NCBI GenBank assembly: GCA_902756345.1
Contig: CACVQR010000010.1
Span: forward strand, 124,001 to 188,000
Source: Fibrobacter succinogenes
Lineage (GTDB): Bacteria; Fibrobacterota; Fibrobacteria; Fibrobacterales; Fibrobacteraceae
Length of the DNA: 64,000 nucleotides
Reading direction: 5' to 3'
Shown here: positions 1 through 64,000 of the stretch, in pieces
Numbering within the stretch: the stretch's first letter is position 1
Layout: the number at the start of each line of letters is the position of its first letter
The notes under the pieces: model-generated
What the model saw: only the letters and a program-made list of their open reading frames with translations
The model's database searches: none
Told to the model about the DNA's origin: nothing
Program-made: the position numbers and the translations under genes

Positions 1-962
1 TGTGGCCTCAAGACTTTTTCGATTCGGAACTTGTTGTTCTTGATAACCGCATCCGGCACCTTCAAGATGCTGGGTGTGGAGCGGTAATTGTTCTGCAACA
101 AAATGGTCTTGGTATTTTCGTGGGTCTTGTCGAATTCCAGAATGCGGTTGACATCGGCGCCGCGCCAACCGTAAATAGTCTGGTCCGGATCACCCACCAC
201 AAAAAGGTTCTTGTGGTAGCTCGCCAGCAAATCCGCCAGCTGGTACTGCTGACCGTCGATATCCTGGTATTCGTCGACCATGATGTACATCATGCGCTTG
301 CGCCACTTGTCGAGCTGTTCCGGAAAATTTTCGAGAATGTACAGCGTCGAAAGAATCAGGTCGTCAAAGTCCAGCGCGTAATTCTTTTTCTGTTCGTAAA
401 GGTAGCGGTAATAAACCCGCATCCACTTGTCATCGGCAGCATCAGAAAGCGCAAGCAGGTGATCTTTAGTGGTCATGCCCTCTGACGGCAGTTCCGCAAA
501 AAGCGAGACGTAATTGATGTCGGCCGCCTTACGGCCCCCGATGTAGTCGATGACGCTGCTGATTTTCAAATCCTTGAGCGAGTAGCCCAAATCGGCGTAG
601 GCCTTGTGCAAAAGGGACTTCTGGTCGTCTTCGTCCAGAATCATGAATTCTTTCGGGTAATTCAGCACATGGATTTCTTCGCGCAAGAATCGCACGCAAA
701 AACCGTGAAACGTAGAAATGTAGCCGCTGTCGTCGCCGCCCAACACCGTACGGATGCGCTTTTTCATTTCGTTCGCAGCCTTGTTGGTAAACGTGACACA
801 AAGGATGTTCGACGGCGAAATGCCCATCTCTTTCACCAGGTACAGGTAACGCTGGGTCAGCGTCCGGGTTTTACCGGACCCAGCCCCCGCCACCACGCGC
901 ACAAAGCCCTCGGTGGTTTCCACCGCTTGTCGTTGTTCCAAATCCATATTTTCTAGGGCCAT
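1..962 (-). CDS. uvrD: UvrD/PcrA-family DNA helicase, N-terminal part (runs off the window edge)
   Basis: Superfamily 1A ATP-dependent 3'-5' DNA helicase used in excision repair and removal of blocks from DNA. About 320 codons are visible and no stop is reached before position 1. The start is ATG at 962, with GAGG six bases upstream on the minus strand. Read by eye: Q-motif region near residues 8-12, Walker A AGAGSGKT at about 25-32, motif Ia TFTNKAA at about 56-62, Walker B DEYQD near 227, motif III QTIYGWRGAD near 262 and motif IV NNYRST near 292. Domains 2A/2B and motifs V-VI lie outside the window. It is divergent from the pectate lyase gene. PcrA and UvrD cannot be separated on this fragment; Rep is less likely. 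Confidence 0.93.
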   Translation of the reverse strand, partial: MALENMDLEQRQAVETTEGFVRVVAGAGSGKTRTLTQRYLYLVKEMGISPSNILCVTFTNKAANEMKKRIRTVLGGDDSGYISTFHGFCVRFLREEIHVLNYPKEFMILDEDDQKSLLHKAYADLGYSLKDLKISSVIDYIGGRKAADINYVSLFAELPSEGMTTKDHLLALSDAADDKWMRVYYRYLYEQKKNYALDFDDLILSTLYILENFPEQLDKWRKRMMYIMVDEYQDIDGQQYQLADLLASYHKNLFVVGDPDQTIYGWRGADVNRILEFDKTHENTKTILLQNNYRSTPSILKVPDAVIKNNKFRIEKVLRP

Positions 963-1144
963 GTGCACCTCGTTACATAGTGAACATTTGTTTTACTGCA
1001 CAAAAATATAGTATTTTTAGAACAATAGTGTTATAGCCCCTGAAATCTAAGCACAAGAAATAGCTACAATCAGGGCCAAAATCAAAAAGAACATCACTTT
1101 TTTTAGAAATTCAAGTATATTTTAAGCAAATACTCAAGGTGTAT

Positions 1145-2707
1145 ATGGGAGCAAGATTCTTATTGATGACGGGAATCGCCATGGCAGCGGCTCAGGCGTT
1201 CGGCGCCGTTTACTATGTGGCGACCGATGGCAGCGACAACAACGCCGGTACAAAAGCAAAGCCCTTCGCCTCGCTCAACAAGGCAAATACCGTAGTGCAC
1301 GCGGGCGACACCGTATGGATTCGCGGCGGCATCTACGACCTGCACGATACAGTCTTTTACGAACGGTACAAGATGACTGCGGGCATCCTACTGACTGCAA
1401 GTGGTGAAAGCGATGACAAACGCATCCATTACCTGGCCTATCCGGGCGAACGTCCGATTTTTGACGCGACCAACCTCCCTGTGGCCGCAGGCGTGGAGCA
1501 TAGCGACGGCACGCCCGAGGGCGCGATGTACACCTCGCCCATCGTGATTTCGGCAAAGTACCTGCACCTGAAGGGTTTCGAGGTGCGCAACACGCCCATG
1601 AAACACAACTCGAATTCCGGCGTTTTCCTTTACGCGAGCAAGCACATTTTTTTGGAGCAGATTGATAGCCACCATAATGCGGGCCCCGGATTCTTCGCGA
1701 ACGACGGCGCGGCAGACGGCGGCGGACACATATTCCTGAACTGCGATGCCCACGACAACTACGACCCCTTGGGCTGGCAGGGCGACGGCGAAAATGCCGA
1801 CGGCTTCGGCGCGCATTACCAAAAGCCGGGCGAGGGCGATACGACCAAGTTCATCGGGTGCCGCGCCTGGTGGAACAGCGACGACGGCTTCGACTTCATC
1901 AACCAGGAATTCCCCGTGGTGCTGGAAAACTGCTACGCCATGGGGAACGGCTACAGCGACTACGGACTTGGCAATCCGAAGAACGGCAACGGGCACGGCA
2001 TCAAGATGGGCGAAAGCACCCTCGGCGGCGGGCGGCATATCATAAAGTTCTGCGCCGCCTGGAAAAACAAGGCGACGGGCTTTTACGCGAACTACACCGG
2101 CGTGGGCAGCAAGTGGCTCAACAACACGTCTTACATGAACAAGGACCGCGAATTTGCCATGGCATCTACACTCTTTGATTCGCAGGGGAACCGCATTGCC
2201 GAGGTGGCTCCGCTCACCGGCGACAATGCACATGTACTCAAGAACAACATTGCCTTCCCGAACAAGAATTCGCAAATCGGGGAGTGCTGGGAGTATATAC
2301 CGAGCCAGAACATCGATCATTACGTGGAATGCCCCGCCGGCGAGAACAACACCTGGAACCTGAATCTCGACCTGACGGTCGACGATTTTGAAAGTCTCGA
2401 CGACCCGAGCATGACCGTGACAGGCGAAGACCTTTCGAAGATTCCTGGAATGCTTGGCCCGCGTAATGCCGACGGCAGCTTGCCCGATGTGGATTTCTTG
2501 AAACTCAAGACCGGAAGCCGCGCCCTAGAATTAGGTTTGGGAGCGTTCAATTATAGCGGTTCTGCGACTCCGATCATCAAGAAATTCCGGAATTCAACGA
2601 AACCGCTTACAGCGCCAAGCGATCCTGCAAAAATGTTCGATTTGCAAGGCCGTTACTTGGGGCCTTTCAAGCCGGGCAAAGCGTCCCGTTATTTCATAAC
2701 AAAGTAA
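1145..2707 (+). CDS. Secreted right-handed beta-helix protein, PL9-like pectate lyase
   Basis: Probable exported polysaccharide lyase of 520 aa acting on pectin. The ATG at 1145 is preferred over an in-frame GTG at 1139 because AAGG lies five bases before the ATG. Residues 1-20 form a signal peptide ending AQAFGA. The mature protein opens with YYVATDGSDNNAGT and GDTVWIRGGIY, the usual start of PL9-type beta-helices. WNSDDGFDF and NGNGHGIKMGE fit the Asp/Lys-rich active-site face of PL9 (Lys as base, Asp for calcium in the family). The C-terminus carries a short MFDLQGRYLGPF tail of a kind I associate with Fibrobacter secreted enzymes. No separate carbohydrate-binding module is seen. Monocistronic. 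A different beta-helix lyase or hydrolase family is the main alternative. Confidence 0.75.
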   Translation: MGARFLLMTGIAMAAAQAFGAVYYVATDGSDNNAGTKAKPFASLNKANTVVHAGDTVWIRGGIYDLHDTVFYERYKMTAGILLTASGESDDKRIHYLAYPGERPIFDATNLPVAAGVEHSDGTPEGAMYTSPIVISAKYLHLKGFEVRNTPMKHNSNSGVFLYASKHIFLEQIDSHHNAGPGFFANDGAADGGGHIFLNCDAHDNYDPLGWQGDGENADGFGAHYQKPGEGDTTKFIGCRAWWNSDDGFDFINQEFPVVLENCYAMGNGYSDYGLGNPKNGNGHGIKMGESTLGGGRHIIKFCAAWKNKATGFYANYTGVGSKWLNNTSYMNKDREFAMASTLFDSQGNRIAEVAPLTGDNAHVLKNNIAFPNKNSQIGECWEYIPSQNIDHYVECPAGENNTWNLNLDLTVDDFESLDDPSMTVTGEDLSKIPGMLGPRNADGSLPDVDFLKLKTGSRALELGLGAFNYSGSATPIIKKFRNSTKPLTAPSDPAKMFDLQGRYLGPFKPGKASRYFITK

Positions 2708-2858
2708 CAAAAATCACTTTCCGATTGCGTTTTCACGCCTTTGTAAGTAAACCGAAACAAAAAGAAGCCTCTAACTCGTTGACAGACAACGATTTAGACT
2801 CGCCACTCCGCAGAAATCCAAGACCAAATTCTGCGTATTTTCTATACTTGGAATCAAG

Positions 2859-5800
2859 TTGATCAGGAGACCGACGACATTTCTAGGAACAGCCGCCTTC
2901 GCCACGGCTGTTGTTGGCGCCATTGCCCTTGGCGTCTGGTTCCTGCATGCGCTTGCGGAACGGTTCCTGTCGACTCCGCACACCATCGCGGGCGTTACGA
3001 TTAGCCCTCACGGGCACCGTATGGACGACCTGCTGACCCACCATTTCGATTCAATCCGCGTTTCGATGGACGGCACCGATATCAAGGTGGCCAATCCGAA
3101 TTTGGAAATCACCCTGCTGGGCGAACCCAAGGGCATTCGACTCGCCATGGATTCGGTAATTGCAGACATCGATGTTTCCAAGGATAAAGACGAGAAGAAG
3201 CCGAAGAAAACCGACAGCATTCCCAAATTCCCGGAAAAACTGAAAATTCACATTCCGGCGCAAATCGATGTCAAGGAGGCGCGCGTTAACCTTTCGGACG
3301 GCAAGAGCTGGCAGGCAAGCAATATTTCCGTGGAAAGCCGCGGACAAAAAGCGCTCACGCTCAGCGCACGAAACATCAGCGGCGACTACATTTCGGCACC
3401 AGCAAGCGTTAACCTGAACGCAGACTTCAGCAGCGACGACTTGAAGATTGACGGCAAGATCAAGACGAAGAAAGATTCTATCGCCTTGAATGTCGAAGCC
3501 CCCAAGGACAACCTCGGGAAAATCAAGACAAGCACTGACCTGACCATCACCAATCCCGAAGACTGGATTCCGGTGGAGCTACCGCCGGCAGTGCCCGAAC
3601 TCGGCAAGGTCAAGGTGTCCGCAACCGCAAACGTAGACCTGCAAAAGAACCGCACCTCTTACGACGCAACGATTGAAACGAGAGTCGGAGCCTTCTGGCC
3701 GCTGCTTGCCGAAAACGTGACCGTAAACCTTTCGGGCGACATGGAAAACATCGATGCCGATGTGGTTCTCAGGAACGACGAAGGCGGAACTATCGTACTG
3801 AACGGAAACGTCGATAAAGAAAGGAACGTGTTCTTCACGGGGCGCATCGACCGCATGAATGCGATGTTCGGTCCGCAGATGATGCCGCTCGACATGGAAA
3901 TCAAATCGGGCGAACTGATCGACAACGAGCTGACCGTTTCAATCGAAACCCGACACGGATCACTTGTCGACGCAGAAGTTCATCTCAAGGATTCGCTTTC
4001 ACTCACCTTTACCGGTGACATTTCCCCTTACGAACCGTGGGCATTAGACTGGACGCAAGGCAACCTGACCTTGGGCGACCGAACAAAAGCGTACGGTTCG
4101 TTTGATGGACATTACCTGAAAATACTCGCCAAAGTCAATGCGATTGAAAACGCCTACCACATAACGGCAGACTCTCTGCAGGTGACGCTCGCCATCAACA
4201 AGAAGGGAATCGACTTTACGAACGGTGTCATTTACACTCCGAACGAAACTTTCGATTTCGACGGCGATGTCAAGTGGAACGACGAACACCCGCATACCTC
4301 CTGGAACGTAAGGCAGCAACACGGCGGCAGCGCAAGCGCATACGTTCACATCGGAGATTCGATTGCGCTTGACGTTCAGGCCGACAAGGTGGTTTTCGAG
4401 ACGATTCCGTTCTCTGACATAAAACTCGGACGAAACATTCGAGGAAAGGTGAGCGGCGAATGGCACCACGACTTTGACAACCAATTCGGATTCATGGACG
4501 TGTCCGTAGACGGCGACCTGGACGCATTCAAAGTTGGACTTGAAACATCGATTCGTGCAAACGGCGACACGCTATTCATTGACAACTTCAGGGCAATCCA
4601 TAACCGAAACTCCGTGACCGCAACGACCGTATTCGTGTTGCCTAACGATTCGAACCCGGACTTCAAGCCTACTACCTTCTTGCCTGTAGAAGTGTTGTTC
4701 GCCAACATTTCATCGCACGACTTCAGTATTCCGCTACTGCTTGAAAGCTTTAACGACAGCACACTCACTTCGGGCATGCTGAATGGTGATCTCACCTACA
4801 ACCAAGGTAACAAGCTCATTGGAAACTTAAGCTTTGCAGACATCAAGTTCCGAAAGATTCCGCCCGACCTGTTCAACATTCGAAAACTGAACGTGTTTGC
4901 CGAAAACGACAAGGTCGAACTGAACGCTTACCTGGACATTGGCGGCGGCGGCTGGACAGGCAATACGCAGGTGATTATCAACAACGTGTTTAGCGACAAG
5001 CGTCACGTCAGTTTCTCGCACGGTAGCGACAACGGCGGCACGGTTTGGGCAGAAGGCTTTATCGACAACGACCTGTTGTTCAAAGGCACTGTAGACGCAA
5101 ATGGTTCCTGGTTCATTCCGGGAACGGTCAGCGAAATCAAGAATACCGACTTGCATGTGGACATTGCAGCCAACTTGCGGAAGGGCCTTGCCGGAATTAC
5201 CGCGGACATGAGTCTGGATTCGACCGTTTACGAACCACCCAGAACCAAAGTGCAGTTCCCGATTTACATGCGCGGCCATGTGGAAAACGGGCTCTTGAAC
5301 ATTTACGAAGCGAGAACCAAGAACGAAAACGACGAAGTCATTTCGGGAACACTGCAGTTCAACCTCGACAGCATGAAGATCGATTCTATCAATGTGCATT
5401 CCGACCGTTACTCGATCAAGACCGAATCGCATTACCTTGTACTTGAAGACATCAATTCTACCATGACCGACAGCGAAGAAGAACTGCTGGTGACGGCAAA
5501 CATTCCGAAGATTTCTTACAAGTTCAACAACATAATTTACGGCGACGCCGAAGCCATTGCCCGTGGAAACATCGGCTTTGCAATTCCGCACCGCCAAGAA
5601 GGCATTATCAAGAACAGCACCATTACCGGAAATATCATGATTGACAAGATGGTGTTCTACCGCGATTTCGATATTGACATTACGCCGGCAGCTCTCGACA
5701 AGTACCTGACCATGTTCAACAACTTTGTCGCCAAGATGCGCAAGAGCGGCGCCCAAGAAGAAAAAATATCAGTTTCGAGCCCCATCAACCTTTCAATGCA

Positions 5801-6743
5801 CATTAGCGACTCGCAGCGAGATTCTATCGCTATCGTGACACCGTTTGCAACATTCCCGCTGACAGTCGACATCTGGGTTTTGGGTAACACGGTTCGCCCG
5901 CTATTGCGCGGTGACATAACGAATACGAACAGTGGATTTATTGGAGTCAAGGATATCTATGAATTCGACCTGAATTCGTTCATGATTTCTTGGAACGATG
6001 TTCCCTGGCAAAAGGGCGTTGTCGACGTGACCAGTAGCCAGGAGCTCCCCTACTGCTCAGCAGAATCAAACGAGACCGATAAAGAAACATGCCCGATTAA
6101 CCTAGACTTGCAGGGAACCATTTCGAATTTGCAGGCGGTACCGTCGTCTAACTGCGGTACCGACGCCTCGGCAGCATCGATTTACTACAACATTTTGCTT
6201 GGTTGTATCGCAAACGACAACGGCGAAGAAGCCGACTGGAACAAGCTTGCAGGCAAGGCAATCGGTAAAGTGATTTCGACTACAGCGAACAAGACCTTGG
6301 GCGGCGATTACATTGGCGATATTGAAATGAAGGTGATGTTCTTTGAAAACAATACCACCGGCGATAAAGACTCCAGCTACTTCAAGATTCCGATTTCGCT
6401 GGACCGTTGGGTTAAGGACTTGAGCTTGATCTTTGGTTACACGCAAGACCAAAGCGTAAGCCCCACTTACGACCAGTCGTTCCAATTCGGCATCAACTAC
6501 ACGTTGCCCGTGTTCCAAGAAGAAATTTACTCGCACGAAAACCATCTGTCGCCGACTTTGTACTTGAACGGCATGCTGACCTCTAAGCAGTACTTGACCA
6601 ATACCGGCGCCGGAAGCAATGACCGACTCGAAAAAGACATCGGTATCAACTATATGTACCGATTCTGGAATCCGTGTATTCTTGGCCTTGGACGATGCGA
6701 AGCCATAGAATCGCCCTCTAAGCAAAAGGAGGATTCAAAATGA
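2859..6743 (+). CDS. tamB: TamB-like translocation and assembly / lipid-transport protein
   Basis: Large inner-membrane-anchored periplasmic protein of about 1294 aa, TamB/AsmA-like. The start is TTG at 2859 (no ATG fits; GGAA lies about 8 bases upstream), giving a membrane anchor at residues 5-27. A long repetitive beta-rich region follows. The C-terminal 300 residues have TamB domain (DUF490) features: an LRGDITNTNSGFIG segment, a Cys-containing stretch around LQGTISNLQ, and a final beta-strand region. The family works with an Omp85 protein (TamA) in outer-membrane protein insertion or phospholipid transport. Its stop overlaps the start of the tamA-like gene by four bases, so the two are translationally coupled. 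Length matches TamB (about 1250-1300 aa). Confidence 0.85.
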   Translation: MIRRPTTFLGTAAFATAVVGAIALGVWFLHALAERFLSTPHTIAGVTISPHGHRMDDLLTHHFDSIRVSMDGTDIKVANPNLEITLLGEPKGIRLAMDSVIADIDVSKDKDEKKPKKTDSIPKFPEKLKIHIPAQIDVKEARVNLSDGKSWQASNISVESRGQKALTLSARNISGDYISAPASVNLNADFSSDDLKIDGKIKTKKDSIALNVEAPKDNLGKIKTSTDLTITNPEDWIPVELPPAVPELGKVKVSATANVDLQKNRTSYDATIETRVGAFWPLLAENVTVNLSGDMENIDADVVLRNDEGGTIVLNGNVDKERNVFFTGRIDRMNAMFGPQMMPLDMEIKSGELIDNELTVSIETRHGSLVDAEVHLKDSLSLTFTGDISPYEPWALDWTQGNLTLGDRTKAYGSFDGHYLKILAKVNAIENAYHITADSLQVTLAINKKGIDFTNGVIYTPNETFDFDGDVKWNDEHPHTSWNVRQQHGGSASAYVHIGDSIALDVQADKVVFETIPFSDIKLGRNIRGKVSGEWHHDFDNQFGFMDVSVDGDLDAFKVGLETSIRANGDTLFIDNFRAIHNRNSVTATTVFVLPNDSNPDFKPTTFLPVEVLFANISSHDFSIPLLLESFNDSTLTSGMLNGDLTYNQGNKLIGNLSFADIKFRKIPPDLFNIRKLNVFAENDKVELNAYLDIGGGGWTGNTQVIINNVFSDKRHVSFSHGSDNGGTVWAEGFIDNDLLFKGTVDANGSWFIPGTVSEIKNTDLHVDIAANLRKGLAGITADMSLDSTVYEPPRTKVQFPIYMRGHVENGLLNIYEARTKNENDEVISGTLQFNLDSMKIDSINVHSDRYSIKTESHYLVLEDINSTMTDSEEELLVTANIPKISYKFNNIIYGDAEAIARGNIGFAIPHRQEGIIKNSTITGNIMIDKMVFYRDFDIDITPAALDKYLTMFNNFVAKMRKSGAQEEKISVSSPINLSMHISDSQRDSIAIVTPFATFPLTVDIWVLGNTVRPLLRGDITNTNSGFIGVKDIYEFDLNSFMISWNDVPWQKGVVDVTSSQELPYCSAESNETDKETCPINLDLQGTISNLQAVPSSNCGTDASAASIYYNILLGCIANDNGEEADWNKLAGKAIGKVISTTANKTLGGDYIGDIEMKVMFFENNTTGDKDSSYFKIPISLDRWVKDLSLIFGYTQDQSVSPTYDQSFQFGINYTLPVFQEEIYSHENHLSPTLYLNGMLTSKQYLTNTGAGSNDRLEKDIGINYMYRFWNPCILGLGRCEAIESPSKQKEDSK

Positions 6744-8650
6744 AAAAGATCCTATTCCTTCTTTTAGCATTCGCCTTCGTATGCCTAGCCGCCGATGACG
6801 ACAAACACCCGTGGTACGTAAATATCAAGGGTAACAAGGCCTTCTCGACTTTCCAGCTTGAAGAACAACTTGACATTCCCGAAGAATTCGGCAAGATGGA
6901 TACGACCAAGCAAGACTTCATGATGCGACTTTCGCTGGAAAACATCAAGGCGCTCTACTATTCTCGCGGTTATTACAGTCTCGATTTGTCGATGGATATC
7001 CAGCGCGACATCATTTCGGCAGACAGCAGCATTCGCGGCTACTTTATTACCATTCGCGACGGCGAGCGTTACCGTTTTAGCGGTGTCAAGCTGATAGTTC
7101 CCGAAGATCGCAGGGTCGAAATTGACGAAACAAAATTGAATATTGCCCAAGACCACCTTTACAATCAAGACGACATTGCCGAAGACCTGGAAGACATTCA
7201 AAAGGCTTACCGCCGCGAAGGCTACCTGCATTCAACGCTTTCTTCGATCGAAATGATTGACACGACGCACAAAAAGATTCTGGTGCAGATTACCGTTGAC
7301 CCAGGCGCAAAAGTCATGATGGGAAATATCGCCTCTTCTAGCCGACGCACAAAAGACAGGCGTAACCCGAATGCTGTCATTTCGGAAACGGGCCTTACGG
7401 ATACGGCATGGCTTTCTAACCTCTGGCGCATTCCCGAAGGCGAAATCATTGACGGTAACCAGTACTATACCTTTAGAAACAAGCTTTTCTCGACCCAGCT
7501 GTTTACGCAAATCAAGATGAGCGATTCGCTCAGGGAAGACGGCCTTTCGGACGTTTACCTGAACGTAACCGAGCGCATGCCCGGAGAAACCCGCTACGGA
7601 TTCTTCTTCGAAGAAATCTACGGATTCGGAGCGCTCGCCTCAGCAAAGCACAAGAACTTCTTTGGGCATTTCCACGAATTTTCGACAAGTGCCCAAATTG
7701 CACAGCATAAGCAAGAAGCTTCTGTCGGTTACGCAAACCCGCTCTTGTTCGGGACCTCCTTCAGCTTTATTCCGACGGCAATCCGATTTGAAGACCGCAT
7801 CACGTTAAACCACGAAAAAATTAACCCGCCGGCATACCCCGACAGTTTGGAAGAACGTTACGAAATCATCAACCGCGCAGACTTGACCTTCGGTATTACC
7901 AAGCGCATTCGTTTCCGCGGGACATTCGATACCCGTTACGTGAACAAGAACGAAGACAAGCTCTTCAAACTGAAAGGCGAAACGGCGCTCACCTTTGACT
8001 ACACCGACGACTACTTCAACCCGACAAAGGGTATACGACTTGCACCCACATTCGGTGCAGGTTCTAACTGGAAGGCCGACCTTCAAAACCCGGGCATGGT
8101 GGGCGACCCCTATACCTATGGCGAAATGACAATTAACCTTTACCACCCGCTATTCTGGACTTTTTACGGAGCCGTTAGCGGAAGCGTCGGTAGATTCTTT
8201 GCCAAGGCCCTTGAAGACGATGCTAGAATCTTTTACCAGGGCGGTACGCGTTCCGTGCGCGGTTACCGATTCCGCAGTATTTACGCAAGCTACGACAGCA
8301 CTTACACCGTGCGCGACGAAGAAACCGGCGAAGAAGAATCCGTCACCGACATTCACACGGGCCTTACGCCGCTCTACTTTAGATTCAACCAAGAAGTGCG
8401 CTGGACATTCCCGTGGAAGTCTTGGCAGCGCTGGCAGATTGTGCAGTTCTACGATTGGGCCCGCGTAACCGACAGCGAAAGCGGCAAGTACGCCGCCGAA
8501 GAAGACGAAAGTTTGGGACTCGGCATCCGTTACCGATGGCAGTTCCTTACATTCCGCCTAGATTACGCCTTCAAGAAAGATTTGAGCAACTGGAATCTGG
8601 AACACTTTGCTTCCGGCCGATTCGCCTTCGACCTGTCGCAGACATTCTAG
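6740..8650 (+). CDS. tamA: TamA/BamA-family (Omp85) outer-membrane protein
   Basis: Omp85-superfamily barrel of 636 aa. The signal peptide is residues 1-18 (ends VCLAA). A periplasmic part of roughly residues 22-270 is consistent with POTRA domains (YYSRGYYSLDLSM and RREGYLHSTLSSI resemble POTRA helix-strand units). A 16-stranded surface-antigen barrel follows to the end. GGTRSVRGYRFRS corresponds to the conserved Omp85 loop VRGY/F motif, and the last residue is Phe, as expected for a Bam substrate. AAGGAGG sits eight bases before the ATG. Overlap with tamB marks a two-gene operon. Immediately after the stop comes a GCGGC hairpin and a heptad repeat. BamA itself is the alternative; the TamB neighbour favours TamA. 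Confidence 0.87.
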   Translation: MKKILFLLLAFAFVCLAADDDKHPWYVNIKGNKAFSTFQLEEQLDIPEEFGKMDTTKQDFMMRLSLENIKALYYSRGYYSLDLSMDIQRDIISADSSIRGYFITIRDGERYRFSGVKLIVPEDRRVEIDETKLNIAQDHLYNQDDIAEDLEDIQKAYRREGYLHSTLSSIEMIDTTHKKILVQITVDPGAKVMMGNIASSSRRTKDRRNPNAVISETGLTDTAWLSNLWRIPEGEIIDGNQYYTFRNKLFSTQLFTQIKMSDSLREDGLSDVYLNVTERMPGETRYGFFFEEIYGFGALASAKHKNFFGHFHEFSTSAQIAQHKQEASVGYANPLLFGTSFSFIPTAIRFEDRITLNHEKINPPAYPDSLEERYEIINRADLTFGITKRIRFRGTFDTRYVNKNEDKLFKLKGETALTFDYTDDYFNPTKGIRLAPTFGAGSNWKADLQNPGMVGDPYTYGEMTINLYHPLFWTFYGAVSGSVGRFFAKALEDDARIFYQGGTRSVRGYRFRSIYASYDSTYTVRDEETGEEESVTDIHTGLTPLYFRFNQEVRWTFPWKSWQRWQIVQFYDWARVTDSESGKYAAEEDESLGLGIRYRWQFLTFRLDYAFKKDLSNWNLEHFASGRFAFDLSQTF

Positions 8651-8733
8651 GCGGCAGAGCCGCGATGTGGAATGTGGGATGTGAGATGAGAAATGTTTAA
8701 TTACTCATTACACATTTCACATTAGTCATTTAC
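8651..8733. repeat. Heptad repeat array with GCGGC-N3-GCCGC hairpin (RATGNGR word)
   Basis: A small hairpin (8651-8663, GCGGC-aga-GCCGC) begins directly after the tamA stop. From 8664 the sequence runs in strict 7-bp steps: GATGTGG, AATGTGG, GATGTGA, GATGAGA, AATGTTT, AATTACT, CATTACA, CATTTCA, CATTAGT, CATTTAC. The second half is the inverted, degenerate copy of the first, so the whole can fold into a long imperfect hairpin. It contains the stop codon of the convergent ABC gene (8726-8728). The function is unknown; it may also stop transcription in both directions. Confidence 0.85.
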
Positions 8734-9559
8734 TAGACACTACGTCGCGATATAATTTCGCAAGGTCCGCTTTTTCACGGACGACATCAGCCTTGATTCC
8801 GGCGGCGGCGAGGGCTGCGCAGATTTGCTCTAACGATGCGGCAGAGTCCACTTTGAAAGTCGCCGATTCGCCGGCAAGGTCCGCCACTCGACCGCTCTTA
8901 AGAACTCGCCCGCGGTCGATGATAGCAAAATCGGTCGCTTCTTCTTCCATTTCAGCCAAAATATGCGAGCAAACGATAGCGGTACCGCCTTCATTTTTGC
9001 GCCAGTCGGCAAGCAGACTCCACACGGATTCACGTGCCATCGGGTCGAGGTTTGCCACCGGTTCATCCAGAATCAAAAGGCGCGGGCTCGGAGCCATGGC
9101 ACGCAGCAATTGCACCTTCTGGCGGTTACCCAGCGAAAGCTTGCCCATGCGGGTTGCAGGATCCGGCAACTCTAGCTTTTGCGAAAGCAACTTGATGCGT
9201 TCGCGGGCAGCAGATTCATTCCACGCAGGGTTGCGCGCCGCATAAAAGCCCACGAAATAATCCACGTATTCCGCAATCGAAAGTTTCGGGTAAATTCCCG
9301 GATTTTCAAGCAAAATTCCGCAAGCAAGAGGATCCAAGAATCCATTCTTGCCGCGCATGGCGTCTGCAATTTCAAGAATTCCCGAAAAGCCCGCAAATCG
9401 CCCACATAAAAGTCGCAAAAGCGTCGTCTTTCCCGCCCCGTTCGGGCCCAAGAGCGCAAAGAAACTCCCCTCGGAAATTTCAAGCTTTACCGAGTCAAGC
9501 GCCTTTTCCGACGCACCGGGGTAAGTAAACGAAACACCTTGGACCTTAATCGCAAACAT
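8726..9559 (-). CDS. ABC transporter ATP-binding protein (orphan ATPase)
   Basis: Cytoplasmic ATPase subunit of an ABC exporter-type transporter, 277 aa. The start is taken at ATG 9559 (MFAIKVQGVSF), where homology to ABC proteins begins; an upstream in-frame ATG at 9613 would add 18 unrelated residues. Walker A GPNGAGKTT is at 38-46, the signature at 141-147 is LSLGNRQ (Asn for Gly or Ser-like variants; LSxGxRQ is common in CcmA/NatA types), Walker B LLILDEP is at 161-167, and the H-loop is in IVCSHILAEME. The type is that of drug, lipid or sodium export ABC-2 systems. No permease gene is adjacent on either side, so the partner must be encoded elsewhere. The last codons lie in a heptad repeat, so the C-terminus may have been reshaped by it. 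Confidence 0.9.
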   Translation of the reverse strand: MFAIKVQGVSFTYPGASEKALDSVKLEISEGSFFALLGPNGAGKTTLLRLLCGRFAGFSGILEIADAMRGKNGFLDPLACGILLENPGIYPKLSIAEYVDYFVGFYAARNPAWNESAARERIKLLSQKLELPDPATRMGKLSLGNRQKVQLLRAMAPSPRLLILDEPVANLDPMARESVWSLLADWRKNEGGTAIVCSHILAEMEEEATDFAIIDRGRVLKSGRVADLAGESATFKVDSAASLEQICAALAAAGIKADVVREKADLAKLYRDVVSSK

Positions 9560-9705
9560 GAGGCTAAATATAGAAAACGAAAAGTGGCCCGCCCACGCGA
9601 ACCACTTTTTCAATATCTTGCGCCAAAGGCGCCATTATTTTACTCAAAGGACCGAAAGTCCGAGCTCACGCCTCAAAGGGAGCGTAGCGACCGAGCTCAT
9701 AGCCC

Positions 9706-9732
9706 AAGTAATTTTGCTCCGCAAAATTACTT
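9706..9732. repeat. Perfect 12-bp-arm palindrome overlapping the glyA stop codon
   Basis: Arms 9706-9717 and 9721-9732 (AAGTAATTTTGC / GCAAAATTACTT) with a 3-base loop. The right arm contains the last Lys codon and the TAA of glyA. There is no T-tract on the glyA strand, so a classical intrinsic terminator is not obvious. The flank 9661-9705 holds two copies of CCGAGCTCA and resembles flanks of the palindromic elements near 54.1 kb. Confidence 0.8.
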
Positions 9733-11010
9733 GTACAGCGGGTGCTTCTTGCAGAGTTCGACAATTTCCTGACGGATCTTGGCGAGAGCGGCATCGTCGT
9801 CCTTGGCCTTGATGCAGCGGTCGATGATGCGGGTCACTTCGCGGGTATCTTCTTCGTCGAAGCCACGGGTCGTGATAGCAGCAGTACCGAGACGCACTCC
9901 GGACGGATCCATCGGCTTGCGCGGATCGAACGGGATTGTAGAACGGCTGCAGGAGATGCCGACCTTTTCCATCGCGACTTCGGCTTCCTTACCGGAAACG
10001 CCCTTGGAGGTCATGTCCACCACGATGAGGTGGTTGTCGGTACCGTCGCTGATGACCTTGTAGCCCAGCTTCATCATTTCGTCGGCCATGGCCTGAGCGT
10101 TCTTGATGACGTTCTTGGCGTAGGTCTGGAATTCCGGCTGCAGAGCTTCGAGGAATGCAACGGCCTTACCGGCGTTGATGTGGTCGTGCGGACCACCCTG
10201 CATGCCCGGGAACACGCCCTTGTCGATTTCCTTGGCGAGGGAGACTTCCTTGAGTTCGCCCTTCACCATCTTCTGGATGGTGCGGTCCTTGCACATGATG
10301 ATAGCGGAACGCGGGCCACGGAGAGTCTTGTGGGTCGTGGTCGTCACGATGTCGAAATACGGCACCGGAGATTCGATAGCCTTACCTGCAATGAGACCGG
10401 CAATGTGAGAAATGTCAGCCATCGTGAGAGCGCCCACTTCGTCGGCGATTTCCTTGAAGCGCTTCCAGTCGAGGTTACGGCTGTAGGCAGAGAAACCGGC
10501 GAGAATCATCTTCGGCTTTTCGCGGAGAGCGATTTCGCGGACCTTGTCCATGTCGATGCGGCCCGTTTCCTTATCGACTTCGTACTGCACGAAGTTGTAA
10601 AGCATGCCGGAGAAGTTCACCGGATGGCCGTGAGAAAGGTGTCCACCGTGGTCGAGCTTGAGGCCGAGGACCTTGTCGCCCGGTTTGAGGACGGCGAAGT
10701 ACACGGCGGCGTTGGCCGGAGAACCGGACAGCGGCTGGATGTTCACGTGGTCGCAACCAAAGAGCTTCTTGCAACGTTCGATGGCCAATGCTTCCATCTT
10801 GTCGATTACTTCGTTACCACCGTAGTAGCGCTTGCCCACGTAGCCTTCGCTGTACTTGTTGGTCAGCACGGAGCCCATGGCTTCCATGACGGCCTTGGAG
10901 GTGTAGTTTTCGGAAGCGATGAGTTCGATGCCATATTCCTGGCGTTCGGCTTCTTCCTGGATGATGTTGTAGATTTCCGGATCGGTCTGTTGCAGTGTAG
11001 ATTTGAGCAT
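9727..11010 (-). CDS. glyA: Serine hydroxymethyltransferase
   Basis: PLP enzyme converting serine and tetrahydrofolate into glycine and 5,10-methylene-THF, the main source of one-carbon units. 427 aa, full length for bacterial GlyA. The PLP lysine is Lys228 in TTTTHKTLRGPR. Other family blocks are ELIASENYTS (29-38), YVGKRYYGG (57-65) and HGGHLSHG (121-128). The start ATG at 11010 has AAGGAG eight bases upstream. The gene appears monocistronic, with a 516-bp upstream gap containing a strong inverted repeat but no glycine-riboswitch-like core that I can recognise. Confidence 0.97.
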   Translation of the reverse strand: MLKSTLQQTDPEIYNIIQEEAERQEYGIELIASENYTSKAVMEAMGSVLTNKYSEGYVGKRYYGGNEVIDKMEALAIERCKKLFGCDHVNIQPLSGSPANAAVYFAVLKPGDKVLGLKLDHGGHLSHGHPVNFSGMLYNFVQYEVDKETGRIDMDKVREIALREKPKMILAGFSAYSRNLDWKRFKEIADEVGALTMADISHIAGLIAGKAIESPVPYFDIVTTTTHKTLRGPRSAIIMCKDRTIQKMVKGELKEVSLAKEIDKGVFPGMQGGPHDHINAGKAVAFLEALQPEFQTYAKNVIKNAQAMADEMMKLGYKVISDGTDNHLIVVDMTSKGVSGKEAEVAMEKVGISCSRSTIPFDPRKPMDPSGVRLGTAAITTRGFDEEDTREVTRIIDRCIKAKDDDAALAKIRQEIVELCKKHPLYK

Positions 11011-11079
11011 TTAGCTACTCCTTGATATAGAAAAAATATTACCCAACCAAGGGTTCCGCCCTCCAGAAACCAATAATGC

Positions 11080-11126
11080 GGGAGGGAACCCAGCTCGGAG
11101 TTGCGAAGGCCGCACGGTTCCCTCCC
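11080..11126. repeat. Inverted repeat upstream of glyA
   Basis: Perfect 11-bp arms GGGAGGGAACC (11080-11090) and GGTTCCCTCCC (11116-11126) around a 25-base GC-rich loop, about 70 bp before the glyA start. A third partial copy (GGGTTCCGCCCTCC) lies at 11051-11064, so alternative pairings are possible in the glyA leader. It could be a leader RNA structure or part of the mobile 3' flank of the neighbouring FISUMP locus. Confidence 0.6.
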
Positions 11127-11203
11127 TGCGCCCACCCTTTCCTTGGCCGACGCTCTTTTATGGTTGGCCTAGTGATTTCCTACTTACTTGTCTTCCAGTA
11201 CCC

Positions 11204-11520
11204 TCTCGCCTAGGTAGTTCCACCCCCTAAAACCCCTGGCTTTAATCTGCCTACCGCTGCCCACGGCTCCAGAAATGAGCCGTGTGGAATGAATTGCTCA
11301 CTGTCTTGCCGCACTTGATGCGGCACCTCCTTTCCCCGCCCGCGTCATGCCGGTGGAAATCGGCATCAGCTTTTCATGTCCAAAAAAAGCGCTCCGGCTC
11401 AGCCTGCTCCGCACGCAGACAAATTACGGCCTTCGGCCTTTACTGTCCGCTTAGCGGCCAGGCATTCGCCGCCGCTTTCCCCAAAGCCCTGTTTTTTTGT
11501 TAAACTTTTTGATGATTAAT
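11204..11520. repeat. Conserved 3' flank of FISUMP locus 1 (no gene)
   Basis: The gap 11011-11526 has no credible gene. It holds four blocks that recur, in the same order and near-identical, behind the second FISUMP gene (29623-29913). Block a is CTCGCCTA...CCCCCTAAAACCCC (11204-11236). Block b is 11389-11416, 27 of 28 bases identical and containing CGGCTCAGCCTGCTCCGC. Block c is 11449-11479, containing GCGGCCAGGCATTCGCC. Block d is the AT-rich 11497-11520 beside the FISUMP stop. Sequences between blocks differ. Nothing here is a recognisable insertion-sequence end. Confidence 0.8.
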
Positions 11521-11526
11521 TAAGGA

Positions 11527-12750
11527 TTAGTAATCCTGTACACAGCGGACTGAAAGACCGTAGACTTTTTTTTGTCCCGCACCACGAGTGAGATAATCTC
11601 TTGCAACAATGGCAACCAAACCCAATATACCATCATTTTCATCACTCTCGTATTCACCGGGTAACCAATGATAAGCATATTTCTCCAACTCCTCATACAT
11701 AACAAGGCTTTCAGAACTATACGGCATCTGTGATAGTAATTTTCCTGCCGGCAAAAGGGAAAATCCTCGCTGATTGGACCCCCACAAAACTGCACCCAAA
11801 TACGAAGCACCATCTCTGGAGCCGCTACCAATCAACACCATGGCCCATTCTTCTCGGTTCATCACGTGCCAACCATCCGGACATATACCCTGATGCATAA
11901 CAAAACTGAGCCTGTCTTGATACTCGGGGAAAGGATTACTCATTAAATCGTACTCTACTGGACATTTGGCGCTACCTATGGCAAAACTGTCACAAGCCGC
12001 AGGAAAGTTCATCACCGTGGCCCAAGTATAAAGGCCGCCGAAGCCGTTCTCGCAATACCAGGGGTCATCATCGTAGCAGAACTTGGTAGAATCCGTCATC
12101 TGAGTGCCACCTGGAATCATCTTGCCATAGTTCAAGTTTTGAGCAAAGAACGTTAAGGAGTCTATCATTTTATATCCCACCTCATAGCGAATCGTCTTAT
12201 ACACCTGACCGTCACGGGGGTCCGTAAATTCCCCGTAGCTGTAGTCATTCTCGCTTACAAAAAGACGGCTCATGTCGTAATACTTGCTACTACTCGATGA
12301 ACTAACCGTGGAGCTAGAAGACTGAAGTACCCAATGACCATTTATACAACGGTATGTAATACCATATTGCGAGATATATTTTGTTCCACCTTCATAATCA
12401 CTCGAGCAAAGTGAGTCTCGCAATACATAGCCACTGGAACTTGAACGAGTATTATCTACACTCGACGAAGAGTTTCCCTCACCGTTAGAACTACTGGAGC
12501 CGTTCGTTTTACCGCTAGAACTAGAACTCTTCTGCGAATCATCTCCAGGCTTTACAGAGCTAGAAGACCTCGAACTGAGCGCAACAGAAGACGAAGAACC
12601 GTCGGCCGGGTCCGGCGCTGGAGCGGAGCTACCAGACTCATCGCCACACGCAATGAAAATACACGCAAAGACAAGCGCAAATACTAACAGACCAAAAATG
12701 GATTGCTTCGCCCTTACAGGGCTCGCTATGACGTTTGTAAAAATCTTCAC
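11527..12750 (-). CDS. FISUMP-domain lipoprotein 1 (Fibrobacter major paralogous domain)
   Basis: Predicted outer-membrane or surface lipoprotein of 407 aa with one FISUMP domain (TIGR02145 type), a large Fibrobacter paralogous family of unknown function. The start is GTG at 12750, directly behind GGAGGT; an in-frame TTG at 12783 lacks such a site. Residues 1-34 form a signal peptide ending ACIFIA with Cys35 followed by GDES. A Ser/Asp/Gly linker (about 40-110) leads to the domain with LNYGKMIPGG, WYCENGFGGLYTW and CPDGWHVMNREEW. The n-region VIASPVRAKQS is encoded by a dispersed palindromic repeat. It lies 110 bp downstream of a broken transposase-like gene and is followed by a conserved 3' flank. 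Confidence 0.92.
   Translation of the reverse strand: MKIFTNVIASPVRAKQSIFGLLVFALVFACIFIACGDESGSSAPAPDPADGSSSSVALSSRSSSSVKPGDDSQKSSSSSGKTNGSSSSNGEGNSSSSVDNTRSSSSGYVLRDSLCSSDYEGGTKYISQYGITYRCINGHWVLQSSSSTVSSSSSSKYYDMSRLFVSENDYSYGEFTDPRDGQVYKTIRYEVGYKMIDSLTFFAQNLNYGKMIPGGTQMTDSTKFCYDDDPWYCENGFGGLYTWATVMNFPAACDSFAIGSAKCPVEYDLMSNPFPEYQDRLSFVMHQGICPDGWHVMNREEWAMVLIGSGSRDGASYLGAVLWGSNQRGFSLLPAGKLLSQMPYSSESLVMYEELEKYAYHWLPGEYESDENDGILGLVAIVARDYLTRGAGQKKVYGLSVRCVQDY
12700..12732 (-). repeat. VIAS-type dispersed palindromic repeat inside the FISUMP1 signal peptide
   Basis: On the minus strand the stretch encoding VIASPVRAKQS has the form GTCATAGCGAGCCCT-GTA-AGGGCGAAGCAATCC. That is the well-known bacterial dispersed repeat pattern TCATTGCGAGC...GCGAAGCAATCC that usually lies between genes. 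Here it is in frame and supplies the positively charged n-region of the signal peptide. The other FISUMP gene has a different sequence at this place. Confidence 0.65.
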
Positions 12751-12810
12751 AGGACCTCCAGTAACCTCAATCGTTTTTGCCAAATTTAGTTAAATGTCGC
12801 AGGAATTGAA

Positions 12811-12845
12811 AAAGCCGACCCCATGGATCGGCTTTAGATTTTTTA
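12811..12845 (-). terminator. Intrinsic terminator after the transposase-like pseudogene
   Basis: Arms AAAGCCGA (12811-12818) and TCGGCTTT (12828-12835). On the minus strand the hairpin is followed by TTTTTCAATT, between the pseudogene stop (12861) and the FISUMP1 start (12750). On the plus strand the T-run TTTTTTA (12839-12845) also follows, so it can work in both directions. Confidence 0.75.
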
Positions 12846-12860
12846 ACCTAGCATAAAATG

Positions 12861-13851
12861 CTATTTCAAGGCTAGCATTGCCGCAATCACGCTATCCGGC
12901 ACGTTCTGCGAACGCAAGTAGTCGGCCCGTTTGGTGTCGCGAGCTGCATTGTCAGCATCGTTCTTTTCGCGCTCCTGTTCCGCGCCCTTCAGGAAGGCTT
13001 CGGCTTCGAGAGCTTCGTATTCATGACGGTCGAACATGTTTGCCTCCAGTGCTTTCAAAAGTTCAGGGTTCATGCGGCTTACGCGCAGGCGGTGTTTCGG
13101 GAACCTGGAGCGGTCCTCTCGAAATGAGCCGGAGCCAGAAATCTTCGCGGGTTTTCACGCCCTTGCGCAACTGCAAAAAGTTGGGCAGGTCTACTACAAT
13201 ATACCTATTTTTTCGCGAAATGGGAAGGGCGTTCCCCGACTTGACTTCGTATTCGCTATAGGTGGACCATACGTCCTTATAGATTTCCTTCGACCGGAGT
13301 ACCGGATTGTTGCAAAGCCAAATGGATACCGTTTCCGGAAGCTCGTAGTAACGGTACTTGCGTTCCTCTTCCGGCAGGCCCAGGAAATAGTCAGAACGGT
13401 TAAACTCGTACTTGCCGCGCAGTGTGAGGTACGAATTGTAGAGTTGCATACGGTCGAAAAAGAACGAATGCACCTTATTCTGCATTTGACGCTTTCAGCG
13501 TCCGCTGCTTCGCCTCAGTTATAAAAACAAACTAGTTTGTTTTTGCAACATTCGGCTCGCACGCTTTCCGATATTCAAGTAGCGGTTATCTCTGGTATGC
13601 ACCCAGACATCAAGGCGCGCGGGGTCGTTTTCGGGCATAAAGATGTCAATGGGTTTCTCGAATTCATATTCGAGGTCGACAATTTCATGGTCGCGGTCCA
13701 GCTGGAGCAGGCTGTTGAGTACGTCGCGGATTGTGTCCTTGTCGTCCATAAGGATGCGGAAGGTCGCCGCGTATTTGGGCAGCAGGAATTCTTCGCCTTG
13801 TTCGTTTGTGACGATGTAATTTTTTGTTGAATGATTGGTATTGTCAGACAT
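12861..13851 (-). pseudogene. PD-(D/E)XK nuclease family transposase-like gene, broken
   Basis: Three pieces of one protein in order on the minus strand. Residues from ATG 13851 (MSDNTNHSTKNYIV, then RILMDDKDTIRDVLNSLL and RLDVWVHTRDNRYLNI) match the N-terminus of the PDDEXK_2 transposase-like family. From 13485 the middle part continues (MQNKVHSFFFDRMQLYNSYL, YYELPETVSIWL). From about 13115 the C-terminal helical tail (MNPELLKALEANMFDRHEYE ... DSVIAAMLALK) is in another frame. The reading is interrupted at 13489-13565 by an inserted palindromic element that brings stops, and by a frameshift near 13110-13130. The family is linked to recombination and degenerate mobile elements. It lies directly upstream of FISUMP1. 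Confidence 0.85.
13488..13569. repeat. Palindromic mini-element interrupting the transposase-like gene
   Basis: Between the codons for RYLNI and MQNK lies about 75 bp of extra DNA. It contains a perfect 22-bp palindrome (13523-13544, AAAAACAAACT/AGTTTGTTTTT) and a small inverted repeat (13488-13502, GACGCT-ttc-AGCGTC). ACGCTTTC occurs at both ends (13489-13496 and about 13560-13567), possibly a target duplication. Flanking words CGCTGCTTCGCC and ACATTCGGCTCG recall, in inverted form, the flanks of the elements near 54.1 kb. Confidence 0.65.
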
Positions 13852-14018
13852 GTTTTTCCTTTTTGTGTTAAGTTGAGGCACACTCCCTCTTTACTAACAC
13901 GCCATTTTGGGGCGTCTGAATACCAATTTCTCGGAAATTTATTTCTTTTTACATTTACAGCAGGTTCCTATCTGCACAAACAGAAGGGATCTACTCTTTT
14001 TTCTATATTATCCACGCA

Positions 14019-15776
14019 ATGCCTATTATTTTGTTCATTCTCTTTTTTGTACCTCTTGCAGCCTTTGCCCAGGACACTCCCGGCGCATTCAAGATTGATT
14101 CTATCCGCTACAATATCGGCGACGCTTTTGACGATTCCAGGTACCATACCAAGTACGACAAGTGGGCGCTTGACCTTTTAAACTGGATTCATATTGAAAC
14201 CCGCGAATCGACGGTCAAGAAGTTGCTCCTTTTTAGCGAAGGCGACGTGGTGACCGACGTCCAGGTGCAAGATGCAGAGCGGTTCCTGCGCACGCAGCGC
14301 TACCTTTCGGATGCAAGCATCAAGATTTCGAACGAAGACGGCAAGAATATCGCCACCGTAAAAACCAGCGACAACTGGACGCTCGCCGTCCCGACTACTT
14401 TCGGCTTTTCGGGCAGCCAGTGGACCTACGACAATTTGAACTGGGGCATCGGCGTCCAAGAAAGCAACTTCCTTGGCCTCGGACAAAAGCTCGGTTTCTA
14501 CTTCGGGCACGACGAGTTCCGCGACATGTGGCAGGTTGAATACGGCGATCCGCACTTTTTGTTCCGCTATAACCACCTGGACTTTCTCTACAGCTACAAT
14601 ACCGATGGCTACCTCGCCTACGGAAAGATGTACATTCCGTTTCTCAGCCGCAGCCAAAACCAGTGGGCCTACATCATCGAAGGCTTAAAGAACAAGCGCG
14701 ACGCCTATTTTTATGGTAGCGGAGAACTGCCGCCAGGCGCCACCATGTACGATGCCCAAAAGAAATACGGAGACAAACCCATCTACAATCACGAGAAAGC
14801 CCTGCTTGATTCATTCCCGCTGTATAACGGCAACGAAGTCGTAAAACTGTTAGCCGTCAAGGATTTTATCGACGACTCCCTGAGCTTTAGAATCAGCCGC
14901 TCCTTCGGCGGGACTTACCGCAAGCTCTACGCCGGCGCCACCTACGACTACCACTATACCACCGCCAGCGAAGGCAAGCTTTACCCCTACGCCTTTACCG
15001 ACGGCGACACCACCTACGCCATCGATTCCGCCACCGCGGTCAACAAATGGCTCCCCGAACAGAAAGATTCCCGTCTCGGCATGTACTTGATGTTTTCAAA
15101 CATCCGCTACGAAAAAATCAAGAACTTCCACAACGCCAAGTGGACCGAAGACATCGAAAAAGGCTACTCACTCAAGGCGCAAATTTCAAAGAACTACGAA
15201 CAGCTAGGCGCCGCCGATAACGACATCCGCCTCGACTTTTGGGCAGACCTGATGCTCGGATACTCCATGCACCACCTCACGCTCAAATCCGAAATGAACT
15301 TCTACCTGGACCATGGCGAGCAGCACGACTACTACGGCAAACTTTCGGGCGAATACATTTTCCACCCGAACGAAAAATTCTCGATGGCGCTCACAGGCCT
15401 GGTAGACTTTTACGAAGACGCCCGCTACGGCAAGCAGCTTACCTTAGGCGGCGCGAACGGATTCGCCGGGTTCCCCACCGGATTCTACGCCGGGCAGGCC
15501 CGCGTATTCGCGAACCTGGAACAGCGCTACTTTACCGACTTTGAAATTGCAACGCTCATGCCCGTATTCGCCATCTTCGAAAGCGTCGGCGAAACCGCCT
15601 GGGACATTTGGGATATCAACCGCAAGGACTTGGTTTACCTCGTGGGCTTCGGCATGCGTTTTGCGCAGACCAAGTCAATTAGCAGGCTCGTGAACAAAGT
15701 CGACGTGAGTTTCCCGCTGAACGGCGTGCGCAAGGGCGAACCCCACTATTCCATTATCACGACTTACAACCTGTAG
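14019..15776 (+). CDS. Omp85/BamA-like outer-membrane beta-barrel protein
   Basis: 585-aa protein with a signal peptide (MPIILFILFFVPLAAFA, 1-17). A short periplasmic part at about 30-130 (STVKKLLLFSEGDVVTDVQV, RYLSDASIKI) reads like one POTRA domain, followed by a Tyr/Gly/Asp-rich barrel to the end. It is smaller than BamA and has only one visible POTRA, so it is an Omp85-related surface-antigen protein of unknown substrate. There is no Shine-Dalgarno before the ATG; a TATATT box at 14004-14009 lies nine bases upstream, so the mRNA may be nearly leaderless. It is apparently transcribed alone. The last residues are YNL rather than the usual terminal Phe. Confidence 0.7.
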   Translation: MPIILFILFFVPLAAFAQDTPGAFKIDSIRYNIGDAFDDSRYHTKYDKWALDLLNWIHIETRESTVKKLLLFSEGDVVTDVQVQDAERFLRTQRYLSDASIKISNEDGKNIATVKTSDNWTLAVPTTFGFSGSQWTYDNLNWGIGVQESNFLGLGQKLGFYFGHDEFRDMWQVEYGDPHFLFRYNHLDFLYSYNTDGYLAYGKMYIPFLSRSQNQWAYIIEGLKNKRDAYFYGSGELPPGATMYDAQKKYGDKPIYNHEKALLDSFPLYNGNEVVKLLAVKDFIDDSLSFRISRSFGGTYRKLYAGATYDYHYTTASEGKLYPYAFTDGDTTYAIDSATAVNKWLPEQKDSRLGMYLMFSNIRYEKIKNFHNAKWTEDIEKGYSLKAQISKNYEQLGAADNDIRLDFWADLMLGYSMHHLTLKSEMNFYLDHGEQHDYYGKLSGEYIFHPNEKFSMALTGLVDFYEDARYGKQLTLGGANGFAGFPTGFYAGQARVFANLEQRYFTDFEIATLMPVFAIFESVGETAWDIWDINRKDLVYLVGFGMRFAQTKSISRLVNKVDVSFPLNGVRKGEPHYSIITTYNL

Positions 15777-15881
15777 TCAGGCAACCTTATCCAGCAGTCA
15801 AAAGTGTGATTTTTCGCAAAAAATCGCATTTTTTTTATGAAAACCTGTCCTTTCGACCTATTTTTTCGTATTTTAAGGGTT

Positions 15882-16427
15882 ATGAATTTCGTTTCTAAAA
15901 TTTTATCTATTGCAGCCATTGCAGCAGTTGCGCCTTTTGCGCAGCTTGCTCCGGAACCCCAGATGGCCGACGTGAAGTTGATGCAGGATTCTACCACCAA
16001 CCAGCCCATGAAGATGGACTTTTCTAAGCCGCTTTCGGGCATTAGCGATCCGGGGATTCTGTTCAGCCAGTTTGCAAACAGGCCTCTTTTGATCTATTAC
16101 TTTAGCCCCAAGTGCCCGCACTGCCAGCGCCACATTTCCGAAATCCAGGACCTGGTCAAGGAATACGAGCCCAAGGGTTTAACCGGCATCGCCATTGGTC
16201 TCGGCGGCGGCATCAAGAAAAACGACATCCGTCTGTTTATCGACCAGTTCCACGTAGCAATCCCCGTATTCCAGGATAGCGACTACAAGTTCGGCCCCGC
16301 TTACGGCACCGGCTACATTCCGGTCGTGTACGTAGTGCAAAAAGACGGAACCTTCTACCGCTACGAAACTTTGAACGAAGCGAACATGAACCACATGCGC
16401 GCCACGCTCAATAAGATGTTTAAGTAG
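15882..16427 (+). CDS. Exported thioredoxin-like protein (CPHC active site)
   Basis: 181-aa TlpA/peroxiredoxin-like periplasmic protein. The ATG at 15882 follows AAGGG, six bases away; an in-frame ATG at 15837 would put extra residues before the signal peptide. Residues 1-23 form a signal sequence (MNFVSKILSIAAIAAVAPFA). Residues 70-170 have the thioredoxin fold, with YYFSPKCPHCQRH carrying the redox-active CPHC and a cis-Pro in GTGYIPVVYV. Possible roles are disulfide reduction or cytochrome maturation in the periplasm; no partner gene is near. CPHC is the DsbA-type dipeptide, but the fold order looks TlpA-like. Followed at once by a heptad repeat. Confidence 0.8.
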   Translation: MNFVSKILSIAAIAAVAPFAQLAPEPQMADVKLMQDSTTNQPMKMDFSKPLSGISDPGILFSQFANRPLLIYYFSPKCPHCQRHISEIQDLVKEYEPKGLTGIAIGLGGGIKKNDIRLFIDQFHVAIPVFQDSDYKFGPAYGTGYIPVVYVVQKDGTFYRYETLNEANMNHMRATLNKMFK

Positions 16428-16550
16428 AATTCTGAATTCAGAGTTCAGAATTCAGAGTTATTATAAATCTAACGCCAACTAATATAATTGCGGCGTAGCC
16501 GCCTAGCTAAACAATCCGAAATCCGAAATCCGAATTCCGAATTCCGATTT
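16428..16550. repeat. Heptad repeat array around a GCGGC hairpin (AATTCAG / CCGAATT words)
   Basis: From the base after the stop codon: AATTCTG, AATTCAG, AGTTCAG, AATTCAG (16428-16455). Then comes a spacer, the hairpin GCGGC-gta-GCCGC (16490-16502), and the opposite-facing units CCGAAAT, CCGAAAT, CCGAATT, CCGAATT, CCGATTT (16516-16550). This lies in the convergent gap between the thioredoxin-like gene and PBP1A, ending three bases before the PBP1A stop. Confidence 0.87.
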
Positions 16551-16552
16551 AA

Positions 16553-18865
16553 TTAGAACATCTTGCGCGTGTTCTTCTTGGCGGGGCCATTACCGCTGCT
16601 GCTCGGCTTGGGGGCTGTACTTGCACCCTTGTTGCTGAAGAGCGTTGCGTCGTCGGCAGACTTGGTCTTGACTTCGAAATGGTTACCGTCGCAGACTTCG
16701 GTCGGAGCGTAGCCCGCCGTGTACAGGCAGTAGGTCTTTTCGGAGCAGAATTCGCCGGCAATCTTACCCGTATGGTTGCAAATGCCCTTGCTCACCACAC
16801 CGCTCGGAACCGGGAACGGCTTACGCGGCAAGTCCTTGTGCAATTGCTTCATGGTCGCAATCCATACCGGCAAGGCGTCTTCGGTACCTGTGTGGCCAGC
16901 ACCTAAAGTACCCGGGCTGTCGGAGCCGACCCACACGCCCATCGTATATTGCTTGGTAAAGCCAATGTACCAGCAGTCGGTATAGTCGTTGGTGGTACCG
17001 GTCTTACCGCCACTCGGGTGCGTAAATCCGTTCGCCCACACGCGGGCGGCCGTACCGCGGATGTTCACGTCCTTGAGCATGTCGACCATCAAGTAGGCCG
17101 AAGCCGGGCGCAACACTTCGTGTTCGACCTTGGAATTCTTTTCGATGACTTCGCCGTTGCGGTCCACAATGGATTCGATCATGTAAGGTTCGATTCGATT
17201 GCCGCCGTTGGGGAACACGGTATAGGCAGACGTCATTTCCATAAGCGTTGCTCCCACGGACCCCAGGGCAAGGCTAGGTACCGCCATCAGCGGGGCACGC
17301 ACAATGCCGAACTTGCGGGCGTAGTTCACCACGTTGTTCAGGCCGTATTTCATACCTGTCAAAATAGCCGGCAAGTTCTTGGACTTGTAAAGGGCACGGC
17401 GGAGCGTCATCATGCCTTCGAAGTCATGTTCGAAGTTCGCCGGGCGCCAGACCTTGTTCTTGTCCTTGTCGTCCGGGTCGGGAATGCTCACCGGCTGGTC
17501 GTTCACCGAGTCGCAGGGGCTTGCGCCGTTGTCCATGGCCGTCGAATACACAATCGGCTTGAACGACGAGCCGGGCTGACGCAGGGACTGCACCGCACGG
17601 TTCCAGCGGGACTGGTTAAAGTCGGAACCGCCCACCATGGCGCGTATTGCACCCGATTCGTTCTCGATCAAGATAGCCGCAATTTCAGGATGGTGATAAA
17701 GGATAGAATCCGGGAAGCGGCGCTTGTCGGCAGGGCGCTTCAAGTCGTCGGCCAGGTATTCCTTCTTAAAGAGCGTGTAGACGCTATCGAAGTGAGCGAC
17801 CACGCTATCTTCGGGCATGTTATACTTTTTAGTCAGGTACAGGCGGCGGGTAGCGCGGTACTTGACGCGGCGGCGGACCTTTTCGACCTGTACACGGGCA
17901 ACGCTATCGGCGAATGCCTGAATGTCCGGGTCAATCGTCGAGTTGATCGAGACGCCGTCGGCATACAGAGAATTTTCGCCGTACTTCTTTTCCATGTACT
18001 TGCGGATTTCTTCGTAGAAGTACAGACCCGATTCGTTCGAAGTTTCCTTTTCGGCAAGCGTAATCGGGGTCTTGATATATTCGTGGTATTCGTCGTCGTT
18101 AATGTAGCCGGCATCGCGCATGGCATAAAGCACCGTATTGCGACGTTCAAACGCAGCTTCGGGGTGACGGTCCGGGCGGTAAGCTTCCGGGCGCTGCAGC
18201 ATACCGGCCAAAACGGCAAGTTCCGGAATCGTAAGGCTATCGAGCGGACGGCCGAAGTAGAACTTACCTGCCGCCTGGAAACCGTAGTTACCGCCAGCCA
18301 GGTACACTTCGTTCATGTAGAATTCAAGGATTTCTTCTTTAGTATAAGTCTGTTCGATGCGGATAGCCGTCATCATTTCCTTGATCTTACGCGAAATCGT
18401 ACGTTCCGGCGTGAGGAACAGGAGCTTAGTCAGCTGCTGGGTCAAGGTAGATGCACCACGGAGTTTTTTGCCCGACAAGGCGCTTTCCATAACGGCAGAC
18501 GGAATTGCCCACACGTTCATGCCCCAGTGGCTATAGAAGGCTCGGTCTTCGGTGGCCATCACGGCGTGGATCGCATTTTCGGGAATCGAGTCGAAGCTCG
18601 TCCATTCGCGGCGTTCCACGAAATATTCGTGGGCAATCTTTCCGTTCATGTCGTAAATGTTCGTGACAAGTCTCGGATTGATCTGCTCGAGCTGCGAAAG
18701 CGAAGGCAGTTCCGGCGAAAAGTGATTGTAGACCGCAAGCACGGCGATAAAGGCCGCAAGCACGGGTACCGCAAAAATGATCAGCCACTTGACCACCCTG
18801 CGGTCAGTAAACCAGCCCTTCAAAATATTCAGAACCGAAAGTAATACGGGTTTGACTTTATCCAT
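16553..18865 (-). CDS. mrcA: Bifunctional penicillin-binding protein 1A (class A PBP)
   Basis: Peptidoglycan glycosyltransferase and DD-transpeptidase, 770 aa, inner membrane with a periplasmic body. One TM helix is at about 24-47. The GT51 domain has ATEDRAFYSHWG (catalytic Glu near residue 107), LRGASTLTQQL and the ILEFYMNEVYLAGGNYGF block. The transpeptidase domain has the SxxK serine in RQPGSSFKP (near 433), an SxN-type motif, and KTG in GGKTGTTNDYTD (near 619). The C-terminus is a Ser/Pro/Lys-rich tail ending NTRKMF. Monocistronic. The PBP1A/1B/1C distinction is from overall motifs; PBP1A fits best. Confidence 0.95.
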   Translation of the reverse strand: MDKVKPVLLSVLNILKGWFTDRRVVKWLIIFAVPVLAAFIAVLAVYNHFSPELPSLSQLEQINPRLVTNIYDMNGKIAHEYFVERREWTSFDSIPENAIHAVMATEDRAFYSHWGMNVWAIPSAVMESALSGKKLRGASTLTQQLTKLLFLTPERTISRKIKEMMTAIRIEQTYTKEEILEFYMNEVYLAGGNYGFQAAGKFYFGRPLDSLTIPELAVLAGMLQRPEAYRPDRHPEAAFERRNTVLYAMRDAGYINDDEYHEYIKTPITLAEKETSNESGLYFYEEIRKYMEKKYGENSLYADGVSINSTIDPDIQAFADSVARVQVEKVRRRVKYRATRRLYLTKKYNMPEDSVVAHFDSVYTLFKKEYLADDLKRPADKRRFPDSILYHHPEIAAILIENESGAIRAMVGGSDFNQSRWNRAVQSLRQPGSSFKPIVYSTAMDNGASPCDSVNDQPVSIPDPDDKDKNKVWRPANFEHDFEGMMTLRRALYKSKNLPAILTGMKYGLNNVVNYARKFGIVRAPLMAVPSLALGSVGATLMEMTSAYTVFPNGGNRIEPYMIESIVDRNGEVIEKNSKVEHEVLRPASAYLMVDMLKDVNIRGTAARVWANGFTHPSGGKTGTTNDYTDCWYIGFTKQYTMGVWVGSDSPGTLGAGHTGTEDALPVWIATMKQLHKDLPRKPFPVPSGVVSKGICNHTGKIAGEFCSEKTYCLYTAGYAPTEVCDGNHFEVKTKSADDATLFSNKGASTAPKPSSSGNGPAKKNTRKMF

Positions 18866-19006
18866 GGTCCAATACCATTAAAAAACTTGGCCAAAAAGAT
18901 AGTTATTGTATGGCAATCCGATTACGCACCGCCCCTTAAAACCACGCAAAAGCGGGGTGATTCGTCTACAATTCAAAAATTCTTAAAAATTTTTCAACAA
19001 AAACCC

Positions 19007-19035
19007 TTGACAGCCCCCGCACTTTAAACTATCTT
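19007..19035 (+). promoter_or_regulatory. Promoter of tRNA-Arg (TTGACA-17-TATCTT)
   Basis: TTGACA at 19007-19012 and TATCTT at 19030-19035 with exactly 17 bp between, ending 15 bp before the mature tRNA 5' end. This is the clearest sigma-70-type promoter of the window. The same -10 form recurs before rlmN and rpsP. Confidence 0.85.
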
Positions 19036-19050
19036 TGGGCCATCAATCAA

Positions 19051-19124
<74 letters not shown>

Positions 19125-19127
19125 GAA

Positions 19128-19165
19128 AGAAAGGCCAACCGAAAGGTTGGCCTTTCTTGTTTTCC
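19128..19165 (+). terminator. Intrinsic terminator of tRNA-Arg
   Basis: Perfect 13-bp arms 19128-19140 and 19145-19157 (core AAAGGCCAACC / GGTTGGCCTTT) with a GAAA tetraloop, followed by CTTGTTTT. It starts four bases after the tRNA. Confidence 0.93.
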
Positions 19166-19311
19166 ACGCCCGCATCCGCTTTCACGCCCCGCCCGTTAAC
19201 AATATTTTGCAAAGTTTGCAATCTATTGTTTGCACGCTACAACCCTCACGAATTCTAAAATTCACCCCAGAGAGTGCTTGGTAATCCACATTTTTTCAGA
19301 GGTGTTTTTTT

Positions 19312-19683
19312 GTGGAATACGAAGATCATATATTAAACGAAACTATCCGCCAAGTGTTCTTGGATTGCCGCCGCGAAAGCGGCCTCACCCAAAACACAGC
19401 ATCCCTACAGTCCAATATCACCCGACAATTTATTTCACAGGTCGAGGTCGGTAAAAGGATGCCCTCCATAACCACTTTAAGCGCACTCGCCCGAGTCTAC
19501 AATAAGTCGCTTTCGGAACTGTTCAAGGAAGTTGACCGCCTTTACCCCCTTGTGGCCAATGCAGCTCCAATCTTTGAAATTTCGGCAGATATCGCCGCCG
19601 AAACAAAAAGACGGATGTCGGAATACATCGAATCGGCCAAGAAAAGCAAGGATTGCGAACCGCCAATGAAATCCAAAGTCTAA
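19312..19683 (+). CDS. XRE/Cro-CI family helix-turn-helix regulator
   Basis: Small DNA-binding protein of 123 aa. The start is GTG at 19312 with AGAGGTG upstream. Residues 12-66 form an HTH_3 domain: IRQVFLDCRRESGLTQ, then the turn and recognition helix around ITRQFISQVEVGKRMPS, then TTLSALARVYNKSLSELF. The C-terminal 55 residues are charged and mostly helical with no known motif. It stands alone between the tRNA and rlmN, so the target is unknown. Similar solitary XRE proteins can be autoregulators or remnants of mobile elements next to tRNA genes; no integrase is seen here. Confidence 0.88.
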   Translation: MEYEDHILNETIRQVFLDCRRESGLTQNTASLQSNITRQFISQVEVGKRMPSITTLSALARVYNKSLSELFKEVDRLYPLVANAAPIFEISADIAAETKRRMSEYIESAKKSKDCEPPMKSKV

Positions 19684-19738
19684 TAGCAAATCTACTGGCA
19701 GATGCCAATGAGATAAGGCATTTAGGGGTATTTTACCC

Positions 19739-19767
19739 TTAACAAAAATGTATTTTTTTGCTATCTT
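19739..19767 (+). promoter_or_regulatory. Promoter of rlmN, giving a leaderless mRNA
   Basis: TTAACA (19739-19744), a 17-bp spacer, and TATCTT (19762-19767). The ATG of rlmN begins ten bases after the -10 element, so transcription should start at or within about three bases of the initiation codon. No Shine-Dalgarno exists (only CCCCCCG lies between). Confidence 0.75.
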
Positions 19768-19776
19768 TACCCCCCG

Positions 19777-20844
19777 ATGGAATGGCCAAAGAACATAAAA
19801 ACACTGACCGAGGACGAGCTTAAGGCTTGGCTCCGCGACCAGGATGAAAAGCCGTTCCGTGCAAGCCAAATTCAAAAATGGCTCTTTTGCCAGCAGGTCA
19901 AAAGCTACGACGAAATGGGGAACATTTCCCCCGCCCTACGTGAAAAATTGGCCAAACAGTTTACCCTCCGTGCCTTGACCGAAGAACAGCGCATGGTGTC
20001 GGTAGATGGCACGGTCAAGTGGCTTTTCAAGACCCATGACGACCACCATATCGAAACGGTGATGATTCCCGCAAACGGTCGCTATTCCGTATGCGTTTCG
20101 ACCCAGGTCGGCTGCGCCATGAATTGCGCATTCTGCCGTACCGCCAAAATGGGCTTTACCCGAAACCTGGAAGCCGGCGAAATCCTGGAAGAAATCATCA
20201 ACGTGAACTGGTACCTGAAAGAATCCGGCTTTTTGAATGAAGAAGGCAAAACGGCCCAAGTCACCAACATCATCTTCATGGGCATGGGCGAACCCCTGAA
20301 CAACCTGGAAAACGTACACCGCGTCTGCTGTACGCTCCATAACCAGAGCCTGTTCAACATGGGTTCTAAGCGCATGACCGTAAGCACGAGCGGCGTGGTT
20401 CCCAAGATCAAGGAATTGGTAGACCGTAATACCCCCTGTTGCCTTGCCGTGAGCCTCAACAGCACGAACAACGAATACCGTTCATCTGTGATGCCGGTAA
20501 ACAAGACCTGGCCCATCGAAAAACTTTTGGAAGCGGTTGACGAATACATTCGCAGAACCGATAATTATGTAACGTTTGAATTTGTCCTGATTCAGGACAT
20601 CACCTGCACCCCGAAGGCGGCCAAGGAGCTCATTCGCATTTGCGCCCCCCGCCGCGTGAAGGTAAACGCCATCGTCCTAAACGACGGCGACGACCCCACA
20701 CTACACGCCCCTACGCCGGAACAGGTAGAAGACTTTTTGGCTATGGTTAGGGCAGCCGAAATTCAAATCACGATCCGCAACCCGCGCGGCCGCGACATTC
20801 TCGCCGCCTGCGGGCAGCTTGCGTACAAAAAGGAAGGTAAATAA
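19777..20844 (+). CDS. rlmN: Dual-specificity 23S rRNA/tRNA (adenine-C2) methyltransferase RlmN
   Basis: Radical SAM enzyme methylating A2503 of 23S rRNA and A37 of some tRNAs. 355 aa, normal length. The 4Fe-4S ligands are Cys113, Cys117 and Cys120 in VGCAMNCAFCRT. The methyl-carrying cysteine near the C-terminus fits Cys347 in AACGQL. GMGEPLNN and SLNSTNNEYRS are family blocks. The start ATG at 19777 lies ten bases after a strong -10 box. The next gene starts within its stop codon (TAATG), so the two form an operon. Confidence 0.97.
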   Translation: MEWPKNIKTLTEDELKAWLRDQDEKPFRASQIQKWLFCQQVKSYDEMGNISPALREKLAKQFTLRALTEEQRMVSVDGTVKWLFKTHDDHHIETVMIPANGRYSVCVSTQVGCAMNCAFCRTAKMGFTRNLEAGEILEEIINVNWYLKESGFLNEEGKTAQVTNIIFMGMGEPLNNLENVHRVCCTLHNQSLFNMGSKRMTVSTSGVVPKIKELVDRNTPCCLAVSLNSTNNEYRSSVMPVNKTWPIEKLLEAVDEYIRRTDNYVTFEFVLIQDITCTPKAAKELIRICAPRRVKVNAIVLNDGDDPTLHAPTPEQVEDFLAMVRAAEIQITIRNPRGRDILAACGQLAYKKEGK

Positions 20845-21464
20845 TGTTAACGCAGAACCTCCCGGATTTCTGGGATAATCTTTATGCCGAAGGCAAGGAC
20901 TACTGGAATCTCAAGAAGGTGACGCCCGCTCTGACGGAATTTTTCAAGCACCCCTCTTGTCCCGCCACAGGTTCCGTTCTGGTTCCCGGTGCTGGCTTTG
21001 GCTACGACGCCGAAGCTTGGGCTTTGCGCGGTCACGACGTGCTGGCAGTCGACTTTGCCCCCTCTGCCGTCGACGAACTTGACCACTTGAGCCGCAAACA
21101 CAAGAACCTGCGTTCTTTGGACCTCGACCTGTTCTCGCTTTCTCCCAAGGACGACAAGCGCGGCGGTCAGCTTTTCGATATTGTTTACGATTACTGCTGC
21201 TTCACGGCAATCCACCCGGGTCGTCGCGACGAATTCTTCGAAGTCTGCTACAAGATGATGAAGGATGACGGCTTGTTGATTCTCTTCTTGTACCCGCTCA
21301 TGAACGGCAAGACTCTGCAGGGTCCGCCGCATGCCACCAGCGAAGGCGAACTCATGGCCCGTCTCGATGGCGTGTTCGATGTCGTCGAACGCATCAAGCC
21401 TACCGGCAGCATCGCCGGCCGCGAAGGCAAGGAAGAAATCTGGCTCCTCAAGAAGTGCCTGTAA
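20844..21464 (+). CDS. SAM-dependent methyltransferase, thiopurine S-methyltransferase (TPMT) family
   Basis: Cytoplasmic class I methyltransferase of 206 aa. DFWDNLYAEGKDYWNL at the N-terminus and motif I VLVPGAGFGYDAEAWA (about 45-60), followed by VLAVDFAPSAV, are typical of the TPMT-like branch. CCFTAIHPGRR and GRDEFFEVCYKMM fit the later strands. The true substrate is unknown; members detoxify thiopurines, tellurite, selenium or isothiocyanate-type compounds. Its start overlaps the rlmN stop by one base, so it is cotranscribed and probably translationally coupled. Confidence 0.85.
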   Translation: MLTQNLPDFWDNLYAEGKDYWNLKKVTPALTEFFKHPSCPATGSVLVPGAGFGYDAEAWALRGHDVLAVDFAPSAVDELDHLSRKHKNLRSLDLDLFSLSPKDDKRGGQLFDIVYDYCCFTAIHPGRRDEFFEVCYKMMKDDGLLILFLYPLMNGKTLQGPPHATSEGELMARLDGVFDVVERIKPTGSIAGREGKEEIWLLKKCL

Positions 21465-21646
21465 TCTTGACGTAAGATTGCTTGCTTTGCGAACTGCAGA
21501 CGAATGTTTAGAGACGAGAGAAAACTCTCGTCTTTTTCGTTACCAAGACCAACTTGGCAGAGTCAACTCTCTTTCATTTTTTCTATTTTTTTCATCAAAT
21601 TTTAACGGCGGAAAAGCCGCTTCAACAAAGACACAAGGATTGAATT

Positions 21647-22144
21647 ATGGCTAAAGATTTATGCCCCTGCGGTTCCGGTAAGGAATACGGAGAATGTTGC
21701 GAACCCATTATCAAGCAGAAAGTTCTCGCGGCAAGCCCCGAAGCATTGATGCGTTCTCGCTACACCGCTTACGTAAAGCAGGAAATCGGCTGGCTCAAGG
21801 AATCTCTCGAACCCACGCAGCGTGGTGATTTCGACGAACCGAGCGTGACCGCTTGGAGCAAGGAATCCGAATGGCTCGGCATCGAAATCAAGCAGACCAA
21901 GACCGAAGAAGAAAAGAACATCGGCTGGGTCGAATTCATCGCCCGCTTCAAGCAGGGCAACATCACCCGTAACCACCACGAACTCGGCGAATTCCATAAG
22001 GTCGGCGGCGCATGGTTCTTCTACGACGGTCGTGCCGTGAAGCAGGAAACTGTCCGTCACGAAGGTCCGGTCGTTGGCCGTAACGATCCGTGCCCGTGCG
22101 GTTCTGGCAAGAAGTACAAGAAGTGCTGCGGCGCGAATAAGTAG
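21647..22144 (+). CDS. YchJ-family protein with two SEC-C zinc motifs
   Basis: 165-aa cytoplasmic protein. It begins with a SEC-C motif ([15 protein letters not shown], residues 5-19) and ends with a second ([13 protein letters not shown], about 148-160). Between them is the NTF2-like YchJ core ([25 protein letters not shown]...VEFIARFK). The SEC-C motif binds zinc; the function of YchJ is not established. An AAGGA-type site precedes the ATG. There is no operon partner: the upstream 180-bp gap holds only AT-rich DNA, and downstream a heptad array starts immediately after the stop codon. Confidence 0.9.
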
Positions 22145-22230
22145 ACAGTAGACAGTAGACGGTAAACAGTTTTAATTAGGCGGCTTTGCCGCGATTATAG
22201 AACTTCCTACTTCCTACCGTCTACTTCCTA
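22145..22230. repeat. Heptad repeat array around a GCGGC hairpin (ACAGTAG / CTTCCTA words)
   Basis: Units ACAGTAG, ACAGTAG, ACGGTAA, ACAGTTT run from the base after the ychJ stop (22145-22172). Then GCGGC-ttt-GCCGC (22180-22192), then the opposite arm CTTCCTA, CTTCCTA, CCGTCTA, CTTCCTA (22203-22230). The arms are degenerate inverted copies. The word differs from that of the other loci while the layout is identical to 16428-16550. Confidence 0.88.
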
Positions 22231-22266
22231 CTAAATAATAATCTTCAACCTTAAATCATTAAGCAA

Positions 22267-23232
22267 ATGTTCAAAGTTTTCGTAGATGGTGAAGCAGGGA
22301 CCACAGGCCTGCAGATTTATGAGAGACTCGCAAAGCGCACCGACATCGAAGTGTTGCGCATTTCTCCCGAACTCCGCAAAGACATTAACGAACGCAAGCG
22401 TCTCATCAACGAGTCCGACGTGACGTTCCTGTGCTTGCCCGATGCAGCAGCTGTCGAAAGTGCCGCCCTCTGCGAAAATCCGAACACTCGCGTGATCGAC
22501 GCATCGACGGCTCACCGCGTAAATCCCGACTGGACCTACGGGATGCCGGAACTCAGCCCCGCCCAGCGCGAAGCGATTGCAAAAGCCAAGCGCATCGCGA
22601 ACCCCGGCTGCCACGCCTCGGGCTTTATTCTCGGCGTGCACCCGCTGGTCGCCGCAGGCATTCTGCCGAAGAGCGCAAACCTTGCCGCCTACAGCATTAC
22701 CGGTTATTCCGGCGGCGGCAAGAAGCTGATCGCCGAATACGAAGAAGCCGCCTCTATGGAACATAAGGCCGGCGAATCGAAGGCCATCATGGCGCCCGCC
22801 CCGTACGCGCTTGCGCTTGCTCACAAGCACCTCCCCGAAATGAAGAAATACTGCGAACTTGAAAATACGCCGTTCTTTAACCCGGTGCTTGGCCCTTATT
22901 ACAAGGGCATGGCGGTCACCGTCGCCATCTTTGCAAATGAACTCACCAAGAAGGTCGGCCCCGAAGGACTCACCGAAATCTTGGCGAAGCATTACGAAGG
23001 ATCCCGCTTTGTGAAGGTCATGCCGTATGAAGCTGCCCCCGTGCTCTTTAACGGCCGCCTTGACGCAACTGTCTGCAACGATACGAACAACGCCCGCATC
23101 CAAGTTTTCGGCAACGAGAACGTGATGCAGGTGACGACAATCATCGACAACCTCGGCAAGGGCGCAAGCGGTGCTGCTATTCAGAACATGAATATCGCCC
23201 TGGGAATCGATGAAGGCGTAAGCCTTTCCTAG
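22267..23232 (+). CDS. argC: N-acetyl-gamma-glutamyl-phosphate reductase, type 2 (short form)
   Basis: NADPH-dependent reduction of N-acetylglutamyl phosphate to the semialdehyde, the third step of arginine synthesis. 321 aa and FVDGEAGTTGLQIYERL at the N-terminus identify the type 2 (AGPR_2) branch. The catalytic cysteine is Cys115 in NPGCHASGF. TGYSGGGKKLI and the late PVLGPYYKGMAVT fit the family. No other arg genes are nearby, and the neighbours (YchJ, obg) are unrelated. Its stop is followed by a short heptad array running into the obg ribosome-binding region. Confidence 0.95.
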   Translation: MFKVFVDGEAGTTGLQIYERLAKRTDIEVLRISPELRKDINERKRLINESDVTFLCLPDAAAVESAALCENPNTRVIDASTAHRVNPDWTYGMPELSPAQREAIAKAKRIANPGCHASGFILGVHPLVAAGILPKSANLAAYSITGYSGGGKKLIAEYEEAASMEHKAGESKAIMAPAPYALALAHKHLPEMKKYCELENTPFFNPVLGPYYKGMAVTVAIFANELTKKVGPEGLTEILAKHYEGSRFVKVMPYEAAPVLFNGRLDATVCNDTNNARIQVFGNENVMQVTTIIDNLGKGASGAAIQNMNIALGIDEGVSLS

Positions 23233-23260
23233 CCCACTAACCACCAACCACGAACCACTT
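23233..23260. repeat. Short heptad array (ACCACNA word) directly before obg
   Basis: CCCACTA, ACCACCA, ACCACGA, ACCACTT (23233-23260), then CCC and the obg ATG. It occupies the place of the Shine-Dalgarno, and none is visible there. No inverted partner arm and no GCGGC hairpin. Confidence 0.7.
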
Positions 23261-23263
23261 CCC

Positions 23264-24403
23264 ATGTTCCTAGACGAAAAATCAATTGAAGTTCGCTCCG
23301 GCAAGGGCGGCGATGGCATTTGCAGTTTCCACCGCGAAAAGTTCGTACCCCTCGGCGGTCCCGATGGCGGTGACGGCGGTCGTGGCGGTCACGTGATTCT
23401 GCAGGTGAACGAACAGTTTTCAACACTCCTCGACATGGGCAACGCTCGCCTGTACAAGGCGCAAAGTGGACAACCCGGTGGCGCCAAGCGCTGCACCGGC
23501 CGTAGCGCCGAAGACCTGATCGTAGACGTTCCGCGCGGCACCATCGTGAAAGATGCCGAAGGTCGCATCTTGGCAGACCTTACCGAACCCGGCCAGAAAT
23601 GGATTGCGGCTCGCGGCGGCAAGGGCGGCATGGGAAACCAGCATTTTGCAACGCCTGCCAACCAGGCCCCGCGCAAGTGCACGCCCGGCGAAAAAGGCGA
23701 ACGTCGCGAACTCTTCTTGGAACTCAAGCTTATGGCAGACGTGGGCCTCGTCGGATTTCCGAACGCAGGCAAGTCGAGCCTCGTGAACAAGATTTCGAGC
23801 GGTCGCCCGAAAGTCGGCGACTACCCGTTCACCACTCTCGAACCGGTGCTCGGCATCGTGCAGCTGAACGGCCACAGCTTTGTAGTCGCAGACATTCCGG
23901 GTCTCTTGGAAGGCGCCAGCGAAGGCAAGGGCCTCGGTCACCAGTTCTTGAAGCACATCGAACGTACGCATACGCTGTTGTTCGTCATCGACGGCTTTGC
24001 TGAAAACGCCTACGAGCAGTTCACCGTTCTTAAGGAAGAACTCAAGGCATTCCACCCGAAGCTCGCGAAGAAGCCCTACGTAATCGCCCTCAACAAGAGC
24101 GACCTCGGCATCGACGAAGCGATCAAGCAGTTCAAGGCCCACAAGGAAGCCGTCATCGTAACCTCCGCCGTAACAGGCGACGGTTGCAAGGAACTCACCT
24201 TGGCTCTGGACGAAGCCGTGCCCCACGTGCAAAAGAAGAAGGTCGGCTGGGAAAGCAAGAAACTCAGCAGTGCCACCACCGGCATCGACGGCACCGGCAA
24301 GAAAATCGCAAAGAGCAAGGCCAGCTCGGCTGCGAAAAACTCCGCTAAAACAGGCTCCAAGGCCGCCGGAGCAAAAACAGCCCGCAGCAAGAAGAAGGCT
24401 TAA
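23264..24403 (+). CDS. obg: Obg/CgtA GTPase with a basic C-terminal tail
   Basis: Essential ribosome-assembly and stress GTPase, 379 aa. The Gly-rich Obg fold spans residues 1-158 (RSGKGGDGICSFHREKF, GGPDGGDGGRGGHV). The G domain has G1 GFPNAGKSS (164-172), switch II and G3 DIPGLLEGASEGKGLG, and G4 NKSD near 285. The usual OCT domain is absent; instead the last 55 residues are a Lys/Ala/Ser-rich tail (KASSAAKNSAKTGSKAAG). First gene of obg-smpB-amidase with gaps of 3 and -1 bases. The start context lacks a Shine-Dalgarno and consists of a heptad array. Confidence 0.95.
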   Translation: MFLDEKSIEVRSGKGGDGICSFHREKFVPLGGPDGGDGGRGGHVILQVNEQFSTLLDMGNARLYKAQSGQPGGAKRCTGRSAEDLIVDVPRGTIVKDAEGRILADLTEPGQKWIAARGGKGGMGNQHFATPANQAPRKCTPGEKGERRELFLELKLMADVGLVGFPNAGKSSLVNKISSGRPKVGDYPFTTLEPVLGIVQLNGHSFVVADIPGLLEGASEGKGLGHQFLKHIERTHTLLFVIDGFAENAYEQFTVLKEELKAFHPKLAKKPYVIALNKSDLGIDEAIKQFKAHKEAVIVTSAVTGDGCKELTLALDEAVPHVQKKKVGWESKKLSSATTGIDGTGKKIAKSKASSAAKNSAKTGSKAAGAKTARSKKKA

Positions 24404-24406
24404 CGA

Positions 24407-24877
24407 ATGGCGAAAAAAGAACAGAGTACACCGGTCATCGTAAACCGCAAGGCAAACCACCTCTACTTCGTAGACGAAACCTTCGAAGTAGGTATCATGC
24501 TCATCGGTTCGGAAGTCAAGTCTATCCGCGATGGCAAGTGCACTTTGGGCGAAGCGTGGATCGACATCGACGACACCAAGAATGAAATCTGGCTCGTCGG
24601 CGCCCACATCGACGAATACCTTTTCGCTAACCGCTTCAACCACTTTCCGGCAAGGCGCCGCAAGCTCTTGGCACATGTGCATGAAATCGCCAAGATGCGC
24701 AAAGCAAAAGAGCAAAAGGGCTGCACGCTCATCCCGCTCAAGCTCTACTTCAAGAACCGCCGCGCCAAGCTCGAAATGGGAATCTGCCGCGGTAAAGACC
24801 AGCGCGACAAGCGTCAGGATATCATCAACCGCGACGCGAAACTTGAAATGGCCCGTGCGGCAAAGGCACACAAGTAA
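24407..24877 (+). CDS. smpB: SsrA-binding protein SmpB
   Basis: tmRNA-binding protein for trans-translation and ribosome rescue, 156 aa. Family blocks: VNRKANHLYFVDETFEVGI, GSEVKSIRDGKCTLGEAW, RRRKLLAHVHEI, and the basic C-terminal tail (GKDQRDKRQDIINRDAKLEM) that threads into the mRNA channel. The start lies three bases after the obg stop. Its TAA shares one base with the ATG of the following amidase gene. The tmRNA gene itself is not in this window. Confidence 0.97.
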   Translation: MAKKEQSTPVIVNRKANHLYFVDETFEVGIMLIGSEVKSIRDGKCTLGEAWIDIDDTKNEIWLVGAHIDEYLFANRFNHFPARRRKLLAHVHEIAKMRKAKEQKGCTLIPLKLYFKNRRAKLEMGICRGKDQRDKRQDIINRDAKLEMARAAKAHK

Positions 24878-26028
24878 TGAAGGTTTTTGTTTGGCATATA
24901 CTTGTCTGTTTCGCTCTCGCAGTCTCTGCCTGGGCAGCAAACACAGTCGATGCCGAACAACTCGCCAAAGAGATCAAGGCCAGCTTCCACTGGTTCCCAG
25001 TTCAAAAGACATTCCTGCTCGCAAGCGAAAGCGATACTCTTAAATTCGCCATTGGGCTACCGTTCGTGAATACACACGGCAAATCTGTCGAAATCAAGCA
25101 TGCGCCCGAAATCGCGGACGGACACATTCTGCTCGATTCGGCAGATGTCGCAAGCCTATACAAGACCGACAAAACAGCTCCAGTCGTCCCAGCAAGCAGC
25201 AGCTCAGTCGCAAAAGTTTCTTCGTCTTCGGCTAAAGTCGCCGCAGTCCCAGCAACGCCCGTCCCCGCCACCACGGCAGCAAAACCCAAGAACGAAACCG
25301 CAGGTACCCGCGAAGTCAAGACCATCGTGATTGATCCCGGCCACGGCGGCAAGGATACCGGCGCCCAGGGCAAGAATTCCAACGAAAAAGACATCGTGCT
25401 CGCCGTCGGCAAGCTCCTGAAGAAGGAACTCGAAAAGGAAGGCTTCAACGTCAAGATGACCCGCGACAAGGACGTGTTCATCGAACTCGGCGAACGAGCA
25501 AACCTCGCCAACCAGTGGGACGGCGACCTGTTTATCAGCCTGCACTGCAATGCAATTGACGCCTCGCCTGAACGCAAAAAGCAAATCAAGGGTTACCACG
25601 TCTACGTGCTCCGCGCCCCCGAAAGCGAAGAAGACAAGGCCATTGCCCGCCGCGAAAACAAGGTGGCCACGCTCTACGGCGAAAAGAACGCCAAGGAAGA
25701 ACTTTCCCCGCTTGAATGGTTCAAGCTCGAAGCCCGCTTGGAAAAGTACAAGCAGAACAGCTACATGTTCACCGAACAAATGCTCAAAGCCTTCGACGAC
25801 GGCAAAATCAAGCGCCAGGGCGGTGGCGTCGGTGGTGCAGGCTTCATGGTGCTCGTAGGCGCCTTAATGCCCGCAGTCCTTTTTGAAATCGGCTTCATCA
25901 GCAACCCCGAAGAAGAAGCCTATATGATCACGACTAAGGCTCAAGAAGACATCGCTAAGCGAGTTTCAAAAGCCGTCAGCATGTACAAGGAAGCCGTCCA
26001 CAACTACCGCGAAACGCTCGGGCGGTAA
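24877..26028 (+). CDS. N-acetylmuramoyl-L-alanine amidase (Amidase_3), exported
   Basis: Zinc-dependent peptidoglycan amidase, AmiC-like, 383 aa. The signal peptide is 1-20 (ends SAWA). Residues 22-100 form a small N-terminal domain of unclear type, followed by a Ser/Ala/Pro linker (about 103-140). The catalytic domain starts at KTIVIDPGHGGKDTGA: Zn ligands His156 and Glu170, His223 in FISLHCNA, and the late Glu in FEIGFISNPEEE. Acts in the periplasm in cell separation or wall turnover. Third gene of the obg-smpB operon; the start overlaps the smpB stop by one base. Followed by a bidirectional terminator-like hairpin. Confidence 0.92.
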   Translation: MKVFVWHILVCFALAVSAWAANTVDAEQLAKEIKASFHWFPVQKTFLLASESDTLKFAIGLPFVNTHGKSVEIKHAPEIADGHILLDSADVASLYKTDKTAPVVPASSSSVAKVSSSSAKVAAVPATPVPATTAAKPKNETAGTREVKTIVIDPGHGGKDTGAQGKNSNEKDIVLAVGKLLKKELEKEGFNVKMTRDKDVFIELGERANLANQWDGDLFISLHCNAIDASPERKKQIKGYHVYVLRAPESEEDKAIARRENKVATLYGEKNAKEELSPLEWFKLEARLEKYKQNSYMFTEQMLKAFDDGKIKRQGGGVGGAGFMVLVGALMPAVLFEIGFISNPEEEAYMITTKAQEDIAKRVSKAVSMYKEAVHNYRETLGR

Positions 26029-26069
26029 GCCACACATAGCGCAGCGTTACTAGTTAAAAGTATTCGTTA

Positions 26070-26115
26070 AGCACAAAAAAAAACCGACTGCACTTGGCAA
26101 TCGGCTTTTAAATTT
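26070..26115. terminator. Bidirectional terminator between the amidase gene and yebC
   Basis: Imperfect stem AAACCGACTGC / GGCAATCGGCTTT with loop ACTT. T-rich on the plus strand (TTTTAAATTTTT) and preceded by a long A-run at 26076-26084 that gives a T-run on the minus strand. It serves two converging genes. Confidence 0.75.
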
Positions 26116-26127
26116 TTGGATTCTCGC

Positions 26128-26871
26128 TTATTCAGCGTCCAAGTCGGCTTCGTCGATTTCGGCGTTGTGATAAACGTCCTGAACATCGTCGTGGTCTTCG
26201 AACTTGTCGATGAGCTTGAGGAGCTTCTGGGCATCTTCGTGGCCGAGCTTCACCGGGTCGTTAGCGACGTAGGTGATTTCGGCGCTCATCATTTCGATAC
26301 CGGCAGCTTCGAGAGCCTTGGAAACAGCATCGAAAGCTTCCGGAGAGGTGGAGATTTCATGCACGCCGTCTTCGGTGGACATGTCTTCGGCTCCGGCTTC
26401 AAGAACAAGGTCCATCACCTGGTCTTCCGGATACTTTTCAGCATCGACGACAATCACGCCCTTGTAGGTGAAAGCCCAAGAAACGGAACCGGATTCGCCC
26501 ATGGAACCGTTGTTCTTGTTGAAGATGTTGCGGATTTCAGCAACGGTACGGACCTTGTTGTCGGTCAGGCACTGCACCATGATGGCAATGCCACCCGGGC
26601 CGCGTCCTTCGTACAGCGGTTCCGTCATTTCGGTACCGGAGTTAGCACCCGTACCCTTGGCGATAGCGCTTTCAATGTTCTTGGTCGGAAGGCTCTGGCT
26701 CTTGGACTTAAGAATAGCAGCACGCAGACGCGGGTTCGCATCCGGGTTTCCGCCGCCAAGCTTAGCAGCAATAGAGATTTCCTTGATCAACTTGTTCCAA
26801 GCCTTGGCGCGAGCAACGTCAGTCTTGGCTTTCTTGCGTTTGGTGGTGGCCCATTTGGAGTGACCGGACAT
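26128..26871 (-). CDS. yebC: YebC/TACO1 family protein
   Basis: 247-aa cytoplasmic protein of the YebC/PmpR family, long called transcription regulators and more recently linked to translation of difficult (for example proline-rich) stretches. The N-terminus MSGHSKWATTKRKKAKTD, the LGGGNPDANPRLRAAI block and TKNIESAIAKGTG are diagnostic. VYHNAEIDEADLDAE is the acidic end. AGAGGTAAT precedes the ATG. It ends at the terminator shared with the amidase gene. The next genes on the same strand are separated from it by a heptad array. Confidence 0.95.
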   Translation of the reverse strand: MSGHSKWATTKRKKAKTDVARAKAWNKLIKEISIAAKLGGGNPDANPRLRAAILKSKSQSLPTKNIESAIAKGTGANSGTEMTEPLYEGRGPGGIAIMVQCLTDNKVRTVAEIRNIFNKNNGSMGESGSVSWAFTYKGVIVVDAEKYPEDQVMDLVLEAGAEDMSTEDGVHEISTSPEAFDAVSKALEAAGIEMMSAEITYVANDPVKLGHEDAQKLLKLIDKFEDHDDVQDVYHNAEIDEADLDAE

Positions 26872-26907
26872 AGATTACCTCTAGTTTTTAGATTAAAAAA
26901 TCGACCT

Positions 26908-26973
26908 AATTCGGAATTCGGATTTCGGAATTTTTATCAGCTAACAACTCCTAATTCATAATTCCGAATTCTG
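26908..26973. repeat. Heptad repeat array (AATTCGG / AATTCCG words)
   Basis: AATTCGG, AATTCGG, ATTTCGG, AATTTTT (26908-26935), a 17-bp spacer, then AATTCAT, AATTCCG, AATTCTG (26953-26973), the inverted sense. It sits between yebC and the stop of the next minus-strand gene, reaching the last codon of that gene. No GCGGC hairpin. Confidence 0.82.
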
Positions 26974-26976
26974 AAT

Positions 26977-27789
26977 TTACTTGTTCTTGAGTTGGCAACG
27001 GCGCTTTTCCTTGACGCTAAGACTCGGATCGTCGCATTCATCGCCTGAAACTTTTTTCTTTTTCTTCTTCTTGGTCGGAGCAGTTTCTTCGTCAGCAGCA
27101 TCAACGCGGCGCTTGCGCTTGTTCATCGTTGATTCTTCTTCGGCTTCGACTTTTTTTTTCTTTTTTTTCTTCGGAGCAGCTTCTTCTTCGCTAGCTTCTA
27201 CACGGCGCTTGCGAGTGGTAATGGTAGCCTCTTCCTCGGGCTTCTTTTCAGCCTTTTTCTGCAGAGTGCGGAGTTTAGCCTTGTCGAGCGGGTCGGCGGA
27301 GGCCCTGGTAATGGCCTTGTCATACTTACCGCCCCACACGTTACCAAGAAGCGAACCGGATTCCAGAGCATCCTTCAAAATGCCCATGGCCCATTCGTCA
27401 TTTGCCGGCGGCAAAAGCTTAAAGCGCAGGTTACGGATTCGGGTCGGTTCGTCTTCAAAGTAGAGCATCATGTCAAAGAAGCCCACCTGATATTCCTTGT
27501 TGTCGGAGCCAACGGCTGTAGACGGAACATAGGCAAGCATCGCATAGACATCGCCATCGAAAAGGCCCGTGATCAAGGCATCGCCGTCACCGCCCGGGGC
27601 CTGCACTTCACCGTCAGCCTGGAAAGCCCACGGAGCGACATCCACCGTCAAGCGGAACTTGTGATAACCCTTATCGGCCTTTTTCAGCTTGAGCAGCGCA
27701 CCCGAAAAAGCCTGGAACTCAGGCTCCAGCGTCTGCGCCGAACAAACCGCAGCAAAAACCAAACAAAGCAACACTATAAGTTTTTTCAT
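26977..27789 (-). CDS. Exported protein of unknown function with Lys-rich tandem repeats
   Basis: 270 aa; not recognised as a known family. Signal peptide 1-18 (MKKLIVLLCLVFAAVCSA). Residues 20-175 form a globular part (YHKFRLTVDVAPWAFQADG, NLRFKLLPPANDEW). The C-terminal 90 residues hold about two and a half copies of a unit of roughly 30 residues: a basic RKRRV, an acidic EEE-type run, then seven or eight lysines. The end has a small Cys pair (DECDDPS...RRCQL). GGAGG precedes the ATG. The Lys runs come from long A-rich codon tracts that could slip. It may bind polyanions such as nucleic acid, teichoic-like or acidic polysaccharide material; this is inference only. Confidence 0.75.
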   Translation of the reverse strand: MKKLIVLLCLVFAAVCSAQTLEPEFQAFSGALLKLKKADKGYHKFRLTVDVAPWAFQADGEVQAPGGDGDALITGLFDGDVYAMLAYVPSTAVGSDNKEYQVGFFDMMLYFEDEPTRIRNLRFKLLPPANDEWAMGILKDALESGSLLGNVWGGKYDKAITRASADPLDKAKLRTLQKKAEKKPEEEATITTRKRRVEASEEEAAPKKKKKKKVEAEEESTMNKRKRRVDAADEETAPTKKKKKKKVSGDECDDPSLSVKEKRRCQLKNK

Positions 27790-27813
27790 AGGAACCTCCC
27801 TTTGAAAAGCTTA

Positions 27814-29427
27814 TTAATTCTTGAAGAACAGAGCCTTGGCTGCCTCAAACATCGGGTCCTTTTCATCCGGGTTGCGGCATTCCGTATAAATGCGCACCTT
27901 CGGTTCGGTACCGGACGGGCGGACGAGCATCCAGGAGTCGTCGTCGAAAATGACCTTCACGCCGTCGAGCGTCAAAAGCTGTTTCACGGTCTTCTCGTTA
28001 TTGCCGACCATGATCTTTGCACCCGGCTGGGCGATGGTAGCGATGGCGTCGACCTTGGCCTTCAGCGGGGCACCCACGAGAGACTTGTCCACTTCGAAGC
28101 CCGAACGGGTCGGGTAGAAGCGGCCATATTCTTCGTAGAGGGCGTCGAGGTATTCGCCGAGGTTCTTGCCAGTCACCGCCATGATTTCGAGAGCGATGAG
28201 GAGGCCGAACTGGGCATCCTTTTCGAGCGTGTTGTTGAGGCCAGAAATACCGTCGGATTCTTCGAAAGCCACGAGAGCCTTCTGCTTCGCATTGCGGCTG
28301 AGCCACGGGCGGAAGTTCTTGAAGCCCACCGGAGTTTCCATCACAGGCACGCCGAGCTTTTCGGCGATGATGTTCACAAAGTTAGAGGTAGCAACGGACT
28401 TAGCAACACAGCCCTGTTCCTTGCGCCAGGTAGCCATGTAGTGGAAAGCGATAGCGCCGAACTGGTTCATGTCGATTTCGCGCGTGCCGTCGTAGAAACG
28501 GATACGGTCACCATCCGGGTCAAAAATGGCGCCCAGGCGGAACCAAGACTTGCTTTCGTCCAGCACCTTGCGGACCTTCTCGAGGTTCTTGCTGGACGGT
28601 TCCGGGGCGATGCCGCCGAACAGGGAATCGTCTTCGTTGCGGAGCGTGATGAGGCATTCCGGATTGTCGAGCAGCGCGGCCGGACGGCGGCGGGTAGAGC
28701 CGTGCACGTGGTCGCATACGAGGGTCAGACGGCCCTTCTTGATGAATTCCTTGATGCGGTCAAACTTGATGGTTCCCTGCTTCACGAGGAATTCCTTGTA
28801 AATCTTGAGGGAGTCGATGATTTCCCAGTCAACCTTGCCCACCGGTTCAAACTTCCAGGAGGCCATCATTTCGTTGCTGAGCTTGGTAATGACGTTCGTG
28901 ATTTCCGGACCGGCAGGACCGCCGTCAGCCGGATTGAACTTGATGCCGTTGTAGTGGCTCGGGTTGTGGCTCGGGGTCATGTTGATGGAGCAAGCGGCAC
29001 CGAGCATCTCGATGCAGGCGCTGAATTCCGGAGTCGGCATTTCGCCACCGTAGTAGACCTTCACGCCGGCCTTCGCGAACTGGTCAGCCACGGCTTCGCA
29101 GAATTCGTGACCGAGCAAGCGGTTGTCGTGGCCCACGACCACGCCACGTTTCTGAAGTTCGGCAAAATCCTTCACGCCGAGAGCTTCAAAAAGTTCAGGT
29201 GTAGCTTCCTTATAGAGGCGGACGATTGCGGCACCCACCACCTGCAGATTGCGGAGGGTGAATTCAGAACCGATTTCGCCGCGCCAGCCGGACGTACCAA
29301 AGCTCACCTTGGCGGGCTCCTGGGAGGTCAGTGCGACTTGCTTTACCTGTTCGACCAGGCCCATATCGGTAGCCGGGTTGAATTCGGGGGACTGGATCTT
29401 TTTCCAAATCTGCGTAATGTTTTCCAT
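27814..29427 (-). CDS. Phosphohexomutase (phosphoglucomutase/phosphomannomutase family)
   Basis: Alpha-D-phosphohexomutase of 537 aa interconverting sugar 1- and 6-phosphates. Active-site phosphoserine loop TPSHNPSHYNG; Mg2+ loop DPDGDRIRF; sugar loop near FEESDGISG; phosphate-binding loop RPSGTEPKVRIY near the C-terminus. The Thr-Pro-Ser-His loop (rather than TASHNP) is seen in part of the family. Substrate (glucose, mannose or glucosamine phosphate) cannot be told from sequence by eye. AGGA precedes the ATG. It follows the Lys-rich protein gene by 24 bp on the same strand and is transcribed first, so both probably share one transcript. Confidence 0.92.
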   Translation of the reverse strand: MENITQIWKKIQSPEFNPATDMGLVEQVKQVALTSQEPAKVSFGTSGWRGEIGSEFTLRNLQVVGAAIVRLYKEATPELFEALGVKDFAELQKRGVVVGHDNRLLGHEFCEAVADQFAKAGVKVYYGGEMPTPEFSACIEMLGAACSINMTPSHNPSHYNGIKFNPADGGPAGPEITNVITKLSNEMMASWKFEPVGKVDWEIIDSLKIYKEFLVKQGTIKFDRIKEFIKKGRLTLVCDHVHGSTRRRPAALLDNPECLITLRNEDDSLFGGIAPEPSSKNLEKVRKVLDESKSWFRLGAIFDPDGDRIRFYDGTREIDMNQFGAIAFHYMATWRKEQGCVAKSVATSNFVNIIAEKLGVPVMETPVGFKNFRPWLSRNAKQKALVAFEESDGISGLNNTLEKDAQFGLLIALEIMAVTGKNLGEYLDALYEEYGRFYPTRSGFEVDKSLVGAPLKAKVDAIATIAQPGAKIMVGNNEKTVKQLLTLDGVKVIFDDDSWMLVRPSGTEPKVRIYTECRNPDEKDPMFEAAKALFFKN

Positions 29428-29558
29428 AAGGGTTCCTGTATTTGAAATTTTTGCAGAGAAAAGATAGAAAAAGTTGGCAAAACTCAGGATTTTAAACCCA
29501 TAGAATGGGGGAAGAATCCCCCTACTTGCAGCCGCTTTGTCCGCGTGTCCTGCTGATT

Positions 29559-29586
29559 GTCATCCCGGGCTTGACCCGGGATCTCC
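29559..29586. repeat. Dispersed palindrome of the VIPG type (ATCCCGGG / CCCGGGAT)
   Basis: GTCATCCCGGGC-TTGA-CCCGGGATCTCC with 8-bp arms 29562-29569 and 29575-29582. This is the common intergenic repeat pattern whose accidental translation reads CHPGLDPGS. It lies in the gap between the phosphohexomutase and the FISUMP2 3' flank; an open frame at 29537-29986 is only its by-product. Confidence 0.75.
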
Positions 29587-29622
29587 TTTTCTACTCGCGT
29601 CCAAAACGTCTTTCTGCACCCC

Positions 29623-29913
29623 CTCGCCTAAGGGGCTCCGCCCCCTAAAACCCCCGACTTCTCTTCTCTCATCCCTGAAAAACAGCGTTCCGGCTCAGCC
29701 TGCTCCGCACGCTCACATGGCCGTTCCGGAATGTTCGCTTTGCGGCCAGTCATTCGCCGTCGCTTTAGCGCAAACGCGGTTCAAGGCTCTCGATTTTATA
29801 GTTGTTAACACGTTTCTTGGAATTTTTCATAGATTTCTTATTTTTAGACATAGGTTCTCCTTAGGGCATGCCCCTCACGCCCTAATTTTATTGTTAAAAT
29901 TTTTGGTGATTAA
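29623..29913. repeat. Conserved 3' flank of FISUMP locus 2
   Basis: Same four blocks and order as at 11204-11520: a 29623-29654, b 29685-29712, c 29736-29766, d 29891-29913. Blocks b and c are nearly identical to locus 1. Between c and d this copy has a 28-codon frame with a LEPR motif that locus 1 lacks. The rest of the gap 29428-29917 holds the VIPG palindrome and no gene. Confidence 0.8.
29765..29851 (-). pseudogene. Truncated start of a LEPR-motif surface protein (28 codons)
   Basis: ATG at 29851 with AAGGAG seven bases upstream. The frame is 28 codons, very rich in Lys/Asn at first (MSKNKKSMKNSKKRV), then YKIESLEPRLR and a stop. Y/F-x-(I/L)-E-x-LEPR-x is the N-terminal signature of the LEPR-XLL domain that opens giant bacterial surface proteins. 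The frame is cut two residues after LEPR, exactly where conserved block c of the FISUMP 3' flank begins. This suggests a deletion or cassette insertion removed the rest. A functional micropeptide is possible but less likely. Confidence 0.6.
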
Positions 29914-29917
29914 ATTA

Positions 29918-31165
29918 CTAGTGAGTCAAGGTGTTGTTAGCATCCATCACACAACGGACTGGCTCAAACATATTTTTTCCACCTGAATTTCCATCAGAGT
30001 CTAAAGATTGCGAAACAGATGAAAAAAAGATGTTCTTTGCATTCTTTTGATTCAACTCAGTAGGCATCCAATAATTAACAAATTCATGGATTCCGGAAAA
30101 ATCCTTCCCTCTAACCCATTCTCCAGTTGGAATAATCGCCATACCAGAACTATTTGAACCAGCATTTTTTTCCCATACAGCCTTAGAACGGAGACTACTA
30201 GAATTTTTTTTAGTATGCGCCCATTCATACTGATTCATAACGTGCCAGCCGTCCGGGCAAATTCCTTGCCAACGGACTACACGAGGATCGCTAACGCTCT
30301 TAACCGCATCGGCAAAACTCTTGCAAGCGCTATTGCTATCCACAGCAACAGAATCACAGACCTTGGGCAAATTCATAGCCTCGGCCCAAGTGTAAAGACC
30401 GCCAAAGTGATTGTCGCAGAACCATTCATCGTCTACGTAGCACAATTTTTCTGTCACTTTGTCGTCAAATTTCGTTGTTCCACCCAATACCATTTTACCG
30501 TAATTCAAGTTTTCGGCCATCACATAGAAGGTATCCCTACCCTTACCATCCTCGGAACGCCAAATAAACTCAACATACTTGTACTTGTGACTATCTCGAG
30601 GGTCTTCAAACTCTAGATATTCCCCGCTGTAGCCAGCAAAAAGGCTATCTAAATTGGGGTGTTCCTTATTTTTTTTGATTGCAGCGAGAGAATCTCGAAT
30701 GTAGGAACTAATTATCGAATCTGTGTCCCAACGTCCATTTCTGCATGTTGCAAAAACTAAGTCTCCTCTGTCAAATATAGCGGTATCCCCCTCATCACAA
30801 ATATAGAATACGAATTCGCTACTACTCGACTCAACCACAGACGAGCTACTATTCTTGCCGCTTACGGAACTAGAGGACTTCTTTTCTGTTACAGAAGAAC
30901 TGGATTTTTTAGAATCTTTCTGAGAAGACGAAGATGCGTCTTTATCTTTACCCGAAGAACCGTTGTTGTCATCGCTACTCGACGAGATTTCACCGATTGG
31001 ATCGGGAGCGGAGCTACTAGATTCATCGCCACATGCAACGAGCAGGGCTAGGAGAACGGACAGAGCCAATAACATGCGAAGCGAATGCCGCGGCAGGCTG
31101 CTTGCAGACTGACATGGCTGAGCTGATGCTGTTATGCGCTTGCGCAAAACGTTAAAAATCTTCAC
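29918..31165 (-). CDS. FISUMP-domain lipoprotein 2
   Basis: 415-aa paralogue of the lipoprotein at 11.5 kb. The start is GTG at 31165 (VKIFNVL), five bases behind GGAGGT, in the same context as locus 1. Signal peptide with an unusually long n-region (1-30), hydrophobic core, lipobox LVAC with Cys45, then GDES. Ser-rich linker with Lys/Asp (about 50-125). FISUMP domain: YLEFEDPRDSHKYKYV, ENLNYGKMVLGG, WFCDNHFGGLYTWAEAMN, CPDGWHVMNQYEW, PVRCVMD at the end. Surface-exposed location is inferred from the lipobox. It lies 102 bp downstream of an Rpn-type gene and upstream of a conserved 3' flank. Confidence 0.92.
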   Translation of the reverse strand: MKIFNVLRKRITASAQPCQSASSLPRHSLRMLLALSVLLALLVACGDESSSSAPDPIGEISSSSDDNNGSSGKDKDASSSSQKDSKKSSSSVTEKKSSSSVSGKNSSSSVVESSSSEFVFYICDEGDTAIFDRGDLVFATCRNGRWDTDSIISSYIRDSLAAIKKNKEHPNLDSLFAGYSGEYLEFEDPRDSHKYKYVEFIWRSEDGKGRDTFYVMAENLNYGKMVLGGTTKFDDKVTEKLCYVDDEWFCDNHFGGLYTWAEAMNLPKVCDSVAVDSNSACKSFADAVKSVSDPRVVRWQGICPDGWHVMNQYEWAHTKKNSSSLRSKAVWEKNAGSNSSGMAIIPTGEWVRGKDFSGIHEFVNYWMPTELNQKNAKNIFFSSVSQSLDSDGNSGGKNMFEPVRCVMDANNTLTH

Positions 31166-31206
31166 AGAAGACCTCCGGTTATAAAAATCCCACTGATTTT
31201 TTGCAA

Positions 31207-31236
31207 AATATAGCAACTAAAAAGCCAGCCTTACAA
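31207..31236 (-). promoter_or_regulatory. Possible promoter of FISUMP2
   Basis: On the minus strand TTGTAA (31236-31231), an 18-bp spacer, TATATT (31212-31207), about 40 bp before the GTG. The -35 overlaps the right part of the terminator of the upstream gene, so the lipoprotein can be expressed on its own. Confidence 0.45.
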
Positions 31237-31245
31237 GCTGGCTTT
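31221..31245 (-). terminator. Intrinsic terminator of the Rpn-type gene
   Basis: Arms AAAGCCAGC (31221-31229) and GCTGGCTTT (31237-31245), a seven-base loop, and TTTTTAG on the minus strand. Same placement as the terminator at 12811-12845 in locus 1. Confidence 0.8.
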
Positions 31246-31267
31246 CGTTCTAGAAAAAACAACTAAA

Positions 31268-32212
31268 CTATTTTGCAAGACGACTTTGCTGAAGTGCTTC
31301 GAGCTTTGATTGAATTTTCGCAATCATTTCGTCGGAAAGCCCTTCTTCACGAAGAACGGCCTCGGTGTCAGCTTTATTTTGCGCAAGTTTGTCTTTAGCT
31401 TCTTGAGTTTCAGCACGCGCATCCGCAAGGCGTTTGCGGAACACATCGCCGGCGCTCACAAAGCCGTATTTCTGTCCTACACTCTTGAAAGCCATTTCCA
31501 ACTCCTTCAGATAGTCTTCATCGACGTACTCTCTCAAATATACATTAATTTTGCTCAAAAGGGTCAATCCTACATCCGCAGGCAATTTCTGGAACGATTC
31601 CTTAAACTGCAACAACTTCGTGCGCAAGTTTTCACTATCAAACGCATATTTCATTGACATGATTCCCATGCCCGTCGCAACGTCTTCACAAGCGAGACAA
31701 TCACTGTCGGGGATGTCGGCCATGTTCACGAACGAGCATGCAAACGGAAGCACGCGACCGTGGAAAAATTCCGGGTACCCGTCTTCAAGGTTCTTCAGAG
31801 GATTCCAATTTTCGCGCCCGTTGTAAAAGATAATGGCCATAGTCGGAAGCCCGTCAAACACACGATTTTCCTGATGAATCTTCATCACGGAACGCACATA
31901 GCGGGCAATCTGGTTGATAGTGTCGGGATCTCGCCCCGACTTGTGCTCCACCATGATGCCAACCAGCACCGGTGCGCCCGACAACACATTGACACGGAAA
32001 GCAAGATCCGCATCACCGGTTTCATCGACCTCGGAATACGAATCAGGAATACGTTCCAATGTGCCGAGATTCACGGATGACAGGAATTCGCCCACTTCGC
32101 GGTCCACCTTGCCAGCAAACCCAAGCAACAGCCTAAGGCGCTTGACATCGGCAAAAAGCCACCGGAAAAAGGGATCATGTGCACGGCGTGCATTATTTTT
32201 CTTTTCAGTCAT
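31268..32212 (-). CDS. Rpn/YhgA-like PD-(D/E)XK nuclease, putative transposase
   Basis: 314 aa, intact. The N-terminus HDPFFRWLFADVKRLRLLL, then DADLAFRV and GIMVEHKSGRDPDTINQIARYV, matches the Rpn (recombination-promoting nuclease, formerly Transposase_31) family. Asp in DLAFRV, Glu-x-Lys in VEHKS and the following Gln/Arg form the PD-(D/E)XK core. The C-terminal 80 residues are a coiled-coil-like charged stretch ending with a small helical module (LREEGLSDEMIAKIQSKLEAL) that resembles the tail of the broken gene at 12.9 kb. AAAGGA precedes the ATG. Rpn proteins promote RecA-independent recombination in E. coli. FISUMP2 follows on the same strand. Confidence 0.88.
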   Translation of the reverse strand: MTEKKNNARRAHDPFFRWLFADVKRLRLLLGFAGKVDREVGEFLSSVNLGTLERIPDSYSEVDETGDADLAFRVNVLSGAPVLVGIMVEHKSGRDPDTINQIARYVRSVMKIHQENRVFDGLPTMAIIFYNGRENWNPLKNLEDGYPEFFHGRVLPFACSFVNMADIPDSDCLACEDVATGMGIMSMKYAFDSENLRTKLLQFKESFQKLPADVGLTLLSKINVYLREYVDEDYLKELEMAFKSVGQKYGFVSAGDVFRKRLADARAETQEAKDKLAQNKADTEAVLREEGLSDEMIAKIQSKLEALQQSRLAK

Positions 32213-32382
32213 AGTTTTCCTTTCTTTAGCGTTTTTTTTGGACCCCCATTTTTTTCGGAAGGCTCCTTTACTCTATACGCCACTTTTGAAGAAGCAGTCT
32301 GATTTTGCACCTGGTTTTCACGTAAAATTATATTAGCGGCATTTGGGGCTACTTATGCAAAAAGGCATAATCTTGACGACAA

Positions 32383-32417
32383 TTTACTGCTTACTGTCTA
32401 CTGCTTACCTCCTACTT
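32383..32417. repeat. Heptad array (CTTACTG word) upstream of dapA
   Basis: TTTACTG, CTTACTG, TCTACTG, CTTACCT, CCTACTT in strict 7-bp phase. It ends four bases before the probable -10 box (TATATT, 32422-32427) of dapA, so it fills the -35 region. No inverted arm. Confidence 0.75.
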
Positions 32418-32436
32418 TAAGTATATTTTAGTCACT

Positions 32437-33393
32437 ATGCAGATTACTAACGCTTCTCAACTTACTGGTGTTTTCCCCGCGTTGTTCACCCCGCTCAAGA
32501 ACGACGATCCCAAGAACCTTCGCAACTCCATCGACTACAAGAAGATGGGCCAGATGATCGACGACGTGATTGCTAACGGCGCAAGTGGCGTGCTCCCAGC
32601 CGTGACCACGGGTCAGAGTGCGACGGTTTCTCCGCAGCAGCACCTCGATGTCATCAAGTTTACGCTCGACTATGTGGACGGCCGCGTGCCCGTGATTGCC
32701 GGTGCCGGTTCCAACTGCACCCGCGAATCTATCGAAATGATCGAAAACGTTCAGAAGATTGCCCCGGTGGCAGTCCTCTGCGTAACAGGCTATTACAACA
32801 ACCCGCCGCAGGAAGGCCTCCTGAAGCACTACCGCACGCTCAGCAGCGAAACGGGCGCGAAGATCGTGATTTACAACGTTCCGGGCCGTACCTCCAGCTA
32901 CGTGCACCCCGACACCCTTATCGAACTTGCCGAAGACAAGAACATCATCGGCCTCAAGCAGGCGGTCGAATTCGGCTTTGGCGAAAAGTTCCACGAAGAC
33001 ACCATGCGCGTCATCAAGGAAACCAAGGGCAAGGACTTCGCCGTCATGAGCGGTGAAGATGGCTTGTTCGCAGACCTCCTCGAAATGGGCGGCACGGGCC
33101 TCATCAGCGCTTCGGGCAACATCCCCGAGGCCACGAAGACGTTCGTGGACCTGTACAAGGCATTCCAGGCCGGCGACAAGGAGAAGGCGCACAACCTGCA
33201 GAAGGACGCCCGCGACTTCATCGACATCACGTTCTGCCGCAAGAACCCGATTCCGCTGGGCACGCTGTTCAACAGCCCGCTGTTCCAGCCGCTCGTGAGC
33301 GTGAAGGATACCGCAAACGGTGCAGACGCTGTCGCCCGCATCATGAAGTTGATTGAAGAAAAGGCCCCGAGCCTCAAGAAGTACCATATTTAG
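32437..33393 (+). CDS. dapA: 4-hydroxy-tetrahydrodipicolinate synthase
   Basis: Aldolase condensing pyruvate with aspartate semialdehyde, first committed step of lysine and diaminopimelate synthesis. 318 aa, slightly longer than usual. Schiff-base lysine Lys174 in IIGLKQAVE; Tyr146 with YNVPGRTSSY; GxxG-type VTTGQSATV where E. coli has GTTGES. The Thr-Gly-Gln-Ser variant and the pair of insertions mean a related class I aldolase (NAL family, for example N-acetylneuraminate lyase) remains possible. No Shine-Dalgarno; a TATATT box ends ten bases before the ATG, pointing to a (nearly) leaderless mRNA. Monocistronic, flanked by heptad arrays on both sides. Confidence 0.88.
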   Translation: MQITNASQLTGVFPALFTPLKNDDPKNLRNSIDYKKMGQMIDDVIANGASGVLPAVTTGQSATVSPQQHLDVIKFTLDYVDGRVPVIAGAGSNCTRESIEMIENVQKIAPVAVLCVTGYYNNPPQEGLLKHYRTLSSETGAKIVIYNVPGRTSSYVHPDTLIELAEDKNIIGLKQAVEFGFGEKFHEDTMRVIKETKGKDFAVMSGEDGLFADLLEMGGTGLISASGNIPEATKTFVDLYKAFQAGDKEKAHNLQKDARDFIDITFCRKNPIPLGTLFNSPLFQPLVSVKDTANGADAVARIMKLIEEKAPSLKKYHI

Positions 33394-33397
33394 TTGG

Positions 33398-33475
33398 TAG
33401 AACTTAGACGCTTCGCTTGTAGAGCTTAGAATTATCTTCTAAACTCTAAGTTCTAAGCTCTAAGTTCTAAGTTCT
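33398..33475. repeat. Heptad repeat array (TTCTAAG word) after dapA
   Basis: GTAGAAC, TTAGACG (33398-33411), the centre CTTCGCTTG, TAGAGCT, TAGAATT (33420-33433), then the opposite sense ATCTTCT, AAACTCT, AAGTTCT, AAGCTCT, AAGTTCT, AAGTTCT (33434-33475). Eleven or so units with inverted arms, ending just before the ribosome-binding site of the next gene. Confidence 0.85.
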
Positions 33476-33495
33476 ATTTAATCCAGGAGAATCCA

Positions 33496-34197
33496 ATGGC
33501 TAAGATTCAGAAATCCATCAGTGACGAAATCTGCGACTACCTCAAGAAGCAGAAACTCTCCCCCATTCCCGTTCAGACTTTGAACGAAGACATGGAAACC
33601 ACCCGCTACTTCGGTGGCGACCTCAAGGAATTCATTGCCGCCGCCAAGACTCTCGGCGCCAAGGGAATCTTTGTTGAAACCCTGTACCTCGAAGAAGACG
33701 AATTCTACTACGACAGCGGCATGGATGACGAAGAATACGCCGCCCTCTATGGTAACGATGACTGCTGCAACGGAGAATGCAAGTGCGGCAAGTGCGACGA
33801 CAAGAAGAGCAAGAAAAAGGCCAAGGATGACGACAGCGATGTCGACGCCGTTTACTTCGAACCCGAAGACCTCGACGGTCTCGACCTCACTCTCCTCAAG
33901 CCGCAGATGGCCAAGTACCTCGACCGCGTGGGCGAAGCCTGCGGCGCACGCCTCACCGTTCCGGGGGTTGACCACCTCGAAGTCGAAATCTTCGCTGACT
34001 GGTACGACGACTTCGCCGAACTCGTAGACGAAGCCTCTGAAGCAATCGAAATCGACCCGACCGACGCCCTCCGCCAGGCTCAGGCTATTTTCGAAGCCGA
34101 AGAAGCTGAACTCGCCAAGGCCGAAGACAAGAGCGTCAAGAAGATTGCGGTACACCCCCCGAAATCTTCTAGCAAGAAAGCTTCCAAGAAGAAGTAA
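33496..34197 (+). CDS. Acidic protein of unknown function with a Cys cluster
   Basis: 233 aa, not recognised. CAGGAG precedes the ATG by six bases. Residues 1-65 look like a compact domain (ISDEICDYLKKQKLSPIPV, AAKTLGAKGIFVETLYL). Then an acidic stretch with Asp/Glu/Tyr and a CCNGECKCGKC cluster (about 94-104) that could bind metal, a KKSKKKAK run, a second acidic domain (LDGLDLTLLKPQMAKYLDRV, VPGVDHLEVEIFADWYDDFAELV), and a Lys/Ser tail. No signal peptide, so cytoplasmic. Extreme GAA/GAC and AAG codon use suggests a well-expressed protein. Ends with a strong terminator. Confidence 0.8.
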   Translation: MAKIQKSISDEICDYLKKQKLSPIPVQTLNEDMETTRYFGGDLKEFIAAAKTLGAKGIFVETLYLEEDEFYYDSGMDDEEYAALYGNDDCCNGECKCGKCDDKKSKKKAKDDDSDVDAVYFEPEDLDGLDLTLLKPQMAKYLDRVGEACGARLTVPGVDHLEVEIFADWYDDFAELVDEASEAIEIDPTDALRQAQAIFEAEEAELAKAEDKSVKKIAVHPPKSSSKKASKKK

Positions 34198-34232
34198 TTC
34201 TTCCAAGCAAACAAAGCGTTTGCATACAAGCT

Positions 34233-34262
34233 AAAAGGCCGCGACATTGTCGCGACCTTTTT
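34233..34262 (+). terminator. Intrinsic terminator after the acidic protein gene
   Basis: Arms AAAAGGCCGCGAC (34233-34245) and GTCGCGACCTTTTT (34249-34262), loop ATT, T-run TTTTTT. One bulged base. Confidence 0.9.
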
Positions 34263-34344
34263 TGCAATAGCACAAATTAGCCTGCGTTTATAAAAAATCG
34301 GATTAGCGAATCAATCCATCAAAAACGCTGAATAATCAAGCAAG

Positions 34345-34412
34345 ACAAGGCGCGAGTCCCCGTAGCGTACTAAAACGTACGTGAGGGGACGAGCAACGCT
34401 GTATTGCGCAGA
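34345..34412. repeat. Large imperfect inverted repeat with GTCCCC/GGGGAC and CGTAC arms
   Basis: GTCCCC (34356-34361) pairs with GGGGAC (34385-34390). Inside it CGTAC (34366-34370) pairs with GTACG (34377-34381), loop TAAAAC. The flanks CAAGGCGCGAG and GAGCAACGCTG recall the AAGGCGAG words of the elements near 54.1 kb. AGCCTGCGTTTAT and AGTCTGCGTTTTT form a direct repeat at 34281-34293 and 34413-34425, enclosing the element. It lies between two converging genes. Confidence 0.65.
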
Positions 34413-34425
34413 TTAGTCTGCGTTT

Positions 34426-35910
34426 TTACCCGTGATAAAGCTTACTCGTTTGATAAGTAGGTTCCGTAGTCAAGTTCACACCCAAGCGGCGGAACACGCC
34501 CACGTCGACCTGCGAAAGAATCACGCTGGAATGCACTTCGCAGTGGCGAAGTTCCGGGAGCTTTTCCATGGCAATTTTCGCGTTATAATCCGTGAGGGCG
34601 CAAACAGAGAGTGCCACGAGGACTTCGTCCATGTGCAGGCGCGGATTCTTGTGGCCAAGTTGCTTGGTCTTCAGGTTCTGAATCGGTTCAATCACCATCG
34701 GCGAAAGCAGACGCACTTCGTCAGGGATGCCGGCCAAGTGCTTGAGAGAATCCAGAAGCATTGCAGAAGAGGCACCAAGCAGCGAGGACGTTTTACCCGT
34801 AATGATAGCGCCATCGTTCAGCTGGATTGCTACAGCCGGGCCTTCGGATTCTTCTGCCCTCTTGACGGCAGCCGCAATCACGGGGCGATCGGCAGTGCTG
34901 ATCTGGGCCTGTTCCATAATCAGTTCCTGCTTGTAAACTTGGTCCTTGTCGGCGTTGCCCTTACGCACGTCGCAAAGCGTGTTGTAGTAACGGCGGATGA
35001 TTTCCTGGCGAGCGGCTTCGCAAACAGCATCGTCATCGACAATGCAGTTGCCGGCCATGTTCACGCCCATGTCCGTCGGACTCTTGTACGGAGATTCACC
35101 GAGAATGCGGGTAAACAAGGCGTTCAGCACCGGGAAGATTTCCACGTCGCGGTTGTAGTTGATAGTCGTCTGTCCGTATGCTTCCAAGTGGAACGGGTCA
35201 ATCATGTTCACATCGTTCAAGTCGGCGGTGGCGGCTTCGTATGCAAGGTTCACCGGGTGCTTGAGCGGAATGTTCCAAATCGGGAAGGTTTCGAACTTGG
35301 CGTAGCCGGCCTTCACGCCACGCTTGTTTTCGTGATAAATCTGCGAAAGGCACACAGCCATCTTTCCACTTCCAGGACCCGGTGCCGTCACCACCACAAG
35401 TTCGCGAGAGGTTTCGACAAATTCATTCTTGCCGTAACCGTCATCGCTCACTACCAGCGGAATGTTGCTCGGGTAACCCGCAATCGGGTAATGACGATAA
35501 ACCTTGAGGCCAAGATCTTCAAGTTTTTTCTGATAGGCAACAGCACTCGGCTGTTCCTGCCAGCGGGTCAGCACCACAGAGCTCACGTACAGGCCATAGC
35601 CACGGAAAGCATCAATCAGGCGCAAGACATCTTGATCGTAGGTAATGCCCAAGTCACCACGGACCTTGTTCTTTTCGATATCGCCGGCGTTAATGGCGAT
35701 AATGACTTCGGCCTTGTCCTTGAGTTTTTCAAGCATGCGGATTTTACTGTCGGGCGCAAAGCCAGGCAACACGCGGGATGCGTGATGGTCATCGAACAGT
35801 TTTCCGCCAAATTCCAGATAAAGTTTTCCGCCGAACTTCGCAATGCGCTCGGCAATCTTTTCGGACTGCGTCCTCAGGTACGCGTCGTTATCAAACCCTA
35901 CTTTAAACAT
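34426..35910 (-). CDS. DUF1846 (UPF0371) family protein
   Basis: 494-aa cytoplasmic protein, full length for the family. Opening MFKVGFDNDAYLRTQSEKI, LYLEFGGKLFDDHHASRVLPGF, and the P-loop-like TAPGPGSGKMAVCLSQIYHEN are typical. Structures of family members show a Rossmann-like N-terminal domain, but the biochemical role is not settled. No neighbours explain it: an inverted repeat follows its stop and a diguanylate cyclase gene lies upstream on the same strand. Only a weak A-rich site precedes the ATG. Confidence 0.92.
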   Translation of the reverse strand: MFKVGFDNDAYLRTQSEKIAERIAKFGGKLYLEFGGKLFDDHHASRVLPGFAPDSKIRMLEKLKDKAEVIIAINAGDIEKNKVRGDLGITYDQDVLRLIDAFRGYGLYVSSVVLTRWQEQPSAVAYQKKLEDLGLKVYRHYPIAGYPSNIPLVVSDDGYGKNEFVETSRELVVVTAPGPGSGKMAVCLSQIYHENKRGVKAGYAKFETFPIWNIPLKHPVNLAYEAATADLNDVNMIDPFHLEAYGQTTINYNRDVEIFPVLNALFTRILGESPYKSPTDMGVNMAGNCIVDDDAVCEAARQEIIRRYYNTLCDVRKGNADKDQVYKQELIMEQAQISTADRPVIAAAVKRAEESEGPAVAIQLNDGAIITGKTSSLLGASSAMLLDSLKHLAGIPDEVRLLSPMVIEPIQNLKTKQLGHKNPRLHMDEVLVALSVCALTDYNAKIAMEKLPELRHCEVHSSVILSQVDVGVFRRLGVNLTTEPTYQTSKLYHG

Positions 35911-36024
35911 CTTTTTTGTCCATCTAAAAAATCATAAAAATTATCTGCACAAAAATAAAAAAAAGAACGTCATTGCGGATAATGCTATGACGTTGCAATC
36001 TACCATGAAGAGCACGGCAAGGCT

Positions 36025-37401
36025 CTAATTAGTTACTTTGGCTCCAATCGATTGAATAATCGTTCCGATAATTTCATCATGCCCATTCTTCATGCGCACT
36101 TTGTTTTTATACATGAGCGCATCGGCTCGTTCAAAGACAGACGAAACATCCTTGTCATGTTCCTTGTCAAATACAGAAATTCCACAAGCAACCACAACCT
36201 TATGTTTGTCAGCGTTTTTCTCAATCGCTTCAGTAAATTCCTTTTCCAGCTTTTCACGGTTTTCAAAATCGGAACCACGCAGAATCGCAACAAATTCATC
36301 GCCACCAATACGGAACACCGGGCTATGGGCAAAAATCTGGCACACAAGCCTACTGGCCGAGCGAATATATTCGTCACCGGCAATGTGCCCCAGCGTGTCA
36401 TTCACCGTCTTTAAACCGTTTACATCGCACAAGGCAATCGCGAATTTCACATTTTCGCCCGACTGGATTTGCTGGTTCAGTTTAGATTCAAATTCACCAT
36501 ATGCGGTCTTATTCTTAATCCCGGTCAAATCGTCGCGGCGCGCCTTTTCGTAAGCAGCACTCACCTCTTCCCTGATTTTTTGTTCGCGGCGAACCTGAGC
36601 ATCAATATTGGTCACGCTGATAACAACATGCTTTTTATCGGCATAAACCGCCACCATGTTTACATACAAAGGTCCCTTCGGAGTGTTCAGGCGGTACGTC
36701 AACGAAAACACGCCATTATCATCAAGTTCCTTTAAAAGCGTACGCCTATCCAAAGCATTCACAATCAAGGGAATATCTTCTTTGTAAACGACGTTTAAAG
36801 CATCCTTTTTCAGCTGGTTAAAGAAATCTTCGCCTTCGAGCGCCACGCTCAATTCGCAGAACACCCGTTCACTCTTGTACAGCGCATAATGGTTCGTATC
36901 CAAATCGACCATATAAAGGGCATCGTAGCGTTCGGCAAGGGCCATCACGATTTGGCCATAAAGTTCGCTCTTGGTCGCTTTTTGTTCAAGAGCCAAGCGT
37001 TCACGTTCCTGGGTATCGATATTGGTCACACCGATAATCAGGTAATTGCGTTGTTCCGCACGCCCAAGAACCACCTTTATGGAATACCAGACAGGTTTAT
37101 CCCCTGCCATAATACGGTACTTTCCACTAAAGGCTTTACCGTCTTGCACCGAGGCGACCAAGGATTCCTTATTGGCCATGTTTTGAGCAAACCATTCCCT
37201 GTCGTCTTTATAAATAACCGTTTCGAGGTTTACTCGGGAATCCGTCCAAAAATTGCTGGTTTCACTCAATTCCAGATTTTTATGATTCCCGCCAAATGCG
37301 AACATGGCATAGTTGTCACTTTCGATATCGACAAAAAACACGCACTCGTAATCGAGCGATAGAGCAAGCGACACATCTTCAATAGATAAAAGCGAATTCA
37401 T
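36025..37401 (-). CDS. Diguanylate cyclase (GGDEF) with two N-terminal sensor repeats
   Basis: 458 aa from the ATG at 37401. A TTG at 37413 is possible, but a TATCTT box at 37428-37423 places the transcript start close to it. Residues 5-140 and 150-285 look like two related PAS-type repeats: YECVFFVDIESDNYAMF / YDALYMVDLDTNHYALY, each ending in a VTNID(T/A)Q linker. The GGDEF domain starts at KARRDDLTGIKNKTAY, with GGDEF intact in RIGGDEFVAI. The RxxD product-inhibition site five residues upstream is absent (FAHS). Soluble cytoplasmic enzyme expected to make c-di-GMP. Its partner signals are unknown, though two cNMP-fold proteins lie 4 kb away. Confidence 0.9.
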   Translation of the reverse strand: MNSLLSIEDVSLALSLDYECVFFVDIESDNYAMFAFGGNHKNLELSETSNFWTDSRVNLETVIYKDDREWFAQNMANKESLVASVQDGKAFSGKYRIMAGDKPVWYSIKVVLGRAEQRNYLIIGVTNIDTQERERLALEQKATKSELYGQIVMALAERYDALYMVDLDTNHYALYKSERVFCELSVALEGEDFFNQLKKDALNVVYKEDIPLIVNALDRRTLLKELDDNGVFSLTYRLNTPKGPLYVNMVAVYADKKHVVISVTNIDAQVRREQKIREEVSAAYEKARRDDLTGIKNKTAYGEFESKLNQQIQSGENVKFAIALCDVNGLKTVNDTLGHIAGDEYIRSASRLVCQIFAHSPVFRIGGDEFVAILRGSDFENREKLEKEFTEAIEKNADKHKVVVACGISVFDKEHDKDVSSVFERADALMYKNKVRMKNGHDEIIGTIIQSIGAKVTN

Positions 37402-37682
37402 AAACAGGTCCAAAGCAAAATCAAGATATCTTTAAAATAACATTATTTTAACAAGAGGGCATTGCAAATAGAATTTTCCTACAAAAAAATCTAGATAAAG
37501 CCGCCTTCCGATAAGAGAATGCACATGCGTTCACTTCGAATTGCGTTTTAAGCGCCCTAAACCCCATTTATGTCTTGATTGTAATTTTCTTGGAAAGCAA
37601 TAATAAGGAATTTTACTCCACCATATCTCGCAAAATTTCTACCTTTGAGTGCAAATTTTCCCCAATCACTCAAGGAGTATTT

Positions 37683-39158
37683 ATGGGCGGCTTTTGCGGT
37701 GTTGTTTCTAAAGAAGATTGCGTAAGCGACCTCTTCTTCGGAACCGACTACCATTCTCACCTGGGAACCCACCGTGGCGGTCTGGCGGTTCTTAAGTCCA
37801 ACGGACATTTCCATCGTTCGATCCACAACATCCAGAACACCCCGTTCCGCAGCAAGTTTGAGCATGACTTGCCCTCTTTTGCCGGAAACGTAGGCATCGG
37901 TGTTATCTCGGATACGGACCCGCAGCCGCTCGTCATGACCTCCAAGCTCGGCACGTTCGCTATCGTGACCGTCGGCTTGATTACGAACATCGAAGAAATC
38001 AAGAACGAGCTGTTCAAGAACAACTGCATGCAGCTCCAGTACTCCACGACCAGCGGAATGGTCGGACCGACCGAAGTGGTATCCGCCTTGATCGCCACGC
38101 AAGATTCTATTGTCGAAGGTCTCAAGTACGTACAAGAGAAAATCAAGGGTAGCTGCTCTGTTCTTTTGATGGACGAAACCGGCAAGTTCTACGCAAGCCG
38201 CGACAAGTGGGGCCGTACGCCGATCGTACTCGGCAAAAAAGACGGCGCCATGATCGCCCTGCAAGAAAGCTGCGCTATCCATAACCTCGGCTTTGAATAC
38301 GTCCGCGACATGGGGCCGGGCGAAATCGCCGAACTCACACCGGACGGCGACAAGACTCTCGTCGCCCCGGGCAAGAAGATGGCAATATGTTCGTTCCTGT
38401 GGGTTTACTACGGTTACCCGGCATCAAGCTACGAAGGACGCAATGTGGAAATGACCCGCTACCGCTGCGGTTCCGCACTCGCAAAGCGCACCCCCACCGA
38501 AGCCGACGCCGCCTGCGGCATTCCTGACTCCGGTACGTCTCACGCCCTCGGTTACGCCCACGAAGCAGGCATCAAGTTCGCCCGCCCGTTCGTGAAGTAC
38601 ACGCCGACTTGGGCCCGCTCCTTTATGCCGCAAGACCAGAAGCAGCGCGAACGCGTGGCTTCCATGAAGCTGATTCCGATTCCGGGACTCATCAAGGACC
38701 GCCGCCTTGTGTTCTGCGACGACTCTATCGTGCGCGGCACGCAGCTCGGTAAGCAGGCCCAGAAGCTTTATTCGCTCGGCTGTAAAGAAACCCACATGCG
38801 TATCGCATGCCCGCCGCTCGTTTACCCCTGCAAGTTCATCAACTTCTCCCGTTCCAAGAACGAATACGACCTGATTACCCGTCGCTATATCCGCGACCAG
38901 GAAGGCGAGAATCCCGATTTGGATAAGTACACCGACCCGGATGGAGACGCCTACAAGGGCATGGTGGAATACATACGCCAGAAGCTGAACCTCACGACGC
39001 TTGCGTTCCAGCGCATCGACGACCTGATTCACGCTATCGGGCTCCCTGCCGAACAGCTCTGCACCTTCTGCTGGAGCGGTAAGGACTACGCCGAAACGGG
39101 TGACTGCTACCATTGTCCTTGTCATTCCGAAGACAACGAAAGCAAGGATAAAGAGTAG
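37683..39158 (+). CDS. purF: Amidophosphoribosyltransferase
   Basis: First committed step of purine synthesis: PRPP and glutamine give phosphoribosylamine. 491 aa from ATG 37683, behind AAGGAG at seven bases; the frame is open upstream but the catalytic Cys fixes the start. The nucleophile is Cys5 in MGGFCGVV, so a four-residue propeptide must be removed. The glutaminase domain has THRGGLAV; the PRT domain has the PRPP loop LVFCDDSIVRGTQLG near residue 341. The C-terminal CTFCW and CYHCPC cluster is compatible with Fe-S or metal binding as in the Bacillus-type enzyme, although spacing differs. A strong hairpin terminator follows. Confidence 0.92.
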   Translation: MGGFCGVVSKEDCVSDLFFGTDYHSHLGTHRGGLAVLKSNGHFHRSIHNIQNTPFRSKFEHDLPSFAGNVGIGVISDTDPQPLVMTSKLGTFAIVTVGLITNIEEIKNELFKNNCMQLQYSTTSGMVGPTEVVSALIATQDSIVEGLKYVQEKIKGSCSVLLMDETGKFYASRDKWGRTPIVLGKKDGAMIALQESCAIHNLGFEYVRDMGPGEIAELTPDGDKTLVAPGKKMAICSFLWVYYGYPASSYEGRNVEMTRYRCGSALAKRTPTEADAACGIPDSGTSHALGYAHEAGIKFARPFVKYTPTWARSFMPQDQKQRERVASMKLIPIPGLIKDRRLVFCDDSIVRGTQLGKQAQKLYSLGCKETHMRIACPPLVYPCKFINFSRSKNEYDLITRRYIRDQEGENPDLDKYTDPDGDAYKGMVEYIRQKLNLTTLAFQRIDDLIHAIGLPAEQLCTFCWSGKDYAETGDCYHCPCHSEDNESKDKE

Positions 39159-39182
39159 TTCAGCCCTAGATTAGGACTTTCA

Positions 39183-39219
39183 AGCGCCCCCGGGTACCCC
39201 CTGGGGGCGTTTGCTTTTT
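39183..39219 (+). terminator. Terminator after purF
   Basis: Stem AAGCGCCCCC ... GGGGGCGTTT around GGGTACCCCCT, followed by TTGCTTTTTA. Confidence 0.85.
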
Positions 39220-39328
39220 ATGACCTAAAATTGGCGAAATTTACCGTAAAACTGCATTTTTTCGAATTTACGCCTTTAAATTTCAGTTAATTTGTTTGTA
39301 AAGAACGGAAAAATTTTACATTCCGTCC

Positions 39329-39357
39329 TTTACACACAAGATTTTTTTTGCTATCTT
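39329..39357 (+). promoter_or_regulatory. Promoter of the rpsP operon (TTTACA-17-TATCTT)
   Basis: TTTACA (39329-39334) and TATCTT (39352-39357), 17 bp apart, followed by TGGCCC as at the tRNA promoter. About 65 nt of leader remain before the rpsP ATG, with AAGAGG as ribosome-binding site. Confidence 0.8.
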
Positions 39358-39427
39358 TGGCCCAAAACAATAAAAACAAACCCCATTTTCCCTGAAAAAA
39401 GGGAAAATAAACAAATAAGAGGTTAAA

Positions 39428-39871
39428 ATGGCAACCGTTATCCGTCTCGCTCGTTTCGGCAAGCGTCACAACCCCATCTACCGCGCCGTGGTGATTGACT
39501 CCCGCAAGGCTCGCGACGATAGCTTTATCGAACAGGTGGGTTTCTACAACCCGAATTCCAAGACTCCGGAAATCAAGTTCGAACAGGAAAAGGTCCTCAA
39601 GTGGCTCCAGACCGGTGCACAGCCGTCTGACACCGTTCGCAGCCTCCTCAAGAAGGTCGGCATCATGGACTTGTTCCACGAAATCCGCGCTGGCCGTTCT
39701 ATCGAAGGCAAGACCGCTACTCCGCGTGCAGAAAAGGCCAAGAAGGCCAAGCTCGGTCCTAAGGCTCTCGCCAAGATCGAAGCTGAAAAGGCTGCCAAGG
39801 AAGCAGCCGCTGCTGAAGCTGCTGCCGCTGCCGAAGCACCGGCCGCTGAAGCTCCTGCCGCCGAAGCATAA
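39428..39871 (+). CDS. rpsP: 30S ribosomal protein S16 with an Ala/Glu-rich extension
   Basis: 147 aa. Residues 1-85 are canonical bS16 (ATVIRLARFGKRHNPIYRAV, FYNPNSKTPEIKF, KWLQTGAQPSDTV). After about residue 98 comes a low-complexity tail of Lys then Ala/Glu (AAAEAAAAAEAPAAEAPAAEA). AAGAGG precedes the ATG. First gene of rpsP-rimM-trmD-rplS. A terminator-like hairpin follows, so S16 is probably made in excess of the two enzymes. Confidence 0.97.
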   Translation: MATVIRLARFGKRHNPIYRAVVIDSRKARDDSFIEQVGFYNPNSKTPEIKFEQEKVLKWLQTGAQPSDTVRSLLKKVGIMDLFHEIRAGRSIEGKTATPRAEKAKKAKLGPKALAKIEAEKAAKEAAAAEAAAAAEAPAAEAPAAEA

Positions 39872-39889
39872 TTTTCGCTTGAAAAGAAA

Positions 39890-39927
39890 CCTCGTGCCGA
39901 CCACACAAATTGGCACGGGGATTTTTT
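39890..39927 (+). terminator. Intergenic terminator/attenuator between rpsP and rimM
   Basis: CCTCGTGCC (39890-39898) pairs with GGCACGGGG (39912-39920) around a 13-base loop, followed by ATTTTTTG. Placed inside the operon, it should let only part of the transcripts run into rimM-trmD. Confidence 0.78.
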
Positions 39928-39994
39928 GTCTAGCTAAAGCCGCTTGAACCAAGGTAACCACCTTCCGCTGATTCAAAACCCCACTAAGTCTTTC

Positions 39995-40552
39995 ATGTCT
40001 GAGTCCGAAGATTACATCACCGTATGCCAGCTCATGCGCACGCATGGCGTCAAGGGATACATCAAGGCGATGCCGCTCACTCACGACCTTACGCGTCATG
40101 AGAAGCTCAAGGACGTGATGCTAAAGAAGACCAATGGTGAACAGGTCCAATTGACTCTGGAAGATTCCAGGCTTGCAAACAATCTGTGGTTATTAAAGTT
40201 CAAGGGGTATGACACGCCGGAATCCCTGGTACATTTCGTCAATGCAGACGTAATGATTCCCGAATCGGAGAGGCTCCCCGCCCCCGAAGGTGAATATTAC
40301 CTGGACGATCTTATCGGGTTCCGCGTAAAACTGGAAGACGGCCGCGACATAGGCGAAGTTCTTGAAGTCGAAGAACTGCCTACCGTGAATGCGTTTCACG
40401 TCAAGTTCGACGCAGCCTTCCAACGCGAATTTTCCGCGAAAACAATCCTCGCCCCCTGGATAGACGACTGTGTCTTGGACGTGGACGAAGATGGCAAGAA
40501 CATCGTATTCAGCGCAGACTACCTAAAAAGCCTGTGCCCGGAGGAAAGGTGA
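39995..40552 (+). CDS. rimM: Ribosome maturation factor RimM
   Basis: 30S assembly factor that acts on the head domain near S19. 185 aa from ATG 39995, where the family's N-terminal pattern begins (YITVCQLMRTHGVKGYIKAM); an in-frame TTG at 39944 would add 17 residues. The PRC-barrel half follows from about residue 95 (EYYLDDLIGFRVKLEDGRDIG, FSAKTILAPWIDDCVLDVD). The Shine-Dalgarno is weak, which fits low expression relative to S16. The stop overlaps the trmD start (GTGA). Confidence 0.92.
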   Translation: MSESEDYITVCQLMRTHGVKGYIKAMPLTHDLTRHEKLKDVMLKKTNGEQVQLTLEDSRLANNLWLLKFKGYDTPESLVHFVNADVMIPESERLPAPEGEYYLDDLIGFRVKLEDGRDIGEVLEVEELPTVNAFHVKFDAAFQREFSAKTILAPWIDDCVLDVDEDGKNIVFSADYLKSLCPEER

Positions 40553-41253
40553 AAATCGACTGCATCACCATTTTCCCCGAGATGTTTGCCCCCATGAAGC
40601 AATCAATCATGGGTCGCGCCCAGAGCAAGGGCCTGATGGAATTCAACACCGTCTACCTGCGCGACTTTGCCATCAACGATTACGGCCAGGTGGACGACGT
40701 GCCCTATGGCGGCGAACCGGGAATGGTCATAAGACCCGAACCGCTCGCAGCAGCCATTCGCAGCACGGGAGTCAAGGAAGACGGCGGTAAAGTCATCTAC
40801 TTGACTGCTGACGGGGTTCCCTTTACCCACAAGATGGCCAAGGAACTTTCCAAGGAAAGCCACCTGGTACTCATCTGCGGGCACTACAAGGGAATCGACG
40901 ACCGCATCCGCCAGTCCGAGGTCGACCTGGAAATTTCTATCGGCGATTTTGTCGTGAGCGGGGGAGAACTCCCTGCCATGCTCGTGACGGATGCCGTAGT
41001 GAGACTCCTGGACGGGGCGCTCGGCAACAAGGAATCCGGCGAAACGGACTCTTTTGCGCAGGGCGTACTGGGATGGCCGGTCTATACCCGACCCGAAGTT
41101 TTTGAAGGAAAAAAGGTCCCCGAAGTGCTCCTTTCGGGCCATCACGCGAACATTAAAGCCTGGAGGCGCCAAGAATCGTTAAAAAGAACGCAAGAAAGAC
41201 GCCCAGACATCTTTAAAAATCTTGAAGAAGATACTAAATTTGGCATCAAATAA
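40549..41253 (+). CDS. trmD: tRNA (guanine-N1)-methyltransferase TrmD
   Basis: SPOUT enzyme making m1G37 in tRNAs. 234 aa from GTG 40549 (MKIDCITIFPEMF), with GGAGG four bases upstream; the GTG lies inside the rimM stop, so translation is coupled. The knot region has VIYLTADGVPFTHKMA, LICGHYKGIDDRI and the VSGGELPAMLVTDAVVRL loop. C-terminal YTRPEVFEGKKVPEVLLSG and WRRQESLKRT are canonical. Confidence 0.97.
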   Translation: MKIDCITIFPEMFAPMKQSIMGRAQSKGLMEFNTVYLRDFAINDYGQVDDVPYGGEPGMVIRPEPLAAAIRSTGVKEDGGKVIYLTADGVPFTHKMAKELSKESHLVLICGHYKGIDDRIRQSEVDLEISIGDFVVSGGELPAMLVTDAVVRLLDGALGNKESGETDSFAQGVLGWPVYTRPEVFEGKKVPEVLLSGHHANIKAWRRQESLKRTQERRPDIFKNLEEDTKFGIK

Positions 41254-41268
41254 AAACGAGGTACACAA

Positions 41269-41616
41269 ATGTCCCTGAACATTGAAGCAATCCACAACGA
41301 AAACTTGAAGACCGACCTTCCTGAACTCCGCGCTGGCGACACCGTCACCGTGAACGTGAAGGTGATCGAAGGCACCAAGGAACGTATCCAGCCGTTCAAG
41401 GGTGTTGTGATCCAGAAGAAGAACACCGGTATTTCTGCAACTCTCACCGTCCGCAAGATGTCCGGCTCCGTGGCCGTGGAACGTATTTTCCCGCTCCACT
41501 CCCCCCGCATCGATTCCATCGTGCTCGACCGCGCCGGTAAGGTTCGCCAGGCTCGCATCTACTACATGCGCGACCTCCGCGGTAAGGCTGCTCGTATCGA
41601 CGAACGTCAGGCTTAA
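41269..41616 (+). CDS. rplS: 50S ribosomal protein L19
   Basis: 115 aa, canonical length: [80 protein letters not shown] precedes the ATG. Last gene of the ribosomal operon; the terminator that should end the operon is displaced into the coding start of the next gene. Confidence 0.98.
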
Positions 41617-41637
41617 TCAGCTTAACACTCGAGGAAC

Positions 41638-42555
41638 ATGACCTCGCGTCAACAATTAATCCCGCCCACGCATCAAAGCGTGAAGGCGGGTTTTGTTGTT
41701 TATTCACCCGGGAGCGAATACCGGAGCATCGTTATCCTTGAAGAAGGAGAGTTGATTGCCCGCGAAGTCACGCCCCCGCATTCCGTCGTGTTCACCATGC
41801 GACCGGGAGACCTGGTCGGAGTGGCCGCCCTCCTTGAACGAGAACCATTCAAGTATGAACTTTCGGCCAGCAAGGATTCCAAGATCACGCTCGTGACCGA
41901 AGAGTGCATGGAATCCGAACTCAAGCGGCTCCCGCTTTGGCTGTTGGCGCTGATTCGCAGCCTTTCTGCAAAGACTCACTTGCTGAAGCGCGCCGCTATA
42001 GAGACTCGCGTCAGGAACACTCTCAAGAGTCTCGCCGAATACTTGAGCCATAAATCCAGCGACACAGAATTCAATCTCGCCGAACTGCTTCGGGAATTTT
42101 CTTTCTTGACCAAGATTTCGACCACGACCGCGCAAGAAGATTTCAAGTCGCTTTTACGCAGGCACTTGATCAAGCTTTCGCAAAAGAACGGCCGCGTGTT
42201 CTGCAAGATTGTCGACCCGGAACTCCTGCATATTTTCACGGACTACATCCGCGCTCAAGAAACCGAAACGGAATTCGCGCCCTACAGGCTGAGCATTGTG
42301 CAGAAAAAAATTCTCGTGTTTTTGTCGGCCATGGAAGTTTCGCCCGAAAAGACTGGCCCCGACTGGATCAGTTACATTCACGAGAAGTTCCCTGACGCCG
42401 ACGTTTCGCAATGGATTAGTTTGTTGCAAATCCAGTGGTTCGTGAAAACCGACCCGAAGAATCCCGATTGCGATCTCTTCAAAATCAATAAAGCCAAAGT
42501 CCAATATTTCTTGAAAGCGCTACGCTACGAGACCAACATTCGAGGGGTGCTATGA
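41638..42555 (+). CDS. Cyclic-nucleotide-binding-fold protein A (Crp-like N-terminal domain)
   Basis: 305-aa cytoplasmic protein. Residues 14-110 have the cNMP-binding beta-roll (VKAGFVVYSPGSEYRSIVIL, MRPGDLVGVAALLEREPFKYEL), but the phosphate-binding cassette lacks the GE...AxR residues needed for cAMP or cGMP. A helical stretch follows (RVRNTLKSLAEYLSHK), then a Crp-like winged helix (ELLREFSFLTKISTTTAQEDFKSLL) and an extra C-terminal domain. The start ATG has GAGGAAC upstream; a GTG at 41680 would align better with the next gene's start but lacks a site. A transcription terminator lies within codons 8-20. The stop overlaps the next start (ATGA). Confidence 0.78.
   Translation: MTSRQQLIPPTHQSVKAGFVVYSPGSEYRSIVILEEGELIAREVTPPHSVVFTMRPGDLVGVAALLEREPFKYELSASKDSKITLVTEECMESELKRLPLWLLALIRSLSAKTHLLKRAAIETRVRNTLKSLAEYLSHKSSDTEFNLAELLREFSFLTKISTTTAQEDFKSLLRRHLIKLSQKNGRVFCKIVDPELLHIFTDYIRAQETETEFAPYRLSIVQKKILVFLSAMEVSPEKTGPDWISYIHEKFPDADVSQWISLLQIQWFVKTDPKNPDCDLFKINKAKVQYFLKALRYETNIRGVL
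41661..41698 (+). terminator. Terminator of the rplS operon inside the next coding start
   Basis: CCCGCC-CACGC (41661-41671), loop ATCAAA, GCGTG-aa-GGCGGG (41678-41690), then TTTTGTTGTTT. The stem pairs fully except for a two-base bulge. It lies over codons 8-20 of the cNMP-fold gene. Confidence 0.8.
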
Positions 42556-43496
42556 CGCTTGAAGAAGGACAGATCTTATTCCGCGAAGGCGCCCCAGGCG
42601 AAAATCTTTATGTGGTGCGCGACGGCGAGCTGCAGGGCAAGAGCACGCTCGGCACCGCCATCAACACTTACGGTCCAGGCGCTTTAATTGGCGAACTCGC
42701 CTTTTTGAAGAAAGAACCATACACCGAAACCATTACCGCGACTGAAGACTGCGAGCTGATCGAAATCACGCCCGACGCCCTGGAGGAATCGCTGGAACAG
42801 GAACCCGCCTGGTTCAGGTCTATTATTTCGTTCCTGACAGGGCGCTTGCAGATTGCCGGCGAGAATAAACGCAAAAGCGACAAGATCAAGGCTCTTCCGA
42901 GCCTGCTCTACATTCTGGATTCGCTTTCGTCTCGCGTCAAGGCAAACGAAGAGACCAAAGTCTCACACGCCGAGGTCATTGACGGAGTCGAAAAGCTTTT
43001 CAACCTTTCGAAAGACAACATCGAAGACTTGCTGAAGATTCTTGAAGAACTCGAAGTCCTTAAAATTTTGGGCGAAGAAATTCACGTAAAGAACGCCAAC
43101 GTGGTACACTTGCTATACGAATCCATCCGGTTCCGCGCGCGTTACAGGAAGACTCCCCCGCAGATTCTTTCGATGACCGAACAGATGGTCTTGAATGCCG
43201 TCATCAAGACGGTCCAGCAAAGTACGGAACCGCTCAAGAACGGAGCTTTTACTGTCAACACCGAATCGCTCCTGAAAGTCGGCAAGCGCGCCATGTTCGG
43301 CGCCACGCTTACCTTGCGTACGATGCTCCCGCTCCTGGAACGCAAGCTTTTGAATGCGTCCGTTCCGCTTGGAGACGGAGCCGTTTTGCCCGAAATCGAG
43401 GCCATTCCGTTCTTCTTTGGCGATTTCGACACTATCCTTGATTTGATGGAACTGAACCGCATTTACCCGCTGCTTGATAAAAAATTAGTGAAATAG
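42552..43496 (+). CDS. Cyclic-nucleotide-binding-fold protein B
   Basis: 314 aa, paralogue of the preceding gene. Residues 1-95 form a clear cNMP beta-roll: LEEGQILFREGAPGENLYVV, INTYGPGALIGELAFLKKEP. Here GELAF is the usual cassette start, but the arginine expected a few residues later is replaced (KKEPYTETI). A helical segment and a C-terminal region without a recognisable HTH follow, although INGV-type helices (VIDGVEKLFNLSKDNIEDLL) could be one. The start overlaps gene A by four bases. Ligand and target unknown; a c-di-GMP or protein-protein role is conceivable. Confidence 0.8.
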   Translation: MTLEEGQILFREGAPGENLYVVRDGELQGKSTLGTAINTYGPGALIGELAFLKKEPYTETITATEDCELIEITPDALEESLEQEPAWFRSIISFLTGRLQIAGENKRKSDKIKALPSLLYILDSLSSRVKANEETKVSHAEVIDGVEKLFNLSKDNIEDLLKILEELEVLKILGEEIHVKNANVVHLLYESIRFRARYRKTPPQILSMTEQMVLNAVIKTVQQSTEPLKNGAFTVNTESLLKVGKRAMFGATLTLRTMLPLLERKLLNASVPLGDGAVLPEIEAIPFFFGDFDTILDLMELNRIYPLLDKKLVK

Positions 43497-43498
43497 CT

Positions 43499-43566
43499 AG
43501 TTCAGAATTCGGAATTCAGATTTCAGAATGGACTCAAGATTTCCGAACTCCGAACTCTGAAATCCG
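43499..43566. repeat. Heptad repeat array (AATTCAG / AACTCCG words)
   Basis: AGTTCAG, AATTCGG, AATTCAG, ATTTCAG (43499-43526), a 12-bp spacer, then ATTTCCG, AACTCCG, AACTCTG, AAATCCG (43539-43566) in inverted sense. It begins two bases after the stop of the cNMP-fold gene and runs to the putative -10 box (TATATT, 43574-43579) of yajC. Confidence 0.85.
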
Positions 43567-43618
43567 AATTTTTCTATATTTACCCCGTAAATCAATTCAC
43601 CCCCTAGCAGGTATAAAC

Positions 43619-43996
43619 ATGAAACTTTCCGCACTTCTCGTGACCCTTTCCTCCATAGCCGCCTTCGCCGAAGAAGCCGCTCCCGAACAGCAGCCGAGCG
43701 CCATTGGCAGCTTCTTGCCGCTCATCCTCTTGTTCGTAGTAATGTGGCTCTTCTTTATCCGCCCGAAGAACAAGGAAATGAAGAAGATGGAAGAAATGCG
43801 CAAGGCCCTCAAGAAGGGCGACAAGGTGATCACCACCGCCGGCATTATCGGCACCGTCACCAACATTGACGAAACCGGCACCACGGTTTCTGTGCGCACG
43901 GGTTCTACCACCATCATCGATTTTGAAAAGTCCGCTATTCTCCGCGTTCTGAACGCAGAAACTGCTCCGGCCGCCAAGACCGAAGAAAAGAAGTAA
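43619..43996 (+). CDS. yajC: Preprotein translocase subunit YajC
   Basis: Small accessory subunit of the SecDF-YajC complex, 125 aa. Residues 1-17 look like a cleavable signal (LSSIAAFA); one TM helix spans about 33-52 (FLPLILLFVVMWLFFIRP); the cytoplasmic part has KKMEEMRKALKKGDKVITTAGIIG, the family signature. The putative -10 box TATATT is 40 bp before the ATG. Followed after three bases by def, so the two are cotranscribed. Confidence 0.95.
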   Translation: MKLSALLVTLSSIAAFAEEAAPEQQPSAIGSFLPLILLFVVMWLFFIRPKNKEMKKMEEMRKALKKGDKVITTAGIIGTVTNIDETGTTVSVRTGSTTIIDFEKSAILRVLNAETAPAAKTEEKK

Positions 43997-43999
43997 TCC

Positions 44000-44539
44000 A
44001 TGGCTCTGCTCGAAATTAGAACATACGGCGACCCGGTACTTCGCAAAAAGTGCGAGCCCATCACCGAGATTACGCCCGAACTGCGTCAGCTCGCCAAAGA
44101 CATGCTCGAAACCATGTACGACGCTCCGGGTTGCGGCCTTGCCGCTCCGCAAATCGGCAAGAACATCCGCTTGGTCGTGATTGACACCGCTATTCCTGGC
44201 GAAGAGGACCCGCGCCCTTACATCATGTTCAACCCCGAATGGGAACCTGAACCCGATGCAAAGCCGGTGCCTTACGACGAGGGCTGTCTTTCTGTGCCGG
44301 ATATTTTCTGCAACGTGATTCGTCCCGACAAAGTGTGCGTACGCTTTTTCGACATCAATGGCGAACCTCAGGAACTGCATGATTGCGACGGGCTCTTTGG
44401 CCGCTGCATTCAGCACGAAACGGACCATCTGAACGGCGACCTGTTCGTAGACAAGATTTCGACTGCTGACCGCACCATGAACCAGTCTAAACTGCGCAAA
44501 ATGGCTAAGGACACGCAGGCGAAGTTGAAGAAACATTAA
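44000..44539 (+). CDS. def: Peptide deformylase
   Basis: Fe2+ (or Zn2+) hydrolase removing the N-formyl group from new proteins. 179 aa. Motif 1 GCGLAAPQIG (51-60), motif 2 EGCLSVP with the metal Cys, motif 3 QHETDHLNG with both metal His and the catalytic Glu. Between motifs 1 and 2 there is a slightly longer insert (EEDPRPYIMF) as in type 1 enzymes of Gram-negatives. Three bases after yajC. A heptad array starts at the stop codon. Confidence 0.97.
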   Translation: MALLEIRTYGDPVLRKKCEPITEITPELRQLAKDMLETMYDAPGCGLAAPQIGKNIRLVVIDTAIPGEEDPRPYIMFNPEWEPEPDAKPVPYDEGCLSVPDIFCNVIRPDKVCVRFFDINGEPQELHDCDGLFGRCIQHETDHLNGDLFVDKISTADRTMNQSKLRKMAKDTQAKLKKH

Positions 44540-44565
44540 TTCTGAATTCGGAGTTCGGATTTCGG
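44538..44565. repeat. Short heptad array (AATTCGG word) at the def stop codon
   Basis: AATTCTG, AATTCGG, AGTTCGG, ATTTCGG in phase. The first unit includes the last two bases of the def TAA. No inverted partner, no hairpin. Confidence 0.75.
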
Positions 44566-44608
44566 AATCATTCTTCAGTAGTCAAGTCGAATGTTCAAAA
44601 GGGAAAAA

Positions 44609-46168
44609 ATGGATTGTAAGAAGCATAACCTAGCTGCATTTATGCTAGAAACTATGCGACAAAGCAATCCTTTTTTCTTTTTCCCTATTTTTATTTTCTG
44701 CGCATCGTTTGCATTTGCAGACGACGATTTTGATTTGCCCGATGACGTGCAAAAAGCTGAGGTGCCAGCCAGCGCCGAAGAAGTTCCTGAAGGACCTATA
44801 AACTTCGCGCCCATTGAAGAGACTACGACAAGCGAGCCTGCGCCCGCCAGCAACCGACCCGAAAATGTCAATTCCAGAAAGATCGCTCCTGCAACCTCTG
44901 CAAAGAGCGACACTTCTTATAAAGAAAAGAAAAAACTCACACCTCTGAATAACAGGTCAGCAAAGGCTATTGTCGATAGCTATTTACCCGTAGCAGATGA
45001 GCCCGTTACCGATGTGCCCGTTACCGATGTGCCTGCCACATTCAAAGAGCATTTGATTCCCGAAGAATTGGACCGTCCGCTTCGCGTAGGGATTTATACC
45101 GGAGTCAAGGAACTCTACCTGAAATACCAAGGCGAAACCGTACGCGTCACACCGCACGGCAACATGGTGCGTTTTGAAGCCGACGGCAATTCTACCGAAG
45201 ACATCGCCCACGAATTCAACAGCGAAGATGGCGGATGCCTCGCCGTCGCCGCCGACAAGAAAAGTCTCGGCAAGGCATGCTACCCAGGCAGCATCATGTT
45301 CCGCAATACAAACGGCAAACTCGACGCAATCAATTCGGTCGATGTCGAGGACTACTTGCGTGGAGTGATTCCTTACGAAATCGGCAAGCTGGACAGCAGC
45401 CGCATCGAAGCGTTAAAAGCACAGGCCGTGGCCGCACGCACTTACGCGTACAAGCATTTTAACAGCCGCGAATCCGTAGGCTTTGACGTATACGCCGACA
45501 CCAAGGACCAGGTCTACAAGGGCCTGGAATCGGCAACACCGTTGACCGACGCCGCCGTCAAGGCGACCGCAGGTGTCGTGATGACTTACGGTGGCGAATT
45601 CATTATCGCCTACTACCATTCTACATGCGGTGGCGTTACCGAAACTCTTGCCACCTGGAATCGCGCAGACCTTCCGTACCTAAAATCGGTCCCGGACAAG
45701 CGCCCGAATGGCAAGCCCTGGTGCGATGAATCGAGCTACATCAAATGGGAGCGCCGCTTTGCCGACAAGGAAATCGCCAAGTTGTTCAAGGCGAACACCA
45801 ACGAAGCAAAGGCTGTATTCGGCAGCACAAACGGAAAAGACTTCAAGAAAGTCAAATCCATCAAGATTAAAGACAAGTTAAAAAGCGGCCGAATCATGAC
45901 GCTCCGAGTCGAAACCGACAAGGGATATTTTGACGTTCTGACGGACCGCACTCGCTGGCTATTCAAGAAAGCCGGCACCATTCTGCCGTCTTCTTTCTTT
46001 ACCGTAAAGAAAGAAGGCAAGGAATGGGTTGTTACAGGCACCGGATTTGGGCACGGCGTGGGCATGTGCCAAATGGGAGTGCGGGCTCGTGCCCAGGCCG
46101 GGCAAAGCTACCAAGAAATCTTAAGCCATTACTACCAGGGAATCACTCTGGAAAAATTCGATCGGTAA
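44609..46168 (+). CDS. SpoIID/LytB-domain protein, exported
   Basis: 519 aa from ATG 44609, which has AAGGG at five bases; ATG 44591 is the other choice. Hydrophobic FFFFPIFIFCASFAFA around residues 26-42 is a signal sequence with a long n-region. A Ser/Pro/Glu-rich spacer includes a PVTDVPVTDVP repeat. The SpoIID domain has VEDYLRGVIPYEIGKL with the catalytic Glu, RIEALKAQAVAARTYAY, HSTCGGVTET, and C-terminal GFGHGVGMCQMGVRARA. SpoIID-type enzymes are lytic transglycosylases acting on denuded glycan, so periplasmic wall remodelling is likely; it may cooperate with amidases such as the one at 25 kb. Four bases separate it from the next gene. Confidence 0.9.
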   Translation: MDCKKHNLAAFMLETMRQSNPFFFFPIFIFCASFAFADDDFDLPDDVQKAEVPASAEEVPEGPINFAPIEETTTSEPAPASNRPENVNSRKIAPATSAKSDTSYKEKKKLTPLNNRSAKAIVDSYLPVADEPVTDVPVTDVPATFKEHLIPEELDRPLRVGIYTGVKELYLKYQGETVRVTPHGNMVRFEADGNSTEDIAHEFNSEDGGCLAVAADKKSLGKACYPGSIMFRNTNGKLDAINSVDVEDYLRGVIPYEIGKLDSSRIEALKAQAVAARTYAYKHFNSRESVGFDVYADTKDQVYKGLESATPLTDAAVKATAGVVMTYGGEFIIAYYHSTCGGVTETLATWNRADLPYLKSVPDKRPNGKPWCDESSYIKWERRFADKEIAKLFKANTNEAKAVFGSTNGKDFKKVKSIKIKDKLKSGRIMTLRVETDKGYFDVLTDRTRWLFKKAGTILPSSFFTVKKEGKEWVVTGTGFGHGVGMCQMGVRARAQAGQSYQEILSHYYQGITLEKFDR

Positions 46169-46172
46169 AACG

Positions 46173-47432
46173 ATGGAAGGCGTCCCCCAAAAGCCGCTAC
46201 TTGCCGTGATTAGCCAAGGTTGCGCAGCCAACTTTGGCGATGGCGAAAAGATTGCTCGGGTATTCGCAGACGAATACCACGTTGTCTTTGGAATGACCGA
46301 AACCCAAACAAACGAGGCGCAACTACCCCAGGCATTCGTGCTGAACGTTTGTACCGTAAAAGGGAACGCAGGAGCGCTCAAGCTACTGCGCGAAACCTTA
46401 AGTACTGCTCCCGAAGCCAAGATTTTCATTACAGGGTGCGCACCAAAGGATTTCCGCGAAGCTGCCGCAAAGATAACAGATAAAGTCGTTTACACGAGCC
46501 TCAGGGAGCTCGGGCTGAGCAAGCAACCCCTGAACACGTTGCGAGAATCTCCTTTAGTGGGCATCGTCAACATCGAGGAAGGTTGTCTCGATGCGTGCGC
46601 CTATTGCTCAACAAGGCTTGTCAAGGGCCGCTTACGCAGCTACCCTGCTGCAGACATTCTCCAGCAAGTAAAGCGTCTTGTAAACGACGGCTGTATCGAA
46701 ATCCAGTTGACCGGACAAGATTGCGGCTGCTACGGATTCGATACCGGCACCAACCTCGCCGAACTTGTGCAACAGATTCTGGCCGAAGTCCCGGGCAATT
46801 ACAAAATGCGCCTTGGCATGGGAAACCCGCGCCACATGATGCAATACCTGGACAAGCTCATTGAATGCTTTAAAGACGACCGCGTCTATAAATTCATTCA
46901 CTTGCCCGTGCAAAGCGGTAGCGAAAACATTCTTAGAGCAATGAACCGCATGCATTCCGCCGCCGACTACGTGATGCTTGCCGAAGCGTTCAACCAGATT
47001 CCGCTATTCACGCTCAGCACCGACTTGATTGTCGGATTCCCCGGCGAATCGGAACAGGACTTCAACGACACACTCGACATTCTCGAAAAGACGCGCCCCA
47101 CAGTTTGCAACATCACCCGATTTGTAGCTCGTCCGAACACACCCGCCTACCATATGGCCGGCGCCGTTCCCGACGAAATCAAGCACACGCGCTCGGCAAC
47201 CCTTGCCGAAGCCTTCCAGAAGATTGCGACCGAAAATAACGCCCGCTGGATTGGCCTAACCGAAACCGTGGTCATCGAAAAGCCAGGCTACCGCAAGGGC
47301 ACCTACATCGCCCGCAACGCCGCCTACCGCCCCGTCGCAATCACTAGCGACCGGCCGCTACAACCCGGCGAACGGTTCACCGTCACCATCACGGACGCCG
47401 AACCCTTCGCCCTAATCGGCCGCATCAACTAA
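46173..47432 (+). CDS. Radical SAM tRNA methylthiotransferase, archaeal/eukaryotic CDKAL1-like
   Basis: 419-aa methylthiotransferase. UPF0004 domain with GCAANFGDGEKIA and the second Cys in LNVCTVKGNA (the N-x-CTVK form is that of archaeal and CDKAL1 proteins; bacterial MiaB has NTCS). Third Cys in ITGCAPKD. Radical SAM cluster CxxxCxxC in EGCLDACAYCSTR (near 137-145). LTGQDCGCYGFDTGTNL matches the CDKAL1-type LTSED-GAYG-D block. C-terminal TRAM-like strand region. The expected product is ms2t6A37 on ANN-decoding tRNAs. Translated directly after the SpoIID-like gene (4 bp). MtaB, the bacterial enzyme for the same reaction, is the alternative. Confidence 0.82.
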   Translation: MEGVPQKPLLAVISQGCAANFGDGEKIARVFADEYHVVFGMTETQTNEAQLPQAFVLNVCTVKGNAGALKLLRETLSTAPEAKIFITGCAPKDFREAAAKITDKVVYTSLRELGLSKQPLNTLRESPLVGIVNIEEGCLDACAYCSTRLVKGRLRSYPAADILQQVKRLVNDGCIEIQLTGQDCGCYGFDTGTNLAELVQQILAEVPGNYKMRLGMGNPRHMMQYLDKLIECFKDDRVYKFIHLPVQSGSENILRAMNRMHSAADYVMLAEAFNQIPLFTLSTDLIVGFPGESEQDFNDTLDILEKTRPTVCNITRFVARPNTPAYHMAGAVPDEIKHTRSATLAEAFQKIATENNARWIGLTETVVIEKPGYRKGTYIARNAAYRPVAITSDRPLQPGERFTVTITDAEPFALIGRIN

Positions 47433-47476
47433 CCGGCATCCCCCTCGCACATCGCCTATTCGAGAACAAATACGAA

Positions 47477-47501
47477 AAAGCCCCGGCTTCGCCGAGGCTT
47501 T
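47477..47501. terminator. Bidirectional terminator between converging genes
   Basis: AAAGCC-CC-GGC-ttc-GCC-GA-GGCTTT. A-run on the left and TTTAAATCTTTT on the right, between the methylthiotransferase and fibro-slime genes. Confidence 0.85.
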
Positions 47502-47524
47502 AAATCTTTTATGTAACGTGCCTA

Positions 47525-50320
47525 CTACTTGTTCTTAGCGCGCTTGTAACCGCGTCTGTAAGTTTCAGAGGTACGAGAGTAGTAAACCGTCTGGGCATAC
47601 GTACCGTTACCGGACTTGATGCAGGGACGATATGCTTCCTGAATGAAGGTCACCTGGTAAATGTAGGGACCCGTAGCAACGGCTCTACCATTCTGGGACA
47701 CCGGATACATCTTGACAGAGATAAAGCCTGCACCCGTTTCACCATAGTACTTCGAACCATCGTCGCAGCTACCCTGAGCGGCACCCAAAGCGGCATGGAA
47801 CTGATCTTCGTTCATGCTCTTCTGATACTGGCTCACAAAGTGACCCAAGTGGTCGAACACGCGAACGTTAATGCGGAACGGACCCATCACCGGATAAGAC
47901 ACGCTGAAGCAGCTTTCCGTGCCGTTTGCAGAATAGCACATGGAGGTTGGGGATTCCTGGCCACCCACATAAGCCTTAGTCACACCGTTCACAGAGCCAT
48001 CGGCACTTGTCTGAGAGAACAGTTTCTTTTCGTCGCTCGTGAGGGCCAGCGGGTTGTTGTCCTTACCCACGCCACTTGGCACCGAGGTGAACAAGAGGTC
48101 GCCAGTGTAGTCCAGCGGCAGTTCGCCATCGTGGCTTTCGGCAATATTGGTAAGAATGTTTGCCTGGTTGGTAAAGTCGGGGCGAACGATTGCAGAATCC
48201 AACACGAACGGAGAGATAACGGTCGGTGCTCTGAATTCAGCATTCGGCCAATCTTCCGGAGTATCCGGATAACCCACCACGGACTTACCCGAAGAAGAAG
48301 TGATCTTGAAGGTCATCTTCTTGTTCCAAGCGATCAAGGAATTCCAGGTAGCCTCATCAATACCTTGAGCAGCATAGTCAGCCTTTTGGATCCCGTATTC
48401 GTCACTATTCACAAATTCCTGGTCATAGGGAGAGTTAAACGCAATCTTGTCGCCACCCACAATAATCGGGTTCTCGGCCACCTTGCCGTTTTCATCCATC
48501 AAGACACCTTCAAAGGTGTACTGCACGCCGGCAGAACCCATGCTCGCGCCTTCCTTAACGCTAGTGACATAATAGCCGTAAGTCTTGACAGTCTTAACTC
48601 CCGTTGCCGGATCCGTCTCTGTACGCATTACGATAATAGCCGGCACAGTCGAACCGTATGTGGCAAGATTCTGAACGGTTTCAGGATTCAAGGTCGTATT
48701 CAAGAACATCGTCACAGTCTGGTTGCCACTGGAGTCAAGCTTTGCAGACACGCTACCGATAGCGGGCTGACCATAGCGAGACGGGGCAAGTTCAGAAAGG
48801 GAGCTGCGGATACGCAGGTTAGAGCCGTCAGACTGACGGTCTGCATAGAAGAAGTGCAAGTGGTGCCAAGAATCGTTCAACCAGGAACCATCGGCATCAA
48901 GCTTAACGGCGCAAGAGTCGAGCAGCGGATCGCCTGCATGGCAGCCATGCCCCATCTGAGACAGGTAGTCCATATCGGCCGTACCGGCAGCAGCAAGGTG
49001 AGTACCACCCAGGTCAACCACCAACACGCCATCCACGAAAATCCACATGTCATCGTCACCGGTGAACTTAAAGACTTCTTTCTTGCCCTTCTTGTACTTG
49101 AATGCGGCATAACCCATCATGGTAAAGCCGTAATTGCGCAAGTGGCGAAGACCCATGTTACCATTTTTTCCGGCGCCACTCAATGCGGCAGCAATTGCAG
49201 CATCCGGGTTCTTCGGGCCACCACTGGCAAGCCATGCATTGCAAAGGGCTGACGTTTCGCTACCCAAGTAATCGGTCTGGGAGCTTGCCCACTGGTAACT
49301 ATAAGGCGGACAGAAAATAGACAGCGACTGCGGGCCGAACTGATTTTCTTTCATGAACGGGAAAACAAGCGCATTATTATTCATGACGCGAAGCTGGTTG
49401 TCATCCAGGGAATCCAACGGGAAGTAGCCGCCGTTGTTCCAGTTTCTGTCAATTTCAAAGTAAGCAGGATCAGCAGCATCCTTATCCAACGTCAGGATTG
49501 TATTGGTGCGCATGTTTGTGCCAGGGACATCTAAATACCACTGTTCAAAATAACCATTATCGCAAGCAGGACGATTTTTCTCAATAATCGGTTCATACAT
49601 GTCGAGGGCGCACTTGGTCGGGTCGTCAGCGCTGCAATTACCCGGATCAGGCGGGAAGACTAGCTTCTGTTTCACCATGCCCGGAGTCGTATAAACAATC
49701 TGAGACCAGGAGTGAGTCTTACATGTCTTAGAGCAAGACTTCTGGTCGTCCTTCATTTTGGCACTCCAAGAGCCCGACGCATCGGAACAAAGGTCAGCCA
49801 CCAAGCCACGCATCACCTTAAGGCCAAGCGGGTTCAACTTTGCATCGTAAGCGCAATCCTTGAATTCACCGTACCAAGCGTAACCCGTCTGGTCAATCAC
49901 GCTACGCACATAGTCAGGCGTCGTTGACTCGGCGCCCGAAGGACTCTTGATATCGTGCGGATAACCGTTCACACCGACCGCAATGCCGTATTCGGGAGTC
50001 TGGGTGTTACCGCAACCATAAAGAGGATAATTAGAGCGACGAGTCGTCCATTCCGCATCAGCAGAATAAGTAATGTTCCATGTACTCGGGAACTCGCCTA
50101 CGCAACTTTTACCAATACATTCGCCACCATGATTGATACTGTTATAAGCTTCTTCTTGGAAGTTTTCAAAGTCGGGGTGAATCACACTAAAGTCACGAAT
50201 GATAATATCCAATTCGCGTTGATTTTCAGGATCAACCGGAACAGCCTGCGAAGTCACAACTCCAACAAGTCCAAACAACGCCGCACTAAGTGCTAGTCGC
50301 TTAACAGAATTCAATTTCAT
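47525..50320 (-). CDS. Fibro-slime family secreted protein
   Basis: 931-aa exported protein. Signal peptide about 1-26 (ends VTSQA). Starts VDPENQRELDIIIRDFSVIHPDF, the hallmark of fibro-slime proteins (TIGR02148 type), and has the central block FKFTGDDDMWIFVDG...VVDLGGTH followed by DSWHHLHFFYADRQ, a PA14-like calcium-dependent fold. The second half (from about 520) is beta-rich, ending with GPYIYQVTFIQEAYRPC. Many Cys pairs suggest disulfides. In F. succinogenes fibro-slime proteins are cell-surface, cellulose-binding-associated proteins; the exact ligand is not fixed. Monocistronic, preceded by a TATAAT-like box on its strand (50346-50341). Confidence 0.9.
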   Translation of the reverse strand: MKLNSVKRLALSAALFGLVGVVTSQAVPVDPENQRELDIIIRDFSVIHPDFENFQEEAYNSINHGGECIGKSCVGEFPSTWNITYSADAEWTTRRSNYPLYGCGNTQTPEYGIAVGVNGYPHDIKSPSGAESTTPDYVRSVIDQTGYAWYGEFKDCAYDAKLNPLGLKVMRGLVADLCSDASGSWSAKMKDDQKSCSKTCKTHSWSQIVYTTPGMVKQKLVFPPDPGNCSADDPTKCALDMYEPIIEKNRPACDNGYFEQWYLDVPGTNMRTNTILTLDKDAADPAYFEIDRNWNNGGYFPLDSLDDNQLRVMNNNALVFPFMKENQFGPQSLSIFCPPYSYQWASSQTDYLGSETSALCNAWLASGGPKNPDAAIAAALSGAGKNGNMGLRHLRNYGFTMMGYAAFKYKKGKKEVFKFTGDDDMWIFVDGVLVVDLGGTHLAAAGTADMDYLSQMGHGCHAGDPLLDSCAVKLDADGSWLNDSWHHLHFFYADRQSDGSNLRIRSSLSELAPSRYGQPAIGSVSAKLDSSGNQTVTMFLNTTLNPETVQNLATYGSTVPAIIVMRTETDPATGVKTVKTYGYYVTSVKEGASMGSAGVQYTFEGVLMDENGKVAENPIIVGGDKIAFNSPYDQEFVNSDEYGIQKADYAAQGIDEATWNSLIAWNKKMTFKITSSSGKSVVGYPDTPEDWPNAEFRAPTVISPFVLDSAIVRPDFTNQANILTNIAESHDGELPLDYTGDLLFTSVPSGVGKDNNPLALTSDEKKLFSQTSADGSVNGVTKAYVGGQESPTSMCYSANGTESCFSVSYPVMGPFRINVRVFDHLGHFVSQYQKSMNEDQFHAALGAAQGSCDDGSKYYGETGAGFISVKMYPVSQNGRAVATGPYIYQVTFIQEAYRPCIKSGNGTYAQTVYYSRTSETYRRGYKRAKNK

Positions 50321-50519
50321 AATAAACCAATCACCTTACCTATAATTATAGGTTTAAAATATTCCATCATAAATATACACCTTTTTTTTGCATTTTATTA
50401 ACTTTTTATTGTGAAAATTCGTTTAAACAGGCCGTTTGCAGTAACTTCGTGCCATAAAACACTTATTTTTAACTTGCAAGCGGAACAGGTCTCCACATTT
50501 TTCTAAATAATGGCCCATA

Positions 50520-51143
50520 ATGACGTTTTCGACCCTATTTACTATCGTAATGGCCCTCATCTTTGCGCGCATTTTTTGGCTAAAAATCAAGGATGTGAGC
50601 ATGAAAAGCGAATCCTTTAAGCAGCTTCCGGCCAAAGACCAGCTTTCTGTCTTGAAAGAATGCCTTTTGAACAATCCGACCGAAACAAACCTGAAAAATC
50701 TGAAAGAGTTTTCCCAGAAACAAGGTGTCGAATTGGACATCGAATCTTATAGGCCGTTCATCAAAAAGCAGCAGGAACTAACCCGCCGAAAGGACGCCCT
50801 TGCCGAAGACAACGAACTCTTTACCGCTGAGGCCGAATGGATCGACCAGATTTCGCCCATGGAATTTGAAGAGGCCAAACTCGCCAAGCAAGAAAACCGG
50901 TTTGAGGACTATATTCTGCATTCGCTCGAAGGCGTTGCAAGGCTTTACTCGGATCGGGCCATTTTAAGCGAACTGGACTCCCTAGTTCAAGACTACCCTA
51001 AAGCCAAGGTACTCGCCCAAGGGTACCGCGACCTCATGGAATTGCGTGACCAAAGCGGAGCAGACGACGAATCGCTCAAAAAATTGCGTGCCGCCAAGGA
51101 ATCTTGGGAAAAAGAACTCTTGCAAGTGGATATTGAACAGTGA
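50520..51143 (+). CDS. Membrane-anchored helical protein of unknown function
   Basis: 207 aa, not recognised. An N-terminal TM helix (TFSTLFTIVMALIFARIFWL) is followed by a charged, mostly helical cytoplasmic part (KDQLSVLKECLLNNPTETNL, KQQELTRRKDALAED, EEAKLAKQENRFEDYILHSL), with TPR-like character in places. No Shine-Dalgarno; a TAAATAAT box 13 bases before the ATG hints at a leaderless message. Its TGA overlaps the GTG of topB, so the two are translationally coupled, but a functional link is only inferred. Confidence 0.75.
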   Translation: MTFSTLFTIVMALIFARIFWLKIKDVSMKSESFKQLPAKDQLSVLKECLLNNPTETNLKNLKEFSQKQGVELDIESYRPFIKKQQELTRRKDALAEDNELFTAEAEWIDQISPMEFEEAKLAKQENRFEDYILHSLEGVARLYSDRAILSELDSLVQDYPKAKVLAQGYRDLMELRDQSGADDESLKKLRAAKESWEKELLQVDIEQ

Positions 51144-53956
51144 TCCTACTTGTCGCCGAAAAACCGTCTGTCGCAAACCAACACTACCGCCCTATGCTGG
51201 AGCGGTTGGAAGGGGAAAAATTCACCCAAGGCGACGGATGCCTGATTGGCAAGAACCATTGCATCACCTGGTGCGTAGGTCACCTGATTACCCTTGCGCC
51301 GTTAGACGCTTACCCCGGTTTTGAAGGCGGCTGGCGACTTTCGAATTTGCCCCTGCTCCCAGAAAAATTCAAGCTCATGGAAATCGAGAGCACCAAGAAA
51401 CAGCTGAATGTGGTGCGGCAGATGATGGAGCAAGCAGACGTGCTGGTGAACGGCGCGGATGCCGGCCGCGAAGGTAACTTGATTTTTGACTTGGTGCTCG
51501 ACTACACGCCCTCTTTTAAGCAAAAGACCATCAAGCGCCTATGGGTGAACAGCTACGTGGCCAAGGACTTGGACAAGGCCTGGAAGAACCTAGAAGACGC
51601 TACCCAGCGCGTGAATTTAAGCTATGCAGCCCGCTTAAGACAGCGAGCCGACTGGATGGTGGGACTGAACGCGACACGCGCCTACACGCTCACAGCAGGG
51701 CGCGGCAAGATGATTTCGGTGGGGCGCGTGCAGACTCCGACCCTAAACCTGATTGTAGAACGCGACACCATCGTAGAACAATTCAAGGAACTGTTCTACT
51801 ACAGCGTCGTGGGCACATGGAAAGGGTTCCAGGCACAATATGTCAAACGCGAAGAAGACACCAAAGGCGAAGCAAATCTTAAAGTCGCGGTTTTTGAAAA
51901 AGAAACGGAAGCGAATGCGGTTGTAGCGCGATGCGTCCCTCCTGCCGAAGCTGCTATAGCAAAAATCGATAACCAGCAAAAGAAGCAATTTCCGCAGAAG
52001 CCTTTTGACCTGACCGAACTCCAGAAAGAGGGCAACAAGCGTTTTAAATACAGCGCCCAGCAAGTTTTGGATTGCGCGCAGAACCTGTACGAAAAGAAAC
52101 TGCTCACCTACCCACGTACCGATTCGCAGTACCTGCCCGACACCATGAAGCAAGAGGCATTCGCCCTCGCACAGAAATTGGCAACACCCGAGCAGCAAAA
52201 GGTTTTCCGTTCTTTCGATGAAAATTTCGTCTTCATCAATTCGAGCAAGGTGACCGACCACTTTGCCATTATCCCCACCGGCGAAGCTCCGAACGATTTG
52301 CCCGAAATGGAGCAGAAGATTTACGACCTGGCCAAGGAACGCTTTGTGCAGGCGTGGCTGAAGCCGTACGTGTGGGATGAAATGGAGGTGACATTGCAAA
52401 GCAATGTCATCCTGAGCGAAGCATCAGCGAAGTCGAAGGATCCAGATTTATTCCGATTAAAGCTCAAGCGCAACGAAGATTTGGGATTCCGCGCACTTGT
52501 GAAGGAAGAAAAGAAAAAGACTAGCAAGAAGAAAGGAGATTCCCGCTCGGAGGCGGGAATGACAAGTGCAGGTGACGAGGGCAAGGGCGACAGCGATGAA
52601 ATCACGAACCTGGTAGAAGTTTTCCCGGAATGGGCTGTTGGCGAACACGCGCCTTTTGACAGCGTAGAATTGCAAAAGAAAAAGAAGAGCAAGCCCAAGT
52701 ACTATACCGAGGCGACTCTTTTGGCCGCAATGAAAACCGCCGGCAAGCAGATCGAAAACGAGGAACTTGCCGAAGCCATGAAGGACCGCGGCCTAGGTAC
52801 GCCGGCAACGCAAGCAGGCATTATCGAGACTCTCAAGAAGCGCGGCTTTATCGAAGCGCAAAAGAATTATCTGGTGAGTACAGAGCGCGGACGCGAAGTG
52901 ATCGCCTTGATGGATGAAAAAGTCAAGTCACCCGAAATGACCGGCGAATGGGAATACAAACTTTCGCAGGTCGAAAAGGGCGAGCTTCAACCGGCTGAAT
53001 TCCGCGACGGAATCGTTGAATACGTGAAGCAGCTGTTCGCCGATTTACATGCGCGATACGGCTGCCAGTTCGAGCGCGAAACCGCAACCGAAAGCATTCC
53101 ATGCCCCAAGTGCGGGAGCGCGCTCGAAGTAGCCCCCTGGGGCTACGTGTGCCCCAAGACCGAATGTGGATTCCGATTCGGGCACACTGTGGCAGGCAAA
53201 ATGCTTTCTCATTCTGAAACGAAGACCTTGCTTGCCGAAGGCCATGTAGGCCCGCTTTCTGGTTTCAAGAGCAAGAAAGGCACCGAATTCTCGGCAAAAC
53301 TTTCGGTTGACAAAGATTTCAACATCCAGTTTGAATTCGAAAGCGACGGCAAGTTCCACGGGCAAAAAACAGAATACAAGTGCCCGCTCTGCGGCGAGCC
53401 CCTCGAAGAAAACAAGAACGCCCTATTCTGCACCAATGCTACCGATGGCGTCGACTGCAAATTCACGCTATTCAAGACCGTCGCAGGCCACACGCTTACC
53501 GTCGCCGAAATAAACGAACTCTTTACCAATGGCGAAACACCGCTGATTCAAGATTTCAAGAGCAAGAAAGGCTCTGATTTTGCCGCTCGCCTCAAATGGG
53601 GCGAAGGCGCCGACAAGGGCCGCGCTGTTTTTGAATTCGCTCGCAGGAACCTCCCCTGCCCCGTTTGCGGAGACCAATTGCGTTTTCGCACCGGGACATC
53701 GAACCAAGGCAATGGCGAAGCGAATCACGCCGCTTACGTGTGCATGAACCCGCAATGTGGTTTTGGAATTCCGCAAGTATTCTATCAGCGCAAACTCACC
53801 GACGACGAAGTCGAAGGATTGCTCAAGAACAAATTCACGCCGGTCCTCGAGCCGTTCAAAAAGAACGATACGACCTTCCGTGCAGCACTTGAAATCCGCG
53901 ACGGCGGCAAGCTCGCCTTCAACAAATTAACCGTCGAAGTCATCAATCAAAAATAA
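51140..53956 (+). CDS. topB: Type IA DNA topoisomerase (topoisomerase III) with zinc-finger tail
   Basis: 938 aa. GTG start at 51140 overlapping the previous stop. Toprim domain: MILLVAEKPSVANQ, ADVLVNGADAGREGNLIFD. Cleavage domain: ISVGRVQTPTL and the active-site tyrosine in LLTYPRTDSQYLP (near 323). RGLGTPATQAGIIETL is canonical. Three C-terminal Cys4 units: CPKCGSALEVAPWGYVC, CPLCGEPLEENKNALFC and CPVCGDQLRFRTG..YVCMNPQC. The stretch around 415-495 is not conserved in type IA enzymes and contains two dispersed DNA repeats translated in frame. Role: decatenation and relaxation of negative supercoils with recombination helicases. Confidence 0.94.
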   Translation: MILLVAEKPSVANQHYRPMLERLEGEKFTQGDGCLIGKNHCITWCVGHLITLAPLDAYPGFEGGWRLSNLPLLPEKFKLMEIESTKKQLNVVRQMMEQADVLVNGADAGREGNLIFDLVLDYTPSFKQKTIKRLWVNSYVAKDLDKAWKNLEDATQRVNLSYAARLRQRADWMVGLNATRAYTLTAGRGKMISVGRVQTPTLNLIVERDTIVEQFKELFYYSVVGTWKGFQAQYVKREEDTKGEANLKVAVFEKETEANAVVARCVPPAEAAIAKIDNQQKKQFPQKPFDLTELQKEGNKRFKYSAQQVLDCAQNLYEKKLLTYPRTDSQYLPDTMKQEAFALAQKLATPEQQKVFRSFDENFVFINSSKVTDHFAIIPTGEAPNDLPEMEQKIYDLAKERFVQAWLKPYVWDEMEVTLQSNVILSEASAKSKDPDLFRLKLKRNEDLGFRALVKEEKKKTSKKKGDSRSEAGMTSAGDEGKGDSDEITNLVEVFPEWAVGEHAPFDSVELQKKKKSKPKYYTEATLLAAMKTAGKQIENEELAEAMKDRGLGTPATQAGIIETLKKRGFIEAQKNYLVSTERGREVIALMDEKVKSPEMTGEWEYKLSQVEKGELQPAEFRDGIVEYVKQLFADLHARYGCQFERETATESIPCPKCGSALEVAPWGYVCPKTECGFRFGHTVAGKMLSHSETKTLLAEGHVGPLSGFKSKKGTEFSAKLSVDKDFNIQFEFESDGKFHGQKTEYKCPLCGEPLEENKNALFCTNATDGVDCKFTLFKTVAGHTLTVAEINELFTNGETPLIQDFKSKKGSDFAARLKWGEGADKGRAVFEFARRNLPCPVCGDQLRFRTGTSNQGNGEANHAAYVCMNPQCGFGIPQVFYQRKLTDDEVEGLLKNKFTPVLEPFKKNDTTFRAALEIRDGGKLAFNKLTVEVINQK
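52391..52443 (+). repeat. In-frame dispersed repeat within topB (VILSEA type)
   Basis: The palindrome ACATTGC-aaa-GCAATGT (52391-52407) runs into GTCATCCTGAGCGAAGC..GCGAAGTCGAAGGATCC (52406-52443). The second part is a well-known intergenic repeat pattern in many bacteria. It encodes NVILSEASAKSKDP in TopB without a stop or frameshift. Confidence 0.8.
52535..52564 (+). repeat. In-frame dispersed repeat within topB (ATTCCCGC type)
   Basis: GGAGATTCCCGC-tcggag-GCGGGAATGACA, a hairpin with 8-bp arms that belongs to the common GATTCCCGC...GCGGGAATGAC repeat pattern. It encodes GDSRSEAGMTS. It lies 91 bp after the first in-frame repeat. Confidence 0.8.
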
Positions 53957-53957
53957 A

Positions 53958-54180
53958 CCGAGCCGCAGCAATGCTTGCACGGGCATGGCCGAGCCGAAGA
54001 ATTTGCTGTAAGACTAACACATAAGACGAGATTCTTACTCTTGTAAAAAGACTAACTCGTAAGGCGAGAGACGCGGACAAGCCAAAGGCTTGTACATGAC
54101 CGAGCCCCAGAACAGGCGTAGAAAAGGCCGTAAGGCGAGCGCAGCGGCGGCAAACAAGTTTGCCGACATTGCCGAGCCGA
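53958..54180. repeat. Cluster of three palindromic elements with constant flanks and variable cores
   Basis: Unit B (54061-54106): AAGGCGAG-agacGCGG, core ACAAGCC-aaa-GGCTTGT (54077-54093), ACATGACCGAGCC. Unit C (54132-54177): AAGGCGAG-cgcaGCGG, core CGGCAAAC-aa-GTTTGCCG (54148-54165), ACATTGCCGAGCC. The flanks match base for base except a few positions; the cores share nothing but being palindromes. Unit A (53958-53999), CCGAGCCGCAG...GGCATGGCCGAGCCGAAG, is a more degenerate relative. The gap 53957-54445 has no gene. Confidence 0.75.
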
Positions 54181-54181
54181 A

Positions 54182-54229
54182 GGCCTTTCTTTTTTCATTG
54201 ACCATCCGGTCAATGAAAAAAGAAAGGCC
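54182..54229. repeat. Perfect 22-bp-arm palindrome
   Basis: Arms 54182-54203 and 54208-54229 with loop ATCC; arm ends are GGCCTTTC and CATTGACC. It starts two bases after unit C of the element cluster. Its right arm overlaps the left arm of the terminator at 54223-54248, so the two hairpins are mutually exclusive in RNA. Confidence 0.85.
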
Positions 54230-54250
54230 CCTCAAACGAGGAGCCTTTCC
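54223..54250 (+). terminator. Terminator-like hairpin behind the topB region
   Basis: AAAGGC..CCTC-aaac-GAGG-a-GCCTTTCC. Stem with one bulge, no long T-run. Likely the end of the topB transcript or part of the palindrome cluster. Confidence 0.5.
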
Positions 54251-54445
54251 TAAGAAGGAGAAAATATGAATCGGTATGTGGAACCTTGAACCTATCAGGA
54301 GGGGAGCAATGATAGTGTCGTTTGAGGATTTACCCTTCTACCGTTCACAATTCCAAATATACCCATTTATTTGCCCGCGGGAACTACCAATTTGCTTATT
54401 TTCTAAATCCGTTTCGATTACATTTGGGATTTAGTAAACAGGCGT

Positions 54446-55741
54446 TTACTCTTCGCGGAAAATGATCTTGCACTTCGGTACGAAGCGGAATCCACCGCGA
54501 CGATGGCGTTCGATTTCAAAGAACTTCTTCACGCCTTCGGACGGATGTTCCGGATCGTCGGAGCCGTTGATATGAGCAATCACGCGGTTCAAGCGGCTTT
54601 CGAAGTTCGGACGCAGCGGGTCCATGCAAATAGACGGATCGCGCTTGAATTCACGGTTTTCAAACTCTTCACGACCAGTTGCACTGTATTCGCGCAGCAA
54701 GTTGCGAAGAATTCGAGCAGGCACGTTACGCATCAAGTGCTTGTTGTTCACCGAAATAGAATCGTCGCTCTTGTAGTAGATGATTGTCACGGAGTCGTTC
54801 ATGGCTTCAAGCAACTGTTCCTGGGCTTTCTGGATGGGTTCCCATGAATCGAATTCCTGCTTGACGACCGCACTCATAAGCTTGTTGAACGGTTCCGGAG
54901 CCACCACATTGGCCTTATAATCAAAGTAGACCACGCTAGCCGGTGCGCCGTAATAACAACCCTTCTGAATCAGGACTGCACCAACCTTTTCGTCAATGAC
55001 ATCTTCCGTGGCACGAATGCAGGCCATCTTCTTTTCGGCTTCAAATTCCCATTCGAGACCATATTCGGCAAGGCAATCGCCAAAGGTCTTATATTCGCCC
55101 ACTTGGCGGCCATTCACAAACACAAAGCCATCGCGAACTTCGGCTGTAGCACGATTTTCAAGAGCTTCGACAAAAGAGGTCTGGCAAGCCTTATATTCAA
55201 TTTTTTCGTAGCGAGGCGTATTCAGGAGAATTGCTCCGATCTGCACCAAGCCGTTGAACCAGCGCATGGGGTTCGTAATCAGCATACCCGGGGAGTCAAA
55301 CCGGTAGGTGAAGTATTCCTTGCGGAAACCGTCGACCAGTTCACGGCGGAGGAACTTCGCATTGGAAAGCAGCGGATAACGCTTCGGAATAATATCAAGA
55401 CAGAGTTGACGGACGTCTTCAGTTGCATAGAACTGCGAAACATACGGAAGGTAAGAACGAAGCACGCTACGAGCGGGAATCGCTTCGAAAGTGGCGCAAC
55501 GGTCCATAATGCGCTGTACGAATTCGTCCGGATTTTCGCCACGTTCATAGAGCCAGTTTACCACATTGTTCATCATAAGACGGTGAACACTTTCATCCAC
55601 GAACGAATCTTCGAAGTAGATGTCGTTTAGCAACTTGACATTGAAACGAGGGTCACGCTTAATGAGAGTCAAGATATCCTTGACAGGATACGAGATGAGC
55701 AACTCAATGTGAGTCAACTGAAGGAATAGGTTAGAAAGCAC
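54446..55741 (-). CDS. Uncharacterised 431-aa protein with a possible C-terminal winged helix
   Basis: GTG start at 55741 behind GAGG at five bases. Not recognised. The first 190 residues are helical (VKDILTLIKRDPRFNVKLLN, YERGENPDEFVQRIMDRC, YVSQFYATEDVRQLCLDIIP). The middle holds beta-rich segments (VRDGFVFVNGRQVGEYKTFG). The last 110 residues (DDSISVNNKHLMRNVPARIL, LLREYSATGREEFENREF, NFESRLNRVIAHI) have the shape of a winged helix like those ending some response regulators. No signal peptide. Divergent from mutL with 110 bp between starts. A regulator is one guess; evidence is thin. Confidence 0.75.
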   Translation of the reverse strand: MLSNLFLQLTHIELLISYPVKDILTLIKRDPRFNVKLLNDIYFEDSFVDESVHRLMMNNVVNWLYERGENPDEFVQRIMDRCATFEAIPARSVLRSYLPYVSQFYATEDVRQLCLDIIPKRYPLLSNAKFLRRELVDGFRKEYFTYRFDSPGMLITNPMRWFNGLVQIGAILLNTPRYEKIEYKACQTSFVEALENRATAEVRDGFVFVNGRQVGEYKTFGDCLAEYGLEWEFEAEKKMACIRATEDVIDEKVGAVLIQKGCYYGAPASVVYFDYKANVVAPEPFNKLMSAVVKQEFDSWEPIQKAQEQLLEAMNDSVTIIYYKSDDSISVNNKHLMRNVPARILRNLLREYSATGREEFENREFKRDPSICMDPLRPNFESRLNRVIAHINGSDDPEHPSEGVKKFFEIERHRRGGFRFVPKCKIIFREE

Positions 55742-55852
55742 TTTTACCTCACTCTATTGAATGGTATTTTGAAAAACGCCACTCAGCCTTTTCGGACTAT
55801 TAATTTAGCAAAAAAATACGTATTATACCCCCCAAAAGGCTATATTTGGGGC

Positions 55853-57736
55853 ATGAAATCGGCTGAAATACACGTTTTATCGGATGAAATCATCAATAAA
55901 ATTGCTGCTGGCGAGGTCATAGAGCGCCCCGCGTCGGCTGTTAAAGAGCTGATAGAAAACGCCATTGACGCAGGAGCCACCCGTATACAGGTGTCGATCG
56001 AAGAAGGTGGCAAGAAAAAGATCCAGGTTACCGACAACGGCAAGGGCATGAACGGGGCCGATCTGGATTTGTGCTACCTGAGACACACCACCTCAAAACT
56101 TTTTAATGCAGACGACCTGTTCCATTTGCAGACAAACGGTTTTAGAGGCGAAGCCGTGGCCTCCATTGCCGCGGTGTCCAAATTGACCATTACCAGTGCC
56201 ACCGACGAGGGCGATAGCGGCCGAATTATCCTGGAAGGCGGAAACGTTGTCGAAAAACAAGACATACAAGCTAGCCGAGGCACCACCTTCCTGGTCGAAG
56301 ACCTGTTTTACAACACCCCCGTCCGCCGCAACTTCTTGAGCAGCGAAACGGCCGAAAGCACCCGAATTTTCGATGTTGTTCTAAAAACGGCCATTGCACA
56401 CCCCGAAATCCGCTTTGACTACAAAGTCGGAGACAAGACCTTGTTTACAGGTGTCCCAGGAGAGTTGCGCAACCGTATTGCCGAAGCCATCGGCTCTAAA
56501 ATTGCAAAGGCGCTTTTGCCGGTCGACTACACCGAAGCCGGCGTACACGTTTGGGGTTACGTCTCCCCCACCACCGAAACCAACGGCAAGCGCAACCACC
56601 AGTTTTTATTCATCCGCAATCGCCCTATCGAAAGCAAGATGATCAGCAAGGCGGTACAGCAGGCCTACGAGCCTTACGGCGCCCAATGCAAGCCTGTTTC
56701 GGTCCTGTTTTTAGACATGCCGGACATGGAATTCGACGTCAACGTGCACCCCGCCAAGCGCGAGGTTCGCTTTGCCAACCAGAATTTGGTATTTCTGGTG
56801 GTGTCCCACGCCATTCGCGACGCCTTTACCAAGGACATGGAGGCCAACTCGCCCTTAATCGACTTGAGCGACCTCCAAGATAGCAAGCCGGAAGTTCCTT
56901 ACGGATTCGAAGAACCGATTTCCAAACCGGCCGTCGCCCCTGCTCCAAGCTTTACTCCCAGGGAATTTAGCACAAAGGAATCGAGCGGCGACATTCCCGA
57001 AATGTCGAATTTTCCGACTGCCGGATTCACTTTTGAAAAGCCCCGCAAAGCGGTGCGCCAAAATGATTTGGCCCAGGACTTGTTCAGCACGCCTGAAGCA
57101 GGCAAAGTCATTTCGCTGGAAGGCAAGGTGAACGAGACTCCCGAGCCTGTAACCCAATGGGTTCCGCCCACATTCTTCCAGATTGCAGACACCTACATTG
57201 CCGGCGATGACTCCAATGGCCTCTTGGTCATTGACCAGCATGCGGCCCATTCGCGCGTGCTTTACGAACAAGCGCTGGACACCTTAAGAAATGGAGCCGC
57301 CCTGGACAGCCAGGAACTGTTGTTTCCGGAACTTCTGGACCTTTCCAAGCTTGAGATCGAGGCTTTAAAGAGTGTCGAAGACCAATTCAAGCGTTTAGGC
57401 TTTTACATTGAACATTTCGGCGGCGAGACCTACCAAATTCGCGCGATTCCGAGCGCGCTCCCGCTTTCGCGCGCCATCAAGGCGGTCAAGGACTTTTTGG
57501 ACAGCATCGGTGACGAAGGCAAAAACGAAGGCGACATGGTGAAGGTGCAAGACACTATCGCCAAAGCCTGGGCAAACACAAACGCCTACCAGGCAGGCGA
57601 CAAGCTCAAGTCGGAAGAAATGGCCGCTCTCGTAAGCCAACTCATGCTGACCGAAGAACCGCTTAAATCGCCCTACGGTCACCCGACGTTACTGCGCTTT
57701 ACGCTCGACGAACTGGCCAAGAAATTCAAGCGCTAG
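55853..57736 (+). CDS. mutL: DNA mismatch repair protein MutL (endonuclease motif degenerate)
   Basis: 627 aa from ATG 55853 (IHVLSDEIINKIAAGEVIER); upstream in-frame codons do not match the family. GHL ATPase: ERPASAVKELIENAIDAGA, DNGKGM, TNGFRGEAVASIAAV. A Pro/Ser linker spans about 340-440. C-terminal dimerisation domain: LLVIDQHAAHSRVLYEQ, where the nuclease motif DQHAx2Ex4E has Ser instead of Glu, and SPYGHPT instead of CPHGRP. Nuclease activity is therefore doubtful. The TATATT box at 55841-55846 ends six bases before the ATG (leaderless). Its last 48 bases overlap the end of lpxB on the other strand. Confidence 0.95.
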   Translation: MKSAEIHVLSDEIINKIAAGEVIERPASAVKELIENAIDAGATRIQVSIEEGGKKKIQVTDNGKGMNGADLDLCYLRHTTSKLFNADDLFHLQTNGFRGEAVASIAAVSKLTITSATDEGDSGRIILEGGNVVEKQDIQASRGTTFLVEDLFYNTPVRRNFLSSETAESTRIFDVVLKTAIAHPEIRFDYKVGDKTLFTGVPGELRNRIAEAIGSKIAKALLPVDYTEAGVHVWGYVSPTTETNGKRNHQFLFIRNRPIESKMISKAVQQAYEPYGAQCKPVSVLFLDMPDMEFDVNVHPAKREVRFANQNLVFLVVSHAIRDAFTKDMEANSPLIDLSDLQDSKPEVPYGFEEPISKPAVAPAPSFTPREFSTKESSGDIPEMSNFPTAGFTFEKPRKAVRQNDLAQDLFSTPEAGKVISLEGKVNETPEPVTQWVPPTFFQIADTYIAGDDSNGLLVIDQHAAHSRVLYEQALDTLRNGAALDSQELLFPELLDLSKLEIEALKSVEDQFKRLGFYIEHFGGETYQIRAIPSALPLSRAIKAVKDFLDSIGDEGKNEGDMVKVQDTIAKAWANTNAYQAGDKLKSEEMAALVSQLMLTEEPLKSPYGHPTLLRFTLDELAKKFKR

Positions 57737-58828
57737 TTGGTCGAAGGAACTCCCGACGGCAAGTTTCTCCGAGAGCGTTTCCAAAAGTTCTTCTGCGACA
57801 TTTTCTTTTTTACCCTTAGCAAACGACCAAGAATTGGCCCCCAACCACGGGGGGACGATGTGTTCTGGGAATACAAGATGATTCAGAATAATGTTGGGCA
57901 ATGCGAAAAATTTTGTCTTGATAAACAAGCGACCTAAACAATAAGTCAACAAGTCGGGCTTGGTACAAACCGTAAAGGGAACTCCCGACAAAGCAAGTTC
58001 CAAGGTCGATGTTCCGGGGGCGGTCAATGCATATTCCGCACTTTGATACAGAGCCTTTCGCTCTGCGGCACTTTGGGGAGCGACAACCACAGGAATCTTA
58101 TACTTCTTAAAAACATCCACCAGTTCTTGGCGCGCTGCCACCACCACTACATTTTTAAGCCCCTGCACCGCTTTCAAATAAATAGGCAAGTTGCGGAGCG
58201 CCTGCGCCTTTCGACTCCCGGGCAACAGCAAACAACGTGGATTAGGAACCGCTTCGGTCTCCGCAATTCCATGCGACGCCTTATTTCTCTCTAAATGCAA
58301 CTCCGAATTCCGAATTCCGAGTTCCGAATTTGCAAACGGGTGTTGAACGCGAACCACATTACAGCCGGCTTCGCGGTACACCGATTCCTCAAAATCAAAA
58401 AATACGGCGAGCTTGACATACGGATTTTTCGCAAGCACCTTCGCACGCTTGCGTTTCCAGGCCCACACTTGTGGAGGCGCCACATACAAAGCCGGCTTGC
58501 GGAGTTCCCCCGCCAGAGCCACGAGTTTCATGTTAAAGCCCGGATAATCAACAGCAATCAGCCCGAGACATTCCGGCGATTCAAGCGCCGTCTTTAGTGC
58601 AATAAAACTCTGACGCAATTTAAAGTACTTGGGCAATACATCGCCAAAGCCAGAAACCGGCAAGTTTTCGAAGTCGACCAAGGGCAACATTCCCGCCGCC
58701 TGCATGCGGCGGCCGCCTGAACCTTTCACGGTAAAATTTTTTGAAACTAGACTCTTGACTAAGGGTTCGCCAACGGAATCCCCGGAGTCTTCGCCCGCGC
58801 AAATCAGAATGTACGGCTCGCACGCCAT
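57689..58828 (-). CDS. lpxB: Lipid-A-disaccharide synthase
   Basis: GT19 glycosyltransferase joining UDP-diacylglucosamine and lipid X, inner-membrane surface. 379 aa. ILICAGEDSGDSVGEPLV, MQAAGM, VDYPGFNMKLV, YVAPPQVWAW and LLPGSRKAQ are diagnostic; the APGTSTLELALSGVP loop follows. The stretch between AGCNVVRVQHPF and the LLPGSRK block carries NSELGIRNSEL, encoded by a heptad repeat array inserted in frame at 58299-58333. It starts six bases after the dnaE stop and is probably cotranscribed. It overlaps mutL by 48 bases tail to tail. Shows that the organism makes lipid A. Confidence 0.94.
   Translation of the reverse strand: MACEPYILICAGEDSGDSVGEPLVKSLVSKNFTVKGSGGRRMQAAGMLPLVDFENLPVSGFGDVLPKYFKLRQSFIALKTALESPECLGLIAVDYPGFNMKLVALAGELRKPALYVAPPQVWAWKRKRAKVLAKNPYVKLAVFFDFEESVYREAGCNVVRVQHPFANSELGIRNSELHLERNKASHGIAETEAVPNPRCLLLPGSRKAQALRNLPIYLKAVQGLKNVVVVAARQELVDVFKKYKIPVVVAPQSAAERKALYQSAEYALTAPGTSTLELALSGVPFTVCTKPDLLTYCLGRLFIKTKFFALPNIILNHLVFPEHIVPPWLGANSWSFAKGKKENVAEELLETLSEKLAVGSSFDQLALEFLGQFVERKAQ
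58299..58333. repeat. Heptad array inside lpxB, in frame
   Basis: Plus-strand units AACTCCG, AATTCCG, AATTCCG, AGTTCCG, AATTTGC (35 bp). On the coding strand it adds about 11 residues (NSELGIRNSEL). It uses the same AATTCCG word as the intergenic arrays at 16.5, 26.9, 43.5 and 44.5 kb. Confidence 0.85.
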
Positions 58829-58834
58829 AGGCTT

Positions 58835-61800
58835 TTACCGCTTGGCACGATTCGAAACCCAGACCTTCGCGGCGCCCAATTCCTTACGCAAGAACTGCAG
58901 CAATTCCGGAGTATAAACGACCTTCTTGTTTTTCAAGGCAAGCACATGTACGTTGCCAGATTCCGCCTCGACATGGCAGACGATTTCGCAACCGCGTTCG
59001 CCTTCGAAGGGTTCGTACTTTTCCATGGCCGTCAGCAACTTGTCGGCGAAGTCATCATCGATCATCGAAGAATAAACCACCATGTGAATGTGGCTTACCA
59101 TGTCCGAACGCACACGATCCAACTGGATGACTTCTTCGACCACCAGCTGCATACCGTCGCCCATACGCTGATGTTCCAAGTTTCCCTTTACGAGCACGCG
59201 GTCGTCGAGCGCAACGGTGTCGCGGAATTTTTCCCACATGTCTTTCTTGAAGAACATTTCCAAGTCACCGTGGAAATCTTGAATGGAGCCCGCGCCAATG
59301 GTATCGCCGCGCTTGGTTTCAATCGAGCGGAGCTTGGTCACCACGCCGCCCACGATTACGGTACCGCCTTCGTGGCGAGTCAGTTCTTCTTCGTCCAAAG
59401 AGCACGAGGTAAAGCCCTGCAATTCCGGGCGGAATTCGTCAAGCGGGTGACCCGACAAGAACAAGCCCACCACGTCGCGCTCCTTGTTGAGCATTTCCAT
59501 GGCGGACCATTCTTCCGCTTCTTCGAGGACTTCGGCAGAGCTATCCATAGAAGGTGCGCCACCCCCCATGTCAAAGAGCGACATCTGTCCGCGGTCTTTA
59601 TCTTCTTGACTGCGGGCGGCCACTTCCATGGCGCGGTCTACGGTTGCCATGAGTACAGCGCGGTTGCCTGGGAATTCGTCGAGGGCGCCAGCCATAATCA
59701 AACTTTCGATAAGGCGCTTGTTCATGGGCGGACGTTTTTCTTTTTGTTCGCCCTGGTATTCAGTCACGCGCTTGCAGAAGTCAAAAATGTCCTTGAACTT
59801 ACCGCGGCGTTCTCTTTCGGCAATAATGTCTTCGACGACAGCGAGACCCACATTACGAATACCCGCCAATCCAAACAGAATCTGGCCTTCCTTATTGGCC
59901 ACAAATTCGCCCATCGATGCATTAATGTTGGGCGAAACTACTTCGATATCGAGGCGCTTGCATTCCAGAATAATCGTCACGATGTCTTCGGTCTTACCCA
60001 TTTTCGAGGTCATCGAAGCGGCCATGTATTCGGGGCCGTAATGCGCCTTCAGGTAGGCGGTCTGGTAAGCCACGTAAGCGTATGCGGCAGCATGACTCTT
60101 GTTGAATGCGTATCCGCAGAACGGAAGCACCGCATTCCACACCTTTTGAATCATGGCCTTGTCGTAGCCCTTGTCCAAGCATTTCTGGAAAAACTCCGGT
60201 TCGAGTTTTGCCATCTTTTCAGGCATCTTTTTCGCCATGATACGGCGAATATTGTCAGCACCACCCAGCGTGTAACCACCCAGAATCTGGGCCAGTTTCA
60301 TCACCTGTTCCTGGTACACAATCACGCCGTAGGTTTCACCCAGTACCTGTTCCAAGTCGGGGTGGTAGCAGTCAATTTCTTCTTGGCCGTTCTTACGGGC
60401 AATAAAGTGCGGAATCTGGTCAATCGGCCCCGGACGGTACAGGGCGTTCATAGCGATCAAGTCAAAGATTCGGGTGGGCTTCAGTTCGCGCAGGTACTTC
60501 TGCATACCCGGAGATTCGAACTGGAACACCGTCGTGGTCATGCCCTTGCCGAGCAGGTCAAACGTTTCCTTGTCATCCAAAGGAATATGACCCATGTCAA
60601 GTTCAATCGAACGATTCTTCTTGACCATGTTCACCGTGTCTTGAATGATCGACAAGTTGATAAGGCCAAGGAAGTCCATCTTCAAAAGTCCGATGTCTTC
60701 GGCGTAGTGCTTGTCGTACATGACCACCGGAGTATCTTCGGGGGCGGCACGGTACAAAGGAGCAAGGTTATAAATCGGGGTCGGCGTAATCACCACGCCG
60801 CAAGCATGCACACCCGTCTGGCGCGGCAAATCTTCGAGCTTTTTCGCGATATCCCAAAGGTTCTGGTAGCTGGCGCGGCTACCAATCATCGCCTGCAAGG
60901 GTTCCGGGCTGTAACCGTCTTCCAGGTTGTTGCCCTTCTTGTCTTTACCCGTCCAAGCCTGCTTTAGGCTAAAGTTCAAGGTGCGCTGCGGGAACAGCTT
61001 GGTAATCTGCTTTGCTTCGGCAGGCGGAAGCCCTAAAACGCGCGCCACATCGGTAATCACCGCTTTGGACTTGAGCATACCATAGGTAATAATCTGGCCC
61101 ACGCATTCCTTGCCGTACTTGTCCGTCACGTACTGAATCACGCGACCGCGGTCACGGTCCGCAAAGTCGGTATCGATATCCGGCATCGACACACGTTCGG
61201 GGTTCAGGAATCGTTCAAAAAGGAGGTCGAAAGTGAGCGGGTCGATGTCGGTAATACCGATAATGTAAGTGACCAGAGAACCAGCGGCAGAACCACGGCC
61301 CGGGCCCACGGGAATCCCATGTTCACGAGACCAGTTAATGAAGTCCCACACAATCAACAGGTAGCCCGCCACGTTCATGTTGCGGATACAGTTGATTTCT
61401 TTGTACATGCGCTTGCCCACATCGGTTTCGTGGGCAGGGAACTTAAAGTCTTCTTTCGGGAATCGCCACTTGAGACGCTGATTACAAAGGTGCGTAATAT
61501 AAATATCGGCATCGCCACCCGGTTTACACCAACGGCGCACACTCTTGTCCCAAGCCTTATTGTCGTCTTCGTCAAAAAATTCCGGCTGCGACAGGCGTTC
61601 AATTTCGGCCTTGTCCTCGTCGGTCAGGGCGTCTTCGGCAATTCCCTTGTCTGCGCAATAGGTCGCCGTCACCTTCTTCTTTTTGTCCTTGATGACTCCC
61701 TTGAGTTCGCGTTCGCGTACGACCGGGTATTCCGCGTCGTATTCCGCCTTCATAATCGCCTTGATGCTCTGGTATTCATCCGAGGCCAAAAAATCTTCGG

Positions 61801-62698
61801 GAATCTTGAACCTCGGCCAGAATTCATCGCCGATACCGGTCTTGACCGTATAATTACAGCGTTCCGCAATCTTCACCGTATTTTCGATGGCGCCCGGAAT
61901 ATGCCCGAACAGTTCCACCATTTCGGCTTCGCTACGGAAATAGAATTTACCGTTATCCGGGAAATGTTTGTCATCGAAACCATTGAGCGTCTCTTTCAAG
62001 GCAATGCAACGCAAAATCTTGTGCGCTTCGGCATCTTCGGCCTTAATGTAATGAACGTCTGCCACCGCCACAATTTCGCGGCCCAATTCTCCAGCCAACT
62101 GAACGTTATAATCGTTCAGCAATTTTTGCTGAGGCACGCCGTTGTCGCACACCGAAATGTACAGATGGTCATGGTCAAAAATCTTGTCGAGGGCTTCCAT
62201 GTATTCGCGGGCAACGCTATTGCGCCCAGCCGCGACACTCTGGCCGTACTTGCTAAAGAAATCGCCAGCAATGGCGATAATACCTTCTTTATGTTCTTCG
62301 ATAACCGACAGCGGCACCGACGGAATTTCTGCCCAGCGGTCACCGTCTTCGTAGCGGTAACTCACAATGCGGAGCAAATTGTAATAACCGGCTTCATTTT
62401 CGACCAAAAGCGTCAATCGTTCAAATGTAATCGGATCTTTCTGATTAGCACTCGGCGTGTCCACATAAATATGGCAGCCGTAAATCGTCTTTACCGGCGG
62501 CAGCCCCTTTTCTTTGCGGGCCTTGTTCATGTCTTTTCCGCGGGTCTGAATTTCAAGAATACCGAACATGGCACCATGGTCGGTAAGGGCGACTGCAGGC
62601 GCGTTTTCGTCGGCGGCGGCTGCCAAAATGCCGTCTAGACGGGCGGAAGACTGTAAAACAGAAAATTCAGAATGAACTTGCAGGTGAACAAAAGCCAT
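58835..62698 (-). CDS. dnaE: DNA polymerase III subunit alpha
   Basis: Replicative polymerase (DnaE1 type), 1287 aa, slightly longer than the E. coli protein. PHP domain at the N-terminus: HLQVHSEFSVLQSSARLDG and VALTDHGAMFG. Palm: GPGRGSAAGSLVTYI, and the catalytic aspartates in MPDIDTDFADRDR (near 506). Fingers: LPRQTGVHACGVVIT. Then HhH, OB-fold (IVGGVVTKLRSIETKRGD) and a C-terminal domain. An insert around 350-400 (DKKKKVTATYCADKG) separates PHP and palm. ATG 62698. First gene of a dnaE-lpxB unit. Confidence 0.97.
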   Translation of the reverse strand: MAFVHLQVHSEFSVLQSSARLDGILAAAADENAPAVALTDHGAMFGILEIQTRGKDMNKARKEKGLPPVKTIYGCHIYVDTPSANQKDPITFERLTLLVENEAGYYNLLRIVSYRYEDGDRWAEIPSVPLSVIEEHKEGIIAIAGDFFSKYGQSVAAGRNSVAREYMEALDKIFDHDHLYISVCDNGVPQQKLLNDYNVQLAGELGREIVAVADVHYIKAEDAEAHKILRCIALKETLNGFDDKHFPDNGKFYFRSEAEMVELFGHIPGAIENTVKIAERCNYTVKTGIGDEFWPRFKIPEDFLASDEYQSIKAIMKAEYDAEYPVVRERELKGVIKDKKKKVTATYCADKGIAEDALTDEDKAEIERLSQPEFFDEDDNKAWDKSVRRWCKPGGDADIYITHLCNQRLKWRFPKEDFKFPAHETDVGKRMYKEINCIRNMNVAGYLLIVWDFINWSREHGIPVGPGRGSAAGSLVTYIIGITDIDPLTFDLLFERFLNPERVSMPDIDTDFADRDRGRVIQYVTDKYGKECVGQIITYGMLKSKAVITDVARVLGLPPAEAKQITKLFPQRTLNFSLKQAWTGKDKKGNNLEDGYSPEPLQAMIGSRASYQNLWDIAKKLEDLPRQTGVHACGVVITPTPIYNLAPLYRAAPEDTPVVMYDKHYAEDIGLLKMDFLGLINLSIIQDTVNMVKKNRSIELDMGHIPLDDKETFDLLGKGMTTTVFQFESPGMQKYLRELKPTRIFDLIAMNALYRPGPIDQIPHFIARKNGQEEIDCYHPDLEQVLGETYGVIVYQEQVMKLAQILGGYTLGGADNIRRIMAKKMPEKMAKLEPEFFQKCLDKGYDKAMIQKVWNAVLPFCGYAFNKSHAAAYAYVAYQTAYLKAHYGPEYMAASMTSKMGKTEDIVTIILECKRLDIEVVSPNINASMGEFVANKEGQILFGLAGIRNVGLAVVEDIIAERERRGKFKDIFDFCKRVTEYQGEQKEKRPPMNKRLIESLIMAGALDEFPGNRAVLMATVDRAMEVAARSQEDKDRGQMSLFDMGGGAPSMDSSAEVLEEAEEWSAMEMLNKERDVVGLFLSGHPLDEFRPELQGFTSCSLDEEELTRHEGGTVIVGGVVTKLRSIETKRGDTIGAGSIQDFHGDLEMFFKKDMWEKFRDTVALDDRVLVKGNLEHQRMGDGMQLVVEEVIQLDRVRSDMVSHIHMVVYSSMIDDDFADKLLTAMEKYEPFEGERGCEIVCHVEAESGNVHVLALKNKKVVYTPELLQFLRKELGAAKVWVSNRAKR

Positions 62699-62760
62699 GG
62701 GTCTAATTTAGTAAATTGCCGCGCGGATTCGTTGTGGCAAACGCCGTTCACCATTTTCAA

Positions 62761-63732
62761 TCAGTCGATTCGATACTTGTTGAGAATCGCCTTTGTAGCA
62801 AAGCTTACATCGCCGAATTTTTTACGATATCTTTTTCGGACAACAAGTTCATCGGGCAACATCACAAGAGCCTGCAGCCAGGCCTTTGCCAAGGCGCCGC
62901 AAATGGCAATTTTCGAAAGCTTTTTGCCATCGCCGGACTGCCCGGGAACTCCCCCCTTGGCCATATTCAAATAGCGCACGAATCCGCGAACCGGAAGTTT
63001 CAGGATATCGCCTACCGGCAACAAGCGGACCGCCGTACGCAAACGGTTGCGTTCCGAATAAAATAACTTGCGCGGCGAATAACGCACCGTCGTCATCGAG
63101 CGTTCGTGATAAACCTTTGCCTCGGGGCAAAAGACAGTCTTGAATCCGGCAAGATTGTGGCGGAAATACCATTCTGTTTCTTCGAAGAACAAGAAGAAAC
63201 TGGCATCCATTTTGCCAGCCGCTTCAGCAGCCGCCTTTCGGAAACTCATCACGGCGCCGTAGCAGCCAAAGACTTCTTTTTCGCGAACATCGGCATCGGC
63301 GATATTCAAACCGCTCGCTTCGTTTTTGGCAAACAAGTCCGGGCCAAATTGTACGCCCACAGCATTCACTACCCCGCTCTTTTCCATCACGAGGCTTGCG
63401 ATAGAACCAGCTTCGGGATGGCGATCGAAACACTTCAAAAGATTTTCCGCCCAAGTCGGGTCAAATTCCAGGTCCATGTTGCAAAGCACCTGGATATCGG
63501 CATCCATATTTTCGAGGAGCCCGTTACAGGCGCCCGCATAGCCCAAATTCTCGGGGCTTTCAATGACTTTGCAATCGAGCCCCGAATTCTTTAAAAGGGC
63601 GATAGAATTGTCGGTCGAGGCATTGTCATAAACAAGAACTCGCACACTTTGCGTTTGCGCAAGTAAGCTCTTGACGCACTCCGAAAGTTCCGAGCCGCCG
63701 TTATAATTGATAATACCGACATCTATTTTCAT
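62761..63732 (-). CDS. Family 2 glycosyltransferase
   Basis: 323 aa from ATG 63732 (MKIDVGIINYNGGSELSECV); the GTG two codons upstream is less likely because AGGTG serves as Shine-Dalgarno. GT-A fold: VLVYDNASTDNSI, NLGYAGACNGLL, LCNMDLEFDP as the metal-binding DxD-type site, and FFLFFEETEWYFRHNLAG with the EE/D acid motif. Resembles rhamnosyltransferase-like GT2 (WbbL type). The C-terminus is basic with no TM helix. Probably adds sugars to surface polysaccharide or glycoprotein. No polysaccharide cluster is visible inside the window; genes beyond the right edge may belong to it. Confidence 0.9.
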   Translation of the reverse strand: MKIDVGIINYNGGSELSECVKSLLAQTQSVRVLVYDNASTDNSIALLKNSGLDCKVIESPENLGYAGACNGLLENMDADIQVLCNMDLEFDPTWAENLLKCFDRHPEAGSIASLVMEKSGVVNAVGVQFGPDLFAKNEASGLNIADADVREKEVFGCYGAVMSFRKAAAEAAGKMDASFFLFFEETEWYFRHNLAGFKTVFCPEAKVYHERSMTTVRYSPRKLFYSERNRLRTAVRLLPVGDILKLPVRGFVRYLNMAKGGVPGQSGDGKKLSKIAICGALAKAWLQALVMLPDELVVRKRYRKKFGDVSFATKAILNKYRID

Positions 63733-63749
63733 AATCACCTAAATTAAGA

Positions 63750-63769
63750 AAGGGACCCGCAGGTCCCTT
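63750..63769 (-). terminator. Terminator of the LamG-like gene
   Basis: AAGGGACC (63750-63757), loop CGCA, GGTCCCTT (63762-63769), then TTTCTTAATTT on the minus strand. Confidence 0.85.
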
Positions 63770-63798
63770 CAAATATAGTTTAAACTTACAACCGAGTA

Positions 63799-64000
63799 TT
63801 ACAATCCGTAAAAGCGGATGTAGTCGATTTCGCCGTTAAAGTAGCGATCGTGCTTGGCCTGATTTACAGCATCGTACGCAATGCCAATGTTGTAGCCCAG
63901 CTGAGAAACATCGCCCGAGGCGCCAGCCCAAGCGGTGCGCTGACCGTTCTGGTAAACGATCACGGAGTCGGCGGTGCGTTCCACACGGATGTCGTTCCAT
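63799..64000 (-). CDS. C-terminus of a LamG/concanavalin A-like domain protein (partial)
   Basis: Only the last 66 or so codons are in the window, the frame being open to the right edge. WNDIRVERTADSVIVYQNG and NGEIDYIRFYGL at the end match the closing strands of LamG-type beta-sandwich domains, which bind sugars in secreted Fibrobacter proteins. Full protein size, signal peptide and other modules are unknown. Terminated by the hairpin at 63750-63769. Confidence 0.7.
   Translation of the reverse strand, partial: WNDIRVERTADSVIVYQNGQRTAWAGASGDVSQLGYNIGIAYDAVNQAKHDRYFNGEIDYIRFYGL

Follow-up and report, generated by a model that had tools for sequence, protein, structure and literature searches.

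Two FISUMP lipoprotein genes in the window (the whole 64,000-nt stretch analysed, G000:C10:124001-188000) are each preceded by a nuclease-type gene of the PD-(D/E)XK class. This raises the question of whether the two genes spread together, or which part of the arrangement moves. The FISUMP protein family is a hallmark of Fibrobacter. Between 17 and 119 copies per genome were counted in the FISUMP-carrying Fibrobacteres genomes of one survey, in which attachment or a cohesin-like role was suggested and the function was not settled (PMC4704652).

Two window loci and the FISUMP cassette subfamily

Both loci lie on the (-) strand and share the layout described by the first-pass annotation: a PD-(D/E)XK gene followed by a FISUMP gene on the same strand. 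The FISUMP genes start with GTG and are located at 11527-12750 (locus 1, 407 aa; TIGR02145 E 3.1e-25) and 29918-31165 (locus 2, 415 aa; TIGR02145 E 8e-20). Both were confirmed by profile, with 89.9 and 72.2 bits for TIGR02145 (cut-off 41.65), and 60.8 (locus 1) and 50.9 bits for PF09603 (cut-off 33.9). Lipobox signal peptides were recognised by inspection (...LLALLVACGDESSSS and ...FIACGDES). The distance from nuclease stop to FISUMP start is 113 nt at locus 1 and 105 nt at locus 2.

The nuclease genes were said to belong to different subfamilies, the first one dead, and this was borne out. The locus 2 gene (31268-32212, 314 aa) is an intact Rpn gene (YhgA-like, PF04754 Transposase_31; E 1.3e-11, 44.9 bits against a cut-off of 21), and its E-x-K motif is present as VEHKSG. 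The locus 1 gene (12861-13851) is a broken PDDEXK_2-like gene of the Rpn type. It consists of ORFs at 13575-13851 and 13063-13485, with a REP-like repeat of about 90 nt between them (13486-13575, no strand assigned), and then another frame. By eye, the repeat is of the same type as those in the 3' flanks of the cassettes at C8:110428 and C6:250507. The PF12784 match to this broken frame is weak (16.2 bits, below the cut-off of 27.4). A C-terminal ORF of 70 aa (12861-13073) remains intact.

In the own genome (G000, a 3.36-Mb draft of 27 contigs), PF09603 matches were found at 115 places. Thirteen loci form one FISUMP lipoprotein subfamily, the cassette genes, with a near-invariant 23-nt start, GGAGGTCTTCTGTGAAGATTTTT. 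Allowing up to 3 mismatches, this start was matched 11 times in the own genome (nine of these without mismatch), 15 times in G005, 3 times in G003, and once each in G009 and G010; there were no matches in the control and none in the remaining 16 genomes searched. Locus 2 carries it at 31154-31176 (G000:C10:155154-155176). Locus 1 and C1:186018 escape the pattern and both bear start variants. That of locus 1, GGAGGTCCTGTG, is 2 nt short of the family start and stands in the context GGAGGT..TGTGAAGATTTTT (12739-12760). The proposed conservation of the 5' start thus holds across the family, but locus 1 is a shortened variant.

Locus 2 also contains a repeat-derived in-frame insert lying after VKIF and before the hydrophobic stretch of the signal peptide (31075-31152, ends approximate), which is common to four own loci and absent in the G005 ortholog. 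For an AlphaFold model of the locus 2 FISUMP domain (31 homologs, pLDDT 66), neither Foldseek nor VIA-align returned a PDB match, and a profile search against PDB sequences was likewise negative. No fold is claimed, because the pLDDT is only 66 and a PDB match is lacking. Tandem FISUMP arrays were also observed (C5:1-4.4k, C4:136-147k, and L167 of G003).

Genes and repeats on either side of the cassette genes

Genome searches and individually read loci identified seven Rpn-type loci in the own genome. Five of them are located 92-113 nt upstream of a cassette FISUMP gene in the same orientation; about 0.03 would be expected by chance (7 x 13/2,900, the gene number of 2,900 being our own estimate). 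Since only seven Rpn loci were found genome-wide and five are there, the enrichment is real, as the first-pass annotation had predicted. The remaining two are neighbours of non-cassette FISUMP genes, in divergent orientation. Elsewhere the upstream slot of own cassettes contains DUF4258 with a BrnA antitoxin, or a Gp49 (HigB) gene; RhuM, Gp49 with HTH, BrnT, and PDDEXK_2 genes were also found there in G005 and G003. Some of these non-Rpn genes are on the opposite strand or more distant. Rpn proteins have been reported as toxin-antitoxin (TA) and anti-phage systems (PMC10327210), so that the slot is, more generally, one for TA-type modules.

The association was also observed in relatives. Rpn genes are found near units of FISUMP and a LEPR-motif ORF in G003, G005, G007 (where Rpn lies 3' of the unit), and two MAGs. 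Among the FISUMP loci of named Fibrobacter MAGs, an Rpn gene occurs within 350 nt upstream at 2 of the 8 with a LEPR ORF, versus 1 of the 72 others. The top-ranked Rpn loci of relatives have a strong FISUMP match in the available flanking DNA at only 5 of 29; therefore, the association belongs to the FISUMP cassette unit and not to Rpn generally.

The history of the gap between pgm and dapA is informative on this point. The gap is short and free of Rpn and FISUMP genes in G007, G009, and G010; it contains other ORFs in G003 and G008; and in G001 and G004 it contains Rpn without FISUMP, either by itself or accompanied by other ORFs. Both genes are present in the own genome and G005, with the Rpn genes 94% identical and the FISUMP bodies different. 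These differing contents indicate that Rpn and FISUMP come and go separately. Side by side, occupied and empty sites have variable ends and contents, and no terminal repeat was recognised by eye. REP-like repeats also occur in places that lack FISUMP, as in the gap of G003.

It is somewhat probable that Rpn, TA, and anti-phage modules land in tolerant intergenic hotspots shared with FISUMP genes, and that their co-location has no functional meaning. The independently varying pgm-dapA contents, the mixed occupancy of the slot (Rpn, BrnA-type, Gp49/HigB, HTH, and RhuM), and the reported anti-phage role of Rpn all agree with this. However, a spacing of 92-113 nt in one orientation at five loci seems too ordered for independent landings.

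On the downstream side, loci 1 and 2 share two blocks, 11190-11242 with 29608-29660 (79%) and 11382-11421 with 29678-29717 (90%). Allowing up to 3 mismatches, the motif GGCTCAGCCTGCTCCGCACGC was matched 11 times across the 3.36-Mb genome and not at all in the control. Seven occurrences are directly 3' of cassette genes, which agrees with the predicted enrichment, and an eighth, at the end of contig C19, can be linked to one through synteny. With a stricter pattern, the GGGGTTTTAGGGG block was matched seven times, and four of these matches lie on the 3' side of cassettes. Although they are enriched next to cassettes, the blocks are dispersed repeats. The conserved 3' flank first described is therefore real as shared blocks, but it is not one unit. 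At locus 2, the FISUMP gene is followed by a hairpin (29861-29885; 10-bp stem, -15.1 kcal/mol, z -3.3), a LEPR-motif mini-ORF of 28 codons (29765-29851; MSKNKKSMKNSKKRVNNYKIESLEPRLR, then a stop), and REP-like repeat blocks (29600-29764). At locus 1, only a mosaic of REP-like repeats was found (11190-11500), with no LEPR ORF 3' of the FISUMP gene. The hairpin is at the same place in 12 leaders (locus 2 and 11 others), with different stem sequences.

Seven genomes have LEPR ORFs downstream of FISUMP genes. Of the eight own matches to NF012209 (LEPR-XLL), one is at a contig start and the other seven are located immediately 3' of a FISUMP gene. In relatives, FISUMP is directly upstream at 15 of 17 LEPR loci, and the other two have less than 190 nt of upstream DNA. 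In G005, G009, and G010, the LEPR ORF forms the N-terminus of a giant open frame of about 4,500-5,050 codons. The G005 giant, the one traced to its end, has 4,975 aa; RTX-like repeats were recognised by eye near its C-terminus, with an M50-peptidase-like and a SecA-like gene following it. Elsewhere, the LEPR ORF is mostly a mini-ORF that stops shortly past the motif, the free-standing minis having 28-31 aa. The mini at C10:74496 scores 21.1 bits with NF012209 (cut-off 17). The 28-aa ORF of locus 2 gave no match to this profile, because it stops one residue past LEPRL.

Two mini pairs, each with the same 3' junction, were compared by codon. The C10:74496 mini and L138 of G005 differ by 11 synonymous changes and 1 nonsynonymous change; locus 2 and C6:76685 differ by 8 synonymous and 0 nonsynonymous changes over 27 codons. 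This synonymous excess suggests purifying selection on the LEPR peptide. Part of the codon conservation could also come from selection on the giants, with later recombination back onto minis. The joints themselves are sharp. Between L194 (long ORF) and L191 (mini), 78 nt of the N-terminus are identical and the following sequence is unrelated; between L163 and L173, the N-terminus is 64% and the next 60 nt are 93% identical. The LEPR codons thus appear to mark recombination junctions. A tentative and rather doubtful extension is that FISUMP lipoprotein and LEPR peptide form a dedicated two-gene surface module, in which the minis would be functional partners and the LEPR codons would double as the crossover point that swaps FISUMP variants onto different RTX-like giants or onto minis. 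If so, Fibrobacter would rebuild its surface repertoire combinatorially. The pairing itself connects giant LEPR/RTX-like surface proteins with an orphan family of lipoproteins, and the conserved mini-genes are likely missed by gene callers.

Fixed sites with swapped bodies

The same chromosomal sites were identified by synteny in other species, including G005, a sister species. The matched sites were pgm-dapA, bamA, lpxD, M6 peptidase, BrnA-type TA, C1:186018, smr, C6:250507, C6:5649, and C3:6324. At eight orthologous sites of the own genome and G005, the flanking genes share 82-97% DNA identity. The FISUMP domains at these sites share only 25.8-39.0% amino acid identity (mean 32.6), which is no higher than that of random domain pairs from other sites (mean 38.2%), and none of the eight same-site pairs is a best match. 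At lpxD, G003 and G010 also differ from both genomes.

Some bodies were found again at other sites. The C8:110428 body corresponds to that of the LEPR-giant locus in G005 (98.7% aa, and 97.5% DNA over 1,238 nt); this relocation is probably recent, because its DNA identity exceeds the level of flanking genes. The locus 2 body corresponds to L137 of G005 (C2:282.7k), beside a topoisomerase gene, with 97.0% aa and 88% DNA identity, which indicates an old move under purifying selection. The C6:5649 body corresponds to the lpxD body of G005 (94.9% aa). Only 3 of the 13 own bodies have a partner of at least 94% among the G005 loci, so the copies have turned over and were not simply permuted. A non-cassette FISUMP gene (C10:76363, next to C10:74496) was inherited vertically, with about 90% DNA identity together with its flanks. 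It serves as the only vertical control; the FISUMP cluster at C4:133.5-147.5k was considered and rejected, its site not being conserved in relatives. In three relatives, the tandem cluster at C4:136-147k is missing from the corresponding site, which means that turnover extends beyond the cassette subfamily.

In 10 of 12 comparisons, the 5' similarity of shared sites enters the gene, and the first block stops at +20, +59, +59, +234, +95, +77, +21, +236, +212, and +83 nt (range +20 to +236). The smr site is an exception, with further blocks at 83-91% and bodies that are 71% identical. Same-site similarity picks up again beyond the 3' flank. The relocated bodies start at -37, +279, +513, -11, and +45, and stop 57, 4, 7, 33, and 37 nt past the stop codon. 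The pattern of dispersed surface-protein families that exchange by gene conversion was found: the same site with a different variable region, the same variable region elsewhere, and conserved ends.

These comparisons suggest that FISUMP bodies reassort among fixed sites, most likely by homologous recombination or gene conversion, and we regard this explanation as likely. Each site retains its flanking genes, RBS and start, and the first part of the signal-peptide and serine-linker code. The remainder of the gene, comprising the FISUMP domain and the larger part of the linker, is replaced by bodies of other sites or other Fibrobacter lineages. The conserved start together with the repetitive code of the serine linker would serve as the 5' homology arm. 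On the 3' side, the arm would comprise the conserved C-terminal codons and untranslated tail, plus hairpin and LEPR codons where present. What moves is the coding body of FISUMP, either alone or together with the LEPR start, and not the Rpn-FISUMP pair; Rpn and TA modules build up in these intergenic sites too, but remain with the site. The enzymes are probably of the RecA-dependent recombination or gene-conversion type. An RBS and start codon context was found at all 13 own loci, and all FISUMP copies are presumably expressed. The selective advantage may be variation in what the surface protein binds. Bodies could also arrive by transfer from outside rather than within the genome. Against the explanation, only a few genomes were compared, by sequence; the 3' homology between different bodies just past the stop is short; four FISUMP-bearing contig ends of the own draft fall in such repeats; and the C4:136-147k cluster, outside the subfamily, turns over as well.

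Birth and death, by tandem duplication at each site and differential loss with no gene conversion, is an unlikely source of the pattern. The tandem arrays described above would fit it, but the site-specific 5' end runs unbroken into the replaced gene in ten comparisons, so that a crossover inside the gene is needed, and near-identical bodies are located at other sites. The extreme conservation of the 23-nt start and the exact joints at the LEPR codons might instead point to a site-specific recombinase that swaps cassettes at these codons and at the near-palindromic start (GTCTTC-TGT-GAAGAT). This is very unlikely, as the 5' breakpoints spread across 200-500 nt and the loci read contain no recombinase gene alongside the units.

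The joint spreading of Rpn and FISUMP as one unit was the proposal of the first-pass annotation; this reading, with the nuclease aiding insertion at new places, is now highly improbable. It would account for the five Rpn loci directly upstream of cassettes and for the Rpn genes near FISUMP-LEPR units in other genomes; overexpression of RpnA-D also raises RecA-independent recombination (PMC5350276). However, Rpn genes are kept in place between species at three sites (94%, 82%, and 99% DNA identity, the locus 2 gene having its 94% ortholog at the same site in G005) beside replaced bodies. Bodies are also swapped at sites without any Rpn, 8 of the 13 own cassettes have none, TA genes substitute for it, and in G007 it lies on the 3' side. 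Moreover, comparative work on rpn genes found no terminal repeats or autonomous mobility (PMC10327210). The best reading appears to be that Rpn and other TA-type modules are site residents, not the vehicle of the swapped part. The lipoprotein repertoire does diversify by turnover, as first supposed, but apparently not through an Rpn-FISUMP unit. An assembly artefact, with short-read contigs misjoined inside repeats, is extremely improbable even for a draft in which C8, C19, C20, C23, and C5 end in cassettes, since all eight sites differ, G003 and G010 differ as well at lpxD, the assembler evidently breaks in repeats instead of joining, and most bodies have no near-identical partner, so that no permutation of contigs repairs the mismatch.

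Comparison with known systems

In the opa family of Neisseria and the outer-membrane-protein families of Helicobacter, the surface-protein loci are dispersed and have conserved ends, and recombination exchanges their variable parts. By analogy, the Fibrobacter FISUMP loci may be similar, being dispersed, with conserved ends and exchanged variable parts. Unlike those families, they encode FISUMP lipoproteins of a rumen/gut commensal, and a LEPR mini-gene follows. In the literature search, no report was found of a fixed-site, swapped-body FISUMP pattern, and no paper was found containing both 'FISUMP' and 'Fibrobacter'. Fixed sites with swapped bodies provide a concrete mechanism for the diversification of the FISUMP family, which is testable by strain comparison.

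The vls system of Borrelia combines a single expression site with contiguous silent cassettes of about 90% identity (PMC11499132). Segmental replacement of a lipoprotein variable region from related copies appears to be common to both systems. In contrast to vls, an RBS and start of its own were found for each FISUMP copy examined, and the copies are dispersed and mostly 30-80% identical. An archive of the vls or pilin type with one expression site does not fit, since all 13 loci carry the start context with RBS and start codon.

The Fib_succ_major domain is a target of diversity-generating retroelements (PMC4159848). The same protein domain serves there as a variable ligand-binding module; however, the 97% aa and 88% DNA identity of locus 2 and L137 of G005 indicates conservation and not targeted mutation. 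With the Rpn/YhgA-like nucleases (PMC5350276, PMC10327210), the locus 2 gene shares PF04754, and the C-terminal tail ORF of the dead locus 1 gene recalls RpnS (PMC10327210). Unlike known Rpn genes, those of this clade appear to be preferentially located beside FISUMP units. No description of free-standing LEPR minis was found in the literature search, where 'LEPR-XLL' was mentioned only in passing. The LEPR ORFs share with the LEPR-XLL domain (NF012209) a K/N-rich N-terminus and the LEPRLMM motif, and giants follow FISUMP in G005, G009, and G010; in contrast to that domain, the minis are free-standing ORFs of 28-31 aa that end right past the motif and are under purifying selection.

Sites with variable contents

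The pgm-dapA gap (window 29428-32436) is an intergenic hotspot, and its contents differ in nearly all of the Fibrobacter species compared. Elsewhere in the genome that contains the window, six FISUMP genes stand in a tandem cluster (L046, G000:C4:133500-147500). Three relatives lack this cluster at the corresponding position, even though its left flank is 94% conserved.

Neighbours of the LEPR and Rpn genes

In the sister species G005, the region C1:144474-169000 (L156/L157/L136) contains, in a row, a FISUMP gene, a 4,975-aa LEPR giant, an M50-peptidase-like membrane protein, and a SecA-like ATPase. This row may be a dedicated export operon for LEPR giants. In another relative, G007, the Rpn genes of two loci (L169 and L172) lie 3' of the LEPR ORF, instead of 5' of FISUMP. 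The dead nuclease gene of the first window locus still contains an intact 70-aa C-terminal ORF (window 12861-13073), which resembles an RpnS antitoxin; a comparable separate tail ORF follows the Rpn gene at G005 L145.

Repeats and signal-peptide inserts

Dispersed repeats of the AATTCGGAATTCGGA type were found at window 16428-16553, 26908-26980, 43499-43573, 44538-44572, and 58299-58333. They are intergenic in at least some cases, and have no relation to the FISUMP finding. Both FISUMP lipoprotein genes of the window carry an in-frame, repeat-derived insert directly behind the signal-peptide start codon: TNVIASPVRAKQSI in the first (window 12695-12747) and NVLRKRITASAQPCQSASSLPRHSLRM in the second (window 31075-31152). 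The latter insert is common to four loci of the same genome, and is missing from the G005 ortholog. These in-frame signal-peptide inserts are reminiscent of the palindromic elements that lie within Rickettsia genes.

Follow-up and report, generated by a model that had tools for sequence, protein, structure and literature searches.

The topB gene of Fibrobacter succinogenes raises the question of how two different short repeats, of a kind met mostly between genes, came to be read in frame within one topoisomerase, and what occupies the same positions in related species. The gene lies in the window, i.e., the whole stretch of 64,000 nucleotides that was analyzed, at 51140..53956 of the forward strand. 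It starts with GTG and encodes a type IA topoisomerase III of 938 aa, recognized from its ORF and the Pfam domains Topoisom_bac, Toprim, and Toprim_Crpt. The best PDB match of the protein was the E. coli TopoIII structures (E 1.6e-78), and its nearest named records were those of F. succinogenes or Fibrobacter sp. MAGs. The earlier note on this DNA had placed two translated repeats here; both were found at that place, in a frame that is open from the GTG at 51140 to the stop at 53956. Judged by conserved open frames, the segments would be translated into TopB.

The first repeat, F1 (52405..52443, forward strand), reads TGTCATCCTGAGCGAAGCATCAGCGAAGTCGAAGGATCC in full (TGTCATCCTGAG...GAAGGATCC or TGTCATCCTGAGCGAAG..CGAAGTCGAAGGATCC in short form), and its in-frame peptide is NVILSEASAKSKDP. 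The second, F2 (52538..52564, forward strand), is the hairpin GATTCCCGC..GCGGGAATGACA (in full GATTCCCGCTCGGAGGCGGGAATGACA) with the in-frame peptide GDSRSEAGMT. A third palindrome, absent from the earlier note, touches F1: a perfect 9-bp palindrome TGACATTGCAAAGCAATGTCA (TGACATTGC-AAA-GCAATGTCA; 52389..52409, forward strand), which consists of host codons plus the initial bases of F1. Similar ACATTG..CAATGT pairs were seen ahead of F1 in loci L040, L056, and L034. The topB copy of F2 was a perfect single-strand hairpin (z -3.8 as DNA and -3.5 as RNA; for neither was it equalled by any of 200 shuffles), and its exact pattern occurred once in the window vs. 0.00 times in shuffles. The topB copy of F1, folded alone as DNA, was a poor hairpin (z +0.6).

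Ortholog comparison and a structural model delimited two hypervariable sites around these repeats: site 1 (52385..52450, forward strand; codons EVTLQSNVILSEASAKSKDPDL), a loop joining two beta strands, and site 2 (52508..52594, forward strand), a linker ahead of DEITN. In the AlphaFold2 model (mean pLDDT 80, pTM 0.61), strands E410-421 and E437-447 border site 1, and pLDDT was under 50 for residues 425-432 of site 1 and 455-485 of site 2; as modelled, both sites are low-confidence loops between strands. A variable beta turn, site 3 (51830..51874, forward strand; about residues 231-245), contains DERREAKDERDAAK in genome G010. On the 3′ side of topB, at 54182-54229, there was a hairpin with a 22-bp stem and a loop of 4, the longest in the window, which has the look of a terminator or of another palindromic repeat.

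The two families were widespread in the genus. The F1 15-mer TCATCCTGAGCGAAG occurred in 12 exact copies in the 3.36 Mb genome that holds the window (G000), and F1 was found in 53 of the 61 genus genomes, with reversed controls of 0 in both cases. With free stem positions, F2 was found in 54 of 61 genomes, at up to 71 copies per genome (control 0); copies of this ATTCCCGC type numbered 45-71 in G001, G004, G006, G014, G045, G051, and G053, and the exact F2 18-mer was present in 14 of 61 genomes. Three other families that occupy site 1 of topB were F3 (GACGAGAGACGAGAGACGAG; 40 of 61 genomes), F4 (GTTCGGCAAGCTCACCAACC; 21 of 61), and F6 (TCATTGCGAGC..GCGAAGCAATC; 39 of 61), each with a reversed control of 0. 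The genome-wide counts cover these five families; F5, F7, and F8 were recognized as recurring words in topB orthologs, and words of F7 and F8 occurred in the window outside long ORFs as well. According to a coding scorer, 38 of 40 F2 copies and 33 of 39 F1 copies in G014 and G004 were not in frame in genes (F1 in frame, 3 of 20 and 3 of 19). This scorer was correct about the frame in no more than 78% of its 240-nt training chunks, overlooked the in-frame copies in L003 and L009 and the second copy in L297, and may include false in-frame calls. The earlier note had called both repeat types ordinarily intergenic; in the window genome, F2 was scarce, with two copies by the hairpin pattern and two by a degenerate pattern, the topB copy being one of each.

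The alignment of TopB proteins across Fibrobacter that the earlier note had called for revealed presence, absence, and replacement of segments between species, and the region described there as poorly conserved proved hypervariable at both sites. Topoisomerase matches were obtained in 60 of 61 genomes, many of the relatives being MAGs; these matches include a second, more distant topoisomerase, so that topB of this kind did not come from every genome. Four of 56 sequences were dropped because their flank motif was unmatched, and the two sites were read in the other 52. Site 1 held at least one of eight repeat families in 40 of these 52 orthologs, was short in six, and had other content in six. 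One of the last six (L046) was by eye an F6 variant, and L039, counted as F3, was a weak match in a short loop. By strict patterns, site 2 held F2 in 22, F3 in 11, F5 in one, and none of these in 18 of the 52, several of the 18 being decayed F2.

Some states of site 1 were nested. Between common left and right flanks, L051 had plain TRDERRETRE, L024 had F4 inside it, and L053 had a different palindrome inside the same F3 stretch. In L078, a close relative, the F1 of the window genome carried a further repeat in its loop. The palindrome inside F3 in L053 is related to a GATATA..GGAGCAG type; longer palindromes of that type were observed inside F1 in L008, L292, and L293 and in topB of L025, L050, and L054, with inner stems that differ by copy. 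One MAG, G058, contained two different TopB sequences of this kind (L046 and L048), probably through contamination.

In TopB of other phyla, only a turn with few residues, such as ITRVEKDAFKT, stood at site 1 in the 25 of 43 outgroup loci compared (among L098-L141). Site 2 was variable in these 25 topoisomerases too. The earlier note regarded one peptide segment shared with unrelated type IA topoisomerases as the observation that would overturn its reading; NVILSEASAKSKDP and GDSRSEAGMT were sought in these 25 loci, and neither was found.

Other genes also held repeats in frame, as the earlier note had supposed. Among 46 window ORFs compared with four relatives, each with incomplete ORF coverage, in-frame length variation with repeat words was found in lpxB, a RimO/MiaB-like gene, and a SpoIID-like gene; the MutL linker varied with no obvious repeat. 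In lpxB, which had been named together with topB, the segment NSELGIRNSEL (58298..58330, reverse strand; ortholog comparison and Pfam) is read from a repeat of the AATTCGGAACTCGGAATTCGG type; the core of this repeat recurs in the window at 16530, 26909, and 44546, where no long ORF covers it. At the variable site of the RimO/MiaB-like gene (46506..46574, forward strand), G003 and G030 have in-frame CCTGAAACGAGTTCAGG repeats (KLTLKRVQGD) and G010 a variant. In the variable region of the SpoIID-like gene (44834..45076, forward strand), G030 and G010 have PLKQVQGD / PILKQVQDD repeats. Near the end of this ORF, at 45990-46016, there was also a hairpin with a 12-bp stem, CTTCTTTCTTTACCGTAAAGAAAGAAG.

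In the window genome, five of the 12 F1 copies were in frame inside long ORFs, namely those of a 529-aa protein with no Pfam match, FeoB, DeaD, an Ig-domain protein, and TopB; the coding scorer, which excluded one of the 12 as it had no right arm, put three of 11 in frame. Apart from TopB, the proteins with in-frame repeats included FeoB, DeaD, an Eco57I-type methylase, CoaBC, CobA-HemD, and TilS, as we name them where the name goes beyond the Pfam match. TilS had a CCTGAA..TTCAGG repeat in the window genome and a reverse-orientation F1 at the corresponding region in G014. Of 32 copies of the CCTGAA..TTCAGG family, the 27 distinct ones were examined, and four of these were candidates in frame; a further copy, in the SpoIID-like gene of G030, was not in frame according to the scorer and in frame according to the alignment. 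The CobA-HemD-like protein of L297 (G004 C1:860900-863500, ORF 730-2535) had at least four in-frame repeat-derived segments (two VILSE.., one CHPERS.., and one VIPAKAGIS), at least three beyond the scored one. In L013 (G000 C1 near 70113, ORF 1122-3023 minus), an Eco57I-type methylase had the adjacent repeat peptides VIASEAKQS and VIPAKAGIS.

Short hairpin repeats that are normally intergenic appear to have landed repeatedly, and in frame, in the same two loops on the TopB surface; other enzymes appear to have received them in their loops as well. The explanation that we consider very probable is that non-autonomous palindromic repeats spread through Fibrobacter, that copies which keep the frame within a loop survive, and that the TopB loops were filled and refilled, leaving a different peptide in most species. 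Short REP/RPE-like repeats of roughly 20-50 bp, belonging to several unrelated families, would spread mostly between genes, and copies inside genes would survive only if the frame is kept and the loop tolerates lengthening. TopB would offer two such loops, the beta-strand turn of site 1 and the next linker, site 2, which may for this reason have been filled, refilled, and nested into many times, and probably emptied again too; repeated filling would leave the TopB of most species with a different repeat-derived peptide.

The turnover of these loops was examined on a topB DNA tree from which the sites had been removed. Site-1 states required 34 changes vs. a mean of 37.8 with shuffled labels (minimum 36 in 50 shuffles). 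The content of site 1 changes so fast that the tree accounts for almost none of it. F1 required 13 changes vs. a shuffled mean of 13.3. F2 at site 2 required 14 vs. 16.9 and kept some tree signal, as expected of an older insertion. Support was modest (22 of 49 inner branches starred), and the change counts are therefore inflated; the protein tree gave the same picture. G030, which the DNA tree joins to the window genome as its closest sister (100*), differed at both sites, with F8 at site 1 and only a decayed F2 at site 2. Uncorrected for relatedness, F2 at site 1 tracked the F2 copy number of the same genome (median 56 vs. 3, p 0.0014), as did F3 (7 vs. 1.5, p 0.005); no significant relation was found at site 1 for F1 (p 0.41), F4 (p 0.32), or F6 (p 0.07), or for F3 at site 2 (p 0.20).

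A serious, though in our view less probable, alternative is homologous recombination, by which Fibrobacter lineages would have swapped whole topB segments; the repeats would then have entered few times and long ago, and only alleles would move. F1 at site 1 always had one orientation and frame, though four of the six frames are stop-free in its core, which suggests shared descent or allele recombination for part of the set. F2 is present in topB of the window genome though almost absent elsewhere in it, and the only CCTGAAACRAGTTCAGG copy found in G003 was in the RimO-like gene, as exchange would predict. Evidence against exchange comes from the nested insertions with intact outer flanks (L024, L051, and L053; L078 vs. 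the window), the relation of occupants to genome copy number for F2 and for F3 at site 1, the many families and positions at one site, and the parallel cases in other genes. We infer that the loop changes were insertions and losses and not merely allele swapping; transfer of topB alleles between lineages could account for part of the pattern.

The structure of the repeats bears on whether the hairpin itself is what is kept. At the three variable stem pairs of F2, 111, 117, and 115 of the 117 copies in the loci were paired, and the stems changed on both sides. Of the 20 topB copies, all were paired at 7-18 and 9-16, with two and three pair types. Such pairing despite two-sided changes would suit hairpins that are retained because they act as DNA or RNA, in termination, mRNA stability, or pausing, with the peptide as a by-product. 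We regard this as improbable: F2 pairing was the same over all 117 copies, in topB and elsewhere, and so is a property of the element, not of topB. Moreover, several relatives have lost the F2 hairpin by drift, some have no site-1 insert, and site 1 accepts families with no common structure, the plain direct repeat F3 included.

Selection for useful peptides, for example as TopB tuners, is still less probable. The segments persist in frame in most species, and intragenic REPs are often found in genes for DNA synthesis and repair, according to the passages on such copies in PMC3733652; site 1, however, is unconserved in sequence and length even between sisters and is a low-confidence loop in the model. 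We infer that the repeat-derived peptides are tolerated rather than useful. That ordinary hypervariable linkers drifted and slipped into a chance resemblance is hardly credible and is ruled out as an origin by the repeat counts, for although other phyla, too, have a variable linker of low complexity at site 2, the matches are 15-26 bases long with reversed controls of 0 and the segments are cleanly present or absent in frame.

F1 and F6 had constant, short outer arms and variable inner sequences. The 150 listed F6 copies had 72 distinct inners. Complete folding that left a loop no longer than 4 was seen in 47 of these, where shuffling predicts 5.5; for the 57 distinct inners with a length of 7 or more, paired stems averaged 2.0 vs. 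0.75 with shuffled halves (maximum 1.19 of 2000). GNA occurred in 18 of 36 F6 triloops and GNNA in 5 of 11 tetraloops. The 67 F1 copies in loci had 47 distinct inners; 24 of 39 distinct inners had a perfect stem of at least 3 at all (loops up to 5), and of 23 with such a stem and a loop of 3-4, 17 had GNA or GNNA loops (about 14% expected). Copies were not mutually independent in these statistics. In DNA, GNA and GNNA are exceptionally stable loop types. Intergenic copies were also nested, one element in the loop of another (e.g., L386 and L378).

A RAYT/Y1 transposase, which mobilizes GTAG REPs, was rejected as the mover: PF01797 had no match in G000, and among 17 relatives it was found in six and was absent from the F2-rich G014, G045, and G051, with no match to F2 abundance. 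No target-site duplication was found, and no insertion was caught between any near-identical strains. We consider copying via single-stranded hairpins, by template switching or some transposition of single strands, more probable than the action of a cut-and-paste transposase, and we propose template switching, which can create and maintain self-complementary stems (PMC8794818), as the likeliest way in which inner stems are rewritten. A bolder and rather doubtful extension is that these are transposase-free nested palindromes with constant outer arms, in which almost every copy has its own rewritten inner stem that nonetheless remains self-complementary, in many cases with a C-GNA-G or C-GNNA-G cap; hairpin tips would be the landing sites of further elements, and the same process would rewrite the loops of TopB and other enzymes.

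One of the closest known systems is the superfamily of CGTC-tagged REPs, which includes RPE-4, RPE-6, and Neisseria dRS3, has intragenic in-frame members, and is described without a known dedicated transposase; it has a CGTC/TGTC tag, an 8-9 bp stem that begins with AT, a loop of 4-5, and tails that are mostly, not all, CCA (sections of PMC3733652 on this superfamily). On the complement of 52538-52564, F2 has the tag TGTC-ATTCCCGCC..., a 9-bp stem beginning with AT, and a loop of 4. It is likewise repeated, mostly intergenic (up to 71 copies per genome, with only two in the window genome), and at times intragenic in frame, but CTCC and not CCA follows its stem. F2 fits this superfamily, tail excepted. 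F1, F6, and the CCTGAA..TTCAGG family have TGTC/CGTC ahead of an A; F1 and F6, unlike the REPs described in those sections, have short outer arms and copy-variable inner stems in place of an 8-9 bp stem with a loop of 4-5.

The pattern of Rickettsia palindromic elements (RPEs), to which the earlier note had likened the locus, would be apt as a mechanism, with movement read from differences between species: here too, many protein genes with no relation to each other hold palindromic repeats that keep the frame and would be translated, relatives lack the insert, and homologs occur in related species. However, the RPEs that were described first measure about 150 bp and encode a conserved ORF peptide (PMC10969869), whereas the Fibrobacter elements are about 20-50 bp, belong to several unrelated families, and occur in another phylum, in gut rather than intracellular bacteria, and no fewer than eight families have made use of a single loop. 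A parallel in two species is recB of Xanthomonas campestris and X. oryzae, where nearly the same position holds different REPs (an example within PMC3733652), compared with eight families in 52 TopB orthologs. The enterobacterial RU-1/2/3 are likewise small mobile sequences of intergenic regions that have become in-frame parts of genes, but as units of 103-168 bp, and repeated use of one loop is not described in the sections of PMC2759123 that treat them. In the mitochondria of Nematomorpha, palindromes also lie inside translated genes; there, both arms encode conserved protein regions and not variable inserts (coding palindromes as presented in part of PMC6649704). In the open-access literature that was searched, the repeat words had no match as DNA (at least two of four words) or as peptides, and nothing on Fibrobacter palindromic or intergenic repeats was found by title or abstract; a term search of the main text of the S85 genome paper (PMC3079729) found no discussion of such repeats. 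What is new here is the re-use of one slot by many unrelated families, and constant outer arms with nearly copy-specific self-complementary inner stems.

In-frame mobile palindromes have been known mainly from Rickettsia, and the present case adds a different phylum and a genus of which dozens of species have been sequenced. A loop used by many unrelated families provides natural replicates for testing if the inserts amount to raw material or to tolerated junk, and the inner-stem pattern gives a handle on how REP-like repeats with no known transposase multiply. If true, the nested-palindrome system would mean that Fibrobacter generates diversity in protein loops by natural means.

Follow-up and report, generated by a model that had tools for sequence, protein, structure and literature searches.

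Units B and C, two short palindromic units behind a topoisomerase gene of Fibrobacter succinogenes, are members of an extensive family of short elements dispersed through Fibrobacter genomes. The fold of these elements is kept while their Watson-Crick positions vary together, and many sites occupied by an element in one genome are empty in a close relative. On balance, we regard the family as mobile double-hairpin DNA elements, non-coding and about 75-130 bp long, and we lean slightly towards the reading that they act as folded single-stranded DNA, with arms that are re-made by template switching. The family bears on the long-standing question of whether hairpins evolve through selected compensatory mutations or whether template switching makes and repairs them.

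The window locus and the extent of the family

The window, the whole 64,000-nucleotide stretch analysed, contains the topoisomerase gene (Topoisom_bac and Toprim domains, Pfam PF01131) as an open reading frame at 51140-53956 on the plus strand, and its stop codon TAA (53954-53956) is at the same time the TAA of unit A. Unit A (53953-53998, plus strand), a decayed copy of the first hairpin (H1), scores 25.9 bits with the covariance model R1 and is diverged in the first half of the motif. At 54010-54031 (plus strand), the left part of unit B is repeated directly (AAGACTAACACATAAGACGAGA), with 86% identity to 54048-54069, as a remnant of another unit. Units B (54059-54109, 45.3 bits with R1) and C (54130-54181, 51.4 bits) are both H1 hairpins on the plus strand and have the flanks and dyad-symmetric cores that the first-pass annotation had described, ACAAGCC (54077-54083) facing GGCTTGT (54087-54093) in unit B and CGGCAAAC (54148-54155) facing GTTTGCCG (54158-54165) in unit C. 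The left arm of unit B, CTAACTC, fits the GAGTTAG found 3' of unit B in two relatives (L165, L169) and not the right arm in the window, where unit B looks chimaeric. Unit C is preceded on the plus strand by its left outer arm (AAAGGCC, 54123-54129), which is complementary to 54182-54188 and, in predicted folds, is paired with the right side of the unit; its tandem G·A mismatch sets 54137-54138 against 54174-54175. A perfect 22-bp palindrome in the position of the second hairpin (H2) and then a second, terminator-like palindrome follow unit C (together 54182-54229, plus strand), and both arms of these palindromes vary among relatives. Many relatives (L165, L166, L168, L169, L171) have a differing perfect or near-perfect terminal palindrome beside a downstream gene that is 87-99% identical. 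The array is also adjoined by a 431-aa reading frame without a Pfam match (54446-55741, minus strand), the end of which matches at the DNA level across much of the genus. A further H1 copy (31076-31127, plus strand, 32.5 bits with R1) adjoins, in our reading, the ATG of a minus-strand lipoprotein-like reading frame, and near-copies of it occur at two more places in the genome (L228, L230).

The pattern AAGGCGAGN{8,34}CCGAGCC occurs twice in the window against 0.00 expected from 100 shuffles. In the whole genome, the strictest flank pattern, that of the first-pass annotation, finds 3 copies, and the longer, looser pattern GCGAGN{10,40}CATNNCCGAGCC finds 11, or none when reversed. The covariance model R1 gives 51 matches at E<=1, which is a lower bound since 150 of 1857 candidates were scored; 48 of the 51 were fetched or located in the window. 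Sequence conservation is the usual means of recognising small palindromic repeats in bacteria; because the pattern finds 3 copies here and the structure model 51, families in which structure is kept may be missed elsewhere.

A scan of an 84,980-species collection with AAGGCGAG-N-GNN-GCG-N(4-34)-CAT-NN-CCGAGCC returned at least 117 stretches. Among the 117 matches listed, 111 carry the titles Fibrobacter, Fibrobacteraceae, Fibrobacterales or Fibrobacteria, two are titled Alloprevotella and Bacteroidales (L142, L152) and have genuine palindromic cores, and four come from other bacteria and have non-palindromic cores (L075, L090, L120, L137). The matches listed hold 137 pattern elements, and 133 were kept, including 3 from the Alloprevotella and Bacteroidales records; the four dropped belong to records titled Aurantimonadaceae, Acidobacteria, Paucibacter and Paraburkholderia, L137 having been removed initially for its non-palindromic core alone. 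In a search of the phylum, with at most 36 candidates scored per genome, the element was found in 92 of 167 genomes, comprising all 80 Fibrobacter genomes, 12 of 31 others of the family and 0 of the remaining 56. The flanks recur far outside this spot, genome-wide and in every Fibrobacter genome searched, contrary to one of the two refuting outcomes that the first-pass annotation had named. A viral collection gave 0 matches that would indicate carriage by phages, and a DNA similarity search with a 236-bp region returned mostly weak fragments.

The copies in L142 (7766-7822) and L152 (4108-4248) score 47-49.5 bits and lie in contigs with 67% and 63% G+C, against 49.4% (sd 3.6) in 99 Fibrobacter-type loci. 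In both, H1 is followed by a small hairpin, with a C-GCA-G loop in L142 and a C-GAA-G loop in L152, behind which the left arm is repeated; L152 has paired outer arms, which L142 does not clearly have. The presence of the element in these Bacteroidales-titled contigs may reflect transfer or older common ancestry. On its other strand, the left arm in L142 reads TATTTTTG, which resembles a Bacteroidota -10 box.

Fold and covariation of the two hairpins

Read on the AAGGCGAG strand, H1 consists of a left arm, (G)TAA, GGC, GA, G, a bulge, GNN, GCG, the core hairpin, CAT, NNC, C, GA, GCC, 2-3 bases and a right arm, after which H2 usually follows; elements also stand in arrays. The earlier proposal that symmetry is kept while sequence is not, unlike REP and ERIC elements with their conserved stems, was borne out when genomes were searched with the pattern and the cores were listed. 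Among the matches listed, the 133 elements hold 102 distinct cores, which do not reduce to a few families, and the core arms are Watson-Crick complementary at 594 of 720 positions, compared with 351.8 (sd 12.8, maximum 401) in 1000 shuffles in which right arms were dealt among cores of equal length. The further statement that the cores have no sequence in common held in part: they are diverse but biased, with lengths of 16, 20 and 23 dominating and with CTTG as the loop of 57 of the 112 distinct even-length cores. TTTA follows with 16, against 4 for CAAG and 0 for TAAA, the complements of these two loops, and this asymmetry identifies the AAGGCGAG strand as the folding strand.

The flanks had been taken as constant and the letters between them and the core as free, and both views need revision. 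Three of these letters pair (GNN...NNC), the triplets being complementary in 128 of 133 elements and in ten combinations; unit B of the window (GAC/GAC) is one of the five exceptions. The flanks themselves covary, and helix positions are variable within the genome of the window too, where GGC/GCC is also seen as GCC/GGC, GCT/AGC and AGC/GCT, the G-C pair beside the G·A pairs also as A-T, and GCG/CAT also as GCA/TAT. In an alignment of 49 of the 54 core-16 sequences, 97.7% of cells are paired, and the covariation score is 0.486, against 0.121 for shuffles and 0.035-0.074 for slid partners.

Set within these variable helices is a fixed module composed of a tandem G·A in the context 5'-YGAR-3'/5'-YGAR-3', one bulged base, and a G·T plus a C·A mismatch. 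The four mismatches are near-invariant across 169 elements (G·A in 164, A·G in 165, G·T in 156 and C·A in 158), a set drawn from 49 and 137 model matches after 17 had been removed as sequence duplicates, as the weakest or for flank indels; the model search of pattern loci covered 99 of 117 loci. Sheared tandem G·A pairs, in DNA as well as in RNA, form preferentially where two 5'-YGAR-3' stretches face each other.

The variable outer stem of H1 is built with the neighbouring sequence, and this belongs to the host at several sites. Its mean length, measured for the 123 of 133 elements with enough flank (103 distinct left arms), is 5.83 bp, against 3.31±0.11 in 200 shuffles. An H2 stem of at least 6 bp is present in 108 of 167 elements, against 12 of 168 shuffled sequences. 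There are 94 distinct H2 hairpins, 47 of them with triloops, and these are GNA in 33 of the 47, including 31 of the form C-GNA-G, an unusually stable DNA loop. A second type of hairpin element, in which a variable palindrome is framed by GGTTATGCCATA and CTGCGTCATAACCTTGCACAC, was seen at L196, L197, L018 and L019 of the same genome with two core variants; at L196 it is found within the right side of an H1 element, and a relative (L277) lacks it.

Movement between relatives and the origin of the arms

At 10 of 14 inspected sites (those at the topoisomerase, prmA, S1-like, valS and aspS genes, and L198, L207, L208, L214 and L217), the element is absent from at least one relative, a proportion that is no rate because the sites were picked for differing spacing; the names prmA, S1-like, valS and aspS are our reading of the translations. 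L194, L197 and L211 show messier differences, and at L196 the element is common to G044, the difference there being the neighbouring hairpin element of the other type. At the window site, arrays of differing number and order of units occur in L163-L167 and L169, and none in L168 and L170, where the terminal palindrome lies within a few tens of bases of the gene end. At the ends of prmA, the S1-like gene, valS and aspS, the element is lacking in some of nine relatives. Nine further sites were compared, and the cleanest case is L198 against L262 and L263, where an insert of about 75 nt at CAAAT stands between near-identical flanks. The aspS allele counted as empty (L242) may instead be a scar. 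In L254, at the S1-like gene end of the relative G079, one element seems to lie within the hairpin of a second one. Since numerous sites are unoccupied in close relatives, the family constitutes a natural data set for the evolution of hairpins.

Several of these comparisons show from where the arms derive. At the S1-like gene, aspS, L211 and L214, the unoccupied allele already has the left arm, and what is new is the arm complementary to it; at L207 target sequence recurs in inverted form as the new 5' arm of H2, and at L217 the 3' arm of H2 pre-exists. For eight cores that occur with clearly different left arms, the element's own right arm pairs better in 16 of 20 ordered pairs, with 2 ties and 2 losses, and the arms therefore follow the site and not the core. 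In addition, the loop is inverted (AA/TT) at 3 of the 10 arms with more than one loop, and one of the three is that of unit C, with AA in the genome of the window and TT at the same site in G004. The loop of the terminal palindrome, ATCC in the window and L162, is likewise inverted to GGAT in a relative (L163). Homogenised arms, inverted spacers and enrichment of CTTG loops are features described in reports of template switching (PMC8604942, PMC8794818).

Template switching had been put forward in the first-pass annotation, and it is the best-supported of its ideas, given inverted loops at otherwise identical hairpins, arms that track neighbouring sequence and no clear excess of G·T, although it is not proven. 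The loop inversions are few (three), which weighs against it; some right arms and H2 hairpins recur as subfamilies (GCATTT; GTACTTGAGCG...), so that arms of this kind may have arrived with the element instead of being copied at the site; and the recurrence of identical cores also fits plain copying of a master element. It also counts against this reading that direct repeats flank only a minority of the elements and that some of these are array neighbours, and that unit C folds no less well as RNA than as DNA.

Direct repeats beside the elements measure 3-4 nt at L198, about 10 at the S1-like gene, 14 at L211, 16-19 at prmA, about 20 nt at L207 and about 58 nt at valS, and those scoring at least 12 flank only about 20% of 103 elements, against 0.2% of controls. 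At valS, 45 coding bases form, together with the element, a block that is near-identical in three genomes (0-2 differences in 45 and 0-2 in 104), compared with 20-28 differences in the 300 coding bases before the block and 6-9 in the 43 bases of the displaced native end after the element; nearly all of the differences outside the block lie at third codon positions. The simplest reading is that the occupied valS allele moved between species by homologous recombination via the repeated gene ends. The displaced native end (L199, L248, L259) still encodes IIAKNEAALKELK* although it now lies outside the gene, and its changes are almost only at third positions. Between L211 and L268, the gene-end copies that flank the element (TTTGAT and TTCGAC versions) are swapped between the genome of the window and G044.

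From these comparisons, we infer a route in which the AAGGCGAG strand, single-stranded during replication or repair, would fold and be the acting form of the element. Insertion would occur when a nascent strand switches templates by microhomology, one arm then being copied from the other by fold-back, and stem sequence would be free because symmetry is made and repaired by copying. Occupied alleles may afterwards also spread through their direct repeats by ordinary homologous recombination, as in the valS case. A protein probably has its site at the conserved mismatches, or these may simply form the nucleus of the fold, and a dedicated enzyme would not be needed. A broader version of this proposal, which we consider tentative and on the doubtful side, holds that the heritable identity of the element is its fold (the tandem G·A, the bulge and the G·T/C·A) and not its sequence. 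The outer and second hairpins would then be re-made from the target by fold-back copying without a transposase of the element's own, halves would be shuffled in arrays, and the element would have crossed between Fibrobacterota and Bacteroidota with its grammar intact.

The main rival, possible but rather unlikely in our estimation, is that the elements are folded single-stranded substrates of a putative recombinase or transposase, in the manner of REP with TnpAREP or attC with IntI; stem letters would be free because the protein reads the mismatches and the bulge. Invariant mismatches and a bulge amid free stems, strand-asymmetric loops, the reshuffled arrays at the window site in relatives and the presence or absence of elements between relatives would all suit such an enzyme. 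However, Y1_Tnp (PF01797) has 0 matches in the genome of the window (G000, 99.2% complete), with 5 of 14 control genomes positive, and a RAYT or IS200-type transposase was rejected on this ground. The attC boxes, RYYYAAC and GTTRRRY, are found at 0 of 169 left and 0 of 169 right element ends. The direct repeats range from about 4 to about 58 bp, unlike the products of fixed-stagger transposition, and insertion by IS200/IS605 elements and integrons is not known to leave a target duplication. A reverse transcriptase was also rejected as mobiliser, PF00078 being found 0 times in this genome and in 18 of 80 genomes of the genus, against 80 of 80 for the element.

A role as structured RNA is less likely still and, in our judgement, improbable. 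Under this explanation the element would be a 3'-UTR stabiliser, a terminator or a small RNA, and its covariation would reflect ordinary selection on RNA. The strong covariation agrees with it, as does the in silico fold of unit C (z of -3.74 as RNA, -2.47 as DNA and -1.41 for the other strand as DNA), and CUUG is also a stable loop in RNA (PMC8794818). The position of elements relative to genes, which were predicted with our own codon-score caller and not with a standard gene finder, speaks on both sides: of the 133 elements, 119 are intergenic, 9 lie inside a predicted gene and 5 overlap one. The TAA of the element is the exact stop codon in 9 of the 62 intergenic cases with the upstream gene on the same strand, which fits a role as RNA, but 48 of the 119 have that gene on the opposite strand, a near-even orientation. 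In 12 of these 48, a start codon lies 17-19 bases from AAGGCGAG, and in 10 of the 12 CTAWATT stands between the element and the start codon on the strand of the gene, a motif that we take to resemble the TAnnTTTG promoter element of Bacteroidota. Because elements set stop codons and adjoin start codons, they rewrite gene ends. An intrinsic terminator was rejected, since T-runs after the element (4 of 168 and 13 of 168) show no excess over those upstream (13 of 168). Further points against RNA are the loops, with GNRA and TNCG once each among 112, the C-GNA-G triloops of H2, and the many sites that are empty in close relatives. Among 2342 helix cells, G·T (47) is about as frequent as A·C (36), and this lack of a clear wobble excess runs against the expectation for selection on RNA, as weak evidence. 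Rfam 15 covariance models above the gathering score match the window solely at a tRNA (19051), and membership of an Rfam structured RNA family was rejected.

The suggestion that each locus is labelled by its core as a unique recognition tag or barcode is very improbable: 102 distinct cores among 133 elements would suit it, but identical cores occur at several sites, eight of them at unrelated sites with different arms and one at three places in the same genome (L198, L205, L213), and loops and composition are strongly biased.

Relation to known hairpin elements

No report of such a repeat in Fibrobacter was found in search listings of the open-access literature, where the string CATTGCGAG led to unrelated papers. 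Membership of the REP, attC, MITE and Rfam groups breaks down in each case at one or more of the features compared. Like REP and BIME sequences served by TnpAREP (RAYT), the elements are short intergenic palindromes in arrays, with a strand-specific fold and a mismatch bulge (PMC8266576). Unlike REP, their stem sequence is not conserved (102 distinct cores in 133), no Y1_Tnp gene accompanies them in the genome of the window, and the place of the GTAG-type tetranucleotide 5' of the hairpin is taken by two variable model columns and then AA before GGC. Integron attC sites likewise conserve structure over sequence and have an unpaired spacer, an extrahelical base and a variable terminal stem (PMC8946536), but identification as attC was rejected for want of the boxes, and the units of the window array are too closely spaced for cassette genes. 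A MITE of a DDE transposon was excluded because the repeats, which vary between 3-4 nt (L198) and about 58 nt (valS), are no fixed-length target duplication.

Hairpins attributed to template switching and quasipalindrome correction show the same arm homogenisation, spacer inversion and CTTG enrichment (PMC8604942, PMC8794818). Those are local mutations at existing hairpins, whereas the process proposed for the Fibrobacter family would be bound up with an element that is dispersed and polymorphic and has a fixed mismatch module.

The anatomically nearest system is the mitochondrial double-hairpin element. Such elements of Allomyces and others, together with the repetitive hairpins of sponges, are likewise small, non-coding, intergenic and different between close relatives, and the mechanism of their mobility is described as unsettled (PMC2800124, PMC5910586). 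The Fibrobacter family shares with them two adjacent hairpins in which structure is kept and sequence varies, H1 being present by construction of the search, as well as presence or absence between close relatives at 10 of the 14 inspected sites, and the likeness is one of anatomy. It differs in having direct repeats, which the Allomyces elements lack according to PMC2800124, in being bacterial, and in carrying an invariant mismatch module in H1.

Follow-up and report, generated by a model that had tools for sequence, protein, structure and literature searches.

Heptameric repeats of the words GGGAATC and GGGGA(T/C)T are known from Xanthomonas and Nostoc (Rehm et al. 2015; PMC4692102). Their arrays have a 7-bp unit, show a bias to about four units, are mostly intergenic and are thin in coding DNA; they follow stop codons within 50 nt on the coding strand, and 70–75 inverted pairs occur in Xanthomonas (PMC4692102). 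The Rickettsia palindromic elements (RPEs; Ogata et al. 2000, reviewed in PMC10969869) are palindromes of about 100–150 bp. They are dispersed between genes and are also found in frame in unrelated housekeeping genes, where a recurrent peptide occupies a tolerated place (PMC10969869). In Borgs, the units of tandem repeats inside ORFs are perfect and their length is a multiple of three; the encoded protein segments are disordered, and turnover is fast (PMC9879509). The TAACTGA heptads of marine Beggiatoaceae are abundant intergenic repeats with several related words; most of them lie immediately upstream of start codons and very few in ORFs (PMC4679880). PARCELs are repeat-coding DNA of patchy, probably horizontal distribution and encode 25-residue amphipathic repeats in membrane and surface ORFs (PMC2996958).

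The window analysed here was a stretch of 64,000 nucleotides from a Fibrobacter succinogenes genome, labelled G000. Its lpxB gene contains a translated heptad array of the AATTCGG type (Table 1). The gene-end arrays of this genome match a known kind, the Xanthomonas-type heptameric repeats, by position, strand, unit number and pairing. However, AATTCGG holds GG doublets only, so a G-quadruplex (G4) reading is inapplicable to its arrays, and it is a member of the wider kind and not of the G4 family. Since AATTCGG has a Xanthomonas-like stop-codon position, strand and pairing without G4 potential, G4 formation is, we argue, not the common reason for gene-end heptads. Unlike the Xanthomonas and Nostoc repeats, about 18% of the strict sites here lie in genes, in frame. 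Several words occupy one gene-end place in sister genomes, whereas 83% of X. campestris repeats keep their context in X. axonopodis (PMC4692102).

The dispersal between genes and the in-frame presence in unrelated housekeeping genes, with a recurrent peptide in a tolerated place, are shared with RPEs. The heptads are not filed as RPEs because they are not palindromic elements; the array is tandem, about 35 bp long and frame-independent in its peptide. The palindromes beside the arrays in the LpxB, TruB and UvrB linkers are closer to RPEs than the heptads are. Disordered protein segments and fast turnover are shared with the Borg repeats, but the unit here is 7 bp and degenerate. Like the Beggiatoaceae heptads, the arrays are abundant between genes and occur in several related words, but they stand behind stop codons. 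Repeat-coding DNA with a patchy, probably horizontal distribution is shared with PARCELs, whereas the products here are linker inserts in housekeeping enzymes. In the open-access literature, no report was found of in-frame heptads in interdomain linkers or of repeat-word swapping, and nothing specific was found on heptads in Fibrobacter.

Table 1. Positions in the window of lpxB, its linker features and other heptad arrays.
Feature	Position	Strand	Basis or remark
lpxB, lipid-A-disaccharide synthase, 379 aa	57689..58828	-	Open ORF, Pfam, PDB; single match in the G000 genome
Heptad array, sense AATTCGG AACTCGG AATTCGG AATTCGG AGTTG	58297..58332	-	Tandem Repeats Finder, window word counts
Variable interdomain linker, residues 167–199, between HPFA and LLLPGSR	58232..58330	-	Orthologue alignments
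Degenerate remnant of dispersed palindrome CATTGCGAGGAACGCAGTGACGAAGCAATC	58245..58280	-	Alignment with G060 (clear) and G020 (partly)
Putative recombination tract (~140 bp), nearly identical to G080, closest sisters differing	58191..58332	-	Identity profiles
Inverted pair AATTC[GA]G / C[CT]GAATT around GCGGC-GTA-GCCGC hairpin, between convergent genes	16426..16552	.	Intergenic
Inverted heptad pair, intergenic; 76-bp insertion	26905..26977	.	Absent from G003, G005, G030, G010
Inverted heptad pair, intergenic	43499..43570	.	G003 empty; other-word pairs there in G030, G101
Single AATTCGG-type array directly after TAA stop	44536..44568	+	Window word search
Heptad pair, GATGTGA-type word	8664..8730	.	
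Heptad pair, GTAGACA-type word, around GGCGGC-TTT-GCCGC	22140..22232	.	
Heptad pair, TTCTAAG-type word	33390..33480	.	Empty in G003, G005, G010; GTAGGAA-type pair in G030

The lpxB product matched PF02684 over residues 7–324 (Pfam, E 7.4e-49). Its solved homologues were E. coli LpxB 5w8s (PDB, E 3e-19) and 5w8n. The family-invariant residues are present in the array-bearing protein. The array has five AATTCGG-type units on the lpxB sense strand; on the plus strand it reads GCAACTCCGAATTCCGAATTCCGAGTTCCGAATTTG, with a period of 7 and 4.1 copies (Tandem Repeats Finder). The ORF stays open across it and gives the peptide ANSELGIRNSELH. The initial annotation had proposed that a heptad array is translated in frame in lpxB, and this was borne out by the open ORF, in which NSELGIRNSEL is read. 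The frame is kept because this peptide is encoded by exactly 33 nt (58298–58330). The two-unit word, with at most one mismatch, occurred 9 times in the window against 0.09 expected from shuffles. As had also been claimed, the word in lpxB is the one used between genes, namely in the pairs starting at 16426, 26905 and 43499 and in the single array at 44536 (Table 1).

The array is located in the linker between the N and C domains, flanked, as proposed, by two conserved blocks, HPF (residues 163–165) and LLPGSR. The AlphaFold2 model of LpxB, built on 28 genus sequences, had a mean pLDDT of 85. Its sole stretch below 50 was residues 170–193, inside the linker, and the surface loop guessed earlier is very probably a flexible loop. 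At this place the linker of the E. coli enzyme 5w8s is unrelated, in agreement with the expectation that distant LpxB proteins lack the array.

The genus was represented by 80 genomes, one per species. LpxB of the closest sisters (G003, G005, G101, G102 and G030) was 83–88% identical outside the linker, and their linkers were shorter and unrelated. A homologous array-plus-palindrome linker was found in the more distant G080 (68% identity; NSEFGIRSSELHLERHKASHGIAETEAVPS), G020 (66%; NSEFGIRISELYIEENTSLRGISATAAISS) and G060 (65%; KIKNSETDVGRDVSLRGNAVTEAITT, with a degenerate array), so the array is not unique to this strain as had been supposed. Nor was the insertion 20–30 residues long throughout: the net length difference was +9 residues relative to the closest sisters and about +17 to +20 relative to G030 and G010. 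Because G080, G020 and G060 share the linker while closer sisters carry other linkers, a simple insertion into lpxB of this strain is rejected; judging from the alignments, it did not happen, and the entire linker differs. LpxB of G000, G080 and G020 had equal array lengths (11 residues, 33 nt) and the next 22 residues in common. The array differences among these three included nonsynonymous ones (L/F, N/S/I). The G086 linker had features in common with the linker of the G000 sisters.

The second half of the G060 linker is a copy of a dispersed palindrome, CATTGCGAGG..GAAGCAATC, which is present in 43 of 61 genomes of the genus; the G000 version is degenerate. The palindrome CATTGCGAGGAGCGAAGCGACG had no match at ≤3 mismatches in the window, the lpxB remnant included, and the remnant is therefore named only via G060 and G020. 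In G033, this LpxB linker contains a tandem repeat of 7 residues, AIGPNSRATSPNSRAIGPDAR, whose period in the DNA is 21 nt. This repeat (AIGPNSR) was rejected as a heptad array, as its DNA is not a 7-bp array at the threshold used. A second heptad array, of a GAAACCT-type word, is present near the 3' end of G020 lpxB (ORF offset 1128–1159).

The heptad family was counted in the whole genome. The three-unit pattern, with at most two mismatches, gave 92 matches in the 3.36-Mb G000 genome and 0 with the reversed control. Arrays of period 7 numbered 23 in 396 kb, against 0 for periods 4–6, 8, 10 and 11. The main units were AATTCGG, AATTCAG, ATTTCGG and AGTTCGG. The unit varied mainly at two positions, A[A/T/G]TTC[G/A]G, in genes and at gene ends alike, and the typical array length was 32–34 nt. 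The unit ATTTC[GA]G made up 42 of about 190 main intergenic units and 1 of about 43 in genes. Sites were placed with our own codon-usage ORF caller, which also gave the gene boundaries. There were 65 unique strict AATTCCG sites, 53 intergenic and 12 in genes; coding DNA was strongly depleted of them (p about 2e-29, tested against 83% coding). The word is patchily distributed in the genus, with 92–109 matches in G000, G002 and G080 and 0–9 in most others. The exact 28-mer (AATTCCG)4 was found in at least ten phyla, mostly in MAGs; its carriers were Clostridia, Acidobacteriota, Planctomycetes, Verrucomicrobia, Myxococcales, Synergistaceae, Calditrichia, Peribacteria, a cyanobacterium and Luteimonas. 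It was crowded in few genomes of each group, and other words there were often AATT plus three bases. The in-gene counts given here come from the G000 genome; those from the other phyla were left out because the ORF caller runs through arrays there.

Of the intergenic sites, 34 began within 40 nt after a stop codon (mostly 2–16 nt) with AATTCGG reading away from it, and five read toward one (p = 2e-6). An inverted partner was found within 150 bp downstream in 24 of the 53 sites and upstream in 2 (shuffled control 0). The pairs folded at −22 to −33 kcal/mol, given as raw energies. Some enclosed a GC hairpin with a T run and others none, and a clear T tract was absent from most arrays. At C1:147569 of G000, heptad arms surround a putative GC terminator of the ordinary type with a T run; at this place G003 and G005 have a different putative terminator, surrounded by another heptad word. 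Empty sites were compared in G003, G005, G030, G101 and G010; G080 was left out because it is collinear with the window only over 54–64 kb. The empty site of the 76-bp insertion was clean, with a gap of 0 in G003 and G005 and of 1 in G030 and G010.

It had gone unnoticed that lpxB is one of about a dozen genes of this genome with such an array, the 12 in-gene sites lying in 12 different genes. Ten were in sense orientation (NSEFGIR) and two antisense, a bias that is weak taken alone (p = 0.04). The hosts, named from Pfam matches or by recognition, were YidC (recognised by sequence), LpxB, TruB, an RluC-like pseudouridine synthase, an HrpA-like helicase, a UvrA-like protein, a GT4 glycosyltransferase, UvrB, a SPASM-domain protein, CoaBC, a periplasmic binding protein and one small ORF. 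Most arrays were located between Pfam domains, for example between S4 and pseudouridine synthase, DEAD and Helicase_C, Flavoprotein and DFP, or UvrB and UVR; the in-frame copies thus sit mainly in interdomain or disordered linkers. The in-gene arrays were 32–55 nt long. One of the 12 had an inverted partner, so the in-gene element mostly consists of a single arm. As the count covers one word, in-gene arrays of other words are under-represented in it.

Across eight relatives, different in-frame repeats were found in these linkers. In HrpA, G000 and G080 carry AATTCGG heptads, G030 carries AGAGACG heptads (QTRDER), G060 has a VPELAEGPK palindrome and four others have a short plain linker. In TruB, G000 combines heptads with a palindrome, G080 has heptads, G101 has TRDER heptads, and G005, G060 and G020 have another element. 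In CoaBC, the linker of G000 and G080 is made of AATTCCG heptads and that of G010 and G020 of TRDE heptads, and the remaining genomes have a GC hairpin element; the UvrB linker carries palindromes in several relatives. HrpA DNA of G000 and G030 was identical (1.00) for about 300 bp upstream, 0.31–0.43 identical at the linker and 0.95–1.00 identical thereafter. From these near-identical flanks around a diverged linker, the change in HrpA was recent and local. Non-coding-type repeat DNA has thus been turned into linker peptide across a set of housekeeping enzymes of one bacterium, and sister species allow the states before and after to be compared between almost identical flanks. Whether small repeats feed protein evolution, a question raised for Rickettsia, becomes directly testable in a free-living anaerobe.

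The lpxB linker tract shared by G000 and G080 suggests short-tract recombination, because the linker is more similar between these genomes than the enzyme around it. Linker-window DNA identity to G000 was 0.93–0.95 for G080, 0.32–0.48 for G003 and 0.20–0.32 for G030. Downstream of the linker the ranking was reversed (0.3–0.7 for G080, 0.8–0.9 for G003), and upstream the G000–G080 identity of the conserved enzyme was 0.8–0.9. The near-identity of G000 and G080 runs from the array to CTCCGCAA after PGSRKAQ. The linkers of the sisters point to transfer from a G080-like relative to this genome, by what would be short-tract homologous recombination; G080 could also be the recipient, or an unsampled donor could be common to both. 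Another history places the array-plus-palindrome linker in the common ancestor of G000, G080, G020 and G060, followed by loss or replacement in the G000 sisters. It agrees with the homologous linker in G080, G020 and G060, and G080 is not extremely distant, as dnaE, the lpxB neighbour, is 88% identical to that of G080. Such an ancestry is nevertheless unlikely: at least two independent losses (G003/G005/G101/G102 and G030/G010) are required, G086 has features of the sisters' linker, and an unconstrained linker would be better conserved between G000 and G080 than the enzyme on both sides of it. Growth in place by replication slippage of a chance heptad is very improbable for lpxB. In many bacteria the most over-represented repeats are those with a 7-bp unit, and polymerase slippage has been put forward (PMC4692102, PMC4679880); however, the same word with the same two variable positions stands at 65 sites, and the linker shared by G000, G080 and G020, in array length and in the residues that follow, largely refutes slippage here. 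The first copy may still have arisen by slippage. Draft genomes can contain misassembled short tandem repeats, but arrays of about 35 bp are shorter than a read, their units have diverged and the independent assemblies of G080 and G020 show the same linker, which reduces an assembly or sequencing artefact to a negligible probability.

The C-terminal half of G080 lpxB, compared with 57766–58163 of the window, is far more diverged than the N-terminal half, dnaE and mutL. It looks as if one LpxB domain had been exchanged.

Taken together, it is probable that the lpxB array consists of translated heptads of the dispersed family, tolerated in a linker, brought there by recombination and serving as a spacer, and that the intergenic pairs are transcript-end hairpins. 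By their position and folding, these pairs would act in termination or 3'-end protection. The repeat (AATTCGG)n is stop-free in every frame of both strands and gives NSEFGIR in all three sense frames, so copies landing in or carried into genes would persist only at places that tolerate a floppy, hydrophilic insert. The NSELGIR-type peptide in LpxB is most likely only a spacer, presumably neutral, and repeat DNA seems to fill spare protein linkers and to be swapped in them. Selection of the lpxB array for a function, as an RNA or DNA signal in the message or as a peptide for regulation or protein contact, would fit the unit pattern ADTTCRG kept in most units, the sense orientation favoured in genes and at gene ends, and the array length of 33 nt in lpxB of G000, G080 and G020. 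It is hardly to be expected, given that LpxB of most relatives lacks the array, that the linker is predicted to be disordered and that the arrays differ by nonsynonymous changes. A hairpin arm read from the gene at the transcript end would explain the sense bias at gene ends, not that inside genes. A broader and rather doubtful proposal is that gene ends and linkers are exchangeable 'slots'. An active and precise replacement process, which may be coupled to transcription, would load them in sense orientation, drawing on a common pool of several heptad words and several palindromes; repeat DNA would then be a steady source of new linkers.

Other repeats were observed in the window. A copy of another dispersed palindrome, CATCCTGAGCGAAGC...GAAGTCGAAGGATC, was located at 52403–52446. 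The DNA of a Ser-rich coding stretch (30819–31050) was 82% identical to another genome location. A 96-bp repeat was present in two copies at 27055–27244, in a Lys/Glu-rich coding stretch.
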